A stretch of DNA of 64,000 bases, taken from Picochlorum sp. 'celeri'. Its lineage: Eukaryota; Chlorophyta; Trebouxiophyceae. The stretch covers positions 372,001 to 436,000 of the forward strand of contig JAACMV010000003.1 in assembly GCA_010909725.1 (NCBI GenBank). Reading direction: 5' to 3'. The position numbers and the translations under genes were made by a program. The stretch's first letter is position 1, and every line of letters begins with the position of its first letter. The notes beneath the pieces were generated by a model. The model was given only the letters and a program-made list of their open reading frames with translations. It did no database searches and was not told where the DNA came from. Of the stretch, positions 1 through 64,000 are shown in pieces.

Positions 1-489
1 GGATGCCTGATGCGCCAGGATATGGGCCACTGCCTGCTTCATCACTCTCAGATCACAGAGAAATCCACAACATCCTATCAACCAATTACATACACAGAGG
101 CCCTACAACCATGGATTGAGGCATTCCCAAGGGACCAAATCCATGTTATCCAATACGAAGCGCTCACAAGCGAGAAACATGGAGAATCAGAACTGAAACG
201 TGTGAAGAACTTCATTGGTGTGGATGTCAATGAACACATGCAAGGGCTTGGCCTTCAAAATGCTCGGCGCTTCAGGATCAATCCCGAAGGATGGACCCTC
301 AAAAGAAGTGAGTACGAAGAGCTCCTTGACATCGTCAGACCAGACACAGACTCACTTCTGGAACTCTTGTATGACAATGATTTGATAGATGACACCACGG
401 ACTGGAAGGAGATTTGGGAAGAGATCTGGACCTCCAATTTGGATACCTGCAAAAATGAGAAAAATCGGTGCAATATCATGCTCTCGTGA
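1..489 (+). CDS. Sulfotransferase, 3' part only (ST1)
   Basis: The window opens inside this gene, in frame from base 1; the 5' part, including the PAPS-binding motifs, lies outside. The visible 162 residues align with the C-terminal third of the three complete sulfotransferases downstream: a Gly-Cys-Leu start, the P-W-I-x-x-(F/W)-P stretch, an acidic 'QYE-LT' strand, the basic NARRF-I-PEGW segment, and an ending with two cysteines followed by Leu-Ser-stop. Family members transfer sulfate from PAPS to sugar hydroxyls in the Golgi lumen. The stop lies about 110 nt before the inferred DUF3605 start. Substrate is unknown. Confidence 0.85.
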   Translation, partial: GCLMRQDMGHCLLHHSQITEKSTTSYQPITYTEALQPWIEAFPRDQIHVIQYEALTSEKHGESELKRVKNFIGVDVNEHMQGLGLQNARRFRINPEGWTLKRSEYEELLDIVRPDTDSLLELLYDNDLIDDTTDWKEIWEEIWTSNLDTCKNEKNRCNIMLS

Positions 490-600
490 AAACGATTTTG
501 ATTTAGTAGAATAGATTTTAATGATAAATTGGAATTTTTTTATTTCTTTAGAGGATGAATACGTTCAAAATAGCGTTGTTCCATTGACCGTTGCAACGAC

Positions 601-1456
601 ATGTCACAACCCCGGTTGGGTACGACAGGATGCTTTCTCGACCAAGATATACTGGATAAAACCAACCTTGCATACTTTTACAGGCATTTGTGAGACACCG
701 TTTACCTGGTCTCGCCTACAGGATGTGATTCAAGATGGTTCTTTGGAGGCTCTCAGCACTCTTGGGAGGACACCTGAGGTTTGGAGAGAATACCGCGACT
801 TTAAAAGCTCATACATACTACAACATTATGCTTCTACGGTGGATTATCTCATGATACAGATTTTTCAATGCCCGTGCACGACAAACAATGGTATGCATTG
901 ATTTTTTCCTTCTTGACATGGCAGGCATGTGAGGAGTGGCATATTCATTCTTTCCTATCGCTGCAGAGGGGAAAAAAGTTCATATCAAACCAGACGATTT
1001 TGAATCGAATCATAAGATCATCTGGAGGAAGAATGTACGTTACATTGGGGCAGCAATGCGGATTGCTGTTCTTTCATTGATGCATCCACAACAATGGGTC
1101 ATACAACAATGTGACTGAAACTGAGCTTGAACAACACATGGTGTGCAGGATTTCCCGTACAGTGTAGAGTCTGGGATTGAGCATTACATTCTCTGGGCAA
1201 ACGTTCCTCTTGCAGAGAAGGATGTTGAGAGACATGTGCAGCAACAGTTTCCCAACAACACAAAGGACAGTTTGCTGTGGTTTGTCAATCCCATGGAGCT
1301 TCAATCAGTGCCAGAGGTGCGTTTGTTGTTTTCTGTGCTCTAGGTATATATATGCGAGTAGTACACTGACGTGTTTCATCATCATCATGACAGTTATGGC
1401 ATGCCCACATCATGGCCAACATGGACAACAATGCACGTGTTTTGGATGGAGTCTGA
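601..1456 (+). CDS. DUF3605 family protein, five exons
   Basis: Inferred exons are 601-619, 684-890, 934-1034, 1149-1316 and 1394-1456, giving 185 aa. Introns are 64, 43, 114 and 77 nt, with GTACG, GTATG, GTACG and GTGCG donors and AG acceptors. Hallmarks of DUF3605, named in fungi after an N-acetylglucosamine-induced protein, are an N-terminal TW-x-x-L...LGR-(T/S)-P segment, Y-x-ST-x-DYL, then NDFPY-x-V-x-x-G-I-x-H-x-x-x-W, and a C-terminal FVNP...SVPE...HAHI segment that only reads through once the last intron is removed. Biochemical function is unknown. An alternative start at 521 would avoid the first intron but adds an N-terminus unlike the family. Sitting inside a sulfotransferase array, a sugar-related role is possible but unproven. 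Confidence 0.72.
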
Positions 1457-1575
1457 AAAGGACTGTGGCAGCAATGTATTTATTTAGTGACTATTTATAT
1501 AATTGTAGTACATGTAATTCGCATCTGATCTTGAAGATCTAGAACGCAGGGCAGAACTCCTCGTCCTGTCTACCC

Positions 1576-2979
1576 ATGGGAGTTGGGCGCAGATACAGGC
1601 AACCCGCAAGGTGTGTATCCCTATCTGAATGAAAAGATTGAAACTTTATGATAACCTATTGTTGCTTCTATGATCCGATAGTCGGTCTTTGTCGAATATC
1701 GTCTCTGCAGTGTTGGGGGCCGTTGTAACGATATTGATCTTCTACATAGCAAACCTGCCCAGTATTCATGATGAGGCCCACGATTTTCATAATACCAGGT
1801 ATGTATTTATCTCACAGATTCGAGTAGAGCCTCTGTAGCGACGACTGATGCTTGCTTTCATGCCCTTGCAGTGATTTTCCAACTGACACAACACCCTCTA
1901 TTTCTGATCATACTGTGACCAGCACGCGTTCACCAGCTGAACAAGTAGAAGGAGGAGATATAGATGGTATTCCTGCAGAATTATATAGGCCTCCAGGACC
2001 ACCAAATCCTAGAGCATCGAGCAAATTTTTAGACAAGATACCCACGTGTGATTCCCTAGAGTGCCTCAAGGAGGCTCACGAGTTACCACGCGGTGTTGCT
2101 AAATTCAACCACCCGCATTTCATTATCATAGGTTTTCAAAAGGCGGCAACCACATCATTATACTCTTATTTAGCGAGGCACAATGAGACGCTTGCCTCTT
2201 CCATCAAGGAGCCTGAATTCTTTGTCAATGGATGCAAATCTCGCATTCCAGAGGGATGTTCGAAGAATGCGACAGTCAAATATATTCACTATACTCTGAG
2301 ATCCTGGATATATTTAGATTGGAATGGGACAAAGGGTAGCTTTGAGGGCAGCACGCATATTGTGAGAGCAGGGGAAGAGCTGGCACCTAGATTGCTACAC
2401 ATGATGCCTTGGGTCAAGTTGATCGTATCATTGAGGGAGCCGATTTCACGGGCAGCATCCATGTTGATCCATAATGAAGATAGAAATAATATGGGATGTC
2501 TGGCGAGGTTTAATGACATGGGCAAGTGTCTTTTGAAGAGTTCACAATTGAAAGATCCCAAAGATGGTGGACCAGATTCCTATCACGAGGCATTGGAGCC
2601 ATGGATTTACACGTGGCCATCGACCCAGTTATTCGTTGTTCAGTACGAAGAATTGACAGATGAAGCGGACGGAGAACAGGAGCTTTTACGAGTAAAGCAG
2701 TACCTGGGCCTGGATCCAACATGGCCCAAGAATGGGGGACTTGAAATGAGGAATGCCCGTCGATTTAAGATCAAGCCAGAGGGATGGAGTATTTCTAGGC
2801 AGGACTATGAAACATTGGTAGACATTGCAAGGGAGGATATGAGAAAAACCTTGGATGTATTGGCAATCAAGTCATTGGTACAGCATAGAAAGTCTTGGGA
2901 GAGAAGATGGGAGAGCATATGGCAAAGCAACCTGGACTCGTGCGATGATTCTGGAATGTGTAATATGGTGTTATCATAG
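1576..2979 (+). CDS. Type II membrane sulfotransferase (ST2)
   Basis: Inferred exons 1576-1610, 1682-1798 and 1872-2979 give 419 aa. The first two exons encode a short basic tail (Arg-rich, about 14 residues) and one hydrophobic signal anchor (about residues 16-36), so the catalytic domain should face the Golgi lumen. The 5'-phosphosulfate loop is G-F-Q-K-A-A-T-T-S-L, and the 3'-phosphate motif is S-L-R-E-P-I-S-R-A-A-S, both typical of the Sulfotransfer_1 family that uses PAPS. Paired cysteines flank the domain: a C-x4-C before it, a C-x9-C-type pair after the PAPS loop, and one pair at the C-terminus ending Leu-Ser. The acceptor is probably a polysaccharide but cannot be read from the sequence. 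Confidence 0.88.
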
Positions 2980-3240
2980 TCAATGTAAAGTAACAATACA
3001 TTCGATCATCAACCCCCGCACTGATTCGAACATATCTGCCCTGGTTGACAGGTCCAAGAGAGACTTGCCACATCATCATATGAACCATCCAAGAGAATTG
3101 TCCTAGAATTTGCATCCCCACAAGTTATCCAATGCTCAGAAGCGAAATTCTCGCCATTCGTAAACTATTTGCAGTCTTCCAGCTGAGTTACTCGTCTAGT
3201 CTTCGCTGCTACTATTTGCTTGTAGAACAACAGGATCAAC

Positions 3241-3501
3241 ATGAAGTTGTTTGCCGTCATCTGTGCTATGCTCATGATTGCATCAGCAGCATATGCCAAG
3301 GGCTTGGGAGACAAGGAGTTTTGCTATGCCAAGTCCGTTGAGTACATCTGCGACACCATCAATGTGCTCGATGCATGCAGGGAAGCCTGCCCAGGTATCA
3401 CTGACTGCGAATTGATCGTGGCAGTACCAAGAAGCAAGTGCAAGGCCTTTGCCTGGAAGCCAGGACCACAGTTCGAATGCGACCCAGCCTGCGGAAAGTA
3501 A
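3241..3501 (+). CDS. Small secreted eight-cysteine protein
   Basis: An 86-aa intronless gene. Residues 1-19 form a clear signal peptide (Met-Lys-Leu then a hydrophobic run ending Ala-Tyr-Ala). The mature part holds eight cysteines in about 67 residues, which suggests four disulfides and an extracellular location. I do not recognise the family; no toxin, cystatin, kazal or defensin spacing matches convincingly. It lies between two sulfotransferases on the same strand, with short flanks (about 260 nt each side). Confidence 0.7.
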   Translation: MKLFAVICAMLMIASAAYAKGLGDKEFCYAKSVEYICDTINVLDACREACPGITDCELIVAVPRSKCKAFAWKPGPQFECDPACGK

Positions 3502-3770
3502 ACCCGTGCCTTGTCGCTCACAAACAGAAAGAATCTGATTCACATGAGTGCGTATCAATCTGTGAACATGCAGGAGATTCTTCACCATTCCAGATGTCCT
3601 TGTTCAATGCTGACCATGATTGAATACTCCATTGACAGATCCGTGTAATCTTACCCATCTTTCACTTTTAATTTACTATAAATCTAGTATATGGGAAGAA
3701 TTCAGCATAGAAATACCCCATTTATGCTTGTTTCCTGCTTCTGAGCAGCGGTTGCAGATTTAGTTTTACC

Positions 3771-5421
3771 ATGGTTGTCCCGAATCCTCTCAAGACGGGA
3801 TTCCAGAGGCCTACGCCGTACGTATATGACATCAATAATATAAATATTGCATAGTTTTGAGCTCAATGGACTCGTGTGTGCAGTTGGGCAATCATTTTGG
3901 GAATTGCGTTCGTTGGCGTTGTGTTGTTAAGCCCTTTGATTATGACGATGGATAGAACAGAGATTAAGGAGACAATTATAGAGTCAAAAGGGTATGGTTT
4001 TGATGATATAGATGGCCCACCACTTTCAAACCCGTCGCTGTTTTTGCTATAGAGACGCCTCTTCTCTCTCTGTGTGTACATACCTGACACTGTTTCTGTT
4101 CTTGTTGTTCAGGACTGCCCTGTCCTACTTGAATGCTTGGAGTGGTGGCAGTAAAGATGATGAAGATGTGAATGGGATGGAGATTGGTGATGATACGGTT
4201 GATTATGATGACTATGATGATGTGGAGAAGGTCCGTCAGGCACCCCCTTCTCCTAGGAAGATGGCGGTGGATGCAGAGGCTGTTGCGGAGAAATACTTTA
4301 TGAAATCTCCTCCTCCTCCTCCTTCATCTTCTTCTTCTTCACAAGAAGAAGTAAAAAAGGATGAGGGGAAGAAGGTAGAAGCAGGAGATGGAAAGAAAAA
4401 GTCGAAAACCTTTTTGCAAGCCTTGGCAGTGTGCAAGGATATGGTGTGTGTCCGGGAGGCTCATCTGCTGCCTCGTGAGGAAGGTGTCACGTATAATTTC
4501 CCTCATTTTCTTATTATAGGATTCCAGAAGGCGGCTACAACCTCTCTGCATGTGTACGTATGGCGTATGTTCTCGCGTGTTCTTCTGATGCTGACACCCT
4601 ATATCTGTCTCTGCAGGCATTTGGGGAAACATGATGATGCTCTGAGGCCTGCGAACAAGGAGCCCGAGTTTTTCACGAATGATTGCAAGAATAATCCTCC
4701 TGAAGGTTGTAAGAAGGATGCCAGTGAAAAGTACATTACAGAAACCTTGCGACTGGATGATTTCATAGAATCCAAGGGTTCAAAGGCCACCTATGAGTCT
4801 AGCACACATGTTGTTCGTCGGGCTGAGAAGATGGCACCGGCGCTATACAAACTTATTCCATGGACAAAGATTATTATATCACTTCGTGAACCAATCTCTA
4901 GAGCCGCTTCAATGCTGATTCATATGAAGGATGTGTATAATGAAGGGTGTTTGGCAGAGAAGGACCTTGGCTATTGCCTTCATGCCAGGTCCCAGATCCG
5001 TGGATTACATGATGGTACTAATACATATTATGATGCTTTGAGTGAATGGTTTAAACATTGGCCAGCAGAGCAGATTCATATTGTTCAGTATGAGGAGCTC
5101 ACGAACCCAGACACAGAGGACTCTACAATCTGGGATGTGAAGGAGTTTATTGGACTGGATCCCAATTTGCCCAAGGCTGGGTTGACCGTGATTAATGATA
5201 GACGATTTAGGATCCAACCTGATGGGTGGCCTATGGCAAAAAAGCAGTATGAGAAGGTCATCAATCTGGTAAAGCCGGATGTGGAGGCGACATTAGATTT
5301 GATGGAACGTCATGGAAAGGTCAAGGATAGAAAGAAATGGATGGAGCGATGGGAGTCTGTGTGGGCCAAAAATTTGGAGACATGTGATACAAATGACAAG
5401 TGTACCATCAATCTTTCATAG
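3771..5421 (+). CDS. Type II membrane sulfotransferase (ST3)
   Basis: Inferred exons 3771-3817, 3884-3991, 4113-4553 and 4617-5421 give 466 aa. A basic 16-residue tail precedes a transmembrane anchor (about residues 17-36), followed by a long low-complexity lumenal stem (acidic DDY stretch, Pro run, Ser run, Lys/Glu) before the catalytic domain. The PAPS loop G-F-Q-K-A-A-T-T-S-L and the S-L-R-E-P-I-S-R-A-A-S motif are intact. The last intron (63 nt) has no stop and a length divisible by three, so unspliced RNA would insert 21 residues immediately after the PAPS loop; family alignment (S-L-x-x-H-L pattern) argues that it is spliced. The C-terminus has the paired cysteines and Leu-Ser ending of its neighbours. 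Confidence 0.86.
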
Positions 5422-5619
5422 ACTGGATCGGTTCTGTAATAATGAATACATCAGTCATTCTCCATGGAATGCCCGGCCAACTGGTAGCCACTTCGACATT
5501 GCTGTTGCTGCAACGACTTTGTCATATGTGTTCGCCGTGTTGTCTCTGCTGCGGCGTAAAGATTTTATCTTTTTTTATTATATTGTATTATATTCATCTA
5601 CTATAATGGACACATAGTG

Positions 5620-7231
5620 ATGATGCGTTCGCCGAAAACAAAGCAGAGTGCAAGGTGCGTTTTGCTGTTTCCAAGACTCCTCAGAATCTCGGGGGAATGA
5701 ATGGCGTGTTATTGAGGTTGGGATGAATAACTATGTACTATGTCATGTAGATGGCTTAAGATGGCTGGATTTGCGGGTGCGGTGTGCGTGGCCCTGGTCC
5801 TCGTGTTCAGGTACGGTTGGCGTGGTTGGAGGAATGCTTTTCTCGTGGTGCTCATGTGTGGCTCTTGTTGTCTTATACAGTAATGTGGGGGAATATTCTG
5901 ATCAGGAGGCAGCTGGGTATCCCGGTATCGCGATGAGGACTATGAAAGGTCTCTCTGACGTTTTAACGTCCTTTACAAGACCAGAATCGTCTCTGCGTAG
6001 TGCTTCGGATATAGTAAAGCCAGAGGATTCCTTCAGCCTGAAGAATCAGGAATCGATCATCAGTGATGCCCAGAAACGAGTGAGATCTGCGGCCAACAGT
6101 GATAAAACGATTGAAACTATATCTCGTGCAGCAGATGAGGAAAGTGAGGAACGGGAGGCTGCTCTTGCAGCGATGATGGGAATCAACCACGGGTCGGAAG
6201 ATACAAGTGCTGCTCCAATAGATAAGACAGCTGTTCGAGCGCGGCGATCTTTGGACAGGGTTGAAGCTGTACGAGGCTGTCACACACTGCAGTGCTTGAG
6301 AGTGGCTCATGAAAAGCCTGCTGGGAAAGCAACCTTCAACTTTCCGCATTTCATGATTGTCGGATTTCAGAAATCTGCCACAACATCTCTTCATTATCAT
6401 CTTGTCCGACATCCTAGTATAGCGAGACCTTGGGCGAAAGAGCCAGAGTTCTTTTCGGAGACATGTGGGTATGATATTGACCAATGTGATCCTGAGGATC
6501 TGAGGGACTACATCCAGAGAATTTTGAGGGTCAATAGATATGCCGCATATGATGGTCAGTTAGCTAATTATGAAGCTAGTACTCATTACTCCAGGGCGGG
6601 GCACAGATTGGCACCCATGATGGCACGAGAAATGCCTTGGTTGAAAGTCATCCTGTTGCTTAGAGAACCCATCTCTAGGGCTGCGTCCATGCTTGTTCAC
6701 ATCCTGGACAAAAATATGATGATAAAAAATCTCGGGCCAGGAGGATGTCTGAAACATAGAAACATGGATTTGGGAGAATGCCTGTTGAGAACTTCTCAGA
6801 TATCGGGACAGAGGAGTTTCCCAACAAACTACTCCACACCATTAGAGGCGTGGCTCACGGCATTCCCGAAAGGGCAAGTGTATGTTGGACAATACGAAGC
6901 CCTCATTGATGATAAGACGCAGAAGGAAGAATTGAGGAAAATCAAGAAATTTATCGGCATTGATCCAAACCTTCCCACTGGAGGTGATGCAGAGTTTATG
7001 TCTCGAAATTCTAGAAAAGGAAGCATAAACCCAGAGGGGTGGCCTATGAAAAGGGATGTATATCAGCATGCAATAGATATTGTTTTGGAGGATAGTAAGA
7101 AGGTTGCACGATTGGTTGACAAGTACGGATTCGCGGATGCCAAGACATGGTTGTCACGGTGGGAGGATGTTTGGCAAGCAAATATGGATTCGTGTGATGC
7201 CCAAGGGAATTGCAAAATTCAACTATCATGA
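5620..7231 (+). CDS. Type II membrane sulfotransferase (ST4)
   Basis: Inferred exons 5620-5654, 5751-5810 and 5881-7231 give 481 aa. Exon 1 is 35 nt and ends in '-GCAAG', the same length and ending as exon 1 of ST2, supporting the model and recent common ancestry. A basic tail is followed by a signal anchor (about residues 16-32). A Ser/Asp/Glu-rich stem of some 90 residues leads to the domain with G-F-Q-K-S-A-T-T-S-L and L-R-E-P-I-S-R-A-A-S motifs. The C-terminal cysteine pair and Leu-Ser end are conserved. Downstream the gene converges with the KOB1-like gene (76 nt between stops). Confidence 0.86.
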
Positions 7232-7307
7232 TCTACGATATACTATTCAGCACTTATACATGTTTCATATTCATTGGAAAAACAGAATATACGTATAAAT
7301 AAAATTT

Positions 7308-8870
7308 TTACTCATTCACAGTATTTTTCTTCTTTGCCAGGGCCTGCTTAACTCCTCTGATGAGAAGCTGAGGCTCATACATCCTTCCGAATACCCCTTT
7401 ATGAATCAAATCAAGTACAACATCCTTCTCATTCCAGACGAGACGCTCTTTGAAAAAGTCCATCAGTTCGTCATCATCTTTCAGGGAGGCTTCAAGGAAG
7501 GCAATCCGATCAAAATCCAAAATGAAACACTTCTCTGCATCCTGCTTCGTTGGAGCACAATCACACCTATCTCTTCTCGACTTCAAGTCGCTAAACTTAT
7601 TGTATGTATAATGCAATACAGCCGCTTGCTCTGAAGACCATTCCTTTGGCACAGATAGATAATTATGCCATCGGTGAGCACCGTTTGGCCTTAAACCTTC
7701 CTTCACCCTGGCTGCACTCTTACCATTCCCATAGGTTGTAAAATAATTTGGATTTCCTCTTGCAATAACGCCATAGTTTGAAAAGTATTCCTTCTGGTTG
7801 ACATGTGCGTAGCTCTTCTTGAACAAAGTCACCTCCAAAAACGGATCCTCCACATGCTCATGCTCTGCAAGCGACTCATAGTTTGGAAAGATCAACAGAT
7901 CCACCGAATCAGGTACTTCCTGAAGTACCTCAATCAATGAGTAACTCTCAGATCCACTTGGGTATATCAATTCATCAGTATCAATGTGCAAGACCCAATC
8001 TACAGAGTCTTCCTTGGCAAATTGAATCCCCACTACAATACACACACAAGATATACGAATAAGATCACTGCTCCAACGACTAGTCAAAGAAAGGTCACTA
8101 TAATATTAACGCACTTTCCATATTCAAACTCTGTTTGACAAATAACTCATGATTGCAGGGCTTGTTGAAAAACCCAGCCAACCATGTCTCATTCCATGCC
8201 CTACTTGTTGATTGCTTTTGCGTCAACTCTTCATCCCGAGGAATCACCTTTACCCCAGGCTCTTTTGATAACCGCTCTATTGATTCAGGAAGCCCTGCCA
8301 CACCTTCAGCAAATATATAAAACAAAGACACACCAATGGCCCTATGGTATCCCATCCAGAGAATAATCTGATCTGGATGCTCAGATGTAGTCACCATGAA
8401 AGCAATTTTTAGTTTCTTACGCTCTTCTTCTGTTGGATCAAGATTCAAATGTATATCATTTTCAAAGGGCACTGGGATGGGCCTTTGTCTCCTTGATCTT
8501 CTTTCAAACGTATCACCCTTCCTCCCCAAGGACTTCTTCTTTGTGAGCATGGCCTCCAATTTCGGAATACCATCAACCTCGCGCATGAAATCCTTCTCAC
8601 TGCAAACATCGATTCGCAGATTCATCAGTATGGATGTAAAGGCATGCTAACATAGCAAAGGACGTACTTGATTAGACCAGTCTCTGCAAGAAAAGGCACG
8701 CTATCCGAACTTCTCTCACTCATATGCAAGATGAGAGCAAATAATGCTAGCAAAAGAGGTATCAGAATAATAAATTTTACCAACGCCATGTTTTTTGAAC
8801 TTATAGTGCCATTTTGTGATTTTGAGTACGAGTTACCCACTATCACTGGAACTCCAGTCGTCCGAGCCAT
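7308..8870 (-). CDS. KOB1: KOBITO1-like Golgi glycosyltransferase
   Basis: Inferred exons on the minus strand are 8870-8668, 8599-8115 and 8032-7308, giving 470 aa; a second possible start is at 8789, just before the transmembrane segment (Met-Ala-Leu-Val-Lys then Ile/Leu-rich). The body resembles plant KOB1/ELD1/ABI8 over its whole length: R-x-WNETW-L-AGFF-x-KPCN-x-ELFVKQSLNME, then W-x-LH-I-DTDELI (the DxD metal/nucleotide-sugar site), GNPNYF-x-TYGNGKSAAR, RPNGAHRWHNY, and YNKFSDL-x-SRRDRC-x-C. KOB1 mutants in Arabidopsis are defective in cellulose and cell expansion; the exact reaction is unsettled. Next to the sulfotransferases it suggests a locus for making and sulfating a surface polysaccharide. 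Confidence 0.85.
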
Positions 8871-9283
8871 CTCGCAGCTCGATTATATCCGCCACGAACT
8901 CGTTCAATATCCTTGAATAAATATTTATCAATAAAAGACTCAATCTTTGGTCCCTAGCGAGTGTACTGTTCCACAGAAGAGTGCTGCAACGTTTTTCTAG
9001 TACGTTGAAAAGCGCTCGTGACACATTCTGAGGACACTGTGACCAGATCTGATGCTATTCATGTACCATAAACCATTCCATTCTGCAGTAAACGCGCCTA
9101 TGGTCTTGTTTAGGAGCAATGCTCGAGCATATTTTAATGTATGTATTACGGAAGGGACCGGTCCTCAATGCCAATGCCAAATCCATATGCGGACTGTCGT
9201 GTATACCATGTACCTTAATATTTATTATACCATCATTCTTGGTTCGCACAGGCATGGAATAGACGTATTCGGTTTCCATCTCC
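8871..9283. promoter_or_regulatory. Shared upstream region of divergent KOB1-like and OMA1 genes
   Basis: This 413-nt stretch separates two divergent genes and must hold both promoters. It is AT-rich near 8916-8940. I see no convincing exon, RNA gene or repeat in it. Confidence 0.4.
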
Positions 9284-10441
9284 ATGTCTCTGGTACAACA
9301 TTTCAGAAGAAGGAAATTCTTGACAGATATTTGCAAGAAAGCTATTCAATTAGGCCATGAGTATAAAAATAGCAAAGAATTAGTCAAGAAGCGATCGTTT
9401 TTCTCGAGATCCCAGCAAGGACAGACCGGCTCTTCTGTATTGAGACCAAGTCAAAGGCCAAAGACACTGGTGCCTCAGAATCATCATGCGTGGCATGGGT
9501 CGTATTATTATAATAGCTGGGGTCCTCGGAGAAGTGGATATGTTCGTTTTGACTCGGGTGGTAGGGCGCCGCGAGACTGGATCCAGAACAAAAGAAACCA
9601 GAGGATTGTTTTGATTGTTGGTGCTGGGTGTGTCTACATCTATGTCTCTAGTAGACAGGAGATCCCCTACACGCATCGCTATCATTCTATATTAGTGGAT
9701 ATAGATACGGAGAGGATGCTTGGTGAACAAGCATTTCGGCAAATCCTTGCAGAGGCAAAGATGAACAGGTCTCTTTTGCCACCTCATCATATGGCATCAC
9801 AGATGGTGAGGCGGGTGGGCAAGAGAATTGCTGCTGTCGCAAGTGATGACTATGGAGGAGGATATAAAGAACAGATGAAGGGAATACAGTGGGAATTTGC
9901 TGTTATACAGTCGCCGGATGTAAATGCTTTTGTTGTCCCTGGAGGCAAGGTGGTTGTCTTTACTGGTCTATTAAATCTCATTCGATCCGAAGATGAGCTC
10001 GCCGCTGTTTTAGCACACGAAGTGGCTCACATTGTAGCACGCCATGCTGCTGAACGAATGACGCAGGGGTCAGTGATTGAATTCATTAGGATGGTTGCCT
10101 ACCTTGGGTTTGGCATTCCATTGTTCAGTGGACCATTGCAGGCATTGTTCTTTTTGCCAAACTCGCGCCAAGCTGAAACAGAAGCAGATACCATTGGAGT
10201 GCAACTAGCCGCTCGTGCTTGTTATGACGCGAGCGCTGCAGCAACAGTATTTGAAAAGCTTGGCAGGGAGGAGAAAAAGTCTGGCATGTCTTCCATCCCC
10301 GCATTTCTTAGAACACACCCTGTCACTGAGGAGCGAGTCAGGAATATCAAAGCCATGGTGCCGAAAACATCATTGCTTGCGGAAGAGAGTGGATGCAACG
10401 ACATGCAGAGTTTTGCAGACTATGCTAAACGCATCTTTTAA
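9284..10441 (+). CDS. OMA1: Mitochondrial inner-membrane metallopeptidase OMA1
   Basis: An intronless 385-aa M48 peptidase. The first 60-100 residues are basic and Ser/Gln-rich, as in a mitochondrial presequence, followed by one membrane segment (about residues 106-122). The zinc site is the HEVAH motif, preceded by the characteristic N-A-F-V-V-P-G-G-K and F-T-G-L-L strands, and the third ligand is the Glu in E-T-E-A-D about 50 residues later. OMA1 cleaves inner-membrane proteins during mitochondrial stress. The gene converges with the DnaJ gene; stops are 26 nt apart. Confidence 0.88.
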   Translation: MSLVQHFRRRKFLTDICKKAIQLGHEYKNSKELVKKRSFFSRSQQGQTGSSVLRPSQRPKTLVPQNHHAWHGSYYYNSWGPRRSGYVRFDSGGRAPRDWIQNKRNQRIVLIVGAGCVYIYVSSRQEIPYTHRYHSILVDIDTERMLGEQAFRQILAEAKMNRSLLPPHHMASQMVRRVGKRIAAVASDDYGGGYKEQMKGIQWEFAVIQSPDVNAFVVPGGKVVVFTGLLNLIRSEDELAAVLAHEVAHIVARHAAERMTQGSVIEFIRMVAYLGFGIPLFSGPLQALFFLPNSRQAETEADTIGVQLAARACYDASAAATVFEKLGREEKKSGMSSIPAFLRTHPVTEERVRNIKAMVPKTSLLAEESGCNDMQSFADYAKRIF

Positions 10442-10467
10442 AGAAAAATCTAAAAAAATTCAAATCC

Positions 10468-11808
10468 TCAGCTGAACCATCCTTTCTTCTTCTTTTTGCT
10501 GTCAGTCTCTTTCTGCATACCTTTTAATTGTTCTATCAGCTCCTTTTCCTCTCCACTGACACTCTTTGGAATCTTCACTTTGATGTGAACCAAATGGTCA
10601 CCCCGGGCTGTGGATGCCCCCAACTTTGGCACACCCCTCTTGGACATGACCAATGTCGTCCCTGGCTGCGTTCCGGCAGGAACTTTTAAATCAACATCTC
10701 CATCAACCGTCGTCACTTGCACCGTTGTCCCCAAAATGGCATCAATGTACGATATCTCCTTGTCAGAATGAATGGTTGTCCCTTCTCTCCTCAACTCTGG
10801 ATGCGGTTTGACAGCAATGAATACATAAAGATCCCCATTAGGCCCTCCCTTCTTGCCTGCATCTCCCTCACCTCGTACACGCAGTCGACTTCCTTCGTCA
10901 ACACCTGGTGGTACTCGTAATGAAATCTTCTTTGTTCCTCTCACACGCCCATCACCACTGCATGTACCACAAGGAGTAGATGTTTCACCCACACCATTAC
11001 AGGCTGGACATGTGGAAACTTGCTGGAAAATACCAAGTGGGGTTCGCACTGCCTGAACCACCTGCCCTTGACCCTCACATGTTGCACATCTGCTTGGTGT
11101 CGTTCCCGGCTTCACACCAGACCCGTCACATGTGGAACATTTCTCCAACCGAGACACCTCCACTTCCTTTTGACATCCAAACACAGCTTCGGAAAAGTCC
11201 AACTTGATATCATGGCGCCGATCATCCCCGGCAACAGGCCTATTCCTTGCTCTGGCCGCTCCTCCACCACCCATACCACCCATACCTCCCATGCCTCCCA
11301 TACCTCCCATACTCCCTCCAAAGAAACTCTCAAATATATCCATAGGATTGGTAAAATCAGATCCCATACCACCAAATCCAGCTCCACCCATGCCTCCTCC
11401 TTTCAACCCATCCTCCCCAAATCGATCATAAATAGACTTTTTCTCTTCATCCGACAACACCTCATATGCTGCAGAAATATCCTTAAACTTGGCCTCAGCA
11501 TCAGGCTCCTTATTCACATCGGGATGGAACTTTCTCGCCTTCTGACGATACGCAGACTTGATCGTCTTTTTATCCGCATCCCGAGACACACCCAATATCT
11601 CATAAAAGTCTCTAGAAGCATGTGTTACCACCGACGACGCTCGGCTCCTTCTCTGACACGAGTGCCCACCATGCAGTCTACGACCACCTGATAACAGTAT
11701 TGTACTACTAGGAATAGCAACACGTGCTCTACAAACGGCCATCGACCTCCTCGTTCCACATGTGCTCCTAGCTGTCTGAGAGCAGCATAATGGCTGACGC
11801 ATCATCAT
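10468..11808 (-). CDS. Plastid-type DnaJ (type I J-protein)
   Basis: An intronless 446-aa co-chaperone. The order is: a Ser/Arg-rich 65-residue transit peptide; a J domain (about 66-130) with HPD in 'KFHPDVN'; a Gly/Met/Phe-rich linker with repeated GGMGGM; four CxxCxGxG zinc repeats (one per 15-20 residues); and a C-terminal substrate domain ending in a lysine run. J-proteins stimulate Hsp70 ATPase. The zinc repeats make this a bacterial-type, organellar DnaJ; the alga-like transit peptide favours the plastid, but mitochondria cannot be excluded. Translation most likely begins at one of three consecutive ATGs at 11802-11808. Confidence 0.86.
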
Positions 11809-11908
11809 TCCACCGCACAACCTGCATTATTATACACCATTATAGTAAAGTGTTCAAATTAATGCATAAACAAGCCATGTATGCGAATAATGCCAACGCA
11901 TTCACTGA

Positions 11909-12350
11909 TTAAAAAGACAATGCACTTGTATACCACAAACAAGCACGTACGTCATTCATACAATCGACTAGCCCAATAAAACAATGTATATTGAGTATCA
12001 GAAAAGAAATGAAGCATTCTGGAGGGGCCCATTTGCTCATCTGGAGGGAGAATGCTGTTGCTGCATTGGTGGTGGTGGGCACAGTAGTGGACACGATATT
12101 CGGGAGACCTGTCTCACAGGCGTCCTTTCCATTCTGATTCGTATGAATACAGAAACTCGCTGCCAGCCAACCAAACACTAGTAAAAATATCATGTACGTT
12201 GTTATGATTGCAGTTGTAGTAGACGGGGATGTGAGAAACACACGTGTTTACCCATTCGTCGTGGCGTGCGGCTGCGGCGAATTTTCTTTTGGGTGTTTCT
12301 GCTCTGGATTTGGGATGGGATGGGGCAGATGAACAGATTATATTTGTCAT
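11909..12350 (-). CDS. Possible small spliced gene of unknown function
   Basis: A start codon at 12350 opens a 33-codon basic stretch (Lys/Arg/Ala-rich, ending R-H-D-E-W) that ends at a canonical GTAAAC donor at about 12251; TACTAG at about 12183 could be the acceptor. Depending on the junction, the second exon could encode a hydrophobic, tryptophan-containing segment and a Thr/Ala-rich tail. No frame gives a recognisable family, and the phase that would keep the most protein-like frame needs a weaker GTGTTT donor. Otherwise the 780-nt gap between DnaJ and RPS5 shows nothing I can name. Confidence 0.25.
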
Positions 12351-12589
12351 GTGATATTTAATGGGTCTTTGGTTGAGAAAGAGGCAACGTGTCGGCGCGG
12401 TGTTGAGCCTTTGTTGCGCAAGGCATCGCTCTTGCTTCTTCTCCTCTGCCCGATGGATCCATCGTCATGATATAGTACTATATATGATAACATCATGATA
12501 ATAATGCTAGTATTCGTTGTGGTCTGACGCAATTCTGTTCTGATGTGCAGTTCTTTGAGTAGTATTCATAGTTGCCAGACACACTAACC

Positions 12590-13171
12590 ATGGCTGCTGC
12601 CGAGATCAAGCTGTTTGGAAAATGGAGTTTCGATGATATCGAGGTGAACGATATCTCCCTCGAGGATTATATTGCTGTGAAGCCAAAGTATGCCAAGTTC
12701 ACAGCTCATACCGCTGGTCGTTATCAGAAGAAGCGCTTCAGAAAGGCCCAGTGCCCAATTGTGGAGAGGCTCGTCAGCAGTTTGATGATGCACGGACGTA
12801 ACAATGGAAAGAAATTGATGGCTGTCCGTATTGTCCAGCACACTTTCGATATCATCAACTTGCTCACAGACCAGAACCCAATTCAGGTTCTTGTTGACGC
12901 TGTCATCAACGGTGGGCCACGTGAAGATGCCACCCGTATTGGAAGTGCCGGTGTGGTTCGCCGTCAGTCTGTTGATGTGTCTCCACTCCGCCGCGTGAAC
13001 CAGTCCATCTGGCTTCTGACAACTGGAGCTCGTGAGGCTGCATTCCGTAACATCAAGACTATTGCCGAGTGCTTGGCTGATGAGTTGATCAATGCCGCCA
13101 AGGGATCTTCCAACTCTTATGCAATTAAGAAGAAGGATGAGATAGAACGTGTTGCCAAGGCTAATCGTTAA
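12590..13171 (+). CDS. RPS5: Cytosolic 40S ribosomal protein S5 (uS7)
   Basis: An intronless 193-aa uS7 of eukaryotic type, full length for the family without the variable N-terminal extension. Diagnostic runs include the Y-I-x-V-K-x-K-Y-A-K N-terminal motif, [16 protein letters not shown], and the C-terminal [18 protein letters not shown]. uS7 contacts mRNA and tRNA at the E site of the small subunit. Codon use is C-ending-biased relative to neighbours, as expected of a highly expressed gene. Confidence 0.96.
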
Positions 13172-13357
13172 GCATATTACCCTCTACTACTGTATAGTAG
13201 TTGTCCTATTTTAAACAATGTAAGTACATACCTAGGATGCAGTTGGATCTGCAGCTATACATAAATCTCCATATGTGATATCGCCCATCAACGAGCGACT
13301 GTAGTTTAGAATCTTTCAAAATTCAACTATTATTCAGTCTGTATATATATACCTCGT

Positions 13358-14329
13358 ATGGCGATATCTAGGATTGCAGGAAACCATCGTTGGTGGTCTC
13401 TTGCTGTGCAACAAGGTCGTTCACATGGCATAGCTGGAATAGCCTTCTCTCTCGAAGAATCCCAATATTTCATACAGAAATATGTATCTCATGTCGATAG
13501 TCGATGGGTTCATTCGGAAAGGACCAGTCCTGTAGCGTGGAACAGTGATCATCGGCATCATGACCAGAAACAACGACAAGGAACGAAGGGTTTGTCCTCT
13601 TTATCTGGAATATCAATGCTCGATGGTAGAATTAGTATTCAAAAAAGTCATGTAATGGGTTTTAAGACGAGTTCAGAGGCTCTGTGGGCGGATTTGCAGG
13701 TCAAGGTCCCACCGTTGGGAGAGTCTATTACAGATGGCTCAGTGGCTGCTGTGTTGAAGCAGGAGGGTGATACTGTCGAGGAAGATGATCCTCTGATTCA
13801 GATTGAGACTGATAAAGTGACTGTGGATGTTCGGTCGCCGGTGGCGGGGGTGGTCAAGTCTATTTTGGTGCAGGCTGATGAGACTGTTCATGTGGATAAT
13901 GTGGTGGCTGTGGTGAAGGAGGGTGAGGCTGCTGGGAAGGCGGAGGGGAAGGTTCCTGTGGCTGATACGGCAAAGAAAGAGACTGTTGTTTCGAATGCAC
14001 CGCCTGACGCTGCTGCGCCTTCATCTCCGTCAGCTGATGCGGGAGAAGGGACAAAGACACATGTGGTTGGCCACAGGAGACCTGTGTCTGCTGCGCCTGG
14101 AGCGTATGTCCCACGAATCTCATTCCCAACAAGGAGGACAGCAGATGGGAGAATTATTAGCGAGCTTTCTGCGGAAGAGCAGATGATTATTAGAAATGAC
14201 GAGTTGGCTGCAAAGCATAGTGTCCACTTTTTCATGGCCAAACGGCAAGTGGAGAGGCCACCGTTGCCTCCTCGTCGCGAGCTTTCTGACAAAGAGATGG
14301 AAACAGTAATGCTTGGAGGTGCAGAGTAA
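13358..14329 (+). CDS. Lipoyl domain fused to KGD4/MRPS36-like module
   Basis: A 323-aa protein with an arrangement I do not know from textbooks. Residues 1-110 are a long basic/His-rich presequence, probably mitochondrial. Residues 112-188 are a lipoyl domain of the 2-oxoglutarate dehydrogenase E2 type (P-P-L-G-E-S-I-T-D-G, lipoyl-lysine in E-T-D-K-V-T-V at residue 153). An Ala/Pro linker follows (190-245). There is no E3-binding domain and no acyltransferase catalytic domain (no H-x-x-x-D-G). Instead, 252-260 reads P-R-I-S-F-P-T-R-R and 301-323 ends in P-P-R-R-E-L-S-D-K-E-M-E...G-G-A-E, the two conserved blocks of KGD4/MRPS36, which tethers E3 to the 2-oxoglutarate dehydrogenase core. It converges with citrate synthase (34 nt between stops). 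Confidence 0.8.
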   Translation: MAISRIAGNHRWWSLAVQQGRSHGIAGIAFSLEESQYFIQKYVSHVDSRWVHSERTSPVAWNSDHRHHDQKQRQGTKGLSSLSGISMLDGRISIQKSHVMGFKTSSEALWADLQVKVPPLGESITDGSVAAVLKQEGDTVEEDDPLIQIETDKVTVDVRSPVAGVVKSILVQADETVHVDNVVAVVKEGEAAGKAEGKVPVADTAKKETVVSNAPPDAAAPSSPSADAGEGTKTHVVGHRRPVSAAPGAYVPRISFPTRRTADGRIISELSAEEQMIIRNDELAAKHSVHFFMAKRQVERPPLPPRRELSDKEMETVMLGGAE

Positions 14330-14363
14330 CATGATGATACAGAAATAAAAGAAAGAGATATGA

Positions 14364-15943
14364 CTACATCTTTGCAGCGGCTTTCAATGCATCCAATGTA
14401 AGGGATTTTGGTCTCTCAATTGGAAGACCCAATGCTCTTGACCATACTCCTTGTGACAGGACACCAAGGGCGCGTGACACACCAAATAAGACAGTGTAAA
14501 AGCTGTCTTCCTTTATTCCATAGTGCTGCAACAGCACTCCAGAGTGGGCATCAACATTAGGCCATGGGTTCTTCACCTTTCCAGTCTGCTTCAACACCTC
14601 TGGGACAACCTCATACAAGAGGCTGACAAGCTTGAATAATTCATCGTTAGGCATATGCCTGGTGGCGAATGCTCGTTGGGCGGTATACCTTGGATCAGTC
14701 TTGCGCAACACAGCATGGCCATACCCTGGTACCACTTTGCCGCTCTTGAGCGTTGCCCACACAAAGTCTGTCAGCTGCTCCTTGGTTGGAGATGTTCCCA
14801 ACTCAGACACCACACCAGAAAGCCATCGAAGAACTTCCTGATTTGCCAATCCATGCAATGGTCCAGCAAGACCAGTCATACCAGCAGTGAATGACAAGTA
14901 TGGATCAGACAGAGCTGATCCAACCAAATGTGTTGTGTGAGCACTCACATTACCACCCTCATGATCAGCGTGGATTGTCTGATACAACCGCATCATTTCC
15001 ATCGCTCCCTCAGAGTCATATCCCATCATATGAGACAGATTACCAGCCCAATCCAAATTTGGATCAGCATCAATCATCTTTCCTCCTTTATACGTGTTTC
15101 TGTAAATCAATGCAGCTATGGAAGGCAGCTTTGCAATCAAATCCAAAGAATCCTCCAGAGAATACTCCCACAACTTTGTCTTATGCACTCCCTCCCCATA
15201 TGCAGCAGCGAATTTCGATCCAGGCTGAAGTGCCAAAATAGCTGTTGCAAATTGAGTCATGGGGTGCGTACCCTCTGGCATGGCTGCCAACACAGAACCC
15301 ACAGAAGACGGCAACGCACTGCGCTCCCTCAGCATCTCTGTCACACTTTGAACCTGAGCCTTGGTTGGAATATCCCCGGTGAACAACAACCACAAAAGCC
15401 CCTCTGGAAGAGGCTCCCCTCCCTCCTTTGCTCCTGGCAAGCTATGTTGAAGTTCTGGGATAGAATATCCTCTGAAACGAATACCTTCATCAGCATCGAG
15501 CAGTGATGTCTCCCAATACAACCCCTACAATACCACATGCTCATGAGAACCCAATAAGAGTACATATAAAGAGAAAAGTATAGTCACGTACAGGAATGCC
15601 TCTCATGCCACCAATGGCCTGGTCCACCGTCACCTGACCAAGCACCGCACTCCCCATCTCCTTCTTAAATGTTTTCACTCTCTCCTACATAGCATGATAT
15701 GTGACATCGGATCGATTGATCGCACCCAAACACCGAATCGCCCATGAATAGGTCTTCGCTTGATTGGTCATTTTCTCCCAGATGACGCACCTGCTCTGCT
15801 GGAATCTTTGATGACAAGACTTCTTTCAAATCATTCTGTACCGATGACATGAAACGGGCCATGGATCCCTCGATCGAGACAGACACGCCCTGGTCCAGAC
15901 CTGGGGCATGTCTCAAAAGATGCCTGGTTGAGTTGCGCAACAT
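14364..15943 (-). CDS. CS: Mitochondrial citrate synthase
   Basis: Inferred minus-strand exons 15943-15791, 15684-15592 and 15524-14364 give 468 aa. It condenses oxaloacetate and acetyl-CoA in the TCA cycle. Exon 1 encodes an Arg/His-rich presequence and the start of the mature chain; exon 2 encodes G-G-M-R-G-I-P joined to G-L-Y-W-E-T-S across the 67-nt intron. The catalytic triad is visible: His in N-V-S-A-H-T, His in G-P-L-H-G-L-A-N, and Asp in N-V-D-A-H-S-G. It is of the eukaryotic mitochondrial (not peroxisomal/bacterial hexameric) type. The neighbouring lipoyl-KGD4 gene belongs to the same cycle, although the two are convergent rather than co-transcribed. Confidence 0.94.
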
Positions 15944-16063
15944 GATGACTTCTGGAAACCCTTACTCAATATGAAAATGTAATACAAGAATACTATGAAT
16001 TACATCGGAGGAACTCATTGTATGGCCTAGGGACATGACTGCCATGAACTAGATGATGACCCA

Positions 16064-17003
16064 TCAATCCCTTTCACTAATCGCAACCAAGTGCGCATCT
16101 ATTTGCTCTTCCGTCAACACCGTAAATCTTCCACCCTCAAACAACGCATCAGCAGTCTCCTCTCCGGTCAGAGGCACATGTGCAACACCTACTTCAATAT
16201 CACTAGCTTTGAGGTCCTCTGAAAGGACATGCTGCAGTCCGCTGATGGCCATTTGAATAATATCATCGTGGGTCAGAGTTTCAAATCCATCGGACAATGC
16301 CCTGTGCTGCTTCTCCAGCCAATTAATGGACTCTTGATCCTTCACACCACATGATGTTGCCTTGTATCCCACATAATACCCAGCAGGGTCGACTTTATAC
16401 AGCTGTGGACCGTCTTCCTCATCGATACCAACAATGATAGGGATCACGCCAAGCGGTCTCATGTATGCATGCTGCGTATACACCTGTGCTTGGTCTGCAA
16501 GGATGCGTGCCAGCACCGCTGGCGTGATATCATACCCATACTTGAATTTGAACTCGGCAGACTCCGATCGAGCTTTCTGAACTAATGATCTAGCATCCCC
16601 ATGTAATCCGATGGCAAGCATACCTATATTCTGTGTGATCCTGTGAATATTTGTGACACTGCTTGGAACCATGAGCTTGTCAGGGACTTTTTTCTGCGTC
16701 ACAAAACAGACGGAATCCTTCCCGCGGATAGCTATACACGTATTACCGCTTGCTTTTACTGTTTTAAAAGCATATTCTGCGCAGTATTGGTGTCTCGTTA
16801 GAACATAGAGAACAGAGAAGGCCGTGGTTGATTGCGATCACATCAGGATGGCTTTGTTGACGTATCGATACCCATCTTCATGGTTTATATTTGTTATGTA
16901 AGAAAATCTAATGTATTTTAAAGGACATACCGACTTGATAGAGTCTCCCTTCGGGACTAAAAATGGTAATGTGGCGATCATACCCAGAACTTCCCCGTGA
17001 CAT
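16064..17003 (-). CDS. PSMA6: 20S proteasome subunit alpha1 (PSMA6 type)
   Basis: Inferred exons 17003-16931 and 16776-16064 on the minus strand give 261 aa, slightly longer at the C-terminus than usual (about 246). Exon 1 encodes the alpha-subunit signature ([18 protein letters not shown]), which is split by a 154-nt intron from E-Y-A-F-K. The Q-K-K-V-P-D-K-L motif and the Y-G-Y-D segment identify alpha1 among alpha subunits. Alpha subunits form the outer rings that gate substrate entry. The other alpha subunit in the window (58145-59064) is alpha6. Confidence 0.93.
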
Positions 17004-17406
17004 TGTAGATTGGCAATGTTCTCGTCGAGGAAGAAGTTTTTTCTTTGTCTCTAATAGTACTGTGATATTTTTTTAGACAACTGTGCTCGATGGGCTGTGA
17101 CTGCCAATGTATTCAGGGTTCATGTTGGGTGTATTTGAAACATTTTTAGATGTTCGGTCAAAGAATGGCTTCAATGGTCGACTGCATGCCTTTGCGGAAA
17201 GGATTATGAAAATGCAACGAATGGAAAGAATCTCACATCATTCGTGGTATTTTGAAACAAATACGACTTCTTTATCAATAAATGACAACAACGTATATGC
17301 TCCATGTATGAGAGATTTCTCTGAATAGCACCAGTAGTAGAACGACAAGGTATATTCTGTGTGATACAGAGAGAGAGAGTGTGTGGTTGGCGAAAGTTTC
17401 TCTAGC
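17004..17406. promoter_or_regulatory. Divergent upstream region, PSMA6 and aspartic protease
   Basis: This 403-nt region separates divergent genes. A 73-codon open frame at 17107-17328 shows no recognisable family. A GA dinucleotide run sits at about 17370-17378, about 30 nt before the protease start. Nothing else stands out. Confidence 0.35.
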
Positions 17407-19032
17407 ATGGGTTCTGTCATCTCGTACCGGTTACTTGGGCACGTATATATCTTGATACATATTTTGGTGCACGGTGCCGTGGCGGATCAGGCATCGTCGT
17501 CGTTTGAGGTACCCTTGAAGAGAAGGAAACAGGTTGGGGTCTTTGCTCCTGTGGAAGATGCACAGGGTAATTTGATTCCCTACACAGAGTGCGTGTTGAT
17601 TCTTATAGCTTTTGATAATGAATGATGGTCGTTTCATTGAGAGTGTGGGTGTAGGTATTTGACCATTACATTGTTGGCATCACCCAGTATTGATGCCAGG
17701 TACAGAATTGATGGATCCCAGACCTCTGCATTTAATGCCGCTGAAATCATTGTTGACACGGGGAGTGGATTGCTTGGTATGTATCTCAAGAATACGACTG
17801 TTCCAGAGAGCTGTAAACAATTGTATCAGAGGTATCCAAATTCGACGATTGATCAGAGGTTGTTGACACCTTTGCCAGCAAACAGTCCTGAGTGCAGATC
17901 ATTCACATACTCAGTTCCAGATCCCAACGGTGATGACTGCTTGTTTCGAATAACGTATGGGGGAGGATCGACTTCGTTGAATGGTTTTGCGGCGCAAGAA
18001 GAGTTTGCGTTTGAGAATAGTACGAGGGTGCTTGGATCAAGTGATGTGACGCTGCCCTCAACACCATCTGCGAATGCTGGGTTGGGTGGCATGATGACTA
18101 TTGCTGCTGTGGAGACTGCGACGAATTGCGAGGCTTTCCCAGGATTGGGTGGTATGGATAACAATGAAAATTCCGTTGTATCTCAACTTGTGAGCCAGGA
18201 GTTGATTGGTCGCCATGCACTCAGTGTCTGCACGAGTTTAAGAGATAATGCATCGTTTATTGTATTTGGACCGGCCATCCCCCAGAGTGCAGATCTGAAT
18301 GACGTGATCATGTATAATGGGACGACGATTCAATCTATTCAGACTGAGAATGATGCCTTTGAGCAGTCGATTGATCCATTGAAAGAGAGCGGGCTTTCAA
18401 GCCATTACTATGTGATTGTGAATGGCTTGCAAATTGGAGAGTCTGATGCCATCCAAGGTCCATTGAGTGCAATTATAGATACAGGATTCCCTGCATTTGG
18501 TGTGACGAAATCCATGTTGGATCAAGTGAATGCCCAAATATCGGCCAACGCACAGAAGAATAGTCTTCCTGTTGTAGGGCCTGGATGCTTTGCAGTAGGT
18601 CCAGATGTGTCTCTGCCAGAGATTGTGTCACGCGTGATTCCAAATGTGACCATTTTTTTCACAAATGAGACAAAAGTTGTGATTCCTGGTGCAGCATTCG
18701 TTGAGGTTGTGGTGATGGAGGACTCTGGTCGAGAGGTTTGTAGCACCCTTCTGGAGTCGAGTCCACAGCAATTGGCACTTGGCACGGCATTCTTCTTGAA
18801 TAGATTTGTTCAGCTGGACTCTGCCTTGGGCATTATGAGGACGAGTGAACTTGAGATCTGCCCTTCTGTACCACCTGGAGAAGGAGGATGGACGGTGAGC
18901 GATTCAATCTCAGTCAAAGGAAGCTATACATTCCCATACAGTATTGCTGCAAGTGCTGCTGCACAGACACATGGCTTCGTCGTGATGATGGTGGCGTCTA
19001 TTGTCATCTCGATATTTTTTACATGCAATTGA
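17407..19032 (+). CDS. Secreted, probably GPI-anchored aspartic protease
   Basis: Inferred exons 17407-17588 and 17655-19032 give 519 aa. An N-terminal hydrophobic signal (about 1-27) is followed by a basic pro-like segment and the pepsin-fold start E-Y-L-T-I-T-L. The two catalytic aspartates are in I-I-V-D-T-G-S-G and A-I-I-D-T-G-F-P; the second departs from the usual D-(T/S)-G-(T/S). Several N-x-(S/T) glycosylation sites occur. The last 20 residues form a hydrophobic tail ending soon after Cys-Asn, consistent with GPI attachment or membrane anchoring at the cell surface. It is convergent with a two-domain cystatin (69 nt between stops). Confidence 0.85.
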
Positions 19033-19101
19033 GTAGTAAGTCTTATTTGTAGTTTTTGATAGATTACGTTGCGTATCACGCTTGTGAGTGTGCTAGTGAA
19101 T

Positions 19102-20193
19102 TTATGCAAACATCAACACCAACCCAGCCATGGCCAAACCAGTTGTTCCCAAGGCAACACCAGTGGCGCCACTGGCCTGCTCCGCCACGTCTGCCACTGT
19201 ATCTCCTACTGTATCAGCCACATTGGACATTCCATCGCCTTCCAGTACGACTCCATCAGGTGTAATCGTAGATCCACCGAGCAAACCACCAGTGTCTTTG
19301 ACAGCCTCGACTTTTGGAGCTTCGTTGCTATTTGGCAGGGGCTGGAATACCTCGGCAATGAATCCTCGTTTCAAAAGGAATCCTTCTGGAATATCCTGAG
19401 TATTTCCTGTGGGGCATGGGATCGTTGCAGCAAACTGCACACGATAGTTTGTTCCTGCCACAACTTGAGAGCAGGCTTGAGTGATCTGGACAGAGTTGAC
19501 AAAGTCATTCTCAGTGGCACCGCATGCTTGGACAGCCTTCTTGAAATCGTCAGATTGATCATTTTCCCAATAAGACTGCGCTGCAAGCTTGGCAGAGGCA
19601 ACCACCTGCTCATTATCTGATGGATCACTGACATCATTGAAGCCTCCTGCAAGTCCAGCCTGGCCACAGAAATCATCTTGTGGAGACACACCCTGGACAC
19701 CAGTCAATTCTGGAATCGGATTCTTTCCGTCTTCTGGAAGTGCTACGTATCCCTCCGCTCTGATAGTTCTGGTCAAATTCACTCCTGGTGGCAAAATCTT
19801 CTTGTTGGCATCGCTGCATGGAACAGTGATGGTAAATTCCACCAAATAATTTGTCCCTTGCACCACTTGTGAGCAAGCAGCAATAATATCGATGCTATCA
19901 ACTAATTTCACTTTGTTTGCACCACACTGTTTCAATATTTCAGTGTCCTCAGGTGTCTGCGCTGCTGGCGTGAAGAGATAATCAATGGCTGCCAGACGGG
20001 CAATTTCTTCCACATCTACATTTTTCTGAGGATCTTCAACTGGTGCATAGCCACCAACTGGTGCATTTGGTCCCAATGATGCTGGATCAGCACAGAGGCC
20101 ATTGCCCCCCACCATGGTCTCAGCCAGAGCAACCTGCCCACCTGCTGCCAAAAGGGCAGCCAAGCAGAGAGAGGTAACCTGTGCTGTTCTCAT
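19102..20193 (-). CDS. Two-domain cystatin with signal peptide and membrane anchor
   Basis: An intronless 363-aa protein. Residues 1-24 form a signal peptide (ending A-L-A-E). Two repeats of about 110 residues each carry a phytocystatin-like pattern: a Gly-containing start (G-G-Y-A-P-V / A-G-L-A-G-G-F), an 'ARLAAIDYL'/'AKLAAQSYW' helix, and the inhibitory Q-x-V-x-G loop (SQVVQGTNY and SQVVAGTNY). Each repeat has paired cysteines. The C-terminus is hydrophobic (G-L-A-M-A-G-L-V-L-M-F-A) after an Ala/Gly/Thr-rich stretch, typical of a GPI signal. Cystatins inhibit papain-family cysteine proteases; this one would act outside the plasma membrane. Confidence 0.82.
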   Translation of the reverse strand: MRTAQVTSLCLAALLAAGGQVALAETMVGGNGLCADPASLGPNAPVGGYAPVEDPQKNVDVEEIARLAAIDYLFTPAAQTPEDTEILKQCGANKVKLVDSIDIIAACSQVVQGTNYLVEFTITVPCSDANKKILPPGVNLTRTIRAEGYVALPEDGKNPIPELTGVQGVSPQDDFCGQAGLAGGFNDVSDPSDNEQVVASAKLAAQSYWENDQSDDFKKAVQACGATENDFVNSVQITQACSQVVAGTNYRVQFAATIPCPTGNTQDIPEGFLLKRGFIAEVFQPLPNSNEAPKVEAVKDTGGLLGGSTITPDGVVLEGDGMSNVADTVGDTVADVAEQASGATGVALGTTGLAMAGLVLMFA

Positions 20194-20861
20194 CCTTGTG
20201 AATAGTCTTCTTCTTTACTGCAACCGAAGAAAATATCTTGAATTACAATACAACCGCGTCAGCAGTGTTCACCGACCAAGTACCAGTGTGATGAGAGGGG
20301 ATCATCCAGGACAAGCCGCGGGGGCCCAACGCCGCGTGACACGTTTCGCAAAACTTTGGGCGCTGGGAGTATTCCTCTTCTTCTGGTTTCGACGACAATG
20401 GCATTGAAAAAATATTCAATTCCGCATGTATTGCAACACAAAGCAATCATACGCAAAACCCGAGATGGGCAACCGTTGCAGTCCTCAGATCCCCCCCTTG
20501 GTCGTGTTCCGATAAGACGGCATTGTCCATCAACAGAACACGAGAATCACTATAACATAAATATCTCACCTTTGATGGTTGTATGATTCACACGCAAAGT
20601 ATGATTTGTTTGTGTGGAGAGACACCGTGGTTTCTCCACATCAGCACAAGGAACAGCACACGATTATGAGATCATATGGAAAGTCCCATCAACGCACATC
20701 CTGGATAGGTAGTGATATCATCCAACCATCCAACACTGCCTTGGACCGGAGAACATACGCAATCGAGGGTGAGAGGCCTTCGACGCACAGCCATGGCCAC
20801 AATGTGCCATCCATACTCTGCGAACAATGCCGATAAATTCACAACATTAATTGATATAAAC
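20194..20861. promoter_or_regulatory. Divergent upstream region, cystatin and plastid L24
   Basis: This 668-nt non-coding stretch lies between two divergent genes. It has a GC-rich island (about 20310-20350) and the 10-mer CCCATCAACG at 20685-20694, which also occurs upstream of two other genes in this window (13284 and 42604). Open frames here have no family resemblance. Confidence 0.4.
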
Positions 20862-21534
20862 ATGAATGCCCTTCAGAAGAATCAGTTCCTCAGTGGACAG
20901 GGTCTTGCCTCTGCAGCAAAGGCTTCCGCCGTCCGTGGAGGAGTCCGCCCAGCACGTTTGGTAGTCCAGGCAGGCCGCATTGTACGTGATACATTGTGAT
21001 ACAAGTAATTTTATGGTCTTCTTTGGTGTTTTATTGGTGGAATCGATGCCGCTAGCGTCAAATCGTCTTACGCCACAAAGACTCCAACACCGGCACTCGC
21101 AGTCTTACGGTAGATTGCTCACAGCAATGCATGATTGACATGTATTTACTATTATGTAGGGCCCAGGAAAGGATTGGGAGCAGCGTAAGCTGACGAAGAA
21201 TGGCAAGCCAGTGTTGCTGGACCTCCATGTCAAGACTGGAGATATGGTCAAAGTGATTGCTGGAAGCGATAAAGGAAAGGTTGGAAAGATTACCAAGGTG
21301 GACAGGAAGAGTGGACAGGTTGTGATGGAGGGTGTGAATATTAGAACAAAGCACGTGAAGCCAATGGGAGATGAAGAAGAGGGCCAAATCTTGCGCACAG
21401 AGTTCCCAATTCACCACTCCAACGTGCAGCATTACTCAGAGGCACAGGGAGTTGTCAGTAGAATTGGTCATAAAGTTGAGGGAGGAAAAAAGGTTAGGTA
21501 TCTCAAAAAGACTGGAGAGGTGTTGGCAAATTAA
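20862..21534 (+). CDS. RPL24: Plastid ribosomal protein L24 (uL24)
   Basis: Inferred exons 20862-20981 and 21160-21534 (intron 178 nt) give 164 aa. Exon 1 is mostly a transit peptide (Ala/Ser/Arg-rich). Exon 2 carries the KOW motif (D-M-V-K-V-I-A-G-S-D-K-G-K-V-G-K-I) and the bacterial L24 pattern G-V-N-I-R-T-K-H-V-K-P, so this is an organellar protein, probably plastid. L24 is one of the assembly-initiating proteins of the large subunit. Confidence 0.92.
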
Positions 21535-21791
21535 AACCATATGTTTATTCTAGATTTCTTTCTTTCTTTGTAAAAGACACCAAAAGGTGCAATTTTCATT
21601 CTTTTCGATATCACGATGGGCTTTCCATCACCTGAAACAGATGTTGCTGGCGAGATTCATGAATCGTCGCTGATTGATGATGATGAATTGCAATGGCCTG
21701 CTAGCTGAATACAAGGCAGATTGGGTACTCCTCGCACATTTTAAAATCTGTCCACTATTCGAGGGAATTGCGTTTCCAAAAGACAATAGAT

Positions 21792-22415
21792 ATGAATAGT
21801 GTTCGAGTAGCATCTCATTCTACCAGGGCTCCTGGGAATAGCTGGAACAACAAGCGCTCCGCTTCTCGACGAGCCCGTCTCTGCCACAGTCGTCATGGTG
21901 CAATTAAGACGCAATGTGCGGGATTTGGAGGGTCAACATCGGGTAAAAATAGTAAAAAAGCGCCTAAACTGACGAGATATTTAGATATTGAAGAGAAAAC
22001 GCAGACATCCGAGGGAGCTTCAGACGGGTGGTTCAAAGTGCCAGACGTCTCTTACAAGACAACATTTCTCAGCAAGCCCATAAAAGCAGTGATTCTCGAG
22101 TCTGGAAGGGCTATATGTCTGTATAAAGTAAATGATACGATCTACTGTACAGATGCCAACAGCACAGCGTTTAAATATCCATTAGCAGATGCATCCATCC
22201 TTCAGCTCGACAAGACTGGGCCAGCAGTGGAAGTGAAACTCGACGGTACAGTGTATGATTTGGCCACGGGAAAGGTCATGTCTTGGTGTCCCAAGAATAA
22301 TCCTATCCGTTCGGTGCTGGGGTCTTTGAAAGACAAGTCAGAACCAGAAGACCTGCCAGTGTTTCCAGTACAGGTCAAGGGTGACGATATTTGGGTCAAT
22401 CTCTCAGTCGTATAA
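21792..22415 (+). CDS. PSB33: PSB33/TEF5-like degenerate Rieske protein
   Basis: An intronless 207-aa protein. The first 50-60 residues are Ser/Arg-rich with a likely plastid transit peptide. The remainder has the Rieske fold pattern but lacks the C-x-H and C-x-x-H ligands: the first site reads Y-C-T-D and the second region, after 'DLATGKVMSWCP', has no His, so it cannot bind a 2Fe-2S cluster in the usual way. Plant PSB33 (TEF5), with the same loss, is a thylakoid protein that stabilises photosystem II. Assignment to that group is by overall pattern and is less certain than the domain. Confidence 0.7.
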   Translation: MNSVRVASHSTRAPGNSWNNKRSASRRARLCHSRHGAIKTQCAGFGGSTSGKNSKKAPKLTRYLDIEEKTQTSEGASDGWFKVPDVSYKTTFLSKPIKAVILESGRAICLYKVNDTIYCTDANSTAFKYPLADASILQLDKTGPAVEVKLDGTVYDLATGKVMSWCPKNNPIRSVLGSLKDKSEPEDLPVFPVQVKGDDIWVNLSVV

Positions 22416-22443
22416 CATCATCATTCATGTAAAAAGAAGAAAA

Positions 22444-22889
22444 TTATTGCATAAACGCTTCTGGTGGAGGAGGCTGCAGCTCCCCTCCTCTCATATCCAT
22501 GACTTGCACAAGAGCCAAATACGCCAGACCAAACACAATGGAAATAACTCCCGTGACAATGGCAGTTCCTTGCCCTTTGGCCAATCCTTTCTTCTGCTGA
22601 GTCTCGGGGATTTCTGTCTCTTCCTGAGGACGTGCATCCGGTTGGTCACCAGAGTCACTCATCTGAACAACTGTAGAAGGCAACAGTCTTTTCCCTCCTT
22701 GGCTACTACTGCTACGCAGTCCTGTGTTCATTCTGCATATGTATTGACATCTATGATATCAAATACCACAATGTGGTTGTGCACGAATGAATACACGTAC
22801 CTGGAAGCAAGAAGAGCAGGACCAACAGTTCCTGCCTTGTGGTGCCTGTGAACCACAGACTGCAGCCTTGCCTGTACCACAACATTCAT
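22444..22889 (-). CDS. Plastid-targeted single-pass membrane protein
   Basis: Inferred exons 22889-22801 and 22732-22444 on the minus strand give 125 aa. The N-terminus is basic and Ser/Ala-containing, transit-peptide-like. A 'KKGLAKGQGTAIVTG' segment leads into one transmembrane helix (V-I-S-I-V-F-G-L-A-Y-L-A-L-V-Q-V) followed by a proline-rich tail (L-Q-P-P-P-P-E-A-F). It looks like a small conserved thylakoid or envelope protein of the green lineage, but I cannot name it. Stops of this gene and the PSB33-like gene are 28 nt apart. Confidence 0.65.
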
Positions 22890-23076
22890 TGCGACTATGT
22901 ATTTAAGATGGATGAAAATTATTCAAAAATTATTGCCATGCCGTCAGTCGCCCATTCTATGCATGTCTCCACCATGGGCATGTGGAGACCGTAAAAAGAA
23001 CATTTAAAAGCACGTGGACATCACGCCCATGATACATGGTGGTGGAACCGTAGCATATCTATGAATGCAATAGAAA

Positions 23077-23943
23077 ATGGATACTTCAGGACCTCCCGCG
23101 GATGAGCCACGTGGTTTGGCCAAGTCTTTGGATGATTTAATCTCAGAGCAACGGAAAAAACCAACGCCAGAGCAAAGGGAAGAAGAAGAAGCAGACCTAT
23201 AACGACAGACAACATCGAAACAATAAAAATTATCAAGAGGGACGGGATGGGAAAAGACGGGAGGACGTAGAAAAGATTTTGCACGAAAAGGTGTTTCGAG
23301 TGAAGCAATTACCTTCTCATAAAAGACGATATACGCCTCGACACGAGCAGTATGGAGGCAAAAATCAGCACAGATATAGGGATGAAGATCACGGGCGTAG
23401 AGAATCTCGATACTCTCGCGGGCGTGGAAGAGGAAGGGGGAGAGGCAGAGGGAGAGGGAGAGGAAGGCAGCAACATGACGGGTCCATGAATCCCGAATAT
23501 GCTGAACATACTGATCCCGCAGCGGAACAGGAGAAAGCGGCTTTGGCTGGGTTACAGGTGTGTGGGGATGTTTTTAACAGCAGTCATGTATAGTGTGTGC
23601 AAATGATGGTGTCTGAATACTCTAGTATCCTCTGCAGAGACAAAATTGTTATTTGAATAATGAGGGAAATGTTGCGATAGGATTTGATGGAACTGATGTT
23701 GTACAAATTGCTCAGAATGGAGATGTAAAAATCCACCTCAACGGGAAGAGAGATGATGAACTTGTCGAGTCACTGAATTACACATTGGCTCCCATAGGCA
23801 TCAAGTTGACAAAGAAGGGAGAGGAAATGAGTGTTTCTGATGGACGTGCGTTGGTAAGATACCATGATGGAATAGTGTTGGCAGGAAAGGGGAATATGTT
23901 TCGAGGATCCATGGTCATGAGTGCTTTCCATGGGCAGCAATGA
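23077..23943 (+). CDS. UIF-like mRNA export factor with apparent frameshift
   Basis: The start at 23077 encodes a short exon with the UAP56-binding motif K-S-L-D-D-L-I, but this frame stops at 23200. A second frame, overlapping it, carries on with K/N/Q-rich sequence, R-G-R-G repeats (about 23420-23470), a GTGTG donor at 23558 and an exon from 23638 encoding a compact C-terminal domain (V-V-Q-I-A-Q-N-G-D-V-K-I). The two frames meet around a run of six A at 23155-23160. Either an assembly error in that run or an unrecognised tiny intron would join them. The UAP56 motif plus RG repeats resembles UIF/ALY-type export adaptors. Confidence 0.55.
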
Positions 23944-24099
23944 CATTGGTAGAGCAGAATAGATTTTCGCTGGATACCCCTCGCTGTTGTCACATATAAT
24001 TTATAAAATACTTGTTACATGTAAGGGATGACATTATGGTCACAAAGAGCTTGTAGTGCGTCGTAACTGCCGAAAGTCGAGAAATTTATACCACTCAGT

Positions 24100-27000
24100 A
24101 TGTGGCCTCAGCCATCGCAAGATGGGAATCAGAGTGCATTTTTTAATAATAATGGTACCATGAATAATTCTACTCAGCCCCCTGAGGCTGGTGGTTTCGG
24201 TGCTGGTTCGACATTTCAGAGTGGCCCGACGCAGAATGCTGTGTTCGGGCAGCCTGCAGGCTTTGGAGCTCCTCCCCAGGGTCCGGTACAGAGGATGAAA
24301 TTCGGATCGCAGGCTACTGGCTCTACGGGCGGCGATGGGGGCGGGCAATCTCAGCCAACGACACAAGGCTTTGGGGGAATTGGCATGGATGCAGATGAGA
24401 TGAAGAAAAAGGAACGTGCAGCTCGTTTTTTGACGGTATCGACATCTGCTATTGATGCCAGAAGAGCAGAGGGGCAGCAGCAACAGCAGCAACAGCAACG
24501 GGATGCTGGAGAGGACACCATGCTTGCCAAAAAGGCCATTGTGGGGACGTGTGAGGACATGTGTCCTGCGGCAGAGCGAGAGCGGCGACAAAATATGTCT
24601 GATATTCAGATATTCGAAAGAGTATATCCTGATAATATGAACGTGACGTCTGCTGAATTGGCGGTGAAAAGGTTTGCGAGAACAGTTGATGATCCTCACC
24701 CATCTGATTTTAGGACACGGGGTGCTTTGCAGAGGACTATGATATACCTGCGGAGTCTTTTGGACAGAGAAGGTATGATTGATTGTATCCATGTCACGTA
24801 CGATGCGAATCGTCATGAGCCACATGCTTTGTATCGATGCAGATGTGAGATTTGGACTGGTTCATAAGTTTTTGTGGGACAGATACCGTTCCATTCGGCA
24901 AGATTTATACATTCAGGGTATCACAGATCAGTTTGCTATTTCAATATTTGAAGAGATTGTGAGATTTCATGTCCTGTGTGAACATGAACTGAGTGGAGAT
25001 GACCAGAATGGTATGTCTATATGTGAATCAAAAATGGAAACATGAGCCTCATGATGCATATGTGCCCATCTTGCATGCAGTAACCGACATGGAGGGATTC
25101 AATTCACATTTGAATATGGAGCAAATGAATAAGGCTTTAATATCTCTGAATGATATGTACGAGAAGGCAGCAGAAAAAGGAGAACATTGCCCTAATGGTT
25201 CGTTCGCTGTGCTTCCTTCCATGTGTGTGAGAAATACGACTTTGTTGACATCTTGATCATTATGCAATGCAGAATCTGAATTTAGATCGTACCACTTGCT
25301 TTCGCTCATGTCACAGCATGGTAAATTCAAAGGTGATCAGCAAGCATTTTTATCAACAATACAGTCGCTCCGCCAGGAAGTTAGGGATAGTGCAAATATA
25401 CAATGGGTTTTACAACTACGATCAGCCTTTGTCTTTGGTAACTTTGCCAGATTCTTTTCTTTGATCAAGAAAGCTCCTTATTTATTAGCTTGCCTTAGTC
25501 ACGTGTATTTTCCACAGATGCGATCAAAGTGCTTTAGGGTCATGTCAGAGAGTATTGTGCCTGGTAGACCAGCCATGTTGGAAGCATCGTGGCTGATGAA
25601 AACGCTCTTATTGGACTCGGAAGAGGAGGCATTGCAGTTGGGAAAGCAGCACGGCTTTGAGTCTTCGTTGGACGATCGTGGAGCACCTGCAGTGGTCCTC
25701 GTAAAGGGTGATTTTGTGCCGTTGCCCACCCCAGTTGTCCGGTACCCTTCAAAATTCATCTCTCGTATGGCCCCTGGAAAGCGAAGCACAGTCGTGACAT
25801 CTTCTGATAACTCAATAGTTGCCAATCAGCCGGTGAGTGAAGAAGAAGAACAGAGGCGCATGCAGGAGATGCAAAGGCAGCAGGAGCAACAAATGCTGCT
25901 GTTGCAAGAGGAAAGAAAAAGGCAGCAACGAGTTCGAGAGGAAGCAGAGCGACAGAGGAAGATGCAAGAGGAAGAAAATTCCAAGATAGAAGCGGAAAGG
26001 AGAAGGATTGCATTGGAAGAAGAAGCTCGTAAGGAGAGATTGTTGGAGGAGAAACGGCAGGAAGAAAGGAGGAAGCAAGAAGCACGAATTGCTGCAGAGG
26101 AGGAAGCCAGGCGTCTGGCAGCCATTGAGGCTGAGAAACAAAGAAAAATAGCAGAAGCTGAGGAAGCACGACGGCGTGCTGCGGAAGCAGAGGCGAGAAG
26201 ACTTGCAGAATTAGAGAGACAGCGTAGGGAGGAGGAAGAACGGCGACGAAAAGAGGAAGAAGAGAGGAGGAGAAGGCTCATGGAGAAATTAAAAGAAGCC
26301 ATTATATCTAAAAAGTACTGGGATATGTGGCTAGAAGAAACTCGATATAGAATGAAAGAGAGAGAGAGAGCTAGGCTTGCAGCGATCAACCTGAAGTCCT
26401 GCAGAGTTGGAATTGTGAGTAGGAGTAACAAGCGATCACGGGTATGTGCTGCATTTCTGGGTTTTTTTTGTTTTGAATGAACTATAGAAACCAGACTATT
26501 ATTCGCAAATATCGTAATATATTTATTTGGTCTGCAGAACACCATGGCTGAGATGGAATGGGAGGATGATATTGACAATAGTCCATCTAAAAAGCAGTGC
26601 TGTGACGAAATGCTGCTGAAATTGTCCGAGCTGATACATCCAATCCTGGCTGAGAAAGATGGCAATGCAGCTGAAATTCATTGGAAAGCTACGGTTCTTT
26701 CATTCCATGATAACTTTGTGAATGATCCTTTGGCTCGTTATGTGCACAAATTCGCTGCTCTTGATGCATGCAAAACAAGGGTCACAGAGCAGGAGAATGA
26801 CGAGATTGTGTACCAAGACTCACAACTGGAAAACTCTCATCTGAACGCCTGCCTCCATTTCAGATCCAAATGCGAACTTAATATAGATACTTTGAAGGGA
26901 TCTTCTGCTATTATTATGACAGTTGAGGATTACTCGTCCAGGGAAGCAGAAATCAAGTCATTCCTGAACTTGAGCTCAAAATGGAAAGGGCCTTCCATAC

Positions 27001-27935
27001 CAATCTTGATCCTCTCAAGAGGGATTGATCCTTGTGAATTTTCTAAAGAGAATATGATGGCACGGATAATTTCCATAGAGTCGCTTGCTGGATCACCCAA
27101 TGATAGATTACTTCTCGAGGATGGACTCAGATGGAGTGCAAGGTACTCCCCAGAGGAACCGTCTTTTACAGTCGTTCCTCTCAAGCAAACAATCTCGCAA
27201 GGGATTCGATCATTCTTAAGAGAAGAAGAAGTCTCAAAAGGTCTCCAAATCGTGGGTCATATGGCGCATGATAAGGCCATTGAGCTGGTTCTAGAGGCAA
27301 TCGATGCAGCATTCAAGTCAACAGAGGCATCATGGGCATGGCCCCCACAGGAATTTGATCTGGATGCTCTTTCTGATTGGTACACGGTAGAGAAGTATTC
27401 ATCTTTAGTACATGCAGTCAAGGAAATCTACACTGAGATGAATCAGGCAGGCAGAGAGTATCTCTCGCTGTTATCAATGAATGCACTGATGGACAGGGCG
27501 TGCCCCAAGGACATTCAGCTCGTCATACCAGACAAGATTTCGTCCCCATTCAGTCGTATCTTATTCTTGCAGAACATACCATCACTAAATAAAATGCTGT
27601 TAGAGGATAGATCACGAAGACCTCAGACACAGCAGCAGCCCCTTGCCCCCATACACAGCAATAGCGATTCGGTTGCAAGGAATGCAAAGTTGCGTCACCA
27701 AATCCATGGTTTGGAAGAAGAATTGAATTTACAACGAATGTTAGATAAAGATATGGTGAGAGAATCATCTCGGTATTCGCTTTGGAAGCCCATGGACCGA
27801 CCAGATCTCAAGAAGAACACTCGTCAGTCAGTGGCAGGTGATGATGATTTGAATAGTCGAGTCAATGATGAGAAGGAGGCATCAAGCTCATTTGTGAATA
27901 GGCTCCGGAAACTCCGCGATATGATGTTCTTTTAG
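24100..27935 (+). CDS. SAC3: SAC3/GANP-family mRNA export protein (TREX-2)
   Basis: Inferred exons 24100-24772, 24843-25010, 25081-25197, 25273-26441 and 26538-27935 give 1174 aa. Introns are 70, 70, 75 and 96 nt. The order is: an N-terminal FG/Gln/Gly-rich stretch like nucleoporin repeats; the SAC3 domain (G-T-C-E-D-M-C-P...E-R) with its PCI-like part (F-S-L...Y-L-L-A-C, H-V-Y-F-P-Q-M-R); a Glu/Arg/Gln-rich coiled coil of about 170 residues; and a long C-terminal region. SAC3 is the TREX-2 scaffold linking transcription to the nuclear pore. The first, FG-like part fits that location. Its stop and that of the next gene are 4 nt apart, convergent. Confidence 0.88.
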
Positions 27936-27939
27936 TGTA

Positions 27940-28425
27940 TCAAACTGTAAACAAATCCAGGGTCTCCAACAACGTATCATCTCCATCAGTCACGGGCATT
28001 CCTTCAATCAACACAGCACCAGATGGATCATACAGTGTCACCTGTGAGACGGTCCTCGCAGCGTGCTCACAGTACTGAAAATTCATGCTCGACTTGCTCG
28101 CGTTCACCACCGCCACTGTGAATCTATTATCCAGTTTTTCCAAAGCAGATTCTATAGAAATACGCGACTCATACCCATCCATCGTCAGGTATACGACCAA
28201 ATACGTGCCCCTGCTGCAGCTGGCCTTTCTCACCTCTTCCAACTCCAACGCACCCTCCTGAATATGAATAACCATATTATACAAATCAATATTAATTTAA
28301 TGCAATATTAATGCCAAAGATTGCACCTTTCTCTCACATGTGTGCCCAGGCCAGCAATTGTCCAATTTGGTGGTACATGGCATCCTCACTTGATGCATCA
28401 GAATGTCACGAACAGTATCTCCCAT
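27940..28425 (-). CDS. Small two-exon protein of unknown function
   Basis: Inferred exons 28425-28327 and 28257-27940 on the minus strand give 138 aa; the 69-nt intron has a GTGCAA donor and a TTCAG acceptor. The N-terminal 33 residues contain three cysteines; the remainder alternates beta-like and helical segments ('TYLVVYLTMDGYESRISIE', 'TVAVVNASK', 'VSQVTLYDPSGAVLIEG'), suggesting a small alpha/beta fold. I do not recognise the family. The stop is 4 nt from that of SAC3. Confidence 0.5.
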
Positions 28426-28844
28426 CCAGCAAACTCTGTAACCGGACCTTTATATTGACTTTTGTTCTCATGGGTATTTCTCCAAAACAAACAAGAGATA
28501 TCCACATAATACAGACAAAAACAGTAGATAGTGTCGTATAGAAATTGTAGGTGCAGATTGTGTCCGCGCGAACCGTGAAAATGACAATCCTGCGCACAAC
28601 TGCCATGACACCTGGCACAACCAGAAACACCATGGTACTCCCGTTCCCAGGCTCTCTTGGACCGTTCGAGAGGGACGCGCCCAAGTGTCGTCCAGGTGTC
28701 AAATGCTACACAATTTACACTGGATCTGTCTGCTCAACACGTTGCATCAGTTGTGGCATCGCATGTATAATGATGGCGGTGAGTACATGGAGCACCAATC
28801 ATAATATCAAATAAGTATTTCTGACAAGCATACAATTGCAAAAC
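28426..28844. other. Upstream region without a recognisable gene
   Basis: This 419-nt stretch lies between two divergent genes. Open frames exist on both strands (for example a cysteine-containing frame at 28551-28814) but none has a family resemblance, and they overlap each other antisense. I read it as the shared upstream region. Confidence 0.35.
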
Positions 28845-29597
28845 ATGAAGGCCTATATCATCGCAATAGTGTGTGGTTTACTTGCCACATGCAATGGTCA
28901 TCGCAACCTCTTGCAATGCTCCAGTTCAGCAGTAAGCTCTGCAAACTCCTTCGCGAAGAATGCTATTTCTGAAGCAGTATCAGATGCATTTGCCCAATGT
29001 ACATCATGTCCTTGTGAAAATCAGGCTCAGACCGCTGCAGAATCAGTGGCTTTTGCTATTGCTCGAGCTCTTGCAGACACACAGTTGACTGTGATTGGCA
29101 CCCCAGGGTGCCAGGGCACAGCTTCAGGAAGTGCCAGTGCCAAGAGTGTCGCACAAGCATCTGCTACTGCCTTTGCCAATGCTTTGGCTGATGCATGCGG
29201 AACAAAAGCGTCCAGTCAAAACAAAGCTGTTCAAAAGGCCCTGGCAGAAGCTGCTGCCTCTGTCAGCGCAGAGATTGTTGGGAATGGAGGGAATGCTGCA
29301 GCTGCAGCACAGGCTGCTTCGGAGAATATCAAGCCTGCCATTGCCAAGGCTACATCCCAGGCATTGGCAAGATGCTCTTGTTCAGGAGAGAATGCCAACC
29401 AAGCCGGAGCAGGAACATCAGCCGAGGCCAGCACCAACAACCCTGGTGGTGCCATGCCCAATGTGGGTGGGGCTGGGACCTCCTCCAACACCTTTGTGCC
29501 CCCTCAGCGACCTGACTTTGGTGACATTCTGGACTTTGATGATGCAGAATTCCCTAGCTTTTCGTCATCAGGATCATCTGGATCATCGTTCTGGTAG
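28845..29597 (+). CDS. Secreted Ala/Ser-rich repeat-like protein
   Basis: An intronless 250-aa protein. A signal peptide (about 1-18, ending C-N-G-H) precedes a 150-residue Ala/Ser/Gln-rich, probably helical region in which roughly every fourth residue is Ala, punctuated by cysteines (C-T-S-C-P-C, G-C, A-C, R-C-S-C). The C-terminus is Gly/Ser/Asn/Pro-rich, then acidic, ending in Ser/Gly repeats and Trp. It is probably an extracellular matrix or wall protein; I cannot assign a family. Confidence 0.65.
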   Translation: MKAYIIAIVCGLLATCNGHRNLLQCSSSAVSSANSFAKNAISEAVSDAFAQCTSCPCENQAQTAAESVAFAIARALADTQLTVIGTPGCQGTASGSASAKSVAQASATAFANALADACGTKASSQNKAVQKALAEAAASVSAEIVGNGGNAAAAAQAASENIKPAIAKATSQALARCSCSGENANQAGAGTSAEASTNNPGGAMPNVGGAGTSSNTFVPPQRPDFGDILDFDDAEFPSFSSSGSSGSSFW

Positions 29598-29826
29598 ACA
29601 TGTGGTCCTGTCGTGACTCTTTTTACAATCAGAAGCATCCATTCCATATGTTCTTTTTAATAACGTGCATTCTTCCATTGATCCCTCTATTGATCCTTCC
29701 ATCGATACTACAACACAATTAGATTGTAACTATATATCTATAAATCGATCGAATATGAAAATGAATCGATAGCTGAGACAAGAAGAAGAAGTAGGAGACT
29801 ATAATTTACATTAATTAATCCCGCCC

Positions 29827-30243
29827 ATGTCGACACGTCAGAGAGCGTTGCGGGGAGAAGGGGTAACAGAATTCACTGGCATAGTTAGAAAATGGAAGAG
29901 AGTGGAGCAATATCATGATTTCAGGTCGAATGGTTCTTCAAAACCGTTTGGGTATCGCTGGGAGTCCCCCAAAGAAGACGCTCATAGTAAAGGTATACTG
30001 CGTCTATACATTTAGATAGTATGTACAAAGCCTTGAAATCATAATATAAATACTCATAATGCAGATGAATCGATAGAAAAAGAGTCTGCTCCAAAGCGGC
30101 GACGTCTCGTCCATGTCTCAGCACTGTCACGACAGCAAGAGCCTCCTAATAATCATCCTGGAGGAGCAGAGCAGAAGCCAGCGACAACGATACAGACCTC
30201 TTCGAAGAAACTAAAGCTAAAGATTTTGTCTAAGCCACTTTGA
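29827..30243 (+). CDS. Small basic two-exon protein, unknown
   Basis: Inferred exons 29827-29992 and 30065-30243 give 114 aa. The first exon has a conserved-looking block (G-I-V-R-K-W-K-R-V-E-Q, then G-Y-R-W-E); the second is basic with a likely nuclear localisation signal (A-P-K-R-R-R-L) and a Lys/Leu-rich tail. It may be nuclear. The last 14 nt overlap the stop end of the convergent gene at 30230-30819, so the coding regions of these two genes overlap in antisense. Confidence 0.55.
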
Positions 30244-30819
30244 TGAGCCTCCATCGCTGCAAATCAGAGTCAGGATCTGGTTTTGCCAATCCTACACGGA
30301 GATCATTGCAATCCTGGGATGCTGCAAAGACGCGATTCTCGTGAACGATATTGACGCAGTCATATTCATCTGCGAGGCGAAGGCTGAATGCCTCACGATC
30401 CTTTTGTGAGAGGTACAACTCTGACTTGGCAGGTGTGATGTATGCATCCTCACATCGAGGCTGAGGCTTTTTTGGATAGTGCATTTGGATTGTCACTTGG
30501 GCTGAGGATTGTGTTTTGTTGGAAAATTCCAGTTTCCAGGACTTCCAATTTCTAGAATCGCTGAAATCTCTGAGAATGGGGCCATATTTCTTTGAACAGG
30601 TCTTGTTCCTAAACCCAATATACTCTGCACGATAACGCAGGCATTTTTGTATACGAAACCATGATTTGTACCTATAATGTACTTTTATCCACCAGTAAGA
30701 CGCGTACCTTCGAAATCGAGACACCGAGGCCAAATAGCACAGAGCCTCAGCCTATATACCCCGTTCTTCAACGTTCGAAAGTCCAACTTCTCGGGAGCAG
30801 TCCCAACCCCTACGCACAT
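30230..30819 (-). CDS. Two-exon protein, possible beta-trefoil
   Basis: Inferred exons 30819-30708 and 30624-30230 (83-nt intron, GTACGC donor, GTGCAG acceptor) give 168 aa. The chain has G-V-Y-R-L-R-L-C near the start, a K-T-C-S-K-K-Y-G-P block, and ends with L-Q-R-W-R-L-I-K, which resembles the Q-x-W repeat of ricin-type beta-trefoil lectins; one such motif is not proof. No signal peptide is apparent with this start, and an upstream exon cannot be excluded. Function is unknown. Confidence 0.45.
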
Positions 30820-31282
30820 GAATAAATATCAAATCTTTTCTTCTTTTGACAGGTCATCCGCGGCTACCTCAGTACAGTACCTTGTCGTGTCGCCAAAGAG
30901 AGGGTACTACGGACGAGCAGGCATATGAGAACTACGGCAGCGCGTAGCATTGGGTGATATTATTTTGCTCCTCTCAAATGAATGATTTTTTGTTACAAAG
31001 AATTTTTCTTTTTAAAATACAAAGGAATGCTTCCTTTCCTTTCTGTGACGGAACTAGATCATATTTGTCGAGGTGATTTGGCTCCTCCAGCTGCTGCAAG
31101 GCAATGAACCCACTCTCTCGTAGTATTCTACTCTCCAGCCCCACCCTATATTATTAGGATATCCTACCATGCATAGTTTTACGCCATTCCATCGTTCAAA
31201 CGCTTCCAGATTGCGCCACCAGGCAGGTCCACATTTTACTATACCGTCGGAAATTCGAAAAGAACGCTATCTGTGTCGAATG
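30820..31282. other. Intergenic region before the permuted tRNA-Arg
   Basis: This 463-nt AT-rich stretch has no recognisable protein or RNA gene. It contains a TATA-like ACTATACC at about 31235, roughly 45 nt upstream of the tRNA 3' half. The last 25 nt (31258-31282) can pair partly with the trailer that follows the tRNA 5' half. Confidence 0.35.
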
Positions 31283-31375
31283 AGGAAAAGGTCGCGCGTT
31301 CGAGCCGCGTAGCGGGTGGTCAAACAACTTTACAGTCAGCCCGCTTAGCTCAGCTGGAAGAGCGTTTCCTTCCTA
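31283..31375 (+). tRNA. Circularly permuted tRNA-Arg (anticodon CCT)
   Basis: The 3' half precedes the 5' half. 3' half, 31283-31318: position 38, anticodon-stem GGAAA, variable AGGTC, T-arm GCGCG-TTCGAGC-CGCGT, acceptor strand AGCGGGT, discriminator G. A 20-nt intervening sequence (31319-31338) follows. 5' half, 31339-31375: acceptor GCCCGCT, TA, D-arm GCTC-AGCTGGAA-GAGC, G, anticodon stem TTTCC, then TTCCTA ending at position 37. All stems pair: acceptor 7 of 7 (one G-T), D 4, anticodon 5, T 5 (one G-T). The anticodon CCT reads arginine AGG codons. The B box precedes the A box in the gene. Flanks can form a helix around the anticodon junction, as needed for splicing-endonuclease circularisation. 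Confidence 0.85.
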
Positions 31376-31387
31376 GATCAGAGTTTC

Positions 31388-31392
31388 TTTTT
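31388..31392 (+). terminator. Pol III terminator of the permuted tRNA-Arg
   Basis: A run of five T lies 13 nt after the 5' half (itself preceded by TTTC). Runs of four or more T end RNA polymerase III transcripts, so the primary transcript would include leader, 3' half, spacer, 5' half and a short trailer. Confidence 0.6.
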
Positions 31393-31669
31393 GCTCTCCT
31401 CTTCTTCTATTGATAGACATACACACACCTGTCCAGAAAACATAAGAAGGGGTTGCCAAGGCATCACAGATTTCTCGTCCCATCAATGCTATCCGATGAT
31501 GGGCTGCATGTGCGTTCCATCCCTGAAGAGGGCAGATTGGGTGGTGCCATCATCTGGATAGTTCATGTATCCATAGACCGCTATAGTAGGATATATCAAT
31601 CTTTTACTTCAAGAAAACGTAACCAATTCGGATAGCAATACCAAGAGAGGAGTATTCAGCGCACCGTTC

Positions 31670-32070
31670 ATGGTAAACACCACGCTATTCTGTCCCACGT
31701 GCGCGAATCTCTTACAGGGTACGTCGGTTTACAGATTTGGGTGATTACTATTGCAGATGAACTAATACAACGAACGTTTGTTGCAGTTGAAAAGGTACAA
31801 GGGCTGCATTATCAAAAGTGTTCGTCCTGTCCCTACGTGTTTGAAATCAGCAGCACCATTTCAAAGCAGGTGGCGTTGGAAAGAAAAGAGGTTGACGACG
31901 TATTAGGCGGCGAAGACGCGTGGAAGAACGTCCAGAAGGCATCTGCTGTGTGCGAATCCTGTGGAAACAAGGAAGCTTACTTTAGGGAAATTCAGACAAG
32001 GTCTGCAGATGAGCCAGCAACACTGTTTTTCCGGTGTACAAAGTGCGCCAAAGTTTGGAAAGAGAACTAG
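31670..32070 (+). CDS. RPC11: RNA polymerase III subunit RPC11 (C11)
   Basis: Inferred exons 31670-31718 and 31787-32070 (68-nt intron) give 110 aa, the usual length. The N-terminal zinc ribbon (F-C-P-T-C...C-S-S-C) and the C-terminal TFIIS-like ribbon (C-E-S-C-G...F-F-R-C-T-K-C) are complete, with the catalytic acidic loop R-S-A-D-E-P that stimulates RNA cleavage. The K-E-V-D-D-V-L-G-G linker is diagnostic. C11 is needed for Pol III termination and proofreading. The next gene's ATG lies 1 nt after the stop, and a Pol III tRNA gene lies just upstream. Confidence 0.94.
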
Positions 32071-32071
32071 T

Positions 32072-33112
32072 ATGCTAATGATGCGTTCGGCTCTGTCATT
32101 GCAAAAGGGCTGTGGCGTTTTCCGTGTCCGAACGAGCAACAAAAAGCAGCATGTGTGCCGCTCGTCTCAGACAGAAACAGCCGGAGATGTCGCTCAGTTG
32201 AGGGAGGAGGTGGCTGCTCGGACGGCAGCCATGGCTAATTTGGAGAAGCAGCTTCTTCATGTAGAAAATCTGAGGGCAGAGGAGTTGAGGACTGCCATAT
32301 CGAGGTTTGAGGAACTCGAGGAGGCCCTGCTGATGGCTGAAAAGAGTATTTTAAAGGAAGAAGAATCAGTAGCTCATCTGACGAAGCAACTGGAGGCGAA
32401 AGATAAGGAGATTTCTGAAGGATTGAAAAAGCTTGAGGTTGCGATGAAGCAAATGCATGCATTCAAAAAGGAAGCAGAGGATGCTAAAGCTCGGGAAGAG
32501 GAGGTCCGTGATGCTGCCAAGGCAGAGCTGGAGGCTTCTCAGAATCTTGTGGCGAAAGCGTATGCCCTCCTGACGGAATGGAAGGAGGATCAAAAGGTAA
32601 TTGTGACAACGGACAAGGATAACAGCAGCAGCAATGGGAGTGTCCTCAAGGAGGATGAGCTGGAGACTGTTCTTGCAGAGCTAGATTTGCTGAGGGGAGA
32701 GCTTGAAGCAGAGTTAGAGACAAACGAGGATGCCATTGCACGAGCCGAGGCAGCCGAGGCTGAACTGGAAGAGATCCGAAAGGGAGCACTCAAGCCTTCC
32801 AAAGCTCTTGATCCTGCAGAGATGGAACAGATTGCAAAGAAGCTGGCAGCATCCCAACAGGAGTTGACTGCATCCAAAACAGAGGAGGCTCGCTTGAGAA
32901 TTCTTGTTGAAAAGCTGGAAGCTGAAAAGGCAGAGATGGAGCAACAGAAATTAAGCTTAGAAAGCGTAAATAACAAGGTTTCCATGTCCAAGTATACAAA
33001 AGAACTCGAGGAACGCAATAGAGAGCTTGTTGGGGATCTCTCAAAGAGCAAAACAGCCTTGGAGCAAGCCAAGAATCTCCTTGTCTCATCCTCTTCGTCC
33101 ATCTTATCCTAA
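32072..33112 (+). CDS. Long coiled-coil protein, probably plastid-targeted
   Basis: An intronless 346-aa protein starting 1 nt after the RPC11 stop. The first 30-35 residues are Arg/Ser/Lys-rich and lack acidic residues, like a transit peptide. Residues from about 40 onward are almost wholly Ala/Glu/Lys/Leu heptad-like coiled coil, ending in a Ser-rich tail. No enzymatic domain is visible. Such proteins in algae are often plastid structural or envelope/thylakoid-tethering proteins, but this one is not identifiable. It should be translated either from its own mRNA whose leader lies inside RPC11, or from a two-gene mRNA. Confidence 0.7.
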   Translation: MLMMRSALSLQKGCGVFRVRTSNKKQHVCRSSQTETAGDVAQLREEVAARTAAMANLEKQLLHVENLRAEELRTAISRFEELEEALLMAEKSILKEEESVAHLTKQLEAKDKEISEGLKKLEVAMKQMHAFKKEAEDAKAREEEVRDAAKAELEASQNLVAKAYALLTEWKEDQKVIVTTDKDNSSSNGSVLKEDELETVLAELDLLRGELEAELETNEDAIARAEAAEAELEEIRKGALKPSKALDPAEMEQIAKKLAASQQELTASKTEEARLRILVEKLEAEKAEMEQQKLSLESVNNKVSMSKYTKELEERNRELVGDLSKSKTALEQAKNLLVSSSSSILS

Positions 33113-33211
33113 TCTTGTAAATTCACGTATAAAAGAGTTGACACATTGTTCGTGTGGTCACATGGTAGATTGGCGTCCTCAATGGCAAAAGCAAAAGTAA
33201 GAATTGAAACA

Positions 33212-33310
33212 TTCTAATCAAGCCCCATGGACCGGACTCGGGCACGACCGCATTGCATGTGTGCATCGCGGTCGACAGGATTTGAACCTGCGCAGCTTGC
33301 GCTACTTGAT
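33212..33310 (-). tRNA. Circularly permuted tRNA-Ser (anticodon AGA)
   Basis: On the minus strand the 3' half comes first: 33310-33267 gives position 38, anticodon-stem TCAAG, a 13-nt long variable arm (AGC-GCAA-GCT type hairpin), T-arm GCAGG-TTCAAAT-CCTGT, acceptor CGACCGC and discriminator G. A 15-nt spacer (33266-33252) follows, then the 5' half 33251-33212: acceptor GCGGTCG, TG, D-arm CCC...GGG, anticodon stem CTTGA, then TTAGAA ending at position 37. Acceptor pairs 7 of 7 and the anticodon stem 5 of 5. The long variable arm and anticodon AGA identify serine. Leader CTAA pairs with loop TTAG, giving a perfect 4-bp central helix as in bulge-helix-bulge junctions. Confidence 0.87.
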
Positions 33311-33575
33311 CATTAGATATATGCAAACGGGGAAATATTCACGACATATAAAATATCGAGTTCCACCGGCGGACCCATCTTCGCCTATATACAGCGTCCG
33401 TGATACAATAATAACCCACTAGGAATATGCGCCAACGTATAGATATGCTGTCCAAGCATAATGCACACCATATACGGGTGTGGTCCCAACACGAATGCGT
33501 TCCTTACTGTCTCCTGTCTGGAGACTTTTTCTATACAAAGAATTTTGTTCTCAAAAGGATATCTTTACAAATAAT

Positions 33576-34634
33576 TTATTTAGAAGTCAATTCTTTCTCC
33601 AATTCCTCCAACGCATACACCACCTCATTATCCTGCTCAGAGTATCCCTGAAGCCTTGCTATCTTGGCACCCTGTGTCGCAGCCTCAGCAGCACTTTCCA
33701 ATTCTCCCCCAGCTTTATACGCCACCGCTAACAAGAGCCACACATCTGGAACAGCATCATTCTCCTCCAAAAGACCCTCCAAAATATCCGCCGCAGTTGC
33801 TGTCGAGTCATCCAATTCCAACAACAGCTTGGCCGTCTCAAAACGAAATTCATACGATGGCAGCATACGTTCACCCTTCTTCTCATCGCCATTGCCATTG
33901 TCATCTTCTTCTTCTTCTTCTTCATCATCATCCCACCATAACTGCAATGATTCCTTCAACAGCCCCAATGCCTCGTCCTCTCTCCCTTGAAGCACCCGCA
34001 AACTACAAAGAGCCTGCAACGGCTCTGGATTCTTACTCGTTCCACTTCCAGCTTCATGTAAAAGAGATTCAACCTCAATATAAAGACGAGACACCTCCTC
34101 TTCAGAATCATCCTCTGCCTCATCCAGTGCATCATGAATCAAACCCATCAACAGCTCGGCCAGCGAGCACAATGCCGACGTCAGATACTCCTCACTATTC
34201 TCATCATCCATATTCCTCAAAATCCCAACCCCCTGCCGCATCGCAGCCTCTGCCTCCTCCGTCCTCCCACAGGCATCCAACACCTGTCCCAAATACATGA
34301 ACTTTTCAAACCCAGTCATGGGAGCCAAATCACAAGCCTTCTGAAGCACCTTTATCGCCTCATCCTTTCTATCATTCGCAAACTCGGCCAGAAAAGATCC
34401 ATACCCATCCAAAAACTCGACATTCTCGGGCTCCCGGAGCACACACTCCTTGTACAGGGCCTCTGCCTGAGCCAAATCTTCACTCATCAGCGCAATCTCT
34501 GCTTGCATGAATAATTCCTCACAAGATTTTCTAGTACCATGCTGTTCATTTTTATTCTTTCGTCGCTGCGTTTGACCCTTACTATTGCTCCCATGCTGTT
34601 GCTGTGCATGGCGATGTTGGTGGTGATACCCCAT
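33576..34634 (-). CDS. TPR protein, probable RPL4 assembly chaperone (ACL4-like)
   Basis: An intronless 352-aa protein. A His/Gln-rich then basic N-terminus is followed by TPR-like helical repeats (A-E-I-A-L-M-S-E-D-L-A-Q-A-E-A-L-Y; L-Q-K-A-C-D-L-A; L-A-V-A-Y-K-A-G-G), an acidic loop with a run of Glu/Asp after 'LWWDDD', and a C-terminal helical repeat. The layout matches fungal/plant ACL4, a dedicated chaperone for ribosomal protein L4. The assignment rests on overall pattern; a general TPR protein is the alternative. Confidence 0.6.
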   Translation of the reverse strand: MGYHHQHRHAQQQHGSNSKGQTQRRKNKNEQHGTRKSCEELFMQAEIALMSEDLAQAEALYKECVLREPENVEFLDGYGSFLAEFANDRKDEAIKVLQKACDLAPMTGFEKFMYLGQVLDACGRTEEAEAAMRQGVGILRNMDDENSEEYLTSALCSLAELLMGLIHDALDEAEDDSEEEVSRLYIEVESLLHEAGSGTSKNPEPLQALCSLRVLQGREDEALGLLKESLQLWWDDDEEEEEEDDNGNGDEKKGERMLPSYEFRFETAKLLLELDDSTATAADILEGLLEENDAVPDVWLLLAVAYKAGGELESAAEAATQGAKIARLQGYSEQDNEVVYALEELEKELTSK

Positions 34635-35145
34635 CGTATTCTCCACTCCTCACATACGACACGCCACGAAATCACAACTTTTACTATGATTCAAAAATTT
34701 TGGAATATTGGAAGCAGATAAAACATGTCACGACAGACAGAACACAGAGGGTTCAAAGATCGATACCAATGCTCCCCATCAACCGATTGATTCAATCGGA
34801 TTTTTTACATTCCACTACTAGTAGGATGTGGATGATGAAAGCAACTTGCTGGGGGCAAAATTGCACACAATGAAAAATGTGCCATGACATTCCACTCGAA
34901 TACACACCCTCCTCCTCTCTTCCTACTAATCCTACTAGCGATAGAAGGAGTCTGATGTGATGGCTACTGGGTCTTACCCGTGCATCTCATTTTGAGGTGA
35001 TTTTTTTTACCCCCTCACATGTACATGTGAGAGGAGAGAGCATGTCAATGTGCCCTGGCAATTCTTGTTGGGCCCATTCATTTTTAAATGAAATGTTGGT
35101 ATACACACAATCACATTCATAGATTATATTACAAAAAACATAAAC
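34635..35145. promoter_or_regulatory. Divergent upstream region with a short palindrome
   Basis: This 511-nt stretch lies between divergent genes. A near-perfect palindrome occupies 34783-34799 (arms CCGATTGA and TCAATCGG around a single T) and is followed by T6 at 34801-34806. No coding potential is visible. Confidence 0.4.
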
Positions 35146-37011
35146 ATGCGGGTTATATCCCAGCATAACGGACATGGCGTGGCCACGAGGAAACACGTGG
35201 TCAGCAGAACAACTCTTGGGCGACGTCGTGTTCTTTCAGTTTCAGCAGCTGTGGCGAGTCCTACTACTTCTGGTAAAACCATGAATGCTATAACGACAAA
35301 GGAGCAGGAGCAATTGCAGATGGAGATGGGTTTTTGTCGAATTAATCAACCATATTCTCCAGACTTGCTTCAGCAGCAGGTTTTTTCGGATGCTTCTTCG
35401 ATTCTTTCGACAGTATCTAGATCAATATACATGTTTTCAAATATATTTGGATTTGCATTCAATTTATACATGGATAGAGGGAATGATACGCCGAGTCTGG
35501 TCAAGCGCCGTGCGACGGAACTGAGGGATATGTTGACAAAGCTTGGTCCGACCTTTATTAAAGCCGGTCAGGTCCTGGCCAATCGGCCAGATATTCTGAG
35601 GGAGGATTATATGAATGAGTTGATTGTGTTGCAAGATGATGTTCCGCCTTTTTCTGATGAAGAGGCGTTTAAGATTTTAGAATTGCAGCTTGGGAGACCA
35701 TTGGGGGAGGTGTTTTCATCAATCTCAGAGCAGCCTGTGGCTGCTGCGTCTCTGGGGCAGGTGTACAAAGGGGTGCTTCGCGATACAGGAGAAGCTGTTG
35801 CTGTCAAGATACAGAGGCCTGGAGTGGAGCCTATTATTTATAGAGATTTGTTTATTTTCAGGGCAATTGCCAAGATGCTTAATCCGTTTGCTTTGGCTCG
35901 GTTGGGATGCAATGCAGAGTTGATTGTGGATGAGTTTGGAGAAAAGCTGTTGGAGGAATTAGATTATGTTCAAGAGGCGAGAAATTTGGAGGATTTTAGG
36001 AGTAATTTTATGAATGATGATTACGTGAAGATTCCGTGGGTGCGACGGGATTTGAGTGGTCCAAAAGTGTTGGTGATGGAATGGATTGATGGGATTCGTT
36101 GTACTGATGTGGCACAGCTCAAGTCGTCCGGGATTAATTTAGATGAGTTTATTAGAGTGGGTGTGGTGTCTGGCCTTCGACAGTTGTTGGAGTTTGGACT
36201 GTTTCATGGAGATCCCCACCCAGGAAATATCTTTGCCATGAGGGATGGGAGGATTGCATATGTGGATTTTGGAAACGTGGCAGAACTTTCACAAACGAAT
36301 AAAGAAGTACTCATAGATGCAGTTGTACATGCTGTGAATAAGGATTATCAGGCTATGGCTCAGGATTTCATCAAGCTGGGATTCTTGGCTCCAGGGACGG
36401 ATGTGAGGCCCATTGTGCCAGCCTTGGAGAAGATTTGGGCGGATTCTATGGGTCGCTCGCTTGCAGATTTTAACTTTAGAACGGTCACGAGCAAGTTTAA
36501 CGAGCTTGTGTATGAATATCCTATTCGGATTCCTGAAAGGTATTCGCTCGTGATTCGATCCTTGTTGACTCAGGAAGGAATTTGTTTGACGCTCAAGGCA
36601 GATTTTCACTTTTTAGAAGTTGCATATCCCTACGTTGCTCGAAGGCTGTTGACCGATGAAGACCCCGCGTTGCGGCAGCGATTGTTCCAAGTGCTTTTCC
36701 AAGATGGTAAATTTAGATGGGATCGATTGGAGAATCTCCTCACCCTGGCAAACCAGTCGAGCGGCTCTGTTGATTTATCATCCACCGTTGCAGATGGTGC
36801 TAGACTGGTTCTTCTGGATGAAGAGCTCAGGCAGCAGCTGCTTATAGCGTTCACCGAAGACGATCGCCTGCATTTTGAGGAGTTGCAGCGGATACTCAAT
36901 TTGTTGCCCTCGAACAGAGGAAGTGACATCCTGAGGTCCAGTGCAAGAAACTTTCCAAAGATTGCCCGTGATTTGGCCATTCAATGGTCTGATAGAATCC
37001 TAGAAAATTAA
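35146..37011 (+). CDS. Plastid ABC1-family atypical kinase (ABC1K)
   Basis: An intronless 621-aa UbiB-like protein. An N-terminal Arg/Ser/Thr transit peptide is followed by the ABC1 hallmarks: K-x-G-Q (K-A-G-Q-V-L-A-N-R-P-D), the Ala-rich A-A-A-S-L-G-Q replacing a normal kinase Gly-loop, V-K-I-Q-R-P, E-E-L-D-Y-x-x-E-A-x-N, the catalytic H-G-D-P-H-P-G-N, and D-F-G. Plastid ABC1Ks regulate prenylquinone (plastoquinone, tocopherol) metabolism at plastoglobules. Its stop is 1 nt away from that of the convergent RPB8 gene. Confidence 0.9.
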   Translation: MRVISQHNGHGVATRKHVVSRTTLGRRRVLSVSAAVASPTTSGKTMNAITTKEQEQLQMEMGFCRINQPYSPDLLQQQVFSDASSILSTVSRSIYMFSNIFGFAFNLYMDRGNDTPSLVKRRATELRDMLTKLGPTFIKAGQVLANRPDILREDYMNELIVLQDDVPPFSDEEAFKILELQLGRPLGEVFSSISEQPVAAASLGQVYKGVLRDTGEAVAVKIQRPGVEPIIYRDLFIFRAIAKMLNPFALARLGCNAELIVDEFGEKLLEELDYVQEARNLEDFRSNFMNDDYVKIPWVRRDLSGPKVLVMEWIDGIRCTDVAQLKSSGINLDEFIRVGVVSGLRQLLEFGLFHGDPHPGNIFAMRDGRIAYVDFGNVAELSQTNKEVLIDAVVHAVNKDYQAMAQDFIKLGFLAPGTDVRPIVPALEKIWADSMGRSLADFNFRTVTSKFNELVYEYPIRIPERYSLVIRSLLTQEGICLTLKADFHFLEVAYPYVARRLLTDEDPALRQRLFQVLFQDGKFRWDRLENLLTLANQSSGSVDLSSTVADGARLVLLDEELRQQLLIAFTEDDRLHFEELQRILNLLPSNRGSDILRSSARNFPKIARDLAIQWSDRILEN

Positions 37012-37012
37012 C

Positions 37013-37519
37013 TTACACTTTCCTCATTAACAAGTAAATATTATTATCAACATCCAAATCTTCTAATCTCTTGGGATCTCCCGAAAGCTGCATCAATAAC
37101 CCACCAAAAGACACAAAAACATCTGCCTTGACATGACCACTCGCCATGGCATCCTTGTACTTGAACACCTTGCCGAACATCACGTAGTCGTACTTGTCCG
37201 CCAGACTCTCTCGCGTGCCTATACTTGTGTCATAAATCTGCTGCCCAGGATCTCCTGTAGGCATGGGACTCCCATCCTTGTTCAACGTTGGGGACAGACA
37301 GACAGTCACCTTTTCTCCACTCTTGACAGGGTACACATCCACATTGATGTCCAATATCAGGTCCATCTCGTACAAATCGCTCCTCGCTTTTATTCTACTA
37401 ACTTTATCAAACTTTTTTCCATCAGGATCTACCTCTAGAATCTCAAATGTATCCTCTAGAAAGGTAGAACCGCTTCCAGTGTTGATACCCGTCGTTGCAT
37501 GGTGTTCTGCAGAGGCCAT
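37013..37519 (-). CDS. RPB8: RNA polymerase subunit RPB8 (ABC14.5)
   Basis: An intronless 168-aa shared subunit of RNA polymerases I, II and III. It has the OB-fold segments (F-x-V-x-x-(V/L)-D-x-D-G-K-K-F-D-K-V-S-R), D-L-x-L-D-I-N-x-D-V-Y-P-V, Y-D-Y-V-M-F-G-K-V-F-K, and the C-terminal V-(Y/F)-V-S-F-G-G-L-L-M-x-L-x-G-(D/E)...L-L-M-R-K-V. The N-terminus (first 20 residues) is extended relative to plants. The initiator is taken as the ATG at 37519; an in-frame TTG lies six codons before it. Confidence 0.95.
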   Translation of the reverse strand: MASAEHHATTGINTGSGSTFLEDTFEILEVDPDGKKFDKVSRIKARSDLYEMDLILDINVDVYPVKSGEKVTVCLSPTLNKDGSPMPTGDPGQQIYDTSIGTRESLADKYDYVMFGKVFKYKDAMASGHVKADVFVSFGGLLMQLSGDPKRLEDLDVDNNIYLLMRKV

Positions 37520-37688
37520 TTTTCTCTTACTTTCCAATCGTATTACGAATTAATGGTTCAATATAAATATAGAAATTATTTTCATAGCTCGTTGGGTGTT
37601 TTGTGAGACGTACATTGCATAAAACGGTGTTGCGCTGTTGCCTTATTAAGGAATTTTCCTGCCACCATCGCATCTTGCTCTTGTGACA

Positions 37689-38792
37689 ATGTACCGCAGC
37701 TCGTTCGGCATTAAATTGTGTTTATCATATGATATGGTGGTGATGGTGGTTGGAATGTCTCATCAACGGTGTTGTGGTCGTCTTCACGCTGCTACTTGCA
37801 TACCAAGGACCAAGAATTGCATCCTGCTCAGGGATTCATCGACACATTTTTCGACTCGCATTAGACAGAAACGTACTAGAAGAAATATTTCTGACTTTGT
37901 TGTTCGAGTTCATGCGTTGGATGCCGCAATGTCGTTTGATAAAGAAACGAAACTGCGGGAGGAGATCTCAAACAAGTCCAAATTGAAAATTGGGATTGTA
38001 GGATTTGGTAATTTTGGACAGTTTTTGGCCAAGAGATTTGTGATGGCTGGACACGACGTGATTGGGACCTCTCGAGGAGATTATGTGGACGTTGCAAAGG
38101 ACATGGGTGCAACCTTTTACAAGGATGTGGATGACTTTTGTGAACAGCATCCTGATGTGGTGGTGTTGGCGTCTTCTATTTTATCATTTGACAATGTTGT
38201 CAGGAAGATTCCCGTTCAAAGATTGAAGCGATCGACCTTATTTGTCGACGTATTGTCTGTCAAGGTATTTCCAAAGAATTTGTTGTTGGGAGTCTTGCCA
38301 GAGGAGGTTGATATTCTGTGCACTCATCCCATGTTTGGTCCGGATTCTGGAAAGGGATCATGGGAGGGATTGAACTTTATGTATGAGAAAGTGCGTATCG
38401 GGGAAGAGAAGGATAGGCAGGAAAGGGTGGACTCGTTTTTGAGCATCTTTAGGGACGAGGGGTGCAGGATGGTGGAGATGACGTGTGAGGAGCATGATAG
38501 GGATGCTGCATCTACACAATTCATTACACATTCGGTGGGAAGGACTTTGGGTGCCATGAAACTACAGAAAACTGATATTGATACAAAGGGATACGAATCG
38601 CTTCTGTCTTTGGTTGAGAATACGGCAAATGATTCATTTGACCTCTATTATGGCTTGTTCTTGTACAATCCAAATGCAACAGAGGAACTGGAGAGGTTGG
38701 AACAAGCATTTGACAAGGTGAAGAGGAGGTTATTTAGCCAGTTACATGAGAAATTACGAGAGCAACTAAATGTCAATGAATCGAATAAATGA
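37689..38792 (+). CDS. TYRA: Plastid arogenate dehydrogenase (TyrA)
   Basis: An intronless 367-aa protein, single-domain plant type. After an Arg/Ser-rich transit peptide (about 1-75) comes the NADP site G-I-V-G-F-G-N-F-G, then S-S-I-L-S, S-V-K, C-T-H-P-M-F-G-P-D-S-G (with the His of the TyrA active site) and a C-terminal helical dimer domain with T-Q-F-I-T-H-S-V-G-R. It makes tyrosine from arogenate in plastids. The tyrosine-derived homogentisate route feeds the plastoquinone pathway in which the flanking ABC1 kinases act, but co-location may be chance. Confidence 0.9.
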   Translation: MYRSSFGIKLCLSYDMVVMVVGMSHQRCCGRLHAATCIPRTKNCILLRDSSTHFSTRIRQKRTRRNISDFVVRVHALDAAMSFDKETKLREEISNKSKLKIGIVGFGNFGQFLAKRFVMAGHDVIGTSRGDYVDVAKDMGATFYKDVDDFCEQHPDVVVLASSILSFDNVVRKIPVQRLKRSTLFVDVLSVKVFPKNLLLGVLPEEVDILCTHPMFGPDSGKGSWEGLNFMYEKVRIGEEKDRQERVDSFLSIFRDEGCRMVEMTCEEHDRDAASTQFITHSVGRTLGAMKLQKTDIDTKGYESLLSLVENTANDSFDLYYGLFLYNPNATEELERLEQAFDKVKRRLFSQLHEKLREQLNVNESNK

Positions 38793-38806
38793 ATGTAATG
38801 GAAAAA

Positions 38807-41209
38807 TCAAGCACCAGTGAGCTGTGCCTCTTTATTCTCTGCTGCCTTCACTTTGATCAGGTTGATCATGGCAAACACACCAAAGAGGCCAGCTCCTGTA
38901 AAGGATGCCGATGCTGCAATGCCCATGGCGCTCACTGATAGGACGGTTCCAATGTTGACGAGCATGGATGCCATGATGGTGGACATGGTGGCCTTTTGCA
39001 TCATGGCGACACGACTCAATGCTCTTTCTGCCTCCAAGGAGCGAACTCTCAGTTTCAAATCTCCACGTTCAAGCTGTCTCATAATTGTATACACGTCTTC
39101 AATCATGTTGGGTCCCTTGAATAGGTTCACGACGGCCCTATTCTGGAGCTCAAGTCGCTTGCCCCATTCCTCCTGAAGTTTTGCATACTGAGGTGATCCT
39201 TCCAGAAGAAGTTCTCTTGCATATGGAGCTGAAATCTCTGAAATATCAAAACGATTGTCCAATGCCTTTCCAATTCCATCGAGAACGGTGAATGACCGGA
39301 CAACAAAGGTGAAGGTTGCTGGGAATCTGAATGGTTTATCGGCAGATGCCACCAAAAGATCTTCCCCAATGGATGCAAGTATCTGCTTCCTTCGTTGCTT
39401 TGCTTCTTCCTTTGATCTTTGTGGTTTGAAAGAATCAGAATACGTCTCATCTTTCTGACGCTGCTCTCTCTGCTCTTTCAGCCTCTCCTCGAAGGAATTC
39501 AGGAAGAACTCTCCTGTTCGCCTCACAGCAGTTCTGTCACCTCCCTCAACAAGCACACCCATTTTCACCAACGCATCCAAACATCCATCCACATTCTTCT
39601 TATACACTCCGTAAAAGAGTTCCAAAAGTCCACTCCTAACATCATTTGGAATCGTTCCCATCATACCAAAGTCATAATAAATCAAACGGCCGCCTTCCTC
39701 GGCATCAACAGCAATATTCCCTGGGTGCGGATCCGCATGGAAGAAACCATACGTCAACAATTGCTGAAGATACGACTCGACAGTACGACGCGCAAGGAGT
39801 TGGCGATCGACGCCCATCGCATCCAATTCACTGGCCCTGTTAATCTTTGTGCCTGGTACATACTCCAGAGTCAACACCTCTGATGTTGTGTAATCCCACA
39901 ATACCTTTGGCACCTTGATCCACGGTGTGTCTTTAAAGTTTTCTCTGAATCGATCCGCATTCTTCCCTTCGAGGGTATAATCAATTTCCTGGTACAGAAT
40001 TCTGGAGCACTCGTCATAAATAGCCACCCAATCACGTGCTGCACCATCAGATTTGGGGTCAACCTTTTGCAACCACTCTGCAAGCACTCTCACATTCTTC
40101 AAATCGATATCAAACAAATCCTTTAATCCGGGGCGTTGCACCTTCACCACCACCCGCTCTCCATTCAACTTGGCAACATGAACTTGTCCGAGCGATGCTG
40201 CTGCAATCGGCTCTGGATCAAACTCTTCAAACACCTCATTCACTGGCTTCCCCAACCCTCTCTCCACAATCTCGATCGCTTTCTGTGAAGAGAATGGAGG
40301 CACATTATCCTGAAGCTTTTCCAACTCTTTAATAAACTCTGGTGACAACACATCCACCCTGGTGGAGAACTGCTGTCCAATCTTGATAAACGTCGGACCA
40401 AGCTTCACAAGCCCTTCCCTCAACCACACAGCTAGCTCCTTCTTTCTCTCCGTCACAGCAGCTTCCGTCATACCATTCTTCTTGTACGTGAACTTTTGAT
40501 TCACAAGCCACAACTTGAAGAAAAAGGTGAATGCAAAACTCCAAATCTCCCACGTCCTTTGGAACGTAGAGTACGATTTGAAACGACCCCACCTTCCTCC
40601 AGGCTCTCGATAGGGCGTCTGAGCCTTGCTAGACGCAGGTGATGTCGAAGGAGCAGCAGCGGTCGCAGCCCCACCATTCACACTTTCTCTATCCTTTTTT
40701 GCCATTGCCTCCTGAGCAGCTGTTTCCAAATGTCCAGCATCATCCGCAGACAAGTACCCATCAATCTCATTGCTCAAACTGGCCCCATTATTTTCCACAA
40801 CAACAACGGCACTGCCGTTCCCGTTGACAGAAGCGCCATTCACAGAAGCGCCATTCCCATTCGCTGAAGACGACGTGGAAGAAGCAGTCTCTTGTTCCGC
40901 ACTCGCAGCCTTCAAAAACACCAAAAATAAATTAATGTGCCATATAATCACGCCATTCAACCTCATAATCGTAGAAACAGGGATAAGATAACGTACTTCT
41001 CGAAGCTGCAAACGCTTCGCATTTCCGAGTACAGGAACCGTATTTCCACCCAAAAATCCATGATTATTTCTTCTTAATACATGGAAAGGTGATACAGTGC
41101 CAGTGATTGGGCTCTTGGAAACAGACAGGGCAATCTGTCGCCTGTGTCCAGGCAGGACGACATGCCGTGGATTTCCCAAACCAACTCTCTGCATTACATA
41201 TACTTGCAT
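38807..41209 (-). CDS. Plastid ABC1 kinase, ABC1K7/ABC1K8 type
   Basis: Inferred exons 41209-40997 and 40909-38807 on the minus strand give 771 aa. A basic transit peptide is followed by a Asn/Gly/Ala/Ser-rich stretch, then ABC1 hallmarks K-I-G-Q-Q-F-S-T-R, A-A-A-S-L-G-Q-V-H, V-K-V-Q-R-P-G-L, E-I-D-Y...E-G-x-N-A, H-A-D-P-H-P-G-N, D-F-G-M-M-G. C-terminal hydrophobic helices (about 715-760) may insert into the envelope. The closest plant relatives are OSA1 (ABC1K8) and SIA1 (ABC1K7), involved in redox/iron balance. The single intron (87 nt) is divisible by three and stop-free. Stops with arogenate dehydrogenase are 14 nt apart. Confidence 0.9.
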   Translation of the reverse strand: MQVYVMQRVGLGNPRHVVLPGHRRQIALSVSKSPITGTVSPFHVLRRNNHGFLGGNTVPVLGNAKRLQLREVRYLIPVSTIMRLNGVIIWHINLFLVFLKAASAEQETASSTSSSANGNGASVNGASVNGNGSAVVVVENNGASLSNEIDGYLSADDAGHLETAAQEAMAKKDRESVNGGAATAAAPSTSPASSKAQTPYREPGGRWGRFKSYSTFQRTWEIWSFAFTFFFKLWLVNQKFTYKKNGMTEAAVTERKKELAVWLREGLVKLGPTFIKIGQQFSTRVDVLSPEFIKELEKLQDNVPPFSSQKAIEIVERGLGKPVNEVFEEFDPEPIAAASLGQVHVAKLNGERVVVKVQRPGLKDLFDIDLKNVRVLAEWLQKVDPKSDGAARDWVAIYDECSRILYQEIDYTLEGKNADRFRENFKDTPWIKVPKVLWDYTTSEVLTLEYVPGTKINRASELDAMGVDRQLLARRTVESYLQQLLTYGFFHADPHPGNIAVDAEEGGRLIYYDFGMMGTIPNDVRSGLLELFYGVYKKNVDGCLDALVKMGVLVEGGDRTAVRRTGEFFLNSFEERLKEQREQRQKDETYSDSFKPQRSKEEAKQRRKQILASIGEDLLVASADKPFRFPATFTFVVRSFTVLDGIGKALDNRFDISEISAPYARELLLEGSPQYAKLQEEWGKRLELQNRAVVNLFKGPNMIEDVYTIMRQLERGDLKLRVRSLEAERALSRVAMMQKATMSTIMASMLVNIGTVLSVSAMGIAASASFTGAGLFGVFAMINLIKVKAAENKEAQLTGA

Positions 41210-41333
41210 ACTATGTAATAAAAATGGTATGGTCCCGTGGAATGCGTATCATTTTATATTCACCCCCCCGCATGCATCCAACAACAGACTGGATGATGGC
41301 ATCATCATGGGATTATTCTCTTTGAATTTCTTC

Positions 41334-42470
41334 TCATTCATCTTCTTTAACGAATCGATCCTTTCGAAGACCGGTCAAAAACCTCATCAGAATCTGAGAA
41401 TATGCCTTGACTGGCGTCAAAAATTTTATATATTGACCATTAAACATATTGGGCAGCATGGATCCTTCCACCTTTCCAGGAACCTCTCGGATAGCTGGCA
41501 CCAGAAAGTTTGCCATGGTCTCTGGCGTCTCAGCCAAACAATTAATCATTAATCTAGAGATTTTAGAGTCTGCCCCCGCCATGAGAAGATCCGTGGTGAC
41601 CATGCCTGGACTGATGGCATGCACACACACATTTGGAATCTTGGCTATACTGAGCTCAGCACGCATGCTTTTATTAAACTGATCCAAAGATCTTTTCGTC
41701 GCACCATACGCTGCGAATCGAGGGGTCGCATTCCCATCGGCGCCGGCGCCATCCATGTTGAATATATGCCCCCCATTGGGCTGATTCTTCATACAATTAA
41801 TAGCAGCCTTGGTCCCATACATGACTCCCAAAACATTCGTCGACACCACTGATTGAATATCTTCATCACTTTGTTCAAAAAATGGCTTGAATGAATACCC
41901 ATTCGTCCCAGCATTGTTCACCCAGATATCCACAGATCCAAATGACTCGGAGGCAAAGGCAGCCACAGCAGTCATATCTGACGCATTCGTCACATCCGCC
42001 CGCATCCCCAAGACTTTATTGGAGTCACCTGTGTATTGCTGTAATTCTTCTACAGTAGCCCGGACTCTCTCCTCATTACGTGAACACACCACAACATTGT
42101 CTCCACACTCTAAAAACTTTTGAGCAAGCGCCTTGCCAGCACCCTTGGTTGCCCCGGTAATGACAACATTAAATCGTCTATCACTCCCTTGTTCATGCAG
42201 TATACTCGTGCTCGGAGGAGATTCTTGCTGCTCCTGTCGATCAGACACGGCTCGAGTTGTTGTAGTACCAAGGGTTGTTCTTGATACCATGTGCACCCCA
42301 CGTCTGCTTCCTACCACAGACACCCCTTGATGCCCGTTCTTCCCGTATATGCATGTATCTGCCCTAGATGTATTGCAATAGGTATAGATTGAAGGATGAG
42401 AATGAATATAATGCCCCGCCATGGAAGACTGCAACGCAACATGGCAATGCCGTGATACTCCCTGCTGCAT
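41334..42470 (-). CDS. NOL: Chlorophyll b reductase, NOL type
   Basis: An intronless 378-aa short-chain dehydrogenase. After a His/Ser/Arg-rich transit region (about 1-100) comes the cofactor loop T-G-A-T-K-G-A-G-K-A, then N-N-A-G-T-N, the NYC1/NOL-type H-I-F-N-M-D-G-A-G, and the catalytic Y-G-A-T-K. The S-P-G-M-V-T-T-(D/E)-L-L segment and the C-terminal P-V-K-A-Y-S-Q-I are also NYC1/NOL-like. The enzyme starts chlorophyll b breakdown by reducing it to 7-hydroxymethyl chlorophyll a. Its presence implies an organism with chlorophyll b. Confidence 0.86.
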   Translation of the reverse strand: MQQGVSRHCHVALQSSMAGHYIHSHPSIYTYCNTSRADTCIYGKNGHQGVSVVGSRRGVHMVSRTTLGTTTTRAVSDRQEQQESPPSTSILHEQGSDRRFNVVITGATKGAGKALAQKFLECGDNVVVCSRNEERVRATVEELQQYTGDSNKVLGMRADVTNASDMTAVAAFASESFGSVDIWVNNAGTNGYSFKPFFEQSDEDIQSVVSTNVLGVMYGTKAAINCMKNQPNGGHIFNMDGAGADGNATPRFAAYGATKRSLDQFNKSMRAELSIAKIPNVCVHAISPGMVTTDLLMAGADSKISRLMINCLAETPETMANFLVPAIREVPGKVEGSMLPNMFNGQYIKFLTPVKAYSQILMRFLTGLRKDRFVKEDE

Positions 42471-42882
42471 TCTGCTACTTTTTACCTGTGAATCAAATAG
42501 ATGGGTACAAGAATTACTTTATGTGGTTTCTTTTAGGAAACTATTGAGGCTGGAAATCATGAAAGGTTTGTATTTGTAGAGAAACAGGAATGAAACATAA
42601 TCTCCCATCAACGCTTGTCTAGGACCGGAGAAGAATATCAGCGTCAATTTCATAACAACACGCAGAAAACATGGTGGACAACCACCTCTGCCTGCTTTCT
42701 CTGTTCAGGACTTTGTGAGAAAAATTCCGTTGATATTTCTGCAGCACTGGGTGGTCAAGTGCAAGACAGAATCCTCTGTGGAGCGCAAAACGAGGGGTTC
42801 TCAATCATTCCTGGTTCAGCTGTCCTCTGATTGTGTGGTGACTCTCTTTCGACTGTAGTTGATTGTATTCTTGATACCAGGT
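42471..42882. promoter_or_regulatory. Divergent upstream region, NOL and bromodomain gene
   Basis: This 412-nt stretch lies between divergent genes. The 10-mer CCCATCAACG is at 42604-42613. The sequence just before the bromodomain start (about 42858-42882) resembles a 3' splice site (TTCTTGATACCAG), so a 5'-UTR intron is possible. Confidence 0.35.
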
Positions 42883-44802
42883 ATGGCTGCTGGAGCGACG
42901 ACCCCTGGCGGTGCAGCTGTGAACGCCGGTCAGCAACCTTCCCCCGCTGCAGCTGTGGCCATGTTGGGAGCGACCCAGGAGGAGCGTCAGAGGCGGAAAC
43001 AAGCCTTGGAATCTGAATTAGAGGTGGTGAGAAACCAGAAGGCCAAGGTGCTTCGATCAATCCAACAGATTGCAAAGAAGCAGAAACTCGGAGGAGGGGA
43101 GGCGGCGATGCAGAATACTGTCGAGGCGAAAATTGACGCTGAGAAACGGCATCATGCTGAAGTACAGAAGAAATTATGGCAGGGGTGTACGCGGATTGTG
43201 GCAGAGTTGTTGAAGAACCAGAACACAAAGGTGTACTTTGGGGAACCTGTGCGTGCAGACTTGTATCCAAATTACTACGAGATGATTAAAAATCCTAGGG
43301 ATTTGGGAACGATAAAAAAGAATTTGGATACTCCTGGGTATTATAAGAATGTGTATGAGTTTAGAGATGATGTTCGGTTGTGCTTTGAGAATTGTCGAAC
43401 GTTCAATCCTGTGAATAATCATGTGAGAAAGGTTGGAGATGGGGCATCGAGTTCGTTTGAGAAGAAGTGGGCTGCAAAGCGTATTGAAGAAGAGTGGGAG
43501 GGTGAATTGAAGAGGCATGAACTATCGATGACGAGATTGGAGGCTGAGGCTAAATCATTGCCGGATAAGATTAAAGAGGTAGATGAAGAGTTGCAGTCTC
43601 TGGCGTCAAAGGCTGCCGAGCGACATGCGCCGAAAGTGCCAGGCCCTGATAGAGCGATGACATTCGAAGAGAAGAGAAAGCTGAGTCACTCTATTGCGCA
43701 GCATGTGGATGGGGATCAAATGGGAAGGATTTTAGAGCTCATCATGGCCAGTCCAAATGCACCAAAGAGTGAAGGTGATGAGGAGGTGGAAGTAGATATT
43801 GATGCGTTGGATGATGATACATTGTGGAAGATCCAGGCGTATGTGGATACTATTATTGCAGAGGCTGCGGCAAAGCAGCCTCCACGTCCAGATGCGCAGC
43901 AGGCGGTAACAGCAACTGGGGAGACGCCAACAGTTGATAGCAACCATGAGCGCACTGGGGAGGCTCATGGAGAAGGAGTAGGAAGTGGTTCAGAAGGTAT
44001 GGCATCAAACCCCAAGAAAGACTCGACAGCTGATCCACAGGCCACTGTGACTGAAGAAAATGCAAATACTGATGACAAAACTGCTGACAATAATGACATG
44101 ACTGCACCCATGCAAACTGACGACCAATAATCCGTTTTCTTCACCTGTGGCTTCGAGTTCTCTTGGTAGGAGTTGCGCATTGGTGTGTATGATTCTCCTC
44201 AATCCCAATGTCCTACTGATTGTGATGCAGGAGGCGGAGCAAAAGCGCATGATTTGACAACTTTTGTTTCTGCAACTGGACCAGGAACGCAGCCACAGAT
44301 AATAAAATCCTCGGGACAGAAGAAGGATGTACAAATTCAGGATGCCAAAGGCTGGGCGGATTTGTCAAAGGAGGCTGGAAAGGATACAGAAAAGCCTGCG
44401 GGGGAAGAAAATGACACCTTGTGGACTGAATTCAAAGGAAAAGAGGAGGAGCAAAAACTGTTGACGGAACAAAGAAAAGCGCTAGAAGAGGAAGAGCAAA
44501 GAAAAAAGAAGGAGGCTGCTAGATTGGCAGAGGAAGAGGCTGCGAGAAAGGCAGAAGAGGAGAAGAGGCGTGCCGAGGAGCAAGCTGCAGAAGCCAAGAA
44601 AAAGGAGGAAGAAATGCGAAGGAAAGAAGCAGAAGAGCTCGAGGTGATGAATACACAGGCAGAGGAAGATGCCGAACTCGATATGATGAGGCAAGCTGGG
44701 CATGAAGACGGCAATGACCACCTGAATGACATGGACATTGTAGATGATGTAGACGATGGAGACGATGACGACGCTTCAGAAGAAGAACCCATGGACATTT
44801 AA
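42883..44802 (+). CDS. BET-type bromodomain protein
   Basis: The bromodomain (K-x-C...Y-F-x-x-P-V...Y-P-x-Y-Y-x-x-I-K-x-P-x-D-L-G-T-I, acetyl-lysine Asn in C-R-T-F-N-P) is followed by a coiled coil and a NET (extraterminal) domain (M-T-F-E-E-K-R-K-L-S...L-D-D-D-T-L-W-K-I), the order of plant GTE and animal BET readers of histone acetylation. One reading frame runs from 42883 to a stop at 44130. A strong GTATGG donor at 43997 joined to the acceptor ending at 44230 keeps phase and links it to a Glu/Ala/Arg-rich tail ending at 44802 (561 aa), which has no usable start of its own. Both forms may exist; see the finding. Confidence 0.82.
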
Positions 44803-45374
44803 CTGCATGTATGTATTGATGTAAGACGTACCTTACGAATATCGCACAGGGCATTGTCATGGATGCACGTGTCCCGAAGGGTGGGTGGCGCCCGGATCTG
44901 ATGAGTCAGCAGGCGCAACCATAATGATGCAGGATTGGCTACATGGCCTCAGCATCCCACAGGCACAGGTCACTTTTAATTCTCATATTATCGTGTTCCA
45001 TTAGGTACATCAAAGCCATTTAGGTAGTATATATACACTAGGTAGAAAAGCGCTCTATACACTCTTGTGTCACACGTTTACAGATCTTTTGCAATCGAGC
45101 ACCATCTCAGGTACGTTTCGTTCACGCGCTATAATACGCTTCCTGAGGTTCTTCTACCTGAATCTTTTATCTGCAACTCATCGTTGATGCGAAATCGCGG
45201 TGTGTCTTTTGAGTGACGACAAAGATCTGTGACTGCTGTTGGTAGATCTCAACGGCCATTGTCACGGGCGTCGAGTCATTTCTCGAAAACACGCATCGCT
45301 GCCTTCTATTGACATGAAATAACCCTCTAATACCATTATATGCGCAGATATTCAGTCAGATTGTGCGAATTCCA
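44803..45374 (+). promoter_or_regulatory. Promoter and 5'-UTR intron of the secreted acidic protein
   Basis: This 572-nt region has a TATA-like element at about 45028-45036 and a well-formed intron in the leader: GTACGT donor at 45111 and TTCAG acceptor ending at 45355, just 19 nt before the start codon. A 5'-UTR intron of 245 nt is the longest intron I infer in the window. Confidence 0.5.
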
Positions 45375-46340
45375 ATGATGCTGAGCTTCAATATGTTCAA
45401 GGCAGGCGTGCTGTTCCTGCTTGCTTCAGGGACTGTCTCTTCTGTCGATGCAATATATCCTCACACAAGGAAGCTCAAGGGAGATGTTTGCCGTGGTGAA
45501 GAAGTGTGTTTGAATCAAGTGTGTGACCCAACGTCATACCAGTACAATATTGACACGTCAGGGGACGAGTTTCCATTTGAAATTTCTCACAAGGTCTCTG
45601 ATGGATTCATTACATTTACCGTTTGTCCATCGAAAGACGCAAAGTCATCATGCTCGTATGGGTCTGATGGCTGCTCGCCTTTGAGAAGCGTAAAGATTAG
45701 AATGAGAAATGACATGTTGTCTCTCGGAAGAGATTTGGTCACAGAGCCTCAGGGCCAGATGTGGGCTTCTTGCACACCTCATGGTCCAGGGCATGTTTGG
45801 AACTTTGAAGATTTGGGAACATTGTCTTCTCAATCCCCAGACAAGGCATCTTGCACAGATTTGACGGTGGTGGTCAATTCAGATGTTGATAGGAAGGCAA
45901 GGCTCAAGGACATTTGCCAACAAGATATCAAGATTGTGGAAAACACTGGATGGACAGTATTTGATCAGAAAGCAAAGCCAGATTCATGCATGTTTGTCCT
46001 GGAGACAGCAAAAGGAAGAATTGGGTATGCTGCAGTTGGAGGCAAGACTGTCAAACCAGAAGAAGAAGAAGAAGAAAAAGAAGAAGAAAAGAAAACAGAC
46101 AAGGAAGAGGAGAAAGCAGATGCTATGGAGACCAGCGATGATGGCGATGATGACTCCACACCAGTCCCAGATAGTTCATCCAAGTCTCCCTCTGTTTATG
46201 GAGGTAGAGTTGGTGTGAATTCGTATGGAATGAGGGCCGCTGCCATGAATGTGTATGGGCAGAGGGCTGGCGTGAGTGCATATGGCCAGCGCAGAAGAGT
46301 CCTCAACAGACAGCGCTACAGAGGTCGACGAATGATGTAA
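45375..46340 (+). CDS. Secreted Cys-rich protein with acidic tract
   Basis: A 321-aa protein, intronless in its coding part. A signal peptide (about 1-27) precedes a 200-residue Cys-containing domain (about ten Cys) with beta-like segments. Next come a Lys/Glu repeat and an acidic Asp/Ser tract, and the tail is a basic repeat of V-Y-G-x-R-(V/A)-G-V-x-x-Y-G type, ending Arg-rich. The family is unrecognised. An extracellular matrix/wall role is plausible. Its upstream region has a TATA-like element and an intron, features of an efficiently expressed gene. Confidence 0.7.
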   Translation: MMLSFNMFKAGVLFLLASGTVSSVDAIYPHTRKLKGDVCRGEEVCLNQVCDPTSYQYNIDTSGDEFPFEISHKVSDGFITFTVCPSKDAKSSCSYGSDGCSPLRSVKIRMRNDMLSLGRDLVTEPQGQMWASCTPHGPGHVWNFEDLGTLSSQSPDKASCTDLTVVVNSDVDRKARLKDICQQDIKIVENTGWTVFDQKAKPDSCMFVLETAKGRIGYAAVGGKTVKPEEEEEEKEEEKKTDKEEEKADAMETSDDGDDDSTPVPDSSSKSPSVYGGRVGVNSYGMRAAAMNVYGQRAGVSAYGQRRRVLNRQRYRGRRMM

Positions 46341-46451
46341 TTCAAGAGATATATTTTTGTTGATATCTACTTTTGAGTCGTCTTGAAATTAAGGACTTTT
46401 TCTTTGTTTCTTTGTTTTTTCACACGTGTAAACCAAGATTTATTATTATTA

Positions 46452-47786
46452 TTACTGTTTTGTCTTTTTTCCTCCACCCATCTTGGCCAAGGCAGCGCCA
46501 ATGGCATCATGATACTCATCTGGAAGAATATCAAAAAGCTGGGACGATGTTTTCGTATCATCATTGGCATGTGCTACTCTCTTGCCAGGCCGCTGCTCTT
46601 CATCAAGGAGCTGCATACTGTTGCTATCAAAGCTAAATGGATACACGTGGTGCTTGGAACTCTCCTTCGCCTCTGCATGCTGAACGACTATATTCGAGTG
46701 TATTTTGCTCATACTATCCTTTATTGTATCGCATATTTTACTCAGAGAGAATTCAACATGCCAGCCACAGGACTCTGTGCATTCTCGTGATGGAGCATTC
46801 AGGCTCTTGGTCAGACGATCTTGTACCTCCCCATGCTCTACATCTATCACATGAATATGCACCGGGAACTTCTCTATAGGATGCTTCAGCGTCGATATGG
46901 ACCTGTAGTCCTGTTCTAATACGTCATCGTCTTCGTCATGATCATCTTCATCCTCCCCAGAACTCTGGTGTTGCTGTTTATCAGTCAGAGTGATGACATG
47001 ATACACGGATGACTGTCTCTCATGTCGAGGATCGTACCCTTTCCGAACCCATGAATACCTCCATGGTCCAGACGAAAACCGATAACATAATGCTGCCAGC
47101 TGTTCATTCACATCTTCATCTGTAAACACCTGGCCTTGAGATTCCTCCAACAGCACGGGCGCTAAAGCAGAGTTCATATACACGGGCCTTTTTTTGAAAA
47201 TCTTTCTCAAAACATGCCCCGCAGTAGACAACCTTGGATCAGAATCATCCACGTCATCGTGAAAATACCCAGCAGCATCCTTTGGAGCAGAAGGAGCACC
47301 ATACTCGAGGAGCACTACACCACTCCTCATCGTGGAATACATCCGAGACCGCACCGCATCTCGACCAGAACCATACGCATCCACAGCATACTCTACGCTA
47401 TCCTCCACCTGAAACACTGGCGGAATGCACTGCAACGTGCCTTTCGTCTCCTCCACCTGCATATCTGCAGGAGACTCAAACGCATAACACTGCGTCACAG
47501 GTATCGTATGAGCCGTCTCTTCCTCTATGTTCAACCTCAGCAACATCATATTTGGCTTTCGGACATCATTACTCACGACAGCATGACAAAACTCGTCTTC
47601 AGGACGAAGTTTGACACTGATATTCCGAGAGTGACTTTTACGCTGTTTCTGCAACCCTTCCAGGCCCCCAAAAGTCTCCAAAGCCTTTTCTGGATTAGAT
47701 AAATCCTCTAGATAGCCAGGAAACTCGACTGCAAAATACGACGTGTCAGCTGTTGCCTCTGGAACAGTGACTGGAATGTCCTTCAT
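46452..47786 (-). CDS. GTF3C5: TFIIIC subunit (GTF3C5/TFC1-like)
   Basis: An intronless 444-aa protein. The N-terminal F-P-G-Y-L-(E/K)-x-x-x-x-P-E-K-A-L-x-T-F-G-G block, then L-(K/R)-x-R-P-(E/D)-D-x-(F/Y)-C-H and the strand 'MMLLRLNI' are shared with the tau95/GTF3C5 family that recognises the A box of tRNA genes. The middle contains R-S-G-(P/V)-W-R-Y-S-W-V-R-K-G-Y-D-P-R, typical of the family. An Asp/Glu/His-rich loop and a Lys-rich C-terminus follow. The 3' gap to the secreted acidic gene is 111 nt. Confidence 0.82.
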   Translation of the reverse strand: MKDIPVTVPEATADTSYFAVEFPGYLEDLSNPEKALETFGGLEGLQKQRKSHSRNISVKLRPEDEFCHAVVSNDVRKPNMMLLRLNIEEETAHTIPVTQCYAFESPADMQVEETKGTLQCIPPVFQVEDSVEYAVDAYGSGRDAVRSRMYSTMRSGVVLLEYGAPSAPKDAAGYFHDDVDDSDPRLSTAGHVLRKIFKKRPVYMNSALAPVLLEESQGQVFTDEDVNEQLAALCYRFSSGPWRYSWVRKGYDPRHERQSSVYHVITLTDKQQHQSSGEDEDDHDEDDDVLEQDYRSISTLKHPIEKFPVHIHVIDVEHGEVQDRLTKSLNAPSRECTESCGWHVEFSLSKICDTIKDSMSKIHSNIVVQHAEAKESSKHHVYPFSFDSNSMQLLDEEQRPGKRVAHANDDTKTSSQLFDILPDEYHDAIGAALAKMGGGKKTKQ

Positions 47787-48095
47787 TCTTTCAAACCATT
47801 GATCGAACCAATGGATGCTCTGATTATTCCTGTCGTTTCGTATATATTGAATACCAATCTGCCAGGCATCAGCCAGGCATCGGGTTTGTACACAGTCGTT
47901 CCTGTGTCAAAAAATTTGAATGGCATATTGTCCACATGAGAAAGACCGGTCAATCAATCAATTGACCGGTCAGTCTGGAAAATAGACGCAGAGACCTGAT
48001 TCCGTCTTGTTTTTTGTCACAAAAGGGCAGATTTTTAATTTGTTTCTTGATAATTTTTCATCATCTTTGTTTCTAGAGACGTGATACGATAAAAC
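47787..48095. promoter_or_regulatory. Divergent upstream region with perfect inverted repeat
   Basis: This 309-nt region lies between two divergent genes. It holds a perfect 10-bp inverted repeat (GACCGGTCAA at 47942-47951 and TTGACCGGTC at 47960-47969, 8-nt loop TCAATCAA). No coding potential is seen. Confidence 0.5.
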
Positions 48096-48362
48096 ATGTC
48101 TGTTTTATGGCGTGCTCGAGTGTCTTCCTTCTTGGCTGGAGTTGGTGTAGCAACCCTTGCCTGTATGTATCAGCTCAAGAGTGATATTGACGAGAGTTAT
48201 TCTCTCGTTCTGGATGCGGTATGTTCCATGTAGACTTGGAGATTGTACGTGCATGTCGTCATGGCCATGCATGTGATGCAGATGAAGGTAGAGACACAGG
48301 GTCTGGAGAAGAGGGTACAGGCTCTTGAAAAGGCCCTTGAGAGTGGCAAGACAGTGGGATAA
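48096..48362 (+). CDS. Small single-pass membrane protein
   Basis: Inferred exons 48096-48218 and 48282-48362 give 67 aa. The N-terminus (M-S-V-L-W-R-A-R) leads into one hydrophobic helix (V-S-S-F-L-A-G-V-G-V-A-T-L-A-C-M-Y), followed by a charged coiled-coil-like tail (V-E-T-Q-G-L-E-K-R-V-Q-A-L-E). It resembles a short conserved eukaryotic membrane protein with a Y-Q-L-(K/R) junction, known from plants without a clear function. The stop lies 33 nt from that of the convergent CAP-H gene. Confidence 0.65.
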
Positions 48363-48395
48363 CTGTTTGTATTTAATCTTTGCATGTAAAAAGCT

Positions 48396-50270
48396 TTATT
48401 TTGGAGGAACATTTCCAATGATGAGTTGGTTCAGTTCAGGAGCGCCCTGAACGACGAGACCGTGCTCATTTGCCAAGTGAAGGACGCAGATGAAGCACAA
48501 GTGCACTGATAAATCTTCAAGCCTTCCAGCGTGGTTGTCTTCTGGGACAGTTGATAGCACGCGTGAAAATTCAATGCCATTGTATGGGTCAGGTACTCCT
48601 TCTTCTTGTCGTTGTTGCACTGTATGTTGGATTCCAGCCCACATGAGCTCCTTGAGTGCCTTGACGTCAACCTGCTTGGCAGCTTTGCAATACGACACTT
48701 CAACCTGTTCGACTTTATGGGATGCTTGAGCGAGCTCCAGATCCGTGTCTGGATTATCACCTCCCCAGTCTGCGTCATCCCCAAACGAGTCTCCGGCAAA
48801 CATGCCATCATCATGGTGGAAATCCCCCCCATCCCCTTGGTACCCCGACACATGTCTGCTTCGCAGGAGGGATATAAAGCCAGGACGCAGGCAGTATCGA
48901 CCCAGCATGCTTGCAGAGTACTTGTAATCTTCTGGAAGAAGCGTCTTGGATTCTTTCAAAGAGTCGTCTTTCTTGTGTGATGAAGCCTTTTTCCTCCTCT
49001 TTGATTTGTCCATTGCAATTGTTGGAGCTTCAATCTCCAACAGGACGGTGAAATCGAGAGGCTCTGGAGCGTTCCTTTGCCTTGACGAGGCACGTGTGGA
49101 GGAGGAAGTACCAGAGTTTGTTTCTGGGGCCGATCTGTATTTCCAATGAGACGCCCCTGTCCATGATGTATTCTTTTGAGTCTCCAAGGTACCAGATCCA
49201 GCTTCAACCAACCATTGTATGGCTTCTTCTTCCAACCCGATGGGGTTTTCGCTCCCAACATGGTGCTGATAATAATCATCTCCACCGTCATACTGATCGT
49301 CAATGTCTCCGCCATCGTAGATGGCACTGTCTATAATGTCATGCTCTGGTACATCTTGGGACACTTCCCGAGTACCAAAGACATTCATGTCGTCCAACAT
49401 GACGTGCGCACTTGATTCGGCTGCATCCTGTGCTCTCTTTATAATATCTTCAATCGGAGGGCCAGTCATGGTACCGGATGCAGACGCGATGTTCGTAATA
49501 TCGTCCAAGACTGGTGCAATCCGTGCACCAACCAACTCATCCAAGCATGACACCATAGCATCCACCTCCCCACGAATGCACGCAGATGACTCCTCTCTGC
49601 ATACGACATCATGTTTTGCATCCACTGCTTCATCAGGAATATCCATCGAATCAAACACAATAGAACATCCATGATACACTGACAGGTTGTTCAACAACAA
49701 TCCATGAGCTCCACCTTCATCAAACTGAGCAGACGTCTTGTGAAACAATGGATCCACAGCAAACGCCAGGTCAAACTTCTTCACATTCAATGCGTCCAAC
49801 GTAGGCTCCAACGTAGACTCTGGGTTCAGTTCTCCCCCACGCCTCTTTCTCTTTGACGGGCTTGCTTGTCCAACACCCCCATCACCAAGCTCTCCCTCTT
49901 GCTGACCATCCTCCTCTGGCCCCGAAGCTCTCCCTAAACCACCGAGCATTTTAAAAGTCTCAGTATGAACAGAATCCACACGATATGAATAAATCTTCAC
50001 CCCCGCATCCAACGTCACAGATGCCTTTTGAAAATTAGTATTCCTCCCAGCATGCCCTTCCTCCTGAATCAAATCATCCAAATGCTCAATAAGAGGCAAC
50101 CCCCATGTATTATGAGCAGTAATCTTATTCTCTGATGCCATCTTCAGGCACTGCCCCAGCATCATTTTCAGTTCTCCACGACTCAACAGGGCATCCTGAC
50201 CTGCAGCATTCCCCTTTCCCCCTGCAGCAACGCGCTGCTGCATATTTTCTTTATCATCAACTGTTGTCAT
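48396..50270 (-). CDS. CAPH: Condensin subunit CAP-H (kleisin, Barren)
   Basis: An intronless 624-aa protein. The N-terminal block (C-L-K-M-A-S-E-N-K-I-T-x-x-N-T-W...L-I-x-x-L-x-D-L) and the F-Q-K-A-S-(V/C)-T-L-D-A-G-V-K-I-Y-S-Y-R-V-D segment are hallmarks of CAP-H; D-P-L-F-H-K-T-S-A-x-F-D-E-G-G-x-x-G-L-L-L-N-N-L is diagnostic. An acidic middle region, a Lys-rich segment, and the C-terminal winged helix follow. CAP-H closes the SMC2-SMC4 ring of condensin I. Confidence 0.93.
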   Translation of the reverse strand: MTTVDDKENMQQRVAAGGKGNAAGQDALLSRGELKMMLGQCLKMASENKITAHNTWGLPLIEHLDDLIQEEGHAGRNTNFQKASVTLDAGVKIYSYRVDSVHTETFKMLGGLGRASGPEEDGQQEGELGDGGVGQASPSKRKRRGGELNPESTLEPTLDALNVKKFDLAFAVDPLFHKTSAQFDEGGAHGLLLNNLSVYHGCSIVFDSMDIPDEAVDAKHDVVCREESSACIRGEVDAMVSCLDELVGARIAPVLDDITNIASASGTMTGPPIEDIIKRAQDAAESSAHVMLDDMNVFGTREVSQDVPEHDIIDSAIYDGGDIDDQYDGGDDYYQHHVGSENPIGLEEEAIQWLVEAGSGTLETQKNTSWTGASHWKYRSAPETNSGTSSSTRASSRQRNAPEPLDFTVLLEIEAPTIAMDKSKRRKKASSHKKDDSLKESKTLLPEDYKYSASMLGRYCLRPGFISLLRSRHVSGYQGDGGDFHHDDGMFAGDSFGDDADWGGDNPDTDLELAQASHKVEQVEVSYCKAAKQVDVKALKELMWAGIQHTVQQRQEEGVPDPYNGIEFSRVLSTVPEDNHAGRLEDLSVHLCFICVLHLANEHGLVVQGAPELNQLIIGNVPPK

Positions 50271-50642
50271 GGCTCAGTCAAGAATGGATGAATAGCGTGG
50301 CTGTATGAAGAATACGTCCATGTATCAGATTCCTCTCCTGAGACCGACAGATGATCCTTCCCTCGGGTATTTCTCAGATCCCGTTCTCTGATATTTACGT
50401 GTACTATAAATTGGGGGAGAATATGACACAGCCAGGTCTATATGGCACGAATGCTCATCAACGACCATCGACGGTTGGACAGGCCACGAAAGAGGCGCCA
50501 CCCATAATCGCAGTACCATTGTTGCCTATTTCACAGTACCTACCAATCTTCCTCCGACAACGCCTACAGTCCACCAATCGTCCCTTCGATTGACACTAAA
50601 ATTACGCACATTCTACTGCATTTAATAGTATTAGTAATAAAA
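50271..50642. promoter_or_regulatory. Divergent upstream region, CAP-H and bL27
   Basis: This 372-nt region lies between divergent genes. A CATCAACG core, like the motif noted upstream of other genes, is at 50459-50466. Nothing else is recognisable. Confidence 0.35.
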
Positions 50643-51113
50643 ATGTCTCAGTTTATGGGAATGTCACTCAGCTCTGCCTCTCAGGTGAGAGGTGGAGAGT
50701 GCCGGCTGCTGGCACCACGCACGCAGGGTAGTAGAGGTATTGCACAGAGAATGGGCATGGAGAAATTGACAATCGAAGCTGCTCATAAAAAAGGAGCTGG
50801 ATCAACCAAGAATGGTAGAGATTCCAACAGTAAGAGGAGAGGTGTCAAGGTGTATGGTGGACAGCCAGTGCCTGCTGGTGGAATCATCATTAGACAGCTG
50901 GGAACCAAGGTGCACCCAGGAAAGAATGTTGGATTGGGAAAGGATTATACATTGTTCTCATTGATCGATGGTGTGGTCAAGTTTGAGAAGAATTCCAAGT
51001 TGAAGAAGGTGAATGTGGTGCCATTTGAGGAGTATGAGATTCCAGAGGGACAGAGGCTCCAGGAGGGTAGCAGAAAGCACAAGAGGAGAACTGCTGCGAC
51101 TGCTTCACAGTAA
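50643..51113 (+). CDS. RPL27: Plastid ribosomal protein L27 (bL27)
   Basis: An intronless 156-aa protein. A transit peptide of about 35 residues precedes the bL27 core: [17 protein letters not shown](I/V)-R-Q-x-G-T-x-x-H-P-G-x-N-V-G-x-G-x-D-x-T-L-F. A C-terminal basic extension follows. bL27 reaches the peptidyl-transferase centre. The bacterial type plus a transit peptide indicates plastid; the mitochondrial version is an alternative. Confidence 0.93.
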
Positions 51114-51175
51114 TAATGTATATAGGAAAGAATATTAGTTGACAACATAGTCATGTAATAAGGAAAAATGAGGTA

Positions 51176-52523
51176 TCAAAATGTATTTGCTGCGAGACAG
51201 CTGCCTGAGGCATCTCTCCATTGAATCATAATGGAGCATGCCTTGTAATGAACCATCGCTGCGATAACAACTGCGACGTGGAAAAGCTGGTGTGAGTGAA
51301 ATGCGACGTCAAAAGCACCAGGTCTCCAGCGTTCTGGTATTTTAAATGTGTAAAATGCTGCGCCGATGAGGTATATGATGCCCATGATAATGTCTAGGAC
51401 AAGTGCATGGTGAACTTCTGCTATAGAGCTATGCATTCTCCATCCATGAACGAGGGGAACTATTCCAAAAAGTCCCAAGGATGCGAAGACTCCAGCACGC
51501 CAGGCATGGTAGGAGGGATGCTGGAACTTTGGGTGCAGAGTAATGGCAATTGTCCCAATTCCCAACACAGTGATCAAGCTCAAATATAATACTGCGTATA
51601 CGGGTCTGCAGAGGAATCCGTAGTAGACTGGTGGATAAAATGAAGCCACGATGAGCACAGCAATGCCAGCGTAATCAAACTGCCACATAATCATGGCAAT
51701 GTGCGCAGAACAGCAACCGAATAAATGGCATACGGACGACGTCAGTAAACAAATCATCGCTCCAGAAGTAAAGACATACATGGGCCATCTGTGCACTGGC
51801 CATGTCACGTCTACCATGGATGCAAGAGCCCGATAGACTGCCATTTCTGCATCATGAAATGCCTTCTGACTGTAATTTGACAATGCTTCTTCTGCATGCA
51901 TGATCTCTTCCACCCCACTTGCCTTGTACTCTGCTAGTTTTTCCTTCACATTTGAAAAGGCTTGGGCAATATCGCTAATGTTGTGTCGGCTGATGGATCG
52001 AAGGACATACTCTACCCCAGGAAGATGGTGGTCAGCAGAAAAGGCACCAGCACCCTTCACAACATCATATAAATTATCCGATCCGAACTGAGACCACTTC
52101 TCCTCCAACATTGATGCATATTCTCTCCCTATCGCCAGTGGATGTGGAGGTCTGTAGTATATTGCAGCGGTCAGAAGCACAAAAATAATGAAACCTGTAC
52201 AGCAACAGTGTCGTTGTTGTTCAAACCATGGGTGCTCGTATGAATCCTCAATACAATACCACCATACCAACTAGATGACTCCATATATTTCCAGTCTCAT
52301 TATGAAGCTTCAATGCTGATATCAGGGCAGCTTTGAAGTCATGCCCGACTCTGTATCCTTTCAGAATGAATTTATTGTCTCTCAGATGCGAGGGGGCTTG
52401 CTCGAATGTGGTATAAAATGCCGATCCAGTCTTATTTTTCTTCCTCCTAGGAACATTCTTAATGCTATCCACAAGACTTGTTGCAGTCTGACGTCGACGT
52501 TGTGTCAGTTGGTTCGCAGGCAT
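51176..52523 (-). CDS. Heptahelical PAQR receptor
   Basis: Inferred exons 52523-52268 and 52194-51176 on the minus strand give 424 aa. The N-terminal cytosolic part contains H-N-E-T-G-N-I-W-S-H-L at the first membrane helix; others follow, with S-S-V-C-H-L-F-G, D-Y-A-G-I-A and the C-terminal H-S-H-Q-L-F-H pattern that supplies zinc ligands. Between the first two helices a lumenal insert of about 110 residues (charged, helical) is longer than in animal adiponectin receptors, as in plant HHP proteins. PAQR proteins are thought to be ceramidase-like hydrolases or receptors. The actual ligand here is unknown. Confidence 0.88.
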
Positions 52524-52612
52524 GGCCAACAGAGACTTTATTTGATGCTATAGTGCCATACTATGCTTTCAAATAAATAATTATTACAGATTAATGCCAT
52601 CGATGTGGAATA

Positions 52613-54247
52613 CTAGCGGAATTGTTGATTGAAGGACTGAAATTGCTGACCTGCGATCTGAAGGTTTTCTTTCCATAGGCATGCGCGGGATTTCAACAGA
52701 CCCATGAGGGAATGGTACTCAGTGCAGTTGGATACTGGATCCCTGGTGTACTCTCGACTCAGAGTATCTGACAGAATGTCCTTGTAATCCTCAAAAACTG
52801 TGTTGAATGGTTCAGAGTCTAGCACATCCTGTGGTTTTATCACAAGAAACTCTCGAGCATTTGATGCCATCAACACAAAATTTGAGATTCTGTCTTCTTC
52901 TGCCTCCTCTCTATATACACGAAGTCCTCGGAAGTTATTTTTTATTATGGTATGGAGCCTCGCAAGCTGGTATCCCTCCCTGCCAAAATAGTTGACCACA
53001 AGGATTGAATCTTGTGACTGAATCATTGCCAATGAGATTGACCTGAAGAATGCTTCCTGCTGCAATAAACCCATATGAACATCTCCAGAGAAAATATCAA
53101 CGATGATGATATCGTAAGATCCGAGAGGCATGCGTTGAATAATCTCTCCGGCATCACCAATTTGGCATGCACAGTTGTTCAGCTCAAAGAATTGCTTGGC
53201 TGCTTGGACCACCTCTGGATGAATTTCGACACAATCTGTCGTATATCCTAATTGTTGTAATACCTGAACAGATCCTCCGCTACCCAGACCGATGTGAAGA
53301 GATCTTTTATCCTTTTTTTGTGGGTGTTTGAAAAAGAGCGCTCCCGAGGCTTGTAGATGAAATGCTGAAAATATTGGCACACCACGGATGGACTCGGGCT
53401 CAATCCAAGATCCACCAATCATTGAATTTCCTAAACGCATGGCACGCAGACTATACTCTAGATTCTCAACATGCGGTGTGCCTTGAACAATTTCTAAAAC
53501 TCCACCCAATGCCAGTGGACATTTCCATACAACATGTAGCAGTCCTTTTGATGTAGTTTCAGCAGCAGTCATTTGCCCGCAATATGTGCACAATATATAC
53601 GTATTTATAGTATATGATACTCCAGAGGCGACTACCACGGATGCAATCAATCTCAACTGCTTTGGGGTCTCGATCAGAAAACTCATGCTGGAGGCAACAA
53701 CTCCCCCAAGTGGTAGCGTGCAATCTGGATGGCGCAGGAAACTAGGCTGAACCCCAATCGAAGACGATATAGAAATTATGACTAATACTATTGACCATAT
53801 GAATGCATCACGCTTGCGTGAGGCAAAGCTGGTGCAATAGGAGCCTATCACATAGCCAAGGCACACCCCAGGGGCCCATGATGAGGCACATGTGACAAAA
53901 GAACATCTCCAGAGAATCTCAACGTCCGTGGAATCTGCTCGGCTATACAATGAATGATCTGACACTACTTGATTGATATACTTGACATCAGAGAACCCCA
54001 CACCGACAACCACCCATGAGACACTTTGTAACAACCAGCTGCCAGAACGATTCAATGTGACACCTAGAACAACCCCAGCAGTCACTGGGAATGACACGAG
54101 CAGTATTGAATTTCTAGCATACCAGTCTCCAAATATTTCTGTGAGTGATCGGTACTCCAACTGAGAGAACAAATACACGCATACAAGAGACAGCAAGAGC
54201 AGAAAAGCCCTTTTGCTGTTTCTGCTGACCAGTGTCGGAAGTGGCAT
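52613..54247 (-). CDS. Membrane-bound spermidine-synthase-like methyltransferase-fold protein
   Basis: An intronless 544-aa protein. Five to seven hydrophobic segments fill the first 250 residues; the C-terminal half is a spermidine-synthase-like Rossmann fold: L-H-I-G-L-G-S-G-G-S-V (motif I), D-C-V-E-I-H-P-E-V-V (binding of the nucleoside), C-Q-I-G-D-A-G and I-I-V-D-I-F-S-G-D. Polyamine synthases need a D-x-D/E acidic pair around the last motif; here I-V-D-I-F is present, but substrate cannot be predicted. Bacterial proteins of this membrane-fused architecture are annotated as fused MFS/spermidine synthases; their substrate is unknown. Confidence 0.78.
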   Translation of the reverse strand: MPLPTLVSRNSKRAFLLLLSLVCVYLFSQLEYRSLTEIFGDWYARNSILLVSFPVTAGVVLGVTLNRSGSWLLQSVSWVVVGVGFSDVKYINQVVSDHSLYSRADSTDVEILWRCSFVTCASSWAPGVCLGYVIGSYCTSFASRKRDAFIWSIVLVIISISSSIGVQPSFLRHPDCTLPLGGVVASSMSFLIETPKQLRLIASVVVASGVSYTINTYILCTYCGQMTAAETTSKGLLHVVWKCPLALGGVLEIVQGTPHVENLEYSLRAMRLGNSMIGGSWIEPESIRGVPIFSAFHLQASGALFFKHPQKKDKRSLHIGLGSGGSVQVLQQLGYTTDCVEIHPEVVQAAKQFFELNNCACQIGDAGEIIQRMPLGSYDIIIVDIFSGDVHMGLLQQEAFFRSISLAMIQSQDSILVVNYFGREGYQLARLHTIIKNNFRGLRVYREEAEEDRISNFVLMASNAREFLVIKPQDVLDSEPFNTVFEDYKDILSDTLSREYTRDPVSNCTEYHSLMGLLKSRACLWKENLQIAGQQFQSFNQQFR

Positions 54248-54530
54248 ATCTCACCTACATGGATCAATCATCCCCCTCTAGTAAAATTTATGGCAATTTC
54301 TGAACATGGAATGGGGTATTTCGGGGACAGATGATATCCAGTCGATTGGAGGGATCGGTTGCACAGTAGGCCCAATGAGCATGGCATGCATGCATGGGTT
54401 GAACAATGCTTTTTTGACATGTTCTGGCCCAGATACGACAAAAAAGGTATTTTAAAATAGATACTTTATAGTATTTTAGTCTCATGCATTGCAATTTGCA
54501 TCGTTTGTGATTTGCTCTCTGCATGTAGAC

Positions 54531-57200
54531 ATGGGAAAGAAGAAGGAGAACGGAGCTCCTCCTCGTGAGCCGAAACCAGGGAAACAGGAGGATCCAACAC
54601 TATTAGATGATATTAAAAAGTATGCTGCCGAATTGGGATTCCCTTCAGCACATGGTCAGGAGTCTGACTTTGGTGACTTTGCACCTAGCAAAGCCAAGAA
54701 GAAGGTGAAAGATGCGTCCCGTTCTGGCGATGCGGGGGATACTAATAATAATACAGAAAAAGATCATAAGAAGGAAAAGAAACAGCGTCATCAGATGGAT
54801 GAGAAGAAGATGAAGAAGAACAAGGAGAATGCAAAGAAGAATGAACCATTGTCTTTTCTTCCATCCATTCCAAAGGATGCAGGCAACATGAAGAGTGTCT
54901 TTTCCCTGAAAGATGAGGGCGCGTGGTATGAGCTGATGCCAGATATACCTCGAGATTCTCCTGATTCTACGTATGACGAGGCATACCTGTCCAAGCTGAG
55001 GGCGAGGGCAGCCAGGTTGCTTGAGGTTGAGTCCATAGTGGCTGCAAAACAGGATGCGCTGTCAAAGAATTCTAGTGTATCTTGGCTGCAGCAAGCCAAA
55101 CAGGGGGGTACTACATCGGATAAAGTAGCCGCGATGGCTGTGCTTGTGCAGGAATTTCCTATTGCCCATCTTGCAAGCTTGGATGGGTTGGTGTCCATGG
55201 CAGGGAAGCGAGGAGGAGCGAGGGCTGTGGTTGGGGTGGCCTTGGATGCTCTTCTAGAGTTATGGAAAGATGTGCTTTTGCCATCAGATAGAAAGTTAAA
55301 ATATTTTATTCAGCAGCCACTCTCTAAACTCCCATCTGGAAAGGCTGCTGACAAGTGCCTCATCCTTTGGGAATTTGAAGATAGACTCAAGGCAAAATAT
55401 GCCACGTTCGTGGAACAGCTCGCGGTACTCTCCACAGATAATTTAGATTTCATCAAAGAGAAAGCGACAAAGATTGCGTTTGAGCTCTTGCTGAATATTC
55501 CAGAGCAGGAGGGACAGTTGTTGCGAATTGTAGTGAACAAGTTGGGGGACCCAGATAGAAAGATTGCATCGAATGCCGGGTATTTGATCACAAAATTGTT
55601 AGCTCATCACGATGGTATGAAACATGTCGTCGTTCGAGAGATTGAAAATTTTATATACAGGCCAGGCCTTCAGGACAGAGCGAGATATTATGCTGTTGTG
55701 TACCTGAACCAAATTGTCCTCTCAAACAGAGACAAGCCCATGTCATTACCCAATAAAAAGTCCATCACGTTGGGGAAAAGACTCGTTGATATATATTTCA
55801 CACTTTTCAAGCTCATCATTGATGGCGTTCTAGGCACATCTGCATCAATAGCACAGGCAAAGCAGGAGAAGAAGGAAAAGCGGCAACAAGAAAAGGCCCT
55901 GAAGCGGGGAAAGAAGAAAGCAAACGCAAAAGAAGAGGAAAAGACCGTCACTGGTGATCGAAAGGGTGTCATGGACTCGAGAATGCTTTCTGCTCTCATT
56001 ACAGGCATTCGACGAGCATTTCCATACGTTTCTACTGAAGAAGTGGAGCCTTTGATTGATGCTCATGCAGATGCGCTCTTCAAACTCATCCACACGGGTT
56101 CATTTGGCGTCGCAACTCAGGCACTGCTTCTCTTATATCAGCTCATGTCCTCTCAGTCATCGATATCCGATCGATTTTACAGGGCTTTGTACTCTGTGTT
56201 GCTGTCCCGGGAGCTCCCAACATCCACAAAAGCACCTCTGTTCTTGTCCCTCTTCCTCAAGGCCATCAAGGATGATGTTAGCAATAAAAGAGTCATAGCC
56301 TTCTTAAAGCGGCTGTTACAAGTCTCGCTCGCTGCTCCTGCAAACTTTGCGTGTGGATGTCTCATCGTTGTCTCTCAGATATGCAAAGACAGTCCAGGAC
56401 TGTGGAACACAATATCAGATCCTGAAGAGTTACTGGATGACGCTGTCCCGGCTGAAGAGCACGACAAAGATCAGATATATGATCCAAGCAAAAGAGACCC
56501 AAAATACGCGAATGCTGAGAAGTCGTGCTTATGGGAACTCGTTCCACTTTCCAAACATGCACATCCATCGGTGGCAGCCATGGCAAAAACACTTCTCGCT
56601 GGAGTTCCGATTCAATACAATGGGGATCCACTCAAGGACTTTATACTCGCGGAGTTCTTGGATAAATTCATTTCGAAGAAGTCAAAGCCACGCACGACAA
56701 CCGGAGGTGACTCCATGATGCAGCCAACAAGAGGAAGGCAGTCCACGCACACACCAGTGTTGGATACATTCGAAAACAAACAGGTTGCTCCAGATGAGGC
56801 ATTCTTCCACCAGTTCTTCAAAATTGCTCAGGAACGTGGAAAGCCAGTCAAAAGAAAGGCAAAGCATCAAGACGTTCACAGCGATGATGATTCCTCGCTT
56901 GCAGAGGATGACTTCTTGGCAGGCGAAGAGGGCGACGATGCAGCTTATGGAGATGTGGATGACACATTTGACTATTCTCAACTCGCCGAGGCAATGGAAG
57001 AGGATCGAGGAACCCTCGCTCAGCCAGATAAATCTGACGACGATGATTCCATGTCTTCCCTTGAAGGAGAAGAATTCCCTTCAGAGAGCGATGAGGATGA
57101 CATTGATGGACCAGTCCATGGTGAAGATGAAGATGATGACAATGTCTTTGCAAGCTTAGAAGACTACTCTGATATGATTGCAAAAGATATGGATACATAA
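54531..57200 (+). CDS. NOC1: Ribosome biogenesis factor NOC1/MAK21 (CCAAT-binding factor family)
   Basis: An intronless 889-aa protein. A Lys-rich N-terminus is followed by the CBF/Mak21 domain (L-x-K-K-L-G-D-P-D-R-K-I-A-S-N-A-G-Y-L, Y-R-P-G-L-Q-D-R-A-R-Y-Y-A-V-V-Y-L-N-Q, L-P-x-x-K-S-I-T-L-G-K-R-L-V-D-I-Y-F), then S-K-R-D-P-K-Y-A-N-A-E and S-K-H-A-H-P-S-V, all diagnostic. The C-terminus is a long Asp/Ser/Glu-rich tail. NOC1 acts with NOC2 in 60S pre-ribosome export from the nucleolus. It converges with the next gene (54 nt between stops). Confidence 0.93.
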   Translation: MGKKKENGAPPREPKPGKQEDPTLLDDIKKYAAELGFPSAHGQESDFGDFAPSKAKKKVKDASRSGDAGDTNNNTEKDHKKEKKQRHQMDEKKMKKNKENAKKNEPLSFLPSIPKDAGNMKSVFSLKDEGAWYELMPDIPRDSPDSTYDEAYLSKLRARAARLLEVESIVAAKQDALSKNSSVSWLQQAKQGGTTSDKVAAMAVLVQEFPIAHLASLDGLVSMAGKRGGARAVVGVALDALLELWKDVLLPSDRKLKYFIQQPLSKLPSGKAADKCLILWEFEDRLKAKYATFVEQLAVLSTDNLDFIKEKATKIAFELLLNIPEQEGQLLRIVVNKLGDPDRKIASNAGYLITKLLAHHDGMKHVVVREIENFIYRPGLQDRARYYAVVYLNQIVLSNRDKPMSLPNKKSITLGKRLVDIYFTLFKLIIDGVLGTSASIAQAKQEKKEKRQQEKALKRGKKKANAKEEEKTVTGDRKGVMDSRMLSALITGIRRAFPYVSTEEVEPLIDAHADALFKLIHTGSFGVATQALLLLYQLMSSQSSISDRFYRALYSVLLSRELPTSTKAPLFLSLFLKAIKDDVSNKRVIAFLKRLLQVSLAAPANFACGCLIVVSQICKDSPGLWNTISDPEELLDDAVPAEEHDKDQIYDPSKRDPKYANAEKSCLWELVPLSKHAHPSVAAMAKTLLAGVPIQYNGDPLKDFILAEFLDKFISKKSKPRTTTGGDSMMQPTRGRQSTHTPVLDTFENKQVAPDEAFFHQFFKIAQERGKPVKRKAKHQDVHSDDDSSLAEDDFLAGEEGDDAAYGDVDDTFDYSQLAEAMEEDRGTLAQPDKSDDDDSMSSLEGEEFPSESDEDDIDGPVHGEDEDDDNVFASLEDYSDMIAKDMDT

Positions 57201-57254
57201 TACAAATCGTTCAATTGTAACAACATTCATTCGTTCGTATTCCCTCCATCACGT

Positions 57255-58046
57255 CTAACGCATCATAACCTGCTCTGCCTTGTCTCGCTCGTTAGCCTCC
57301 CGTGCCAACCTCTCCTGCCGCAATGACTCATATACCTGCATCTTGCTTTTCTTCTTCTTTCTCCTCTTCTTCGTCTCTTCAGTCATTCTTGTCTCATGCC
57401 GTGCATCCACTACCTTGACATACCCCAAACATGACCTTGACGCCACATGCTTCCCTTTTTCTTCTTCTTCTTTTTCTTGCTCTACTTTCCATGGAATGCC
57501 ATCGTCATCCCGCGAATCCAGTCCAGATCCTCTCCCTCCATCATCACCATGGTTCCCACACCACCAAGGCCTCTCCTGCATCCCCTTTGCAAACCGAAAA
57601 CTCTGATCAAACGCCGCATCACTCGTCCTCGTCAACGGATCTCCTCTCCTTTCTTCTTCCTCTTCTTCTCGCTCTCGCTTCCATCTGTCCCCTCCTCGTC
57701 TCTCCACGCCTGCTTCTTCCTCAGTCCTCGTCTCCCGAACCACGTCTGTTCCCTCAACCCCCATGCCATCCAACACAACCACATTCTTCGACCCCTTGGC
57801 ACATAATGCCCTATACCGAGCCTCCCGCTCCCGCTCCCGCCTCTCAGCCCGCTCCTTTTCCTTCTTCTCTGCATACTCCTTCTCGTCCCTTGCCACCCGC
57901 AACCTATTTTCCCTCCCATACACTACACAGAACAATAGTAATAAATATATTGAAATATTAATGACATATTTCAATACAGCAACCTACCATTCCATTTCTT
58001 TTGAGGTAAAATGTTCAAACCTCCATGTCCACCCATTGTTCTTCAT
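57255..58046 (-). CDS. Charged coiled-coil protein, possible Cir_N/LENG1-like
   Basis: Inferred exons 58046-57988 and 57912-57255 (75-nt intron, GTAGG donor, GGGAG acceptor) give 238 aa. The N-terminal 60 residues (W-x-W...E-W-E-N-R-L-R-V-A-R-D-E-K-E-Y-A-E-K-K followed by R-E-R-E-R-E-A-R-Y-R-A-L) resemble the Cir_N domain of LENG1-like splicing-associated proteins, though not decisively. The rest is Arg/Glu/Asp-rich, with a 'KKRRKKKKSKM' nuclear signal near the end. It is probably nuclear. The first intron junction is the least certain part. Confidence 0.45.
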
Positions 58047-58144
58047 ATGATTCTTCTTCTTCTTCTTCTTTGACGAATATCTAATCTAAATATTACAATA
58101 ATAATGTATTACTATAAAAGCACCTGACCGGCGATTTGTCGGTA

Positions 58145-59064
58145 TCACTGCTCCTCCTCCATCGGACGAACACCCTCCTCCTCCTCTGCCTCCTGGTCAT
58201 CAGCCTCTTGCAGTATCTCCTCAATCCACCCACGCAATGCCTCCCCTTCCAACAAAGTAAATGGCTGATCCTCACCCACCACTGCCACAGAGCAATTACG
58301 CACATTCAAATCCCCATCCTGCAGCGTCGAATGCAGTGACCTCAACGCATGCCCTATCAACTCCTCCTTGCTCATCTCCTCCCGCCCCTCAGACACACGC
58401 CGCTCCAAATACGTCCGCGCTGCTTGCGACCGAGACCCCATCGCAAACGCTTTATACTCATAATAATTCCCAGAAGGACAGTTATAGTACACATGAGCCC
58501 CATTCTCATCGTACCCAGCACTCATCAACCCCACACCATAGGGCCTCTTCCAACTCCGCTGTGTCCCCACCTGAGCCTTATCAGCCACCTGACGCACCAA
58601 CCGACCCACAGACATGGCAGAATCAAACACATATCTATGGTTCAGGCATTCATTCCTCATATATCGACACAAGATACGCCCATCCGCAGTCAGCCCAGAG
58701 ATTGCAATCCCCAAGTGATCATCTATTTTAAAAATCTTCCTCTGATAACTCGAAAGCTCCGAAGGAGACCGTTTAATCGTCCCAATAACAGCATATTTTG
58801 AATTTTTAATCCCAACAGCCACAGAGCCCTGTTTCACTGCCTCCATCGCGTATTCCACTTGGAAAATACGCCCCTGTGGGCTCCATGTCACCACATCCGT
58901 GTCATACTGCATTCATATTTGCATATTATTACATTACCTGTCTTTATTACATCACATAAAGATCGATACAAACGCATTCAGAGGACAAGAATACAATCGA
59001 TCAATCACATCAGTCAGACAGTCCATGGTGTGGATGGATATCGGCGTACCTGATTCCTAAACAT
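58145..59064 (-). CDS. PSMA1: 20S proteasome subunit alpha6 (PSMA1 type)
   Basis: Inferred exons 59064-59050 and 58906-58145 on the minus strand give 258 aa. Exon 1 encodes only M-F-R-N-Q, completed by Y-D-T-D-V after a 143-nt intron, the exact alpha6 N-terminus. The alpha signature ([13 protein letters not shown]), [12 protein letters not shown] and Y-Y-N-C-P-S-G-N-Y are diagnostic. The C-terminus carries an acidic Glu-rich tail that is longer than usual. Confidence 0.94.
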
Positions 59065-59300
59065 TGTATTTGACTAGGTACTAAATATACAAGGAGGTAT
59101 CAGCAGAGCAGCAGGTGTGACATACCTAGACACGAGAAATTACCTGCTTTTTGTCGTAATACGAGAGAATAAAAACAACAATTCCGTGTTTCGATAGAAT
59201 AAAAATCTAGGGAAAAAATGCCATGTGCTTGAAACACCATGCAGCCAGCGTTCAAAAGAATTAATTAATTATCTCTCTTGAACGATAAAGCAATATCAGC

Positions 59301-60665
59301 ATGGTACAGTATTTAGCAACAGCAACAGGAGGAAGAATGTATGCGGGACCTTGGTCCATGGGCCAACGTCGGAACAGTGGAGGTCGAGCACACGGCATAG
59401 TACCGTGTCGACAGAGATATGATGGTACAAACCCATATTCTATGAGGTATGTGAAACAAAATCCAAGGGTTTGGACGGGAGTGCGTGCGACAGAGGTGGA
59501 GGAAGATTACTTGCCACCGTCGAATCGAGGATCGAATTCCGAATTGGAGGCATTGGAGAGGTTTAGTGTGGTTATACCTGACACTCAATTGTCTCTTGGG
59601 ACGGATATGGTTACTGCTGGGGATAAAAAGAAGGGGCAGTGTGCTCCAAAGTCTGGGGTGGTGTCTCGGAGAATTTTGGCGGGGGTGATGGCCAATCCGA
59701 CGTGCTTTGGTCGAATGAAGTTCAGTATCGAGCAGGCTCGTTTATATAAAAATGAAGAGTTGGAGCGTTCAAGTGGGAGAAGTAGGAGTCAGTTGCAGGT
59801 GGATAAAGCTCTGGTGAATGTGGCTGGGTTGCTGGTGGATGAGATTCTTGACGAATCGACCAAGGGTCGAGTGTCGATTGAGGTGGATCCGCGGCTTGCG
59901 TATGATGTGGATGGGCTTGTGAGGCAGGGAGGGGAGGTTATTTGGTCCATGTGCGCGGAGATTGGGATTCCAATGGATAGAATACTGATTCAAATGCCTG
60001 CAACGTGGGAGGCCATGGAGGCTGCCAAGAGGCTCGAGTTGCAAGGGTTGGAGACGCATTTGGTTGGGATTTATAGCTATGAGCAAGCAGTGGCTGCGTC
60101 GGATCATGATGTATCTGTTATTCAGGTGAACGTGGGTCGTATTAATGATTGGTTTGATAAAAACCCAGGGGCTGTTCGTGACCCAAATGGGCCACGGGAG
60201 GTGCAGGCCATGGCGATTGCTGGGTATGGGGGTCCTTTGGAGAATCCTGGATTGCCAATGGTGAAGAAGATTTATACATATATGCATCATGCCGGGGGTA
60301 AGACCAAAGTGGTGGCATCTGGGATGAGGACCAAGAAGGAGACGTTGGCCTTGGCTGGATGCGACTATTTGGTGGTTGGTGAGCACATTTTGAAGAGCTT
60401 GAAGTCGACGAGTACGCTGGATGGGTATAATGATGGACTGCGTGCTGCACAGGATACGGACTACAGAGGATCTCTTCAGCCTGCAATGAGCCCAGAGCTG
60501 GCAGCAGAGGCTGAGATTGACAAGGTGTCTGTGTACAGTGGTAATTTCAGCGAAGCTCTTGGCTTGATTGGAAGAGATTTATTGTCAAGTGATATTCAAA
60601 GGGCTGTAGAGGATGCGACTCGATTGGAACCAATCTTTTTAAACAGGGCGACGGGTCAGGAATGA
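59301..60665 (+). CDS. Transaldolase homologue without the catalytic lysine
   Basis: An intronless 454-aa protein with a plastid-like N-terminal extension (about 1-60). It aligns with transaldolase (TalB type) throughout: L-E-x-L-x-x-F-x-x-V-I-P-D-T, V-S-I-E-V-D-P-R-L-A, R-I-L-I-x-M-P-A-T-W-E, V-G-R-I-x-D-W, L-A-L-A-G-C-D-Y. But the lysine that forms the Schiff base is Gln (residue 231, in R-I-L-I-Q-M-P-A-T), the asparagine of T-T-N-P-S is missing, and other active-site residues (Thr, Ser) have changed. The Asp and Glu of the site remain. It is probably a non-catalytic family member or has a different activity. Confidence 0.85.
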   Translation: MVQYLATATGGRMYAGPWSMGQRRNSGGRAHGIVPCRQRYDGTNPYSMRYVKQNPRVWTGVRATEVEEDYLPPSNRGSNSELEALERFSVVIPDTQLSLGTDMVTAGDKKKGQCAPKSGVVSRRILAGVMANPTCFGRMKFSIEQARLYKNEELERSSGRSRSQLQVDKALVNVAGLLVDEILDESTKGRVSIEVDPRLAYDVDGLVRQGGEVIWSMCAEIGIPMDRILIQMPATWEAMEAAKRLELQGLETHLVGIYSYEQAVAASDHDVSVIQVNVGRINDWFDKNPGAVRDPNGPREVQAMAIAGYGGPLENPGLPMVKKIYTYMHHAGGKTKVVASGMRTKKETLALAGCDYLVVGEHILKSLKSTSTLDGYNDGLRAAQDTDYRGSLQPAMSPELAAEAEIDKVSVYSGNFSEALGLIGRDLLSSDIQRAVEDATRLEPIFLNRATGQE

Positions 60666-60778
60666 TGGATTTTTTTCCAGTACTGGACTGGGTGGCGAGG
60701 GATTACCCTAATCGGCGACGTAATTAGGGTTTTGGATATGACTCCTATCGTGTAGAATCAAATACTTTAAAACGTTTC

Positions 60779-62394
60779 ATGGGTAAAGTTAAAAAAGTTG
60801 TCCGAATTCAGGACGTGGAAAAGAAGGATCTCGATCTGAGTTCCGCGATGGCGTCGTCGGACGACGATACGCTGCATGGCGCAAGCAACGTGGGTCAGTC
60901 TCTTCACGGCGATACGGTACGCTCATCTGAATTCAAAATATATATTTGTAATATCGACGCTGTACCCATCATTCATCCTGGATGGATTCGTGCAGGCTGC
61001 GAAACGAAGGGCAATTACAGAATTGCTGTTTTTTGCGAGCGTCGGAGATTTGAAACGATGTCAAAGGATTGTTAGACTATGGCATTTGGATATCAAAGAT
61101 CAGACCTGCTGTGATTATGATCGACGGGCGCCATTGTATGTTGTGTTGTATTTCCCTTCCCAGGTCAAGAGTGACCTCACGAGTGAGGATGTTGTCTTGC
61201 AGGCATTTAGCGGCGAGCGAGGGTGCGTATAAAGTGACAGAGTGGTTGATTTCAGAAGGTGTAAACATCAATTCGTTGGATCGATTTGGGAGGACACCCT
61301 TGGAGGATGCTGTGAGGGGAGAGTATCGCGAAGTGATTAAATTGCTTGTAGATAATGGAGGAAAGGTTCTGGAGGATAAGAAGCTGGTAGATTTGACAGA
61401 CAGTGCTCTTGCTGGTACTCTTGGTGTTCCTCCACAGAAACTCGCGGATATCGATCCGGAATGGGAATTGGATCCTGGAAACTTGGTGGTGATGGAAAAG
61501 TTGGGTGAGGGTGAGTTTGGTATTGTGCACAAAGCTCGTTGGTTTGGGACGAATGTGGCTGCCAAGATACTGAAAGGTTCTTCTGATATCGCCCTTGGTG
61601 ATTTTAGAGGAGAGATTGATATTCTCAGGCGGGTGCATCATCCAAATGCAGTACAATTCTTGGGAGCGTGTTCCAAGAGGGAACCATACATTCTTGTGAC
61701 AGAGCTCATGTGTGGTGGGTCCCTTGCGGATGCCTTCCGCAGACCAGAAGCATTTCCTATGAAACGTGCGGTTGAGGTTGCTTTGGATGCCGCCCGTGGT
61801 TTGGCGTATTTGCATAACCGAAGACCATCGCCCATCATCCACAGAGACTTGAAGCCAGGAAATCTCATGTTTTCTGGGAGTCCGTACCAGACGCAGAAAC
61901 AGATCATATATCAGACAGGTATCGTAAAACTTGCTGATTTCGGTCTGTCCAAGACGTTGCCCGTGAATAAGCATGCAGACTTTGGATACCTTGATTCCAA
62001 GTTCAGAATGACTGGAGAGACTGGCTCATACAGATACATGGCCCCAGAGGTCTTCCGACACGAGCCTTACAACTCATCCGTCGATGTATACTCCTATTCA
62101 ATGATTATATACCAGCTTTTTGAGACGAATCCGCCATTCTCTGGAATGGACCCTGTCAGTGCTGCAAAGAATGCTGCCATGTATGATCTCAGACCACAGT
62201 TTGTGCAACTCAGTGGAGACACTGCATCAAAAAGAGAAATCAAGGAATTGATAGAGTCGTGCTGGAGACCAAATGCAGAGATGCGACCTTCTTTTGAATC
62301 AATCGTTGTATCCCTGGAAACAATACTGTCAAAGCTTCCTGGAAGCAAAAGCAGTGGCTCTGCCGAGGGAGGTGGATGCTGCTCCATTGCCTAG
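60779..62394 (+). CDS. Ankyrin-repeat Raf-like/ILK-type kinase with CaaX-like end
   Basis: Inferred exons 60779-60916, 60996-61135 and 61203-62394 give 489 aa. The N-terminal basic/acidic segment is followed by two or three ankyrin-like repeats (R-A-P-L-H-L-A-A-S-E-G, G-R-T-P-L-E-D-A) and a kinase domain: G-E-G-E-F-G, A-A-K-I, H-R-D-L-K-P-G-N, D-F-G-L-S, A-P-E-V. The arrangement is that of plant integrin-linked-kinase-like (Raf group C) kinases. It ends in G-G-G-C-C-S-I-A: the last four residues fit a CaaX farnesylation box, and the extra Cys a palmitoylation site, so membrane targeting is likely. Confidence 0.84.
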
Positions 62395-62658
62395 TGCTCT
62401 GTTTTGATACCGTATTCATTTTGGTGATTTAATACACACTTGAATCATCATTGGTTATTAGTAGAATTGTGTCCTACATTGATCGCTCATGGCATGATTA
62501 TACCATGTGTCATCAAACATGTGGAAAATATATATACACTGCATGCAGTGTGATCCATCATCATCCTGATATCATGGTGGGTGGGAGGATTTCCCAATCT
62601 TCTTTTTCATCATGGCTGATCACGCACTGCCATTAATTCATTGAATATTTATTTCAGG

Positions 62659-63575
62659 ATGCAAATGCGATCAATCAGAATAGCTCAGCCGCAGCCTTTA
62701 AAGGCTACTCTGGGTAGAAGGTTGCCAATCCGACGCATCTGCCATGTCCACGCAGCCTCTTCGCCAGGATCTTCTGGAGAGAATGCATACCAGGTATGAA
62801 AATAAATACGACATGGTGATTCAGATGACGATGAAAGCAGAGATGTACTGATATCCTTGCTCTCCTACAGGTACTCGGCCTCCCAGAGAATGCAGACTAC
62901 AATGCGATTCAGAGAGCCTACAAGAAGAAACTGAGCGAATGTAGGGGAGATGAGGAGGCTGCAAGCAGGATTGAGCAGGCTCATTCCAGCCTCATGATGA
63001 ATGCTCTCACCTCTAGGCTCCAGGGGAATGCTCAGGTGGATAAGAATGTCTTGTACGCGGATCGCGCTCGATATTTCCCATGGAGACCTAAATTATGGTT
63101 GGCAGAGCAAAAGGTCATCATGTTCTCTGCGATTGCACAGTGTGCATTCCTTGCTTGGGCTCTCTTGTCTCCAATGACTGCAGGAACCCAGCCAGTGGTG
63201 TGGTGTACGTCTCTTGTGTACAGGAAACCGTGTCTATTCTGAGCACATGTCTGATTCTTTTTTTTTCTATATGCAGCTGCCACCGCTGGAGCCATTGCCA
63301 ACATTTATAAACAGAACAGAATCAACCCTCCACCAATCAGAGGTGCAGAGGTGAGTGATGAAGAGAAGAAGCAGGGAGGAAGGAACATTTTGAGAGGTGC
63401 ATTCCTCGCATTCATGGCCACATTCAGCGGTTGTCTTTTGTTATACACCGCCCCAGATGCCATTGCTGCGCAATTGAATACAGTGTTGCCACTGTGGTTT
63501 TATGAAGGACAAACAATCTTGCTCACCCTTGGAAGCACACTCATGAATCTCATCTTCACTTCACTCTTTAGATAA
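62659..63575 (+). CDS. CPP1: Plastid J-like membrane protein (CPP1-like)
   Basis: Inferred exons 62659-62793, 62871-63204 and 63277-63575 give 255 aa. The transit peptide is followed by a J-like domain lacking a clear HPD motif (Y-x-V-L-G-L-P-E-N-A-D-Y-N-A-I-Q-R-A-Y-K-K-K), then F-P-W-R-P-K-L-W and three to four membrane segments (F-S-A-I-A-Q-C-A-F-L-A-W; S-A-T-A-G-A-I-A-N-I-Y; G-A-F-L-A-F-M-A-T-F-S-G-C). The layout matches CPP1/CDF1, which stabilises protochlorophyllide oxidoreductase at the plastid envelope. Confidence 0.82.
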
Positions 63576-63737
63576 ATACATTGACAAAATAATATTATAA
63601 ACGTCTGTAACAGTAATTAATAGTACTGAGTACCCAAAAGAGTGCGCAAATATCGCTGGTTTTGTGATTTGCATGCCAGAGCACAGCATTTCCTAGAATA
63701 TCAGCCTATACCGTGTGTTCGATAGTTTCAGGCAATA

Positions 63738-63932
63738 ATGGGTAAGCATAATGGTAAAGCACGTCGAACAGGAAAGTCTGTGGGCTCTGCTTTGGTGAAC
63801 AAGGCCCGAAAGGAGGGAAAGTTTGGAGCTGCAGACTCATACTTGTATACGACGGAGAATCCTGGTAGAGACAGTGGGATAGGGATACAGAGTATCATCC
63901 ATGAGAATGACTTGGATAATTTAATGAGTATG
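63738..63932 (+). CDS. LSG1: GTPase LSG1, first exon only
   Basis: The start codon at 63738 begins a 65-codon exon ending at a GTGCG donor; the rest lies in or beyond the intron running to the window end. The exon encodes the LSG1 N-terminus: M-G-K, a basic block, G-S-A-L-V, then S-Y-L-Y-T-T-E...I-Q-S-I-I-H-E-N-D-L-D-N-L-M. LSG1 is the cytosolic GTPase that releases NMD3 from 60S subunits. The GTPase domain itself is not in the window. Confidence 0.72.
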
Positions 63933-64000
63933 GTGCGTGTGGTGTTTCTTTTGATGATGGGAGTGCTGGTCTTACAACGAGCTGTGTTTGTGGAACATGC

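Follow-up and report, generated by a model that had tools for sequence, protein, structure and literature searches.

A circularly permuted tRNA-Ser(AGA) gene in the green alga Picochlorum celeri, one of at least 20 permuted tRNA genes in a single haplotype

Here we present a circularly permuted tRNA gene in the tiny marine trebouxiophyte green alga Picochlorum sp. 'celeri' (hereafter P. celeri), in which the 3′ half of a class II tRNA-Ser(AGA) is encoded upstream of its 5′ half. The gene lies in a window of 64,000 nucleotides, by which we mean the whole stretch of DNA analysed (contig C3, positions 372001-436000; 45.9% G+C), and coordinates count from the first letter of that window unless a contig is named. 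The permuted gene is confirmed as real, and its sequence gives us high confidence that the locus is a working nuclear gene whose transcript is processed along the pathway proposed below. Because the kind is already known from Cyanidioschyzon, prasinophytes and Auxenochlorella, the gene by itself adds one case. What stands out is the count: at least 20 permuted genes with 19 anticodons were found in one haplotype, including a tRNA-Arg(CCT) gene in the window, a number that looks unusually high.

Joined between positions 37 and 38, the two halves form an 84-nt tRNA-Ser(AGA), recognised both by our own permuted-cloverleaf parser and by ARAGORN, which labels the joined 84-mer tRNA-Ser(aga) (Table 1). 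A preliminary description, drawn from the letters alone, had placed the 3′ half, a 15-nt spacer and the 5′ half in that reversed order at 33310-33212 on the minus strand; the parser returns exactly these boundaries, and the genome search described below recovers the same order. It had also claimed complete acceptor and anticodon stems, a long class II variable arm and a perfect 4-bp helix between loop TTAG and leader CTAA, and these too are found. The acceptor stem has seven Watson-Crick pairs of seven and the anticodon stem five of five, while the T stem has four plus one G-U and the D stem three plus one G-U. The variable region of 13 nt (TAGCGCAAGCTGC) carries a 3-bp stem, AGC/GCT, and the class II arm is recovered by covariance model R2 as well as by the parser. 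The anticodon loop is TTAGAAA with U33, the T loop is TTCAAAT, and G18G19 and R15-Y48 are present when read by eye. G73 and a long variable arm are identity elements of tRNA-Ser, and both occur here together with a serine anticodon. The hallmarks of a permuted gene are likewise present: a 3′ half upstream on the same strand, a rotated sequence that is a tRNA, a junction of bulge-helix-bulge (BHB) or hBH type with all four loop-leader pairs formed, a short spacer and no encoded CCA. The D arm is unusual in its C10-G25 pair and long D loop, C10 being common to tRNA-Ser(TGA) of the same genome. In the predicted minimum-energy fold of the precursor the acceptor, T and variable arms are present and the D and anticodon arms absent. 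Mechanical open reading frames flank the gene at 31961-33112 (+) and 33576-34646 (-).

Table 1. Coordinates of the permuted tRNA-Ser(AGA) locus and its permuted neighbour in the window (models R1 and R2 are described in the text)
Feature	Position	Strand	Description	Basis
3′ half, tRNA-Ser(AGA)	33267-33310	-	tRNA positions 38-73; 44 nt; last base G73; no CCA	parser; model R2; genome search (query 41-84 = C3:405267-405310)
Intervening sequence	33252-33266	-	15 nt; 4-bp hairpin (TGCA CACA TGCA) predicted atop the acceptor stem	parser; RNA fold
5′ half, tRNA-Ser(AGA)	33212-33251	-	tRNA positions 1-37; 40 nt; ends TTAGAA; anticodon AGA	parser; genome search (query 1-40 = C3:405212-405251)
Leader CTAA	33313-33316	-	pairs with loop TTAG (33217-33214); followed by TG, then a putative cut before A38	register supported across 19 genes
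TATA-like sequence	33345-33350	-	candidate upstream promoter for Pol III, some 40 nt before the 3′ half	
TTTT	33193-33196	-	15 nt past the 5′ half; candidate Pol III terminator; second TTTT at 33190-33187	
Permuted tRNA-Arg(CCT)	31283-31375	+	3′ half 31283-31318; spacer 31319-31338 (20 nt); 5′ half 31339-31375	R1; parser

The junction was evaluated across 19 permuted genes of the same genome, one further gene (L082) being dropped as a copy of L079. In the register used, the cut falls after position 37 and before position 38, with positions 32-35 opposite leader positions -4 to -7, numbered backwards from 39. The helix between these positions scores 56.5 against a mean of 38.1 (sd 3.3) after leaders are shuffled among the genes, with none of 5000 shuffles as high, and seven slid registers (-3 to +4) stay at background level. 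Position 32 pairs with the leader in 17 of the 19 genes (shuffled mean 11.6, 0 of 5000) and co-varies with its partner: T-A ten times, C-G six, G-T once, unpaired twice. In the two unpaired cases, Ser(GCT) and Val(CAC), a 4-bp helix forms in an adjacent register; among permuted genes only Ser(AGA) and Met(CAT) form four Watson-Crick pairs of four in this one. The pair at position 32 resembles the anticodon-intron (A-I) pair, which we take to occupy exactly this position. Pairing of the A-I type is used by eukaryotic splicing endonucleases (PMC3978253). Being far above the level of reshuffled genes, the loop-leader pairing supports cutting by the tRNA-splicing endonuclease.

The assembly comprises 27,412,692 bases in 30 contigs, and C1-C15 and C16-C30 act as two haplotypes, with matches pairing across them; the published genome of the species is a phased diploid (27.43 Mb, 46% G+C) arranged as two 15-scaffold sets (PMC7225527). 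Searching the genome with the contiguous 84-mer returned two places only, on C3 and C23, each as two swapped pieces at 100% identity, and this search found no contiguous copy of Ser(AGA). The C23 allele is 99.97% identical across 3300 aligned bases with one gap, and is no independent test of conservation because the region is nearly homozygous. Rfam RF00005 detects 34 conventional tRNAs in the diploid, and by our own reading Ser(AGA) is absent from 30 of them; two of the other four are Pro(TGG) at C1:507758 (L114) and Ser(CGA) at C10:139473 (L086), and the hits at C4:806259 and its allele C30:820084 lie outside that reading. As the sole tRNA-Ser(AGA) gene found, the permuted gene is probably essential, and judged by its sequence it is very probably functional.

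At a further locus, C14:382346 (L098), ARAGORN calls a tRNA-Ser(aga) when run in its mode that permits long introns, which made no calls in 400 shuffled sequences. Rfam gives there a different tRNA of 69 nt at 40 bits, with discriminator U, and the opposite strand bears a weak plastid-ycf2 match; the locus is perhaps plastid-derived. L098 was provisionally left uncounted as a second Ser(AGA) gene.

A permuted order might also be the residue of a partial tandem duplication, and the locus would then be a dead relic, its halves the unprocessed remnants of a tRNA gene that had been rearranged or duplicated in tandem. We regard such a relic as improbable, since all stems are intact in both halves, the junction helix is maintained with co-variation across 19 genes, and a second gene with the AGA anticodon turned up neither in the genome search nor among the loci read (L098 uncounted; C4:806259 and its allele outside the reading).

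The permuted tRNA-Arg(CCT) gene, which the preliminary description had mentioned as the first of its kind in the window, is also real and lies 1.8 kb from Ser(AGA) on the opposite strand. It has a weak Rfam match to YrlA, a Y-RNA-like RNA, which we rejected as far below the cut-off (24.6 bits against 69). This match is what might suggest that Ser(AGA) is a permuted tRNA-like RNA with another role, either YrlA-like or a tRNA-derived element. Such a role is very improbable: Ser(AGA) has no such Rfam match, it forms a full cloverleaf with the expected tRNA-Ser identity elements, and it is single copy per haplotype and no repeat.

Standard searches pass over the locus. ARAGORN calls no tRNA anywhere in the unrotated window, and Rfam gives no match at Ser(AGA) at the gathering cut-off, nor near the locus at E up to 10. 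Covariance models of rotated tRNAs were built, whose E-values are rough because the models were short-calibrated. R1, built from nine rotated class I tRNAs of the P. celeri genome with no Ser among them (Arg(CCT), with another spacer, was included), scores Ser(AGA) at 30.7 bits (E 2.1e-7 over the window); a rotated alignment, A1, had been set aside for its unequal, misaligned spacers, and A2 was trimmed of three rows whose variable loops had 4 nt before R1 was made. R2, for which we combined one other permuted Ser gene with two conventional Ser genes that we rotated ourselves, using random spacers, yields 70.9 bits (E 1.1e-17 in 221 kb from 22 sources) with boundaries at exactly 33310-33212. 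It also matches the permuted Leu genes L091, L041 and L112, and its next match has 14.5 bits. The preliminary description had held that a poor score as tRNA-Ser in a covariance model would speak against the gene, and the R2 score leaves it standing. In 228,020 real bases, comprising the window plus 20 loci chosen for holding a B box, the parser found three permuted cloverleaves, namely the window's two and L041; 9,120,800 dinucleotide-shuffled bases yielded none. That the halves are chance look-alikes, as the blank ARAGORN and Rfam results might hint, is exceedingly improbable given no parser hit in 9.12 Mb of shuffled sequence and the E-values of two models that both exclude Ser(AGA).

For a working gene we propose the following pathway, its step order and circle taken from published work on other algae. 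RNA polymerase III would produce a single transcript of leader, 3′ half, spacer, 5′ half and trailer, in which the anticodon stem and the short TTAG/CTAA helix would draw the two outer ends together. The Sen2/Sen34 tRNA-splicing endonuclease would then cut after 37 and before 38, as the junction suggests, and a ligase, probably RtcB, would close the ends into a circle. RNase P (probably the protein-only PRORP) and tRNase Z would excise the spacer from the acceptor loop, with CCA added after its removal. Circular intermediates and splicing-type junctions have been reported for algal permuted tRNAs (PMC3978253).

A genome profile search with Pfam PF01974 gave matches on C7, C10 and at further places, and the translated stretches correspond to the catalytic domains of Sen34 (1.9e-16 to chain 6z9u_A) and Sen2 (8.9e-11 to chain 8iss_B). 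RtcB and PRORP have one match each per haplotype. The RNA-ligase (tRNA-ligase) family PF09511 had no match in the genome, but the controls were equally silent, so absence is not established. Sen34 occurs once per haplotype, and the Sen2-like domain appears with equal score at seven places (C10:613187, C16:614070, C9:1564, C12:1564, C26:1564, C21:81237 and C25:30222), of which the C10 stretch alone was read. Three of these matches lie about 1.5 kb from a contig start, and extra Sen2-like copies near chromosome ends are possible.

The preliminary description had also anticipated many more permuted tRNAs across the genome and called for a genome-wide scan with a table of isotypes. A partial census of one haplotype (C1-C15) bears out this expectation, with 20 permuted genes against 21 conventional ones. 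The B-box pattern GGTTCRANYCC had 187 matches against 157 for its reversed control; 94 of the 100 matches listed lie on C1-C15, and the 93 loci examined there (C4:806347 being left out) held 12 permuted tRNAs. Pattern GRTYNNNNGTTCRANYC had 96 matches against 29 in the control, 47 of them on C1-C15; the 45 examined (C14:22540 and C15:717537 left out) added seven permuted genes, L122, L124, L125, L126, L129, L132 and L133. Arg(CCT) in the window brings the total to 20. The permuted set comprises Leu(AAG, CAG, TAA), Ser(AGA, GCT), Arg(CCT, TCT and TCG, the last at two loci), Ala(AGC, TGC, CGC), Gly(GCC), Cys(GCA), Tyr(GTA), Val(AAC, CAC), Thr(TGT, CGT) and Met(CAT), which by eye is the elongator, the conventional Met gene L014 being by eye the initiator. 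ARAGORN returns the expected tRNA from the joined sequence in 20 of 20 cases. All 20 are of 37/38 type by construction, because the parser assumes that junction. Without shuffled controls, a T run was seen in all 20 trailers (29 to 60 nt examined) and a crude TATA-like string in 10 of 20 leaders.

The matches listed allow 15 of the 20 permuted genes to be compared between haplotypes: for 13 the matched string recurs unchanged at the corresponding position, and it differs for two Ala genes on C4. These genes, at C4:770731 and C4:267383, have likely counterparts at C30:784143 and C30:266435, one match being on the other strand, and gene conversion or inversion between alleles or paralogues is a possible source of the difference.

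The 21 conventional genes on C1-C15 are 18 detected by Rfam together with Ser(TGA) (L040), Arg(ACG) (L085) and Pro(CGG) (L128). L040 and L085 both exceed the Rfam cut-off, and L128 is an ARAGORN call only, with no Rfam match at E up to 1. An intron was present in 10 of the 20 conventional genes read. Isotypes assigned by eye override the ARAGORN intron-mode label for L025 Arg(CCG), L029 Leu(CAA), L040, L085 and L114. Since the patterns are limited, the census sets a minimum for permuted genes and is incomplete for both kinds; genes split inside the T loop are invisible to it. With the RF00005 hit at C4:806259 left out, Ala, Cys, Gly, Thr, Tyr and elongator Met were represented solely by permuted genes. 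With the patterns used and the loci read (C4:806259-806368 left out), no gene in either order was found for Gln, His, Gly(TCC/CCC), Thr(AGT), Leu(TAG) or Sec; these may have other split positions or unusual T arms, or may have been missed.

Several candidates were set aside. A relaxed parser run over loci without a known permuted gene gave one match, L046, which is implausible. Pattern RGACNNNNGTTCRANYC, for 4-nt variable loops, had 16 matches, four of them at known Glu genes, against 28 in its reversed control. An ARAGORN Val(aac) call in L042, with no Rfam match at E up to 1, and a Cys(aca) call in L053, which overlaps the permuted Gly gene and has no tRNA match in Rfam, were left uncounted.

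Some permuted genes are related to or lie near one another. Two near-identical Arg(TCG) genes, L079 (C8:59346) and L082 (C8:537666), are oriented opposite to each other. Their 128-nt spacer is predicted to fold into a strong structure (-46 kcal/mol, without shuffled control), and their leader holds CCAGA, which could compete for the anticodon stem. Leu(AAG) at C2:997509 (L041) and Leu(CAG) at C11:444896 (L091) have in common the spacer stretches GGAGTTTCGAAATCGA and CTTCCCATCAAAGC and most of their halves, as if a permuted gene had been copied and its anticodon then changed. Val(CAC) and Val(AAC) (L125 and L126, at C5:52593 and C5:52994) are separated by some 400 bases and encoded on opposite strands. 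An element resembling a B box, GGTCCGGGGTTCGAGCC, is repeated at C4:1105094 (L057), C14:4631 (L094), C15:4123 (L106), C15:944813, C18:4680 and 9607, C27:4145 and C30:1116454, about 4 to 20 kb from a contig end where the end position is known; its flanks are near-identical in the three copies compared (L057, L094 and L106), and Rfam has no match to it in L057 or L106.

Taken together, the P. celeri cell must probably cut and circularise RNA for many of its tRNAs. We think it likely that a large part of the tRNA set has the permuted form as its usual one: of the 41 genes found in one haplotype at least 20 are permuted, and about 10 more carry introns. Permuted genes also seem to multiply and change anticodon as such. 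Splicing endonuclease, ligase and opening of the circle would then be as basic to translation as RNase P. The tRNA sets that standard programs give for such algae can be badly incomplete. Cas9 work in P. celeri has reportedly been done, and since the alga is open to culture and editing, one can ask by experiment what lets permuted genes arise and persist, how swapped A and B boxes are read by Pol III, and whether a circular precursor serves control.

The permuted genes of C. merolae were reportedly described in Soma 2007, and those of prasinophytes and Bigelowiella in Maruyama 2010. The account of Soma 2014 (PMC3978253) counts 34 permuted genes among six algae and an archaeon, with a maximum of 11 per genome (C. 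merolae, of 43 tRNA genes) and a longest tabulated spacer of 74; if our census holds, P. celeri exceeds every organism in that table. The preliminary description rightly called the gene class II, and its view that class II makes a permuted tRNA especially informative carries less weight, permuted Ser and Leu genes being already common in Table 1 of the same source. In the open-access literature searched, to which most subscription journals do not belong, we found no report of permuted tRNAs in Picochlorum and, among trebouxiophytes, reports for Auxenochlorella alone; the Picochlorum SENEW3 paper describes tRNAs annotated with tRNAscan-SE.

Like C. merolae, P. celeri has swapped halves, a BHB junction and no encoded CCA; the C. 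merolae junctions are 20/21, 37/38, 50/51 and 59/60, whereas our parser covers 37/38 alone (PMC3978253). In the order of its halves, its 37/38 junction and its hBH type the gene resembles the type II genes of prasinophytes and the Bigelowiella nucleomorph (PMC3978253). It shares isotype and anticodon with the permuted Ser(AGA) of Micromonas pusilla and the B. natans nucleomorph, with a spacer of similar range, 15 nt against 64 and 5 (PMC3978253 Table 1), and a permuted Ser(AGA) is also reported from the A. amoebiformis nucleomorph (PMC4494063). Unlike the prasinophytes, with 3 to 6 permuted genes per genome (PMC3978253), the host belongs to the Trebouxiophyceae and has at least 20. Auxenochlorella UTEX 250-A, of a different genus, is likewise a diploid trebouxiophyte with a small genome; its tRNAscan-SE set had gaps, and permuted genes were subsequently detected (PMC12636532; preprint PMC12633428).
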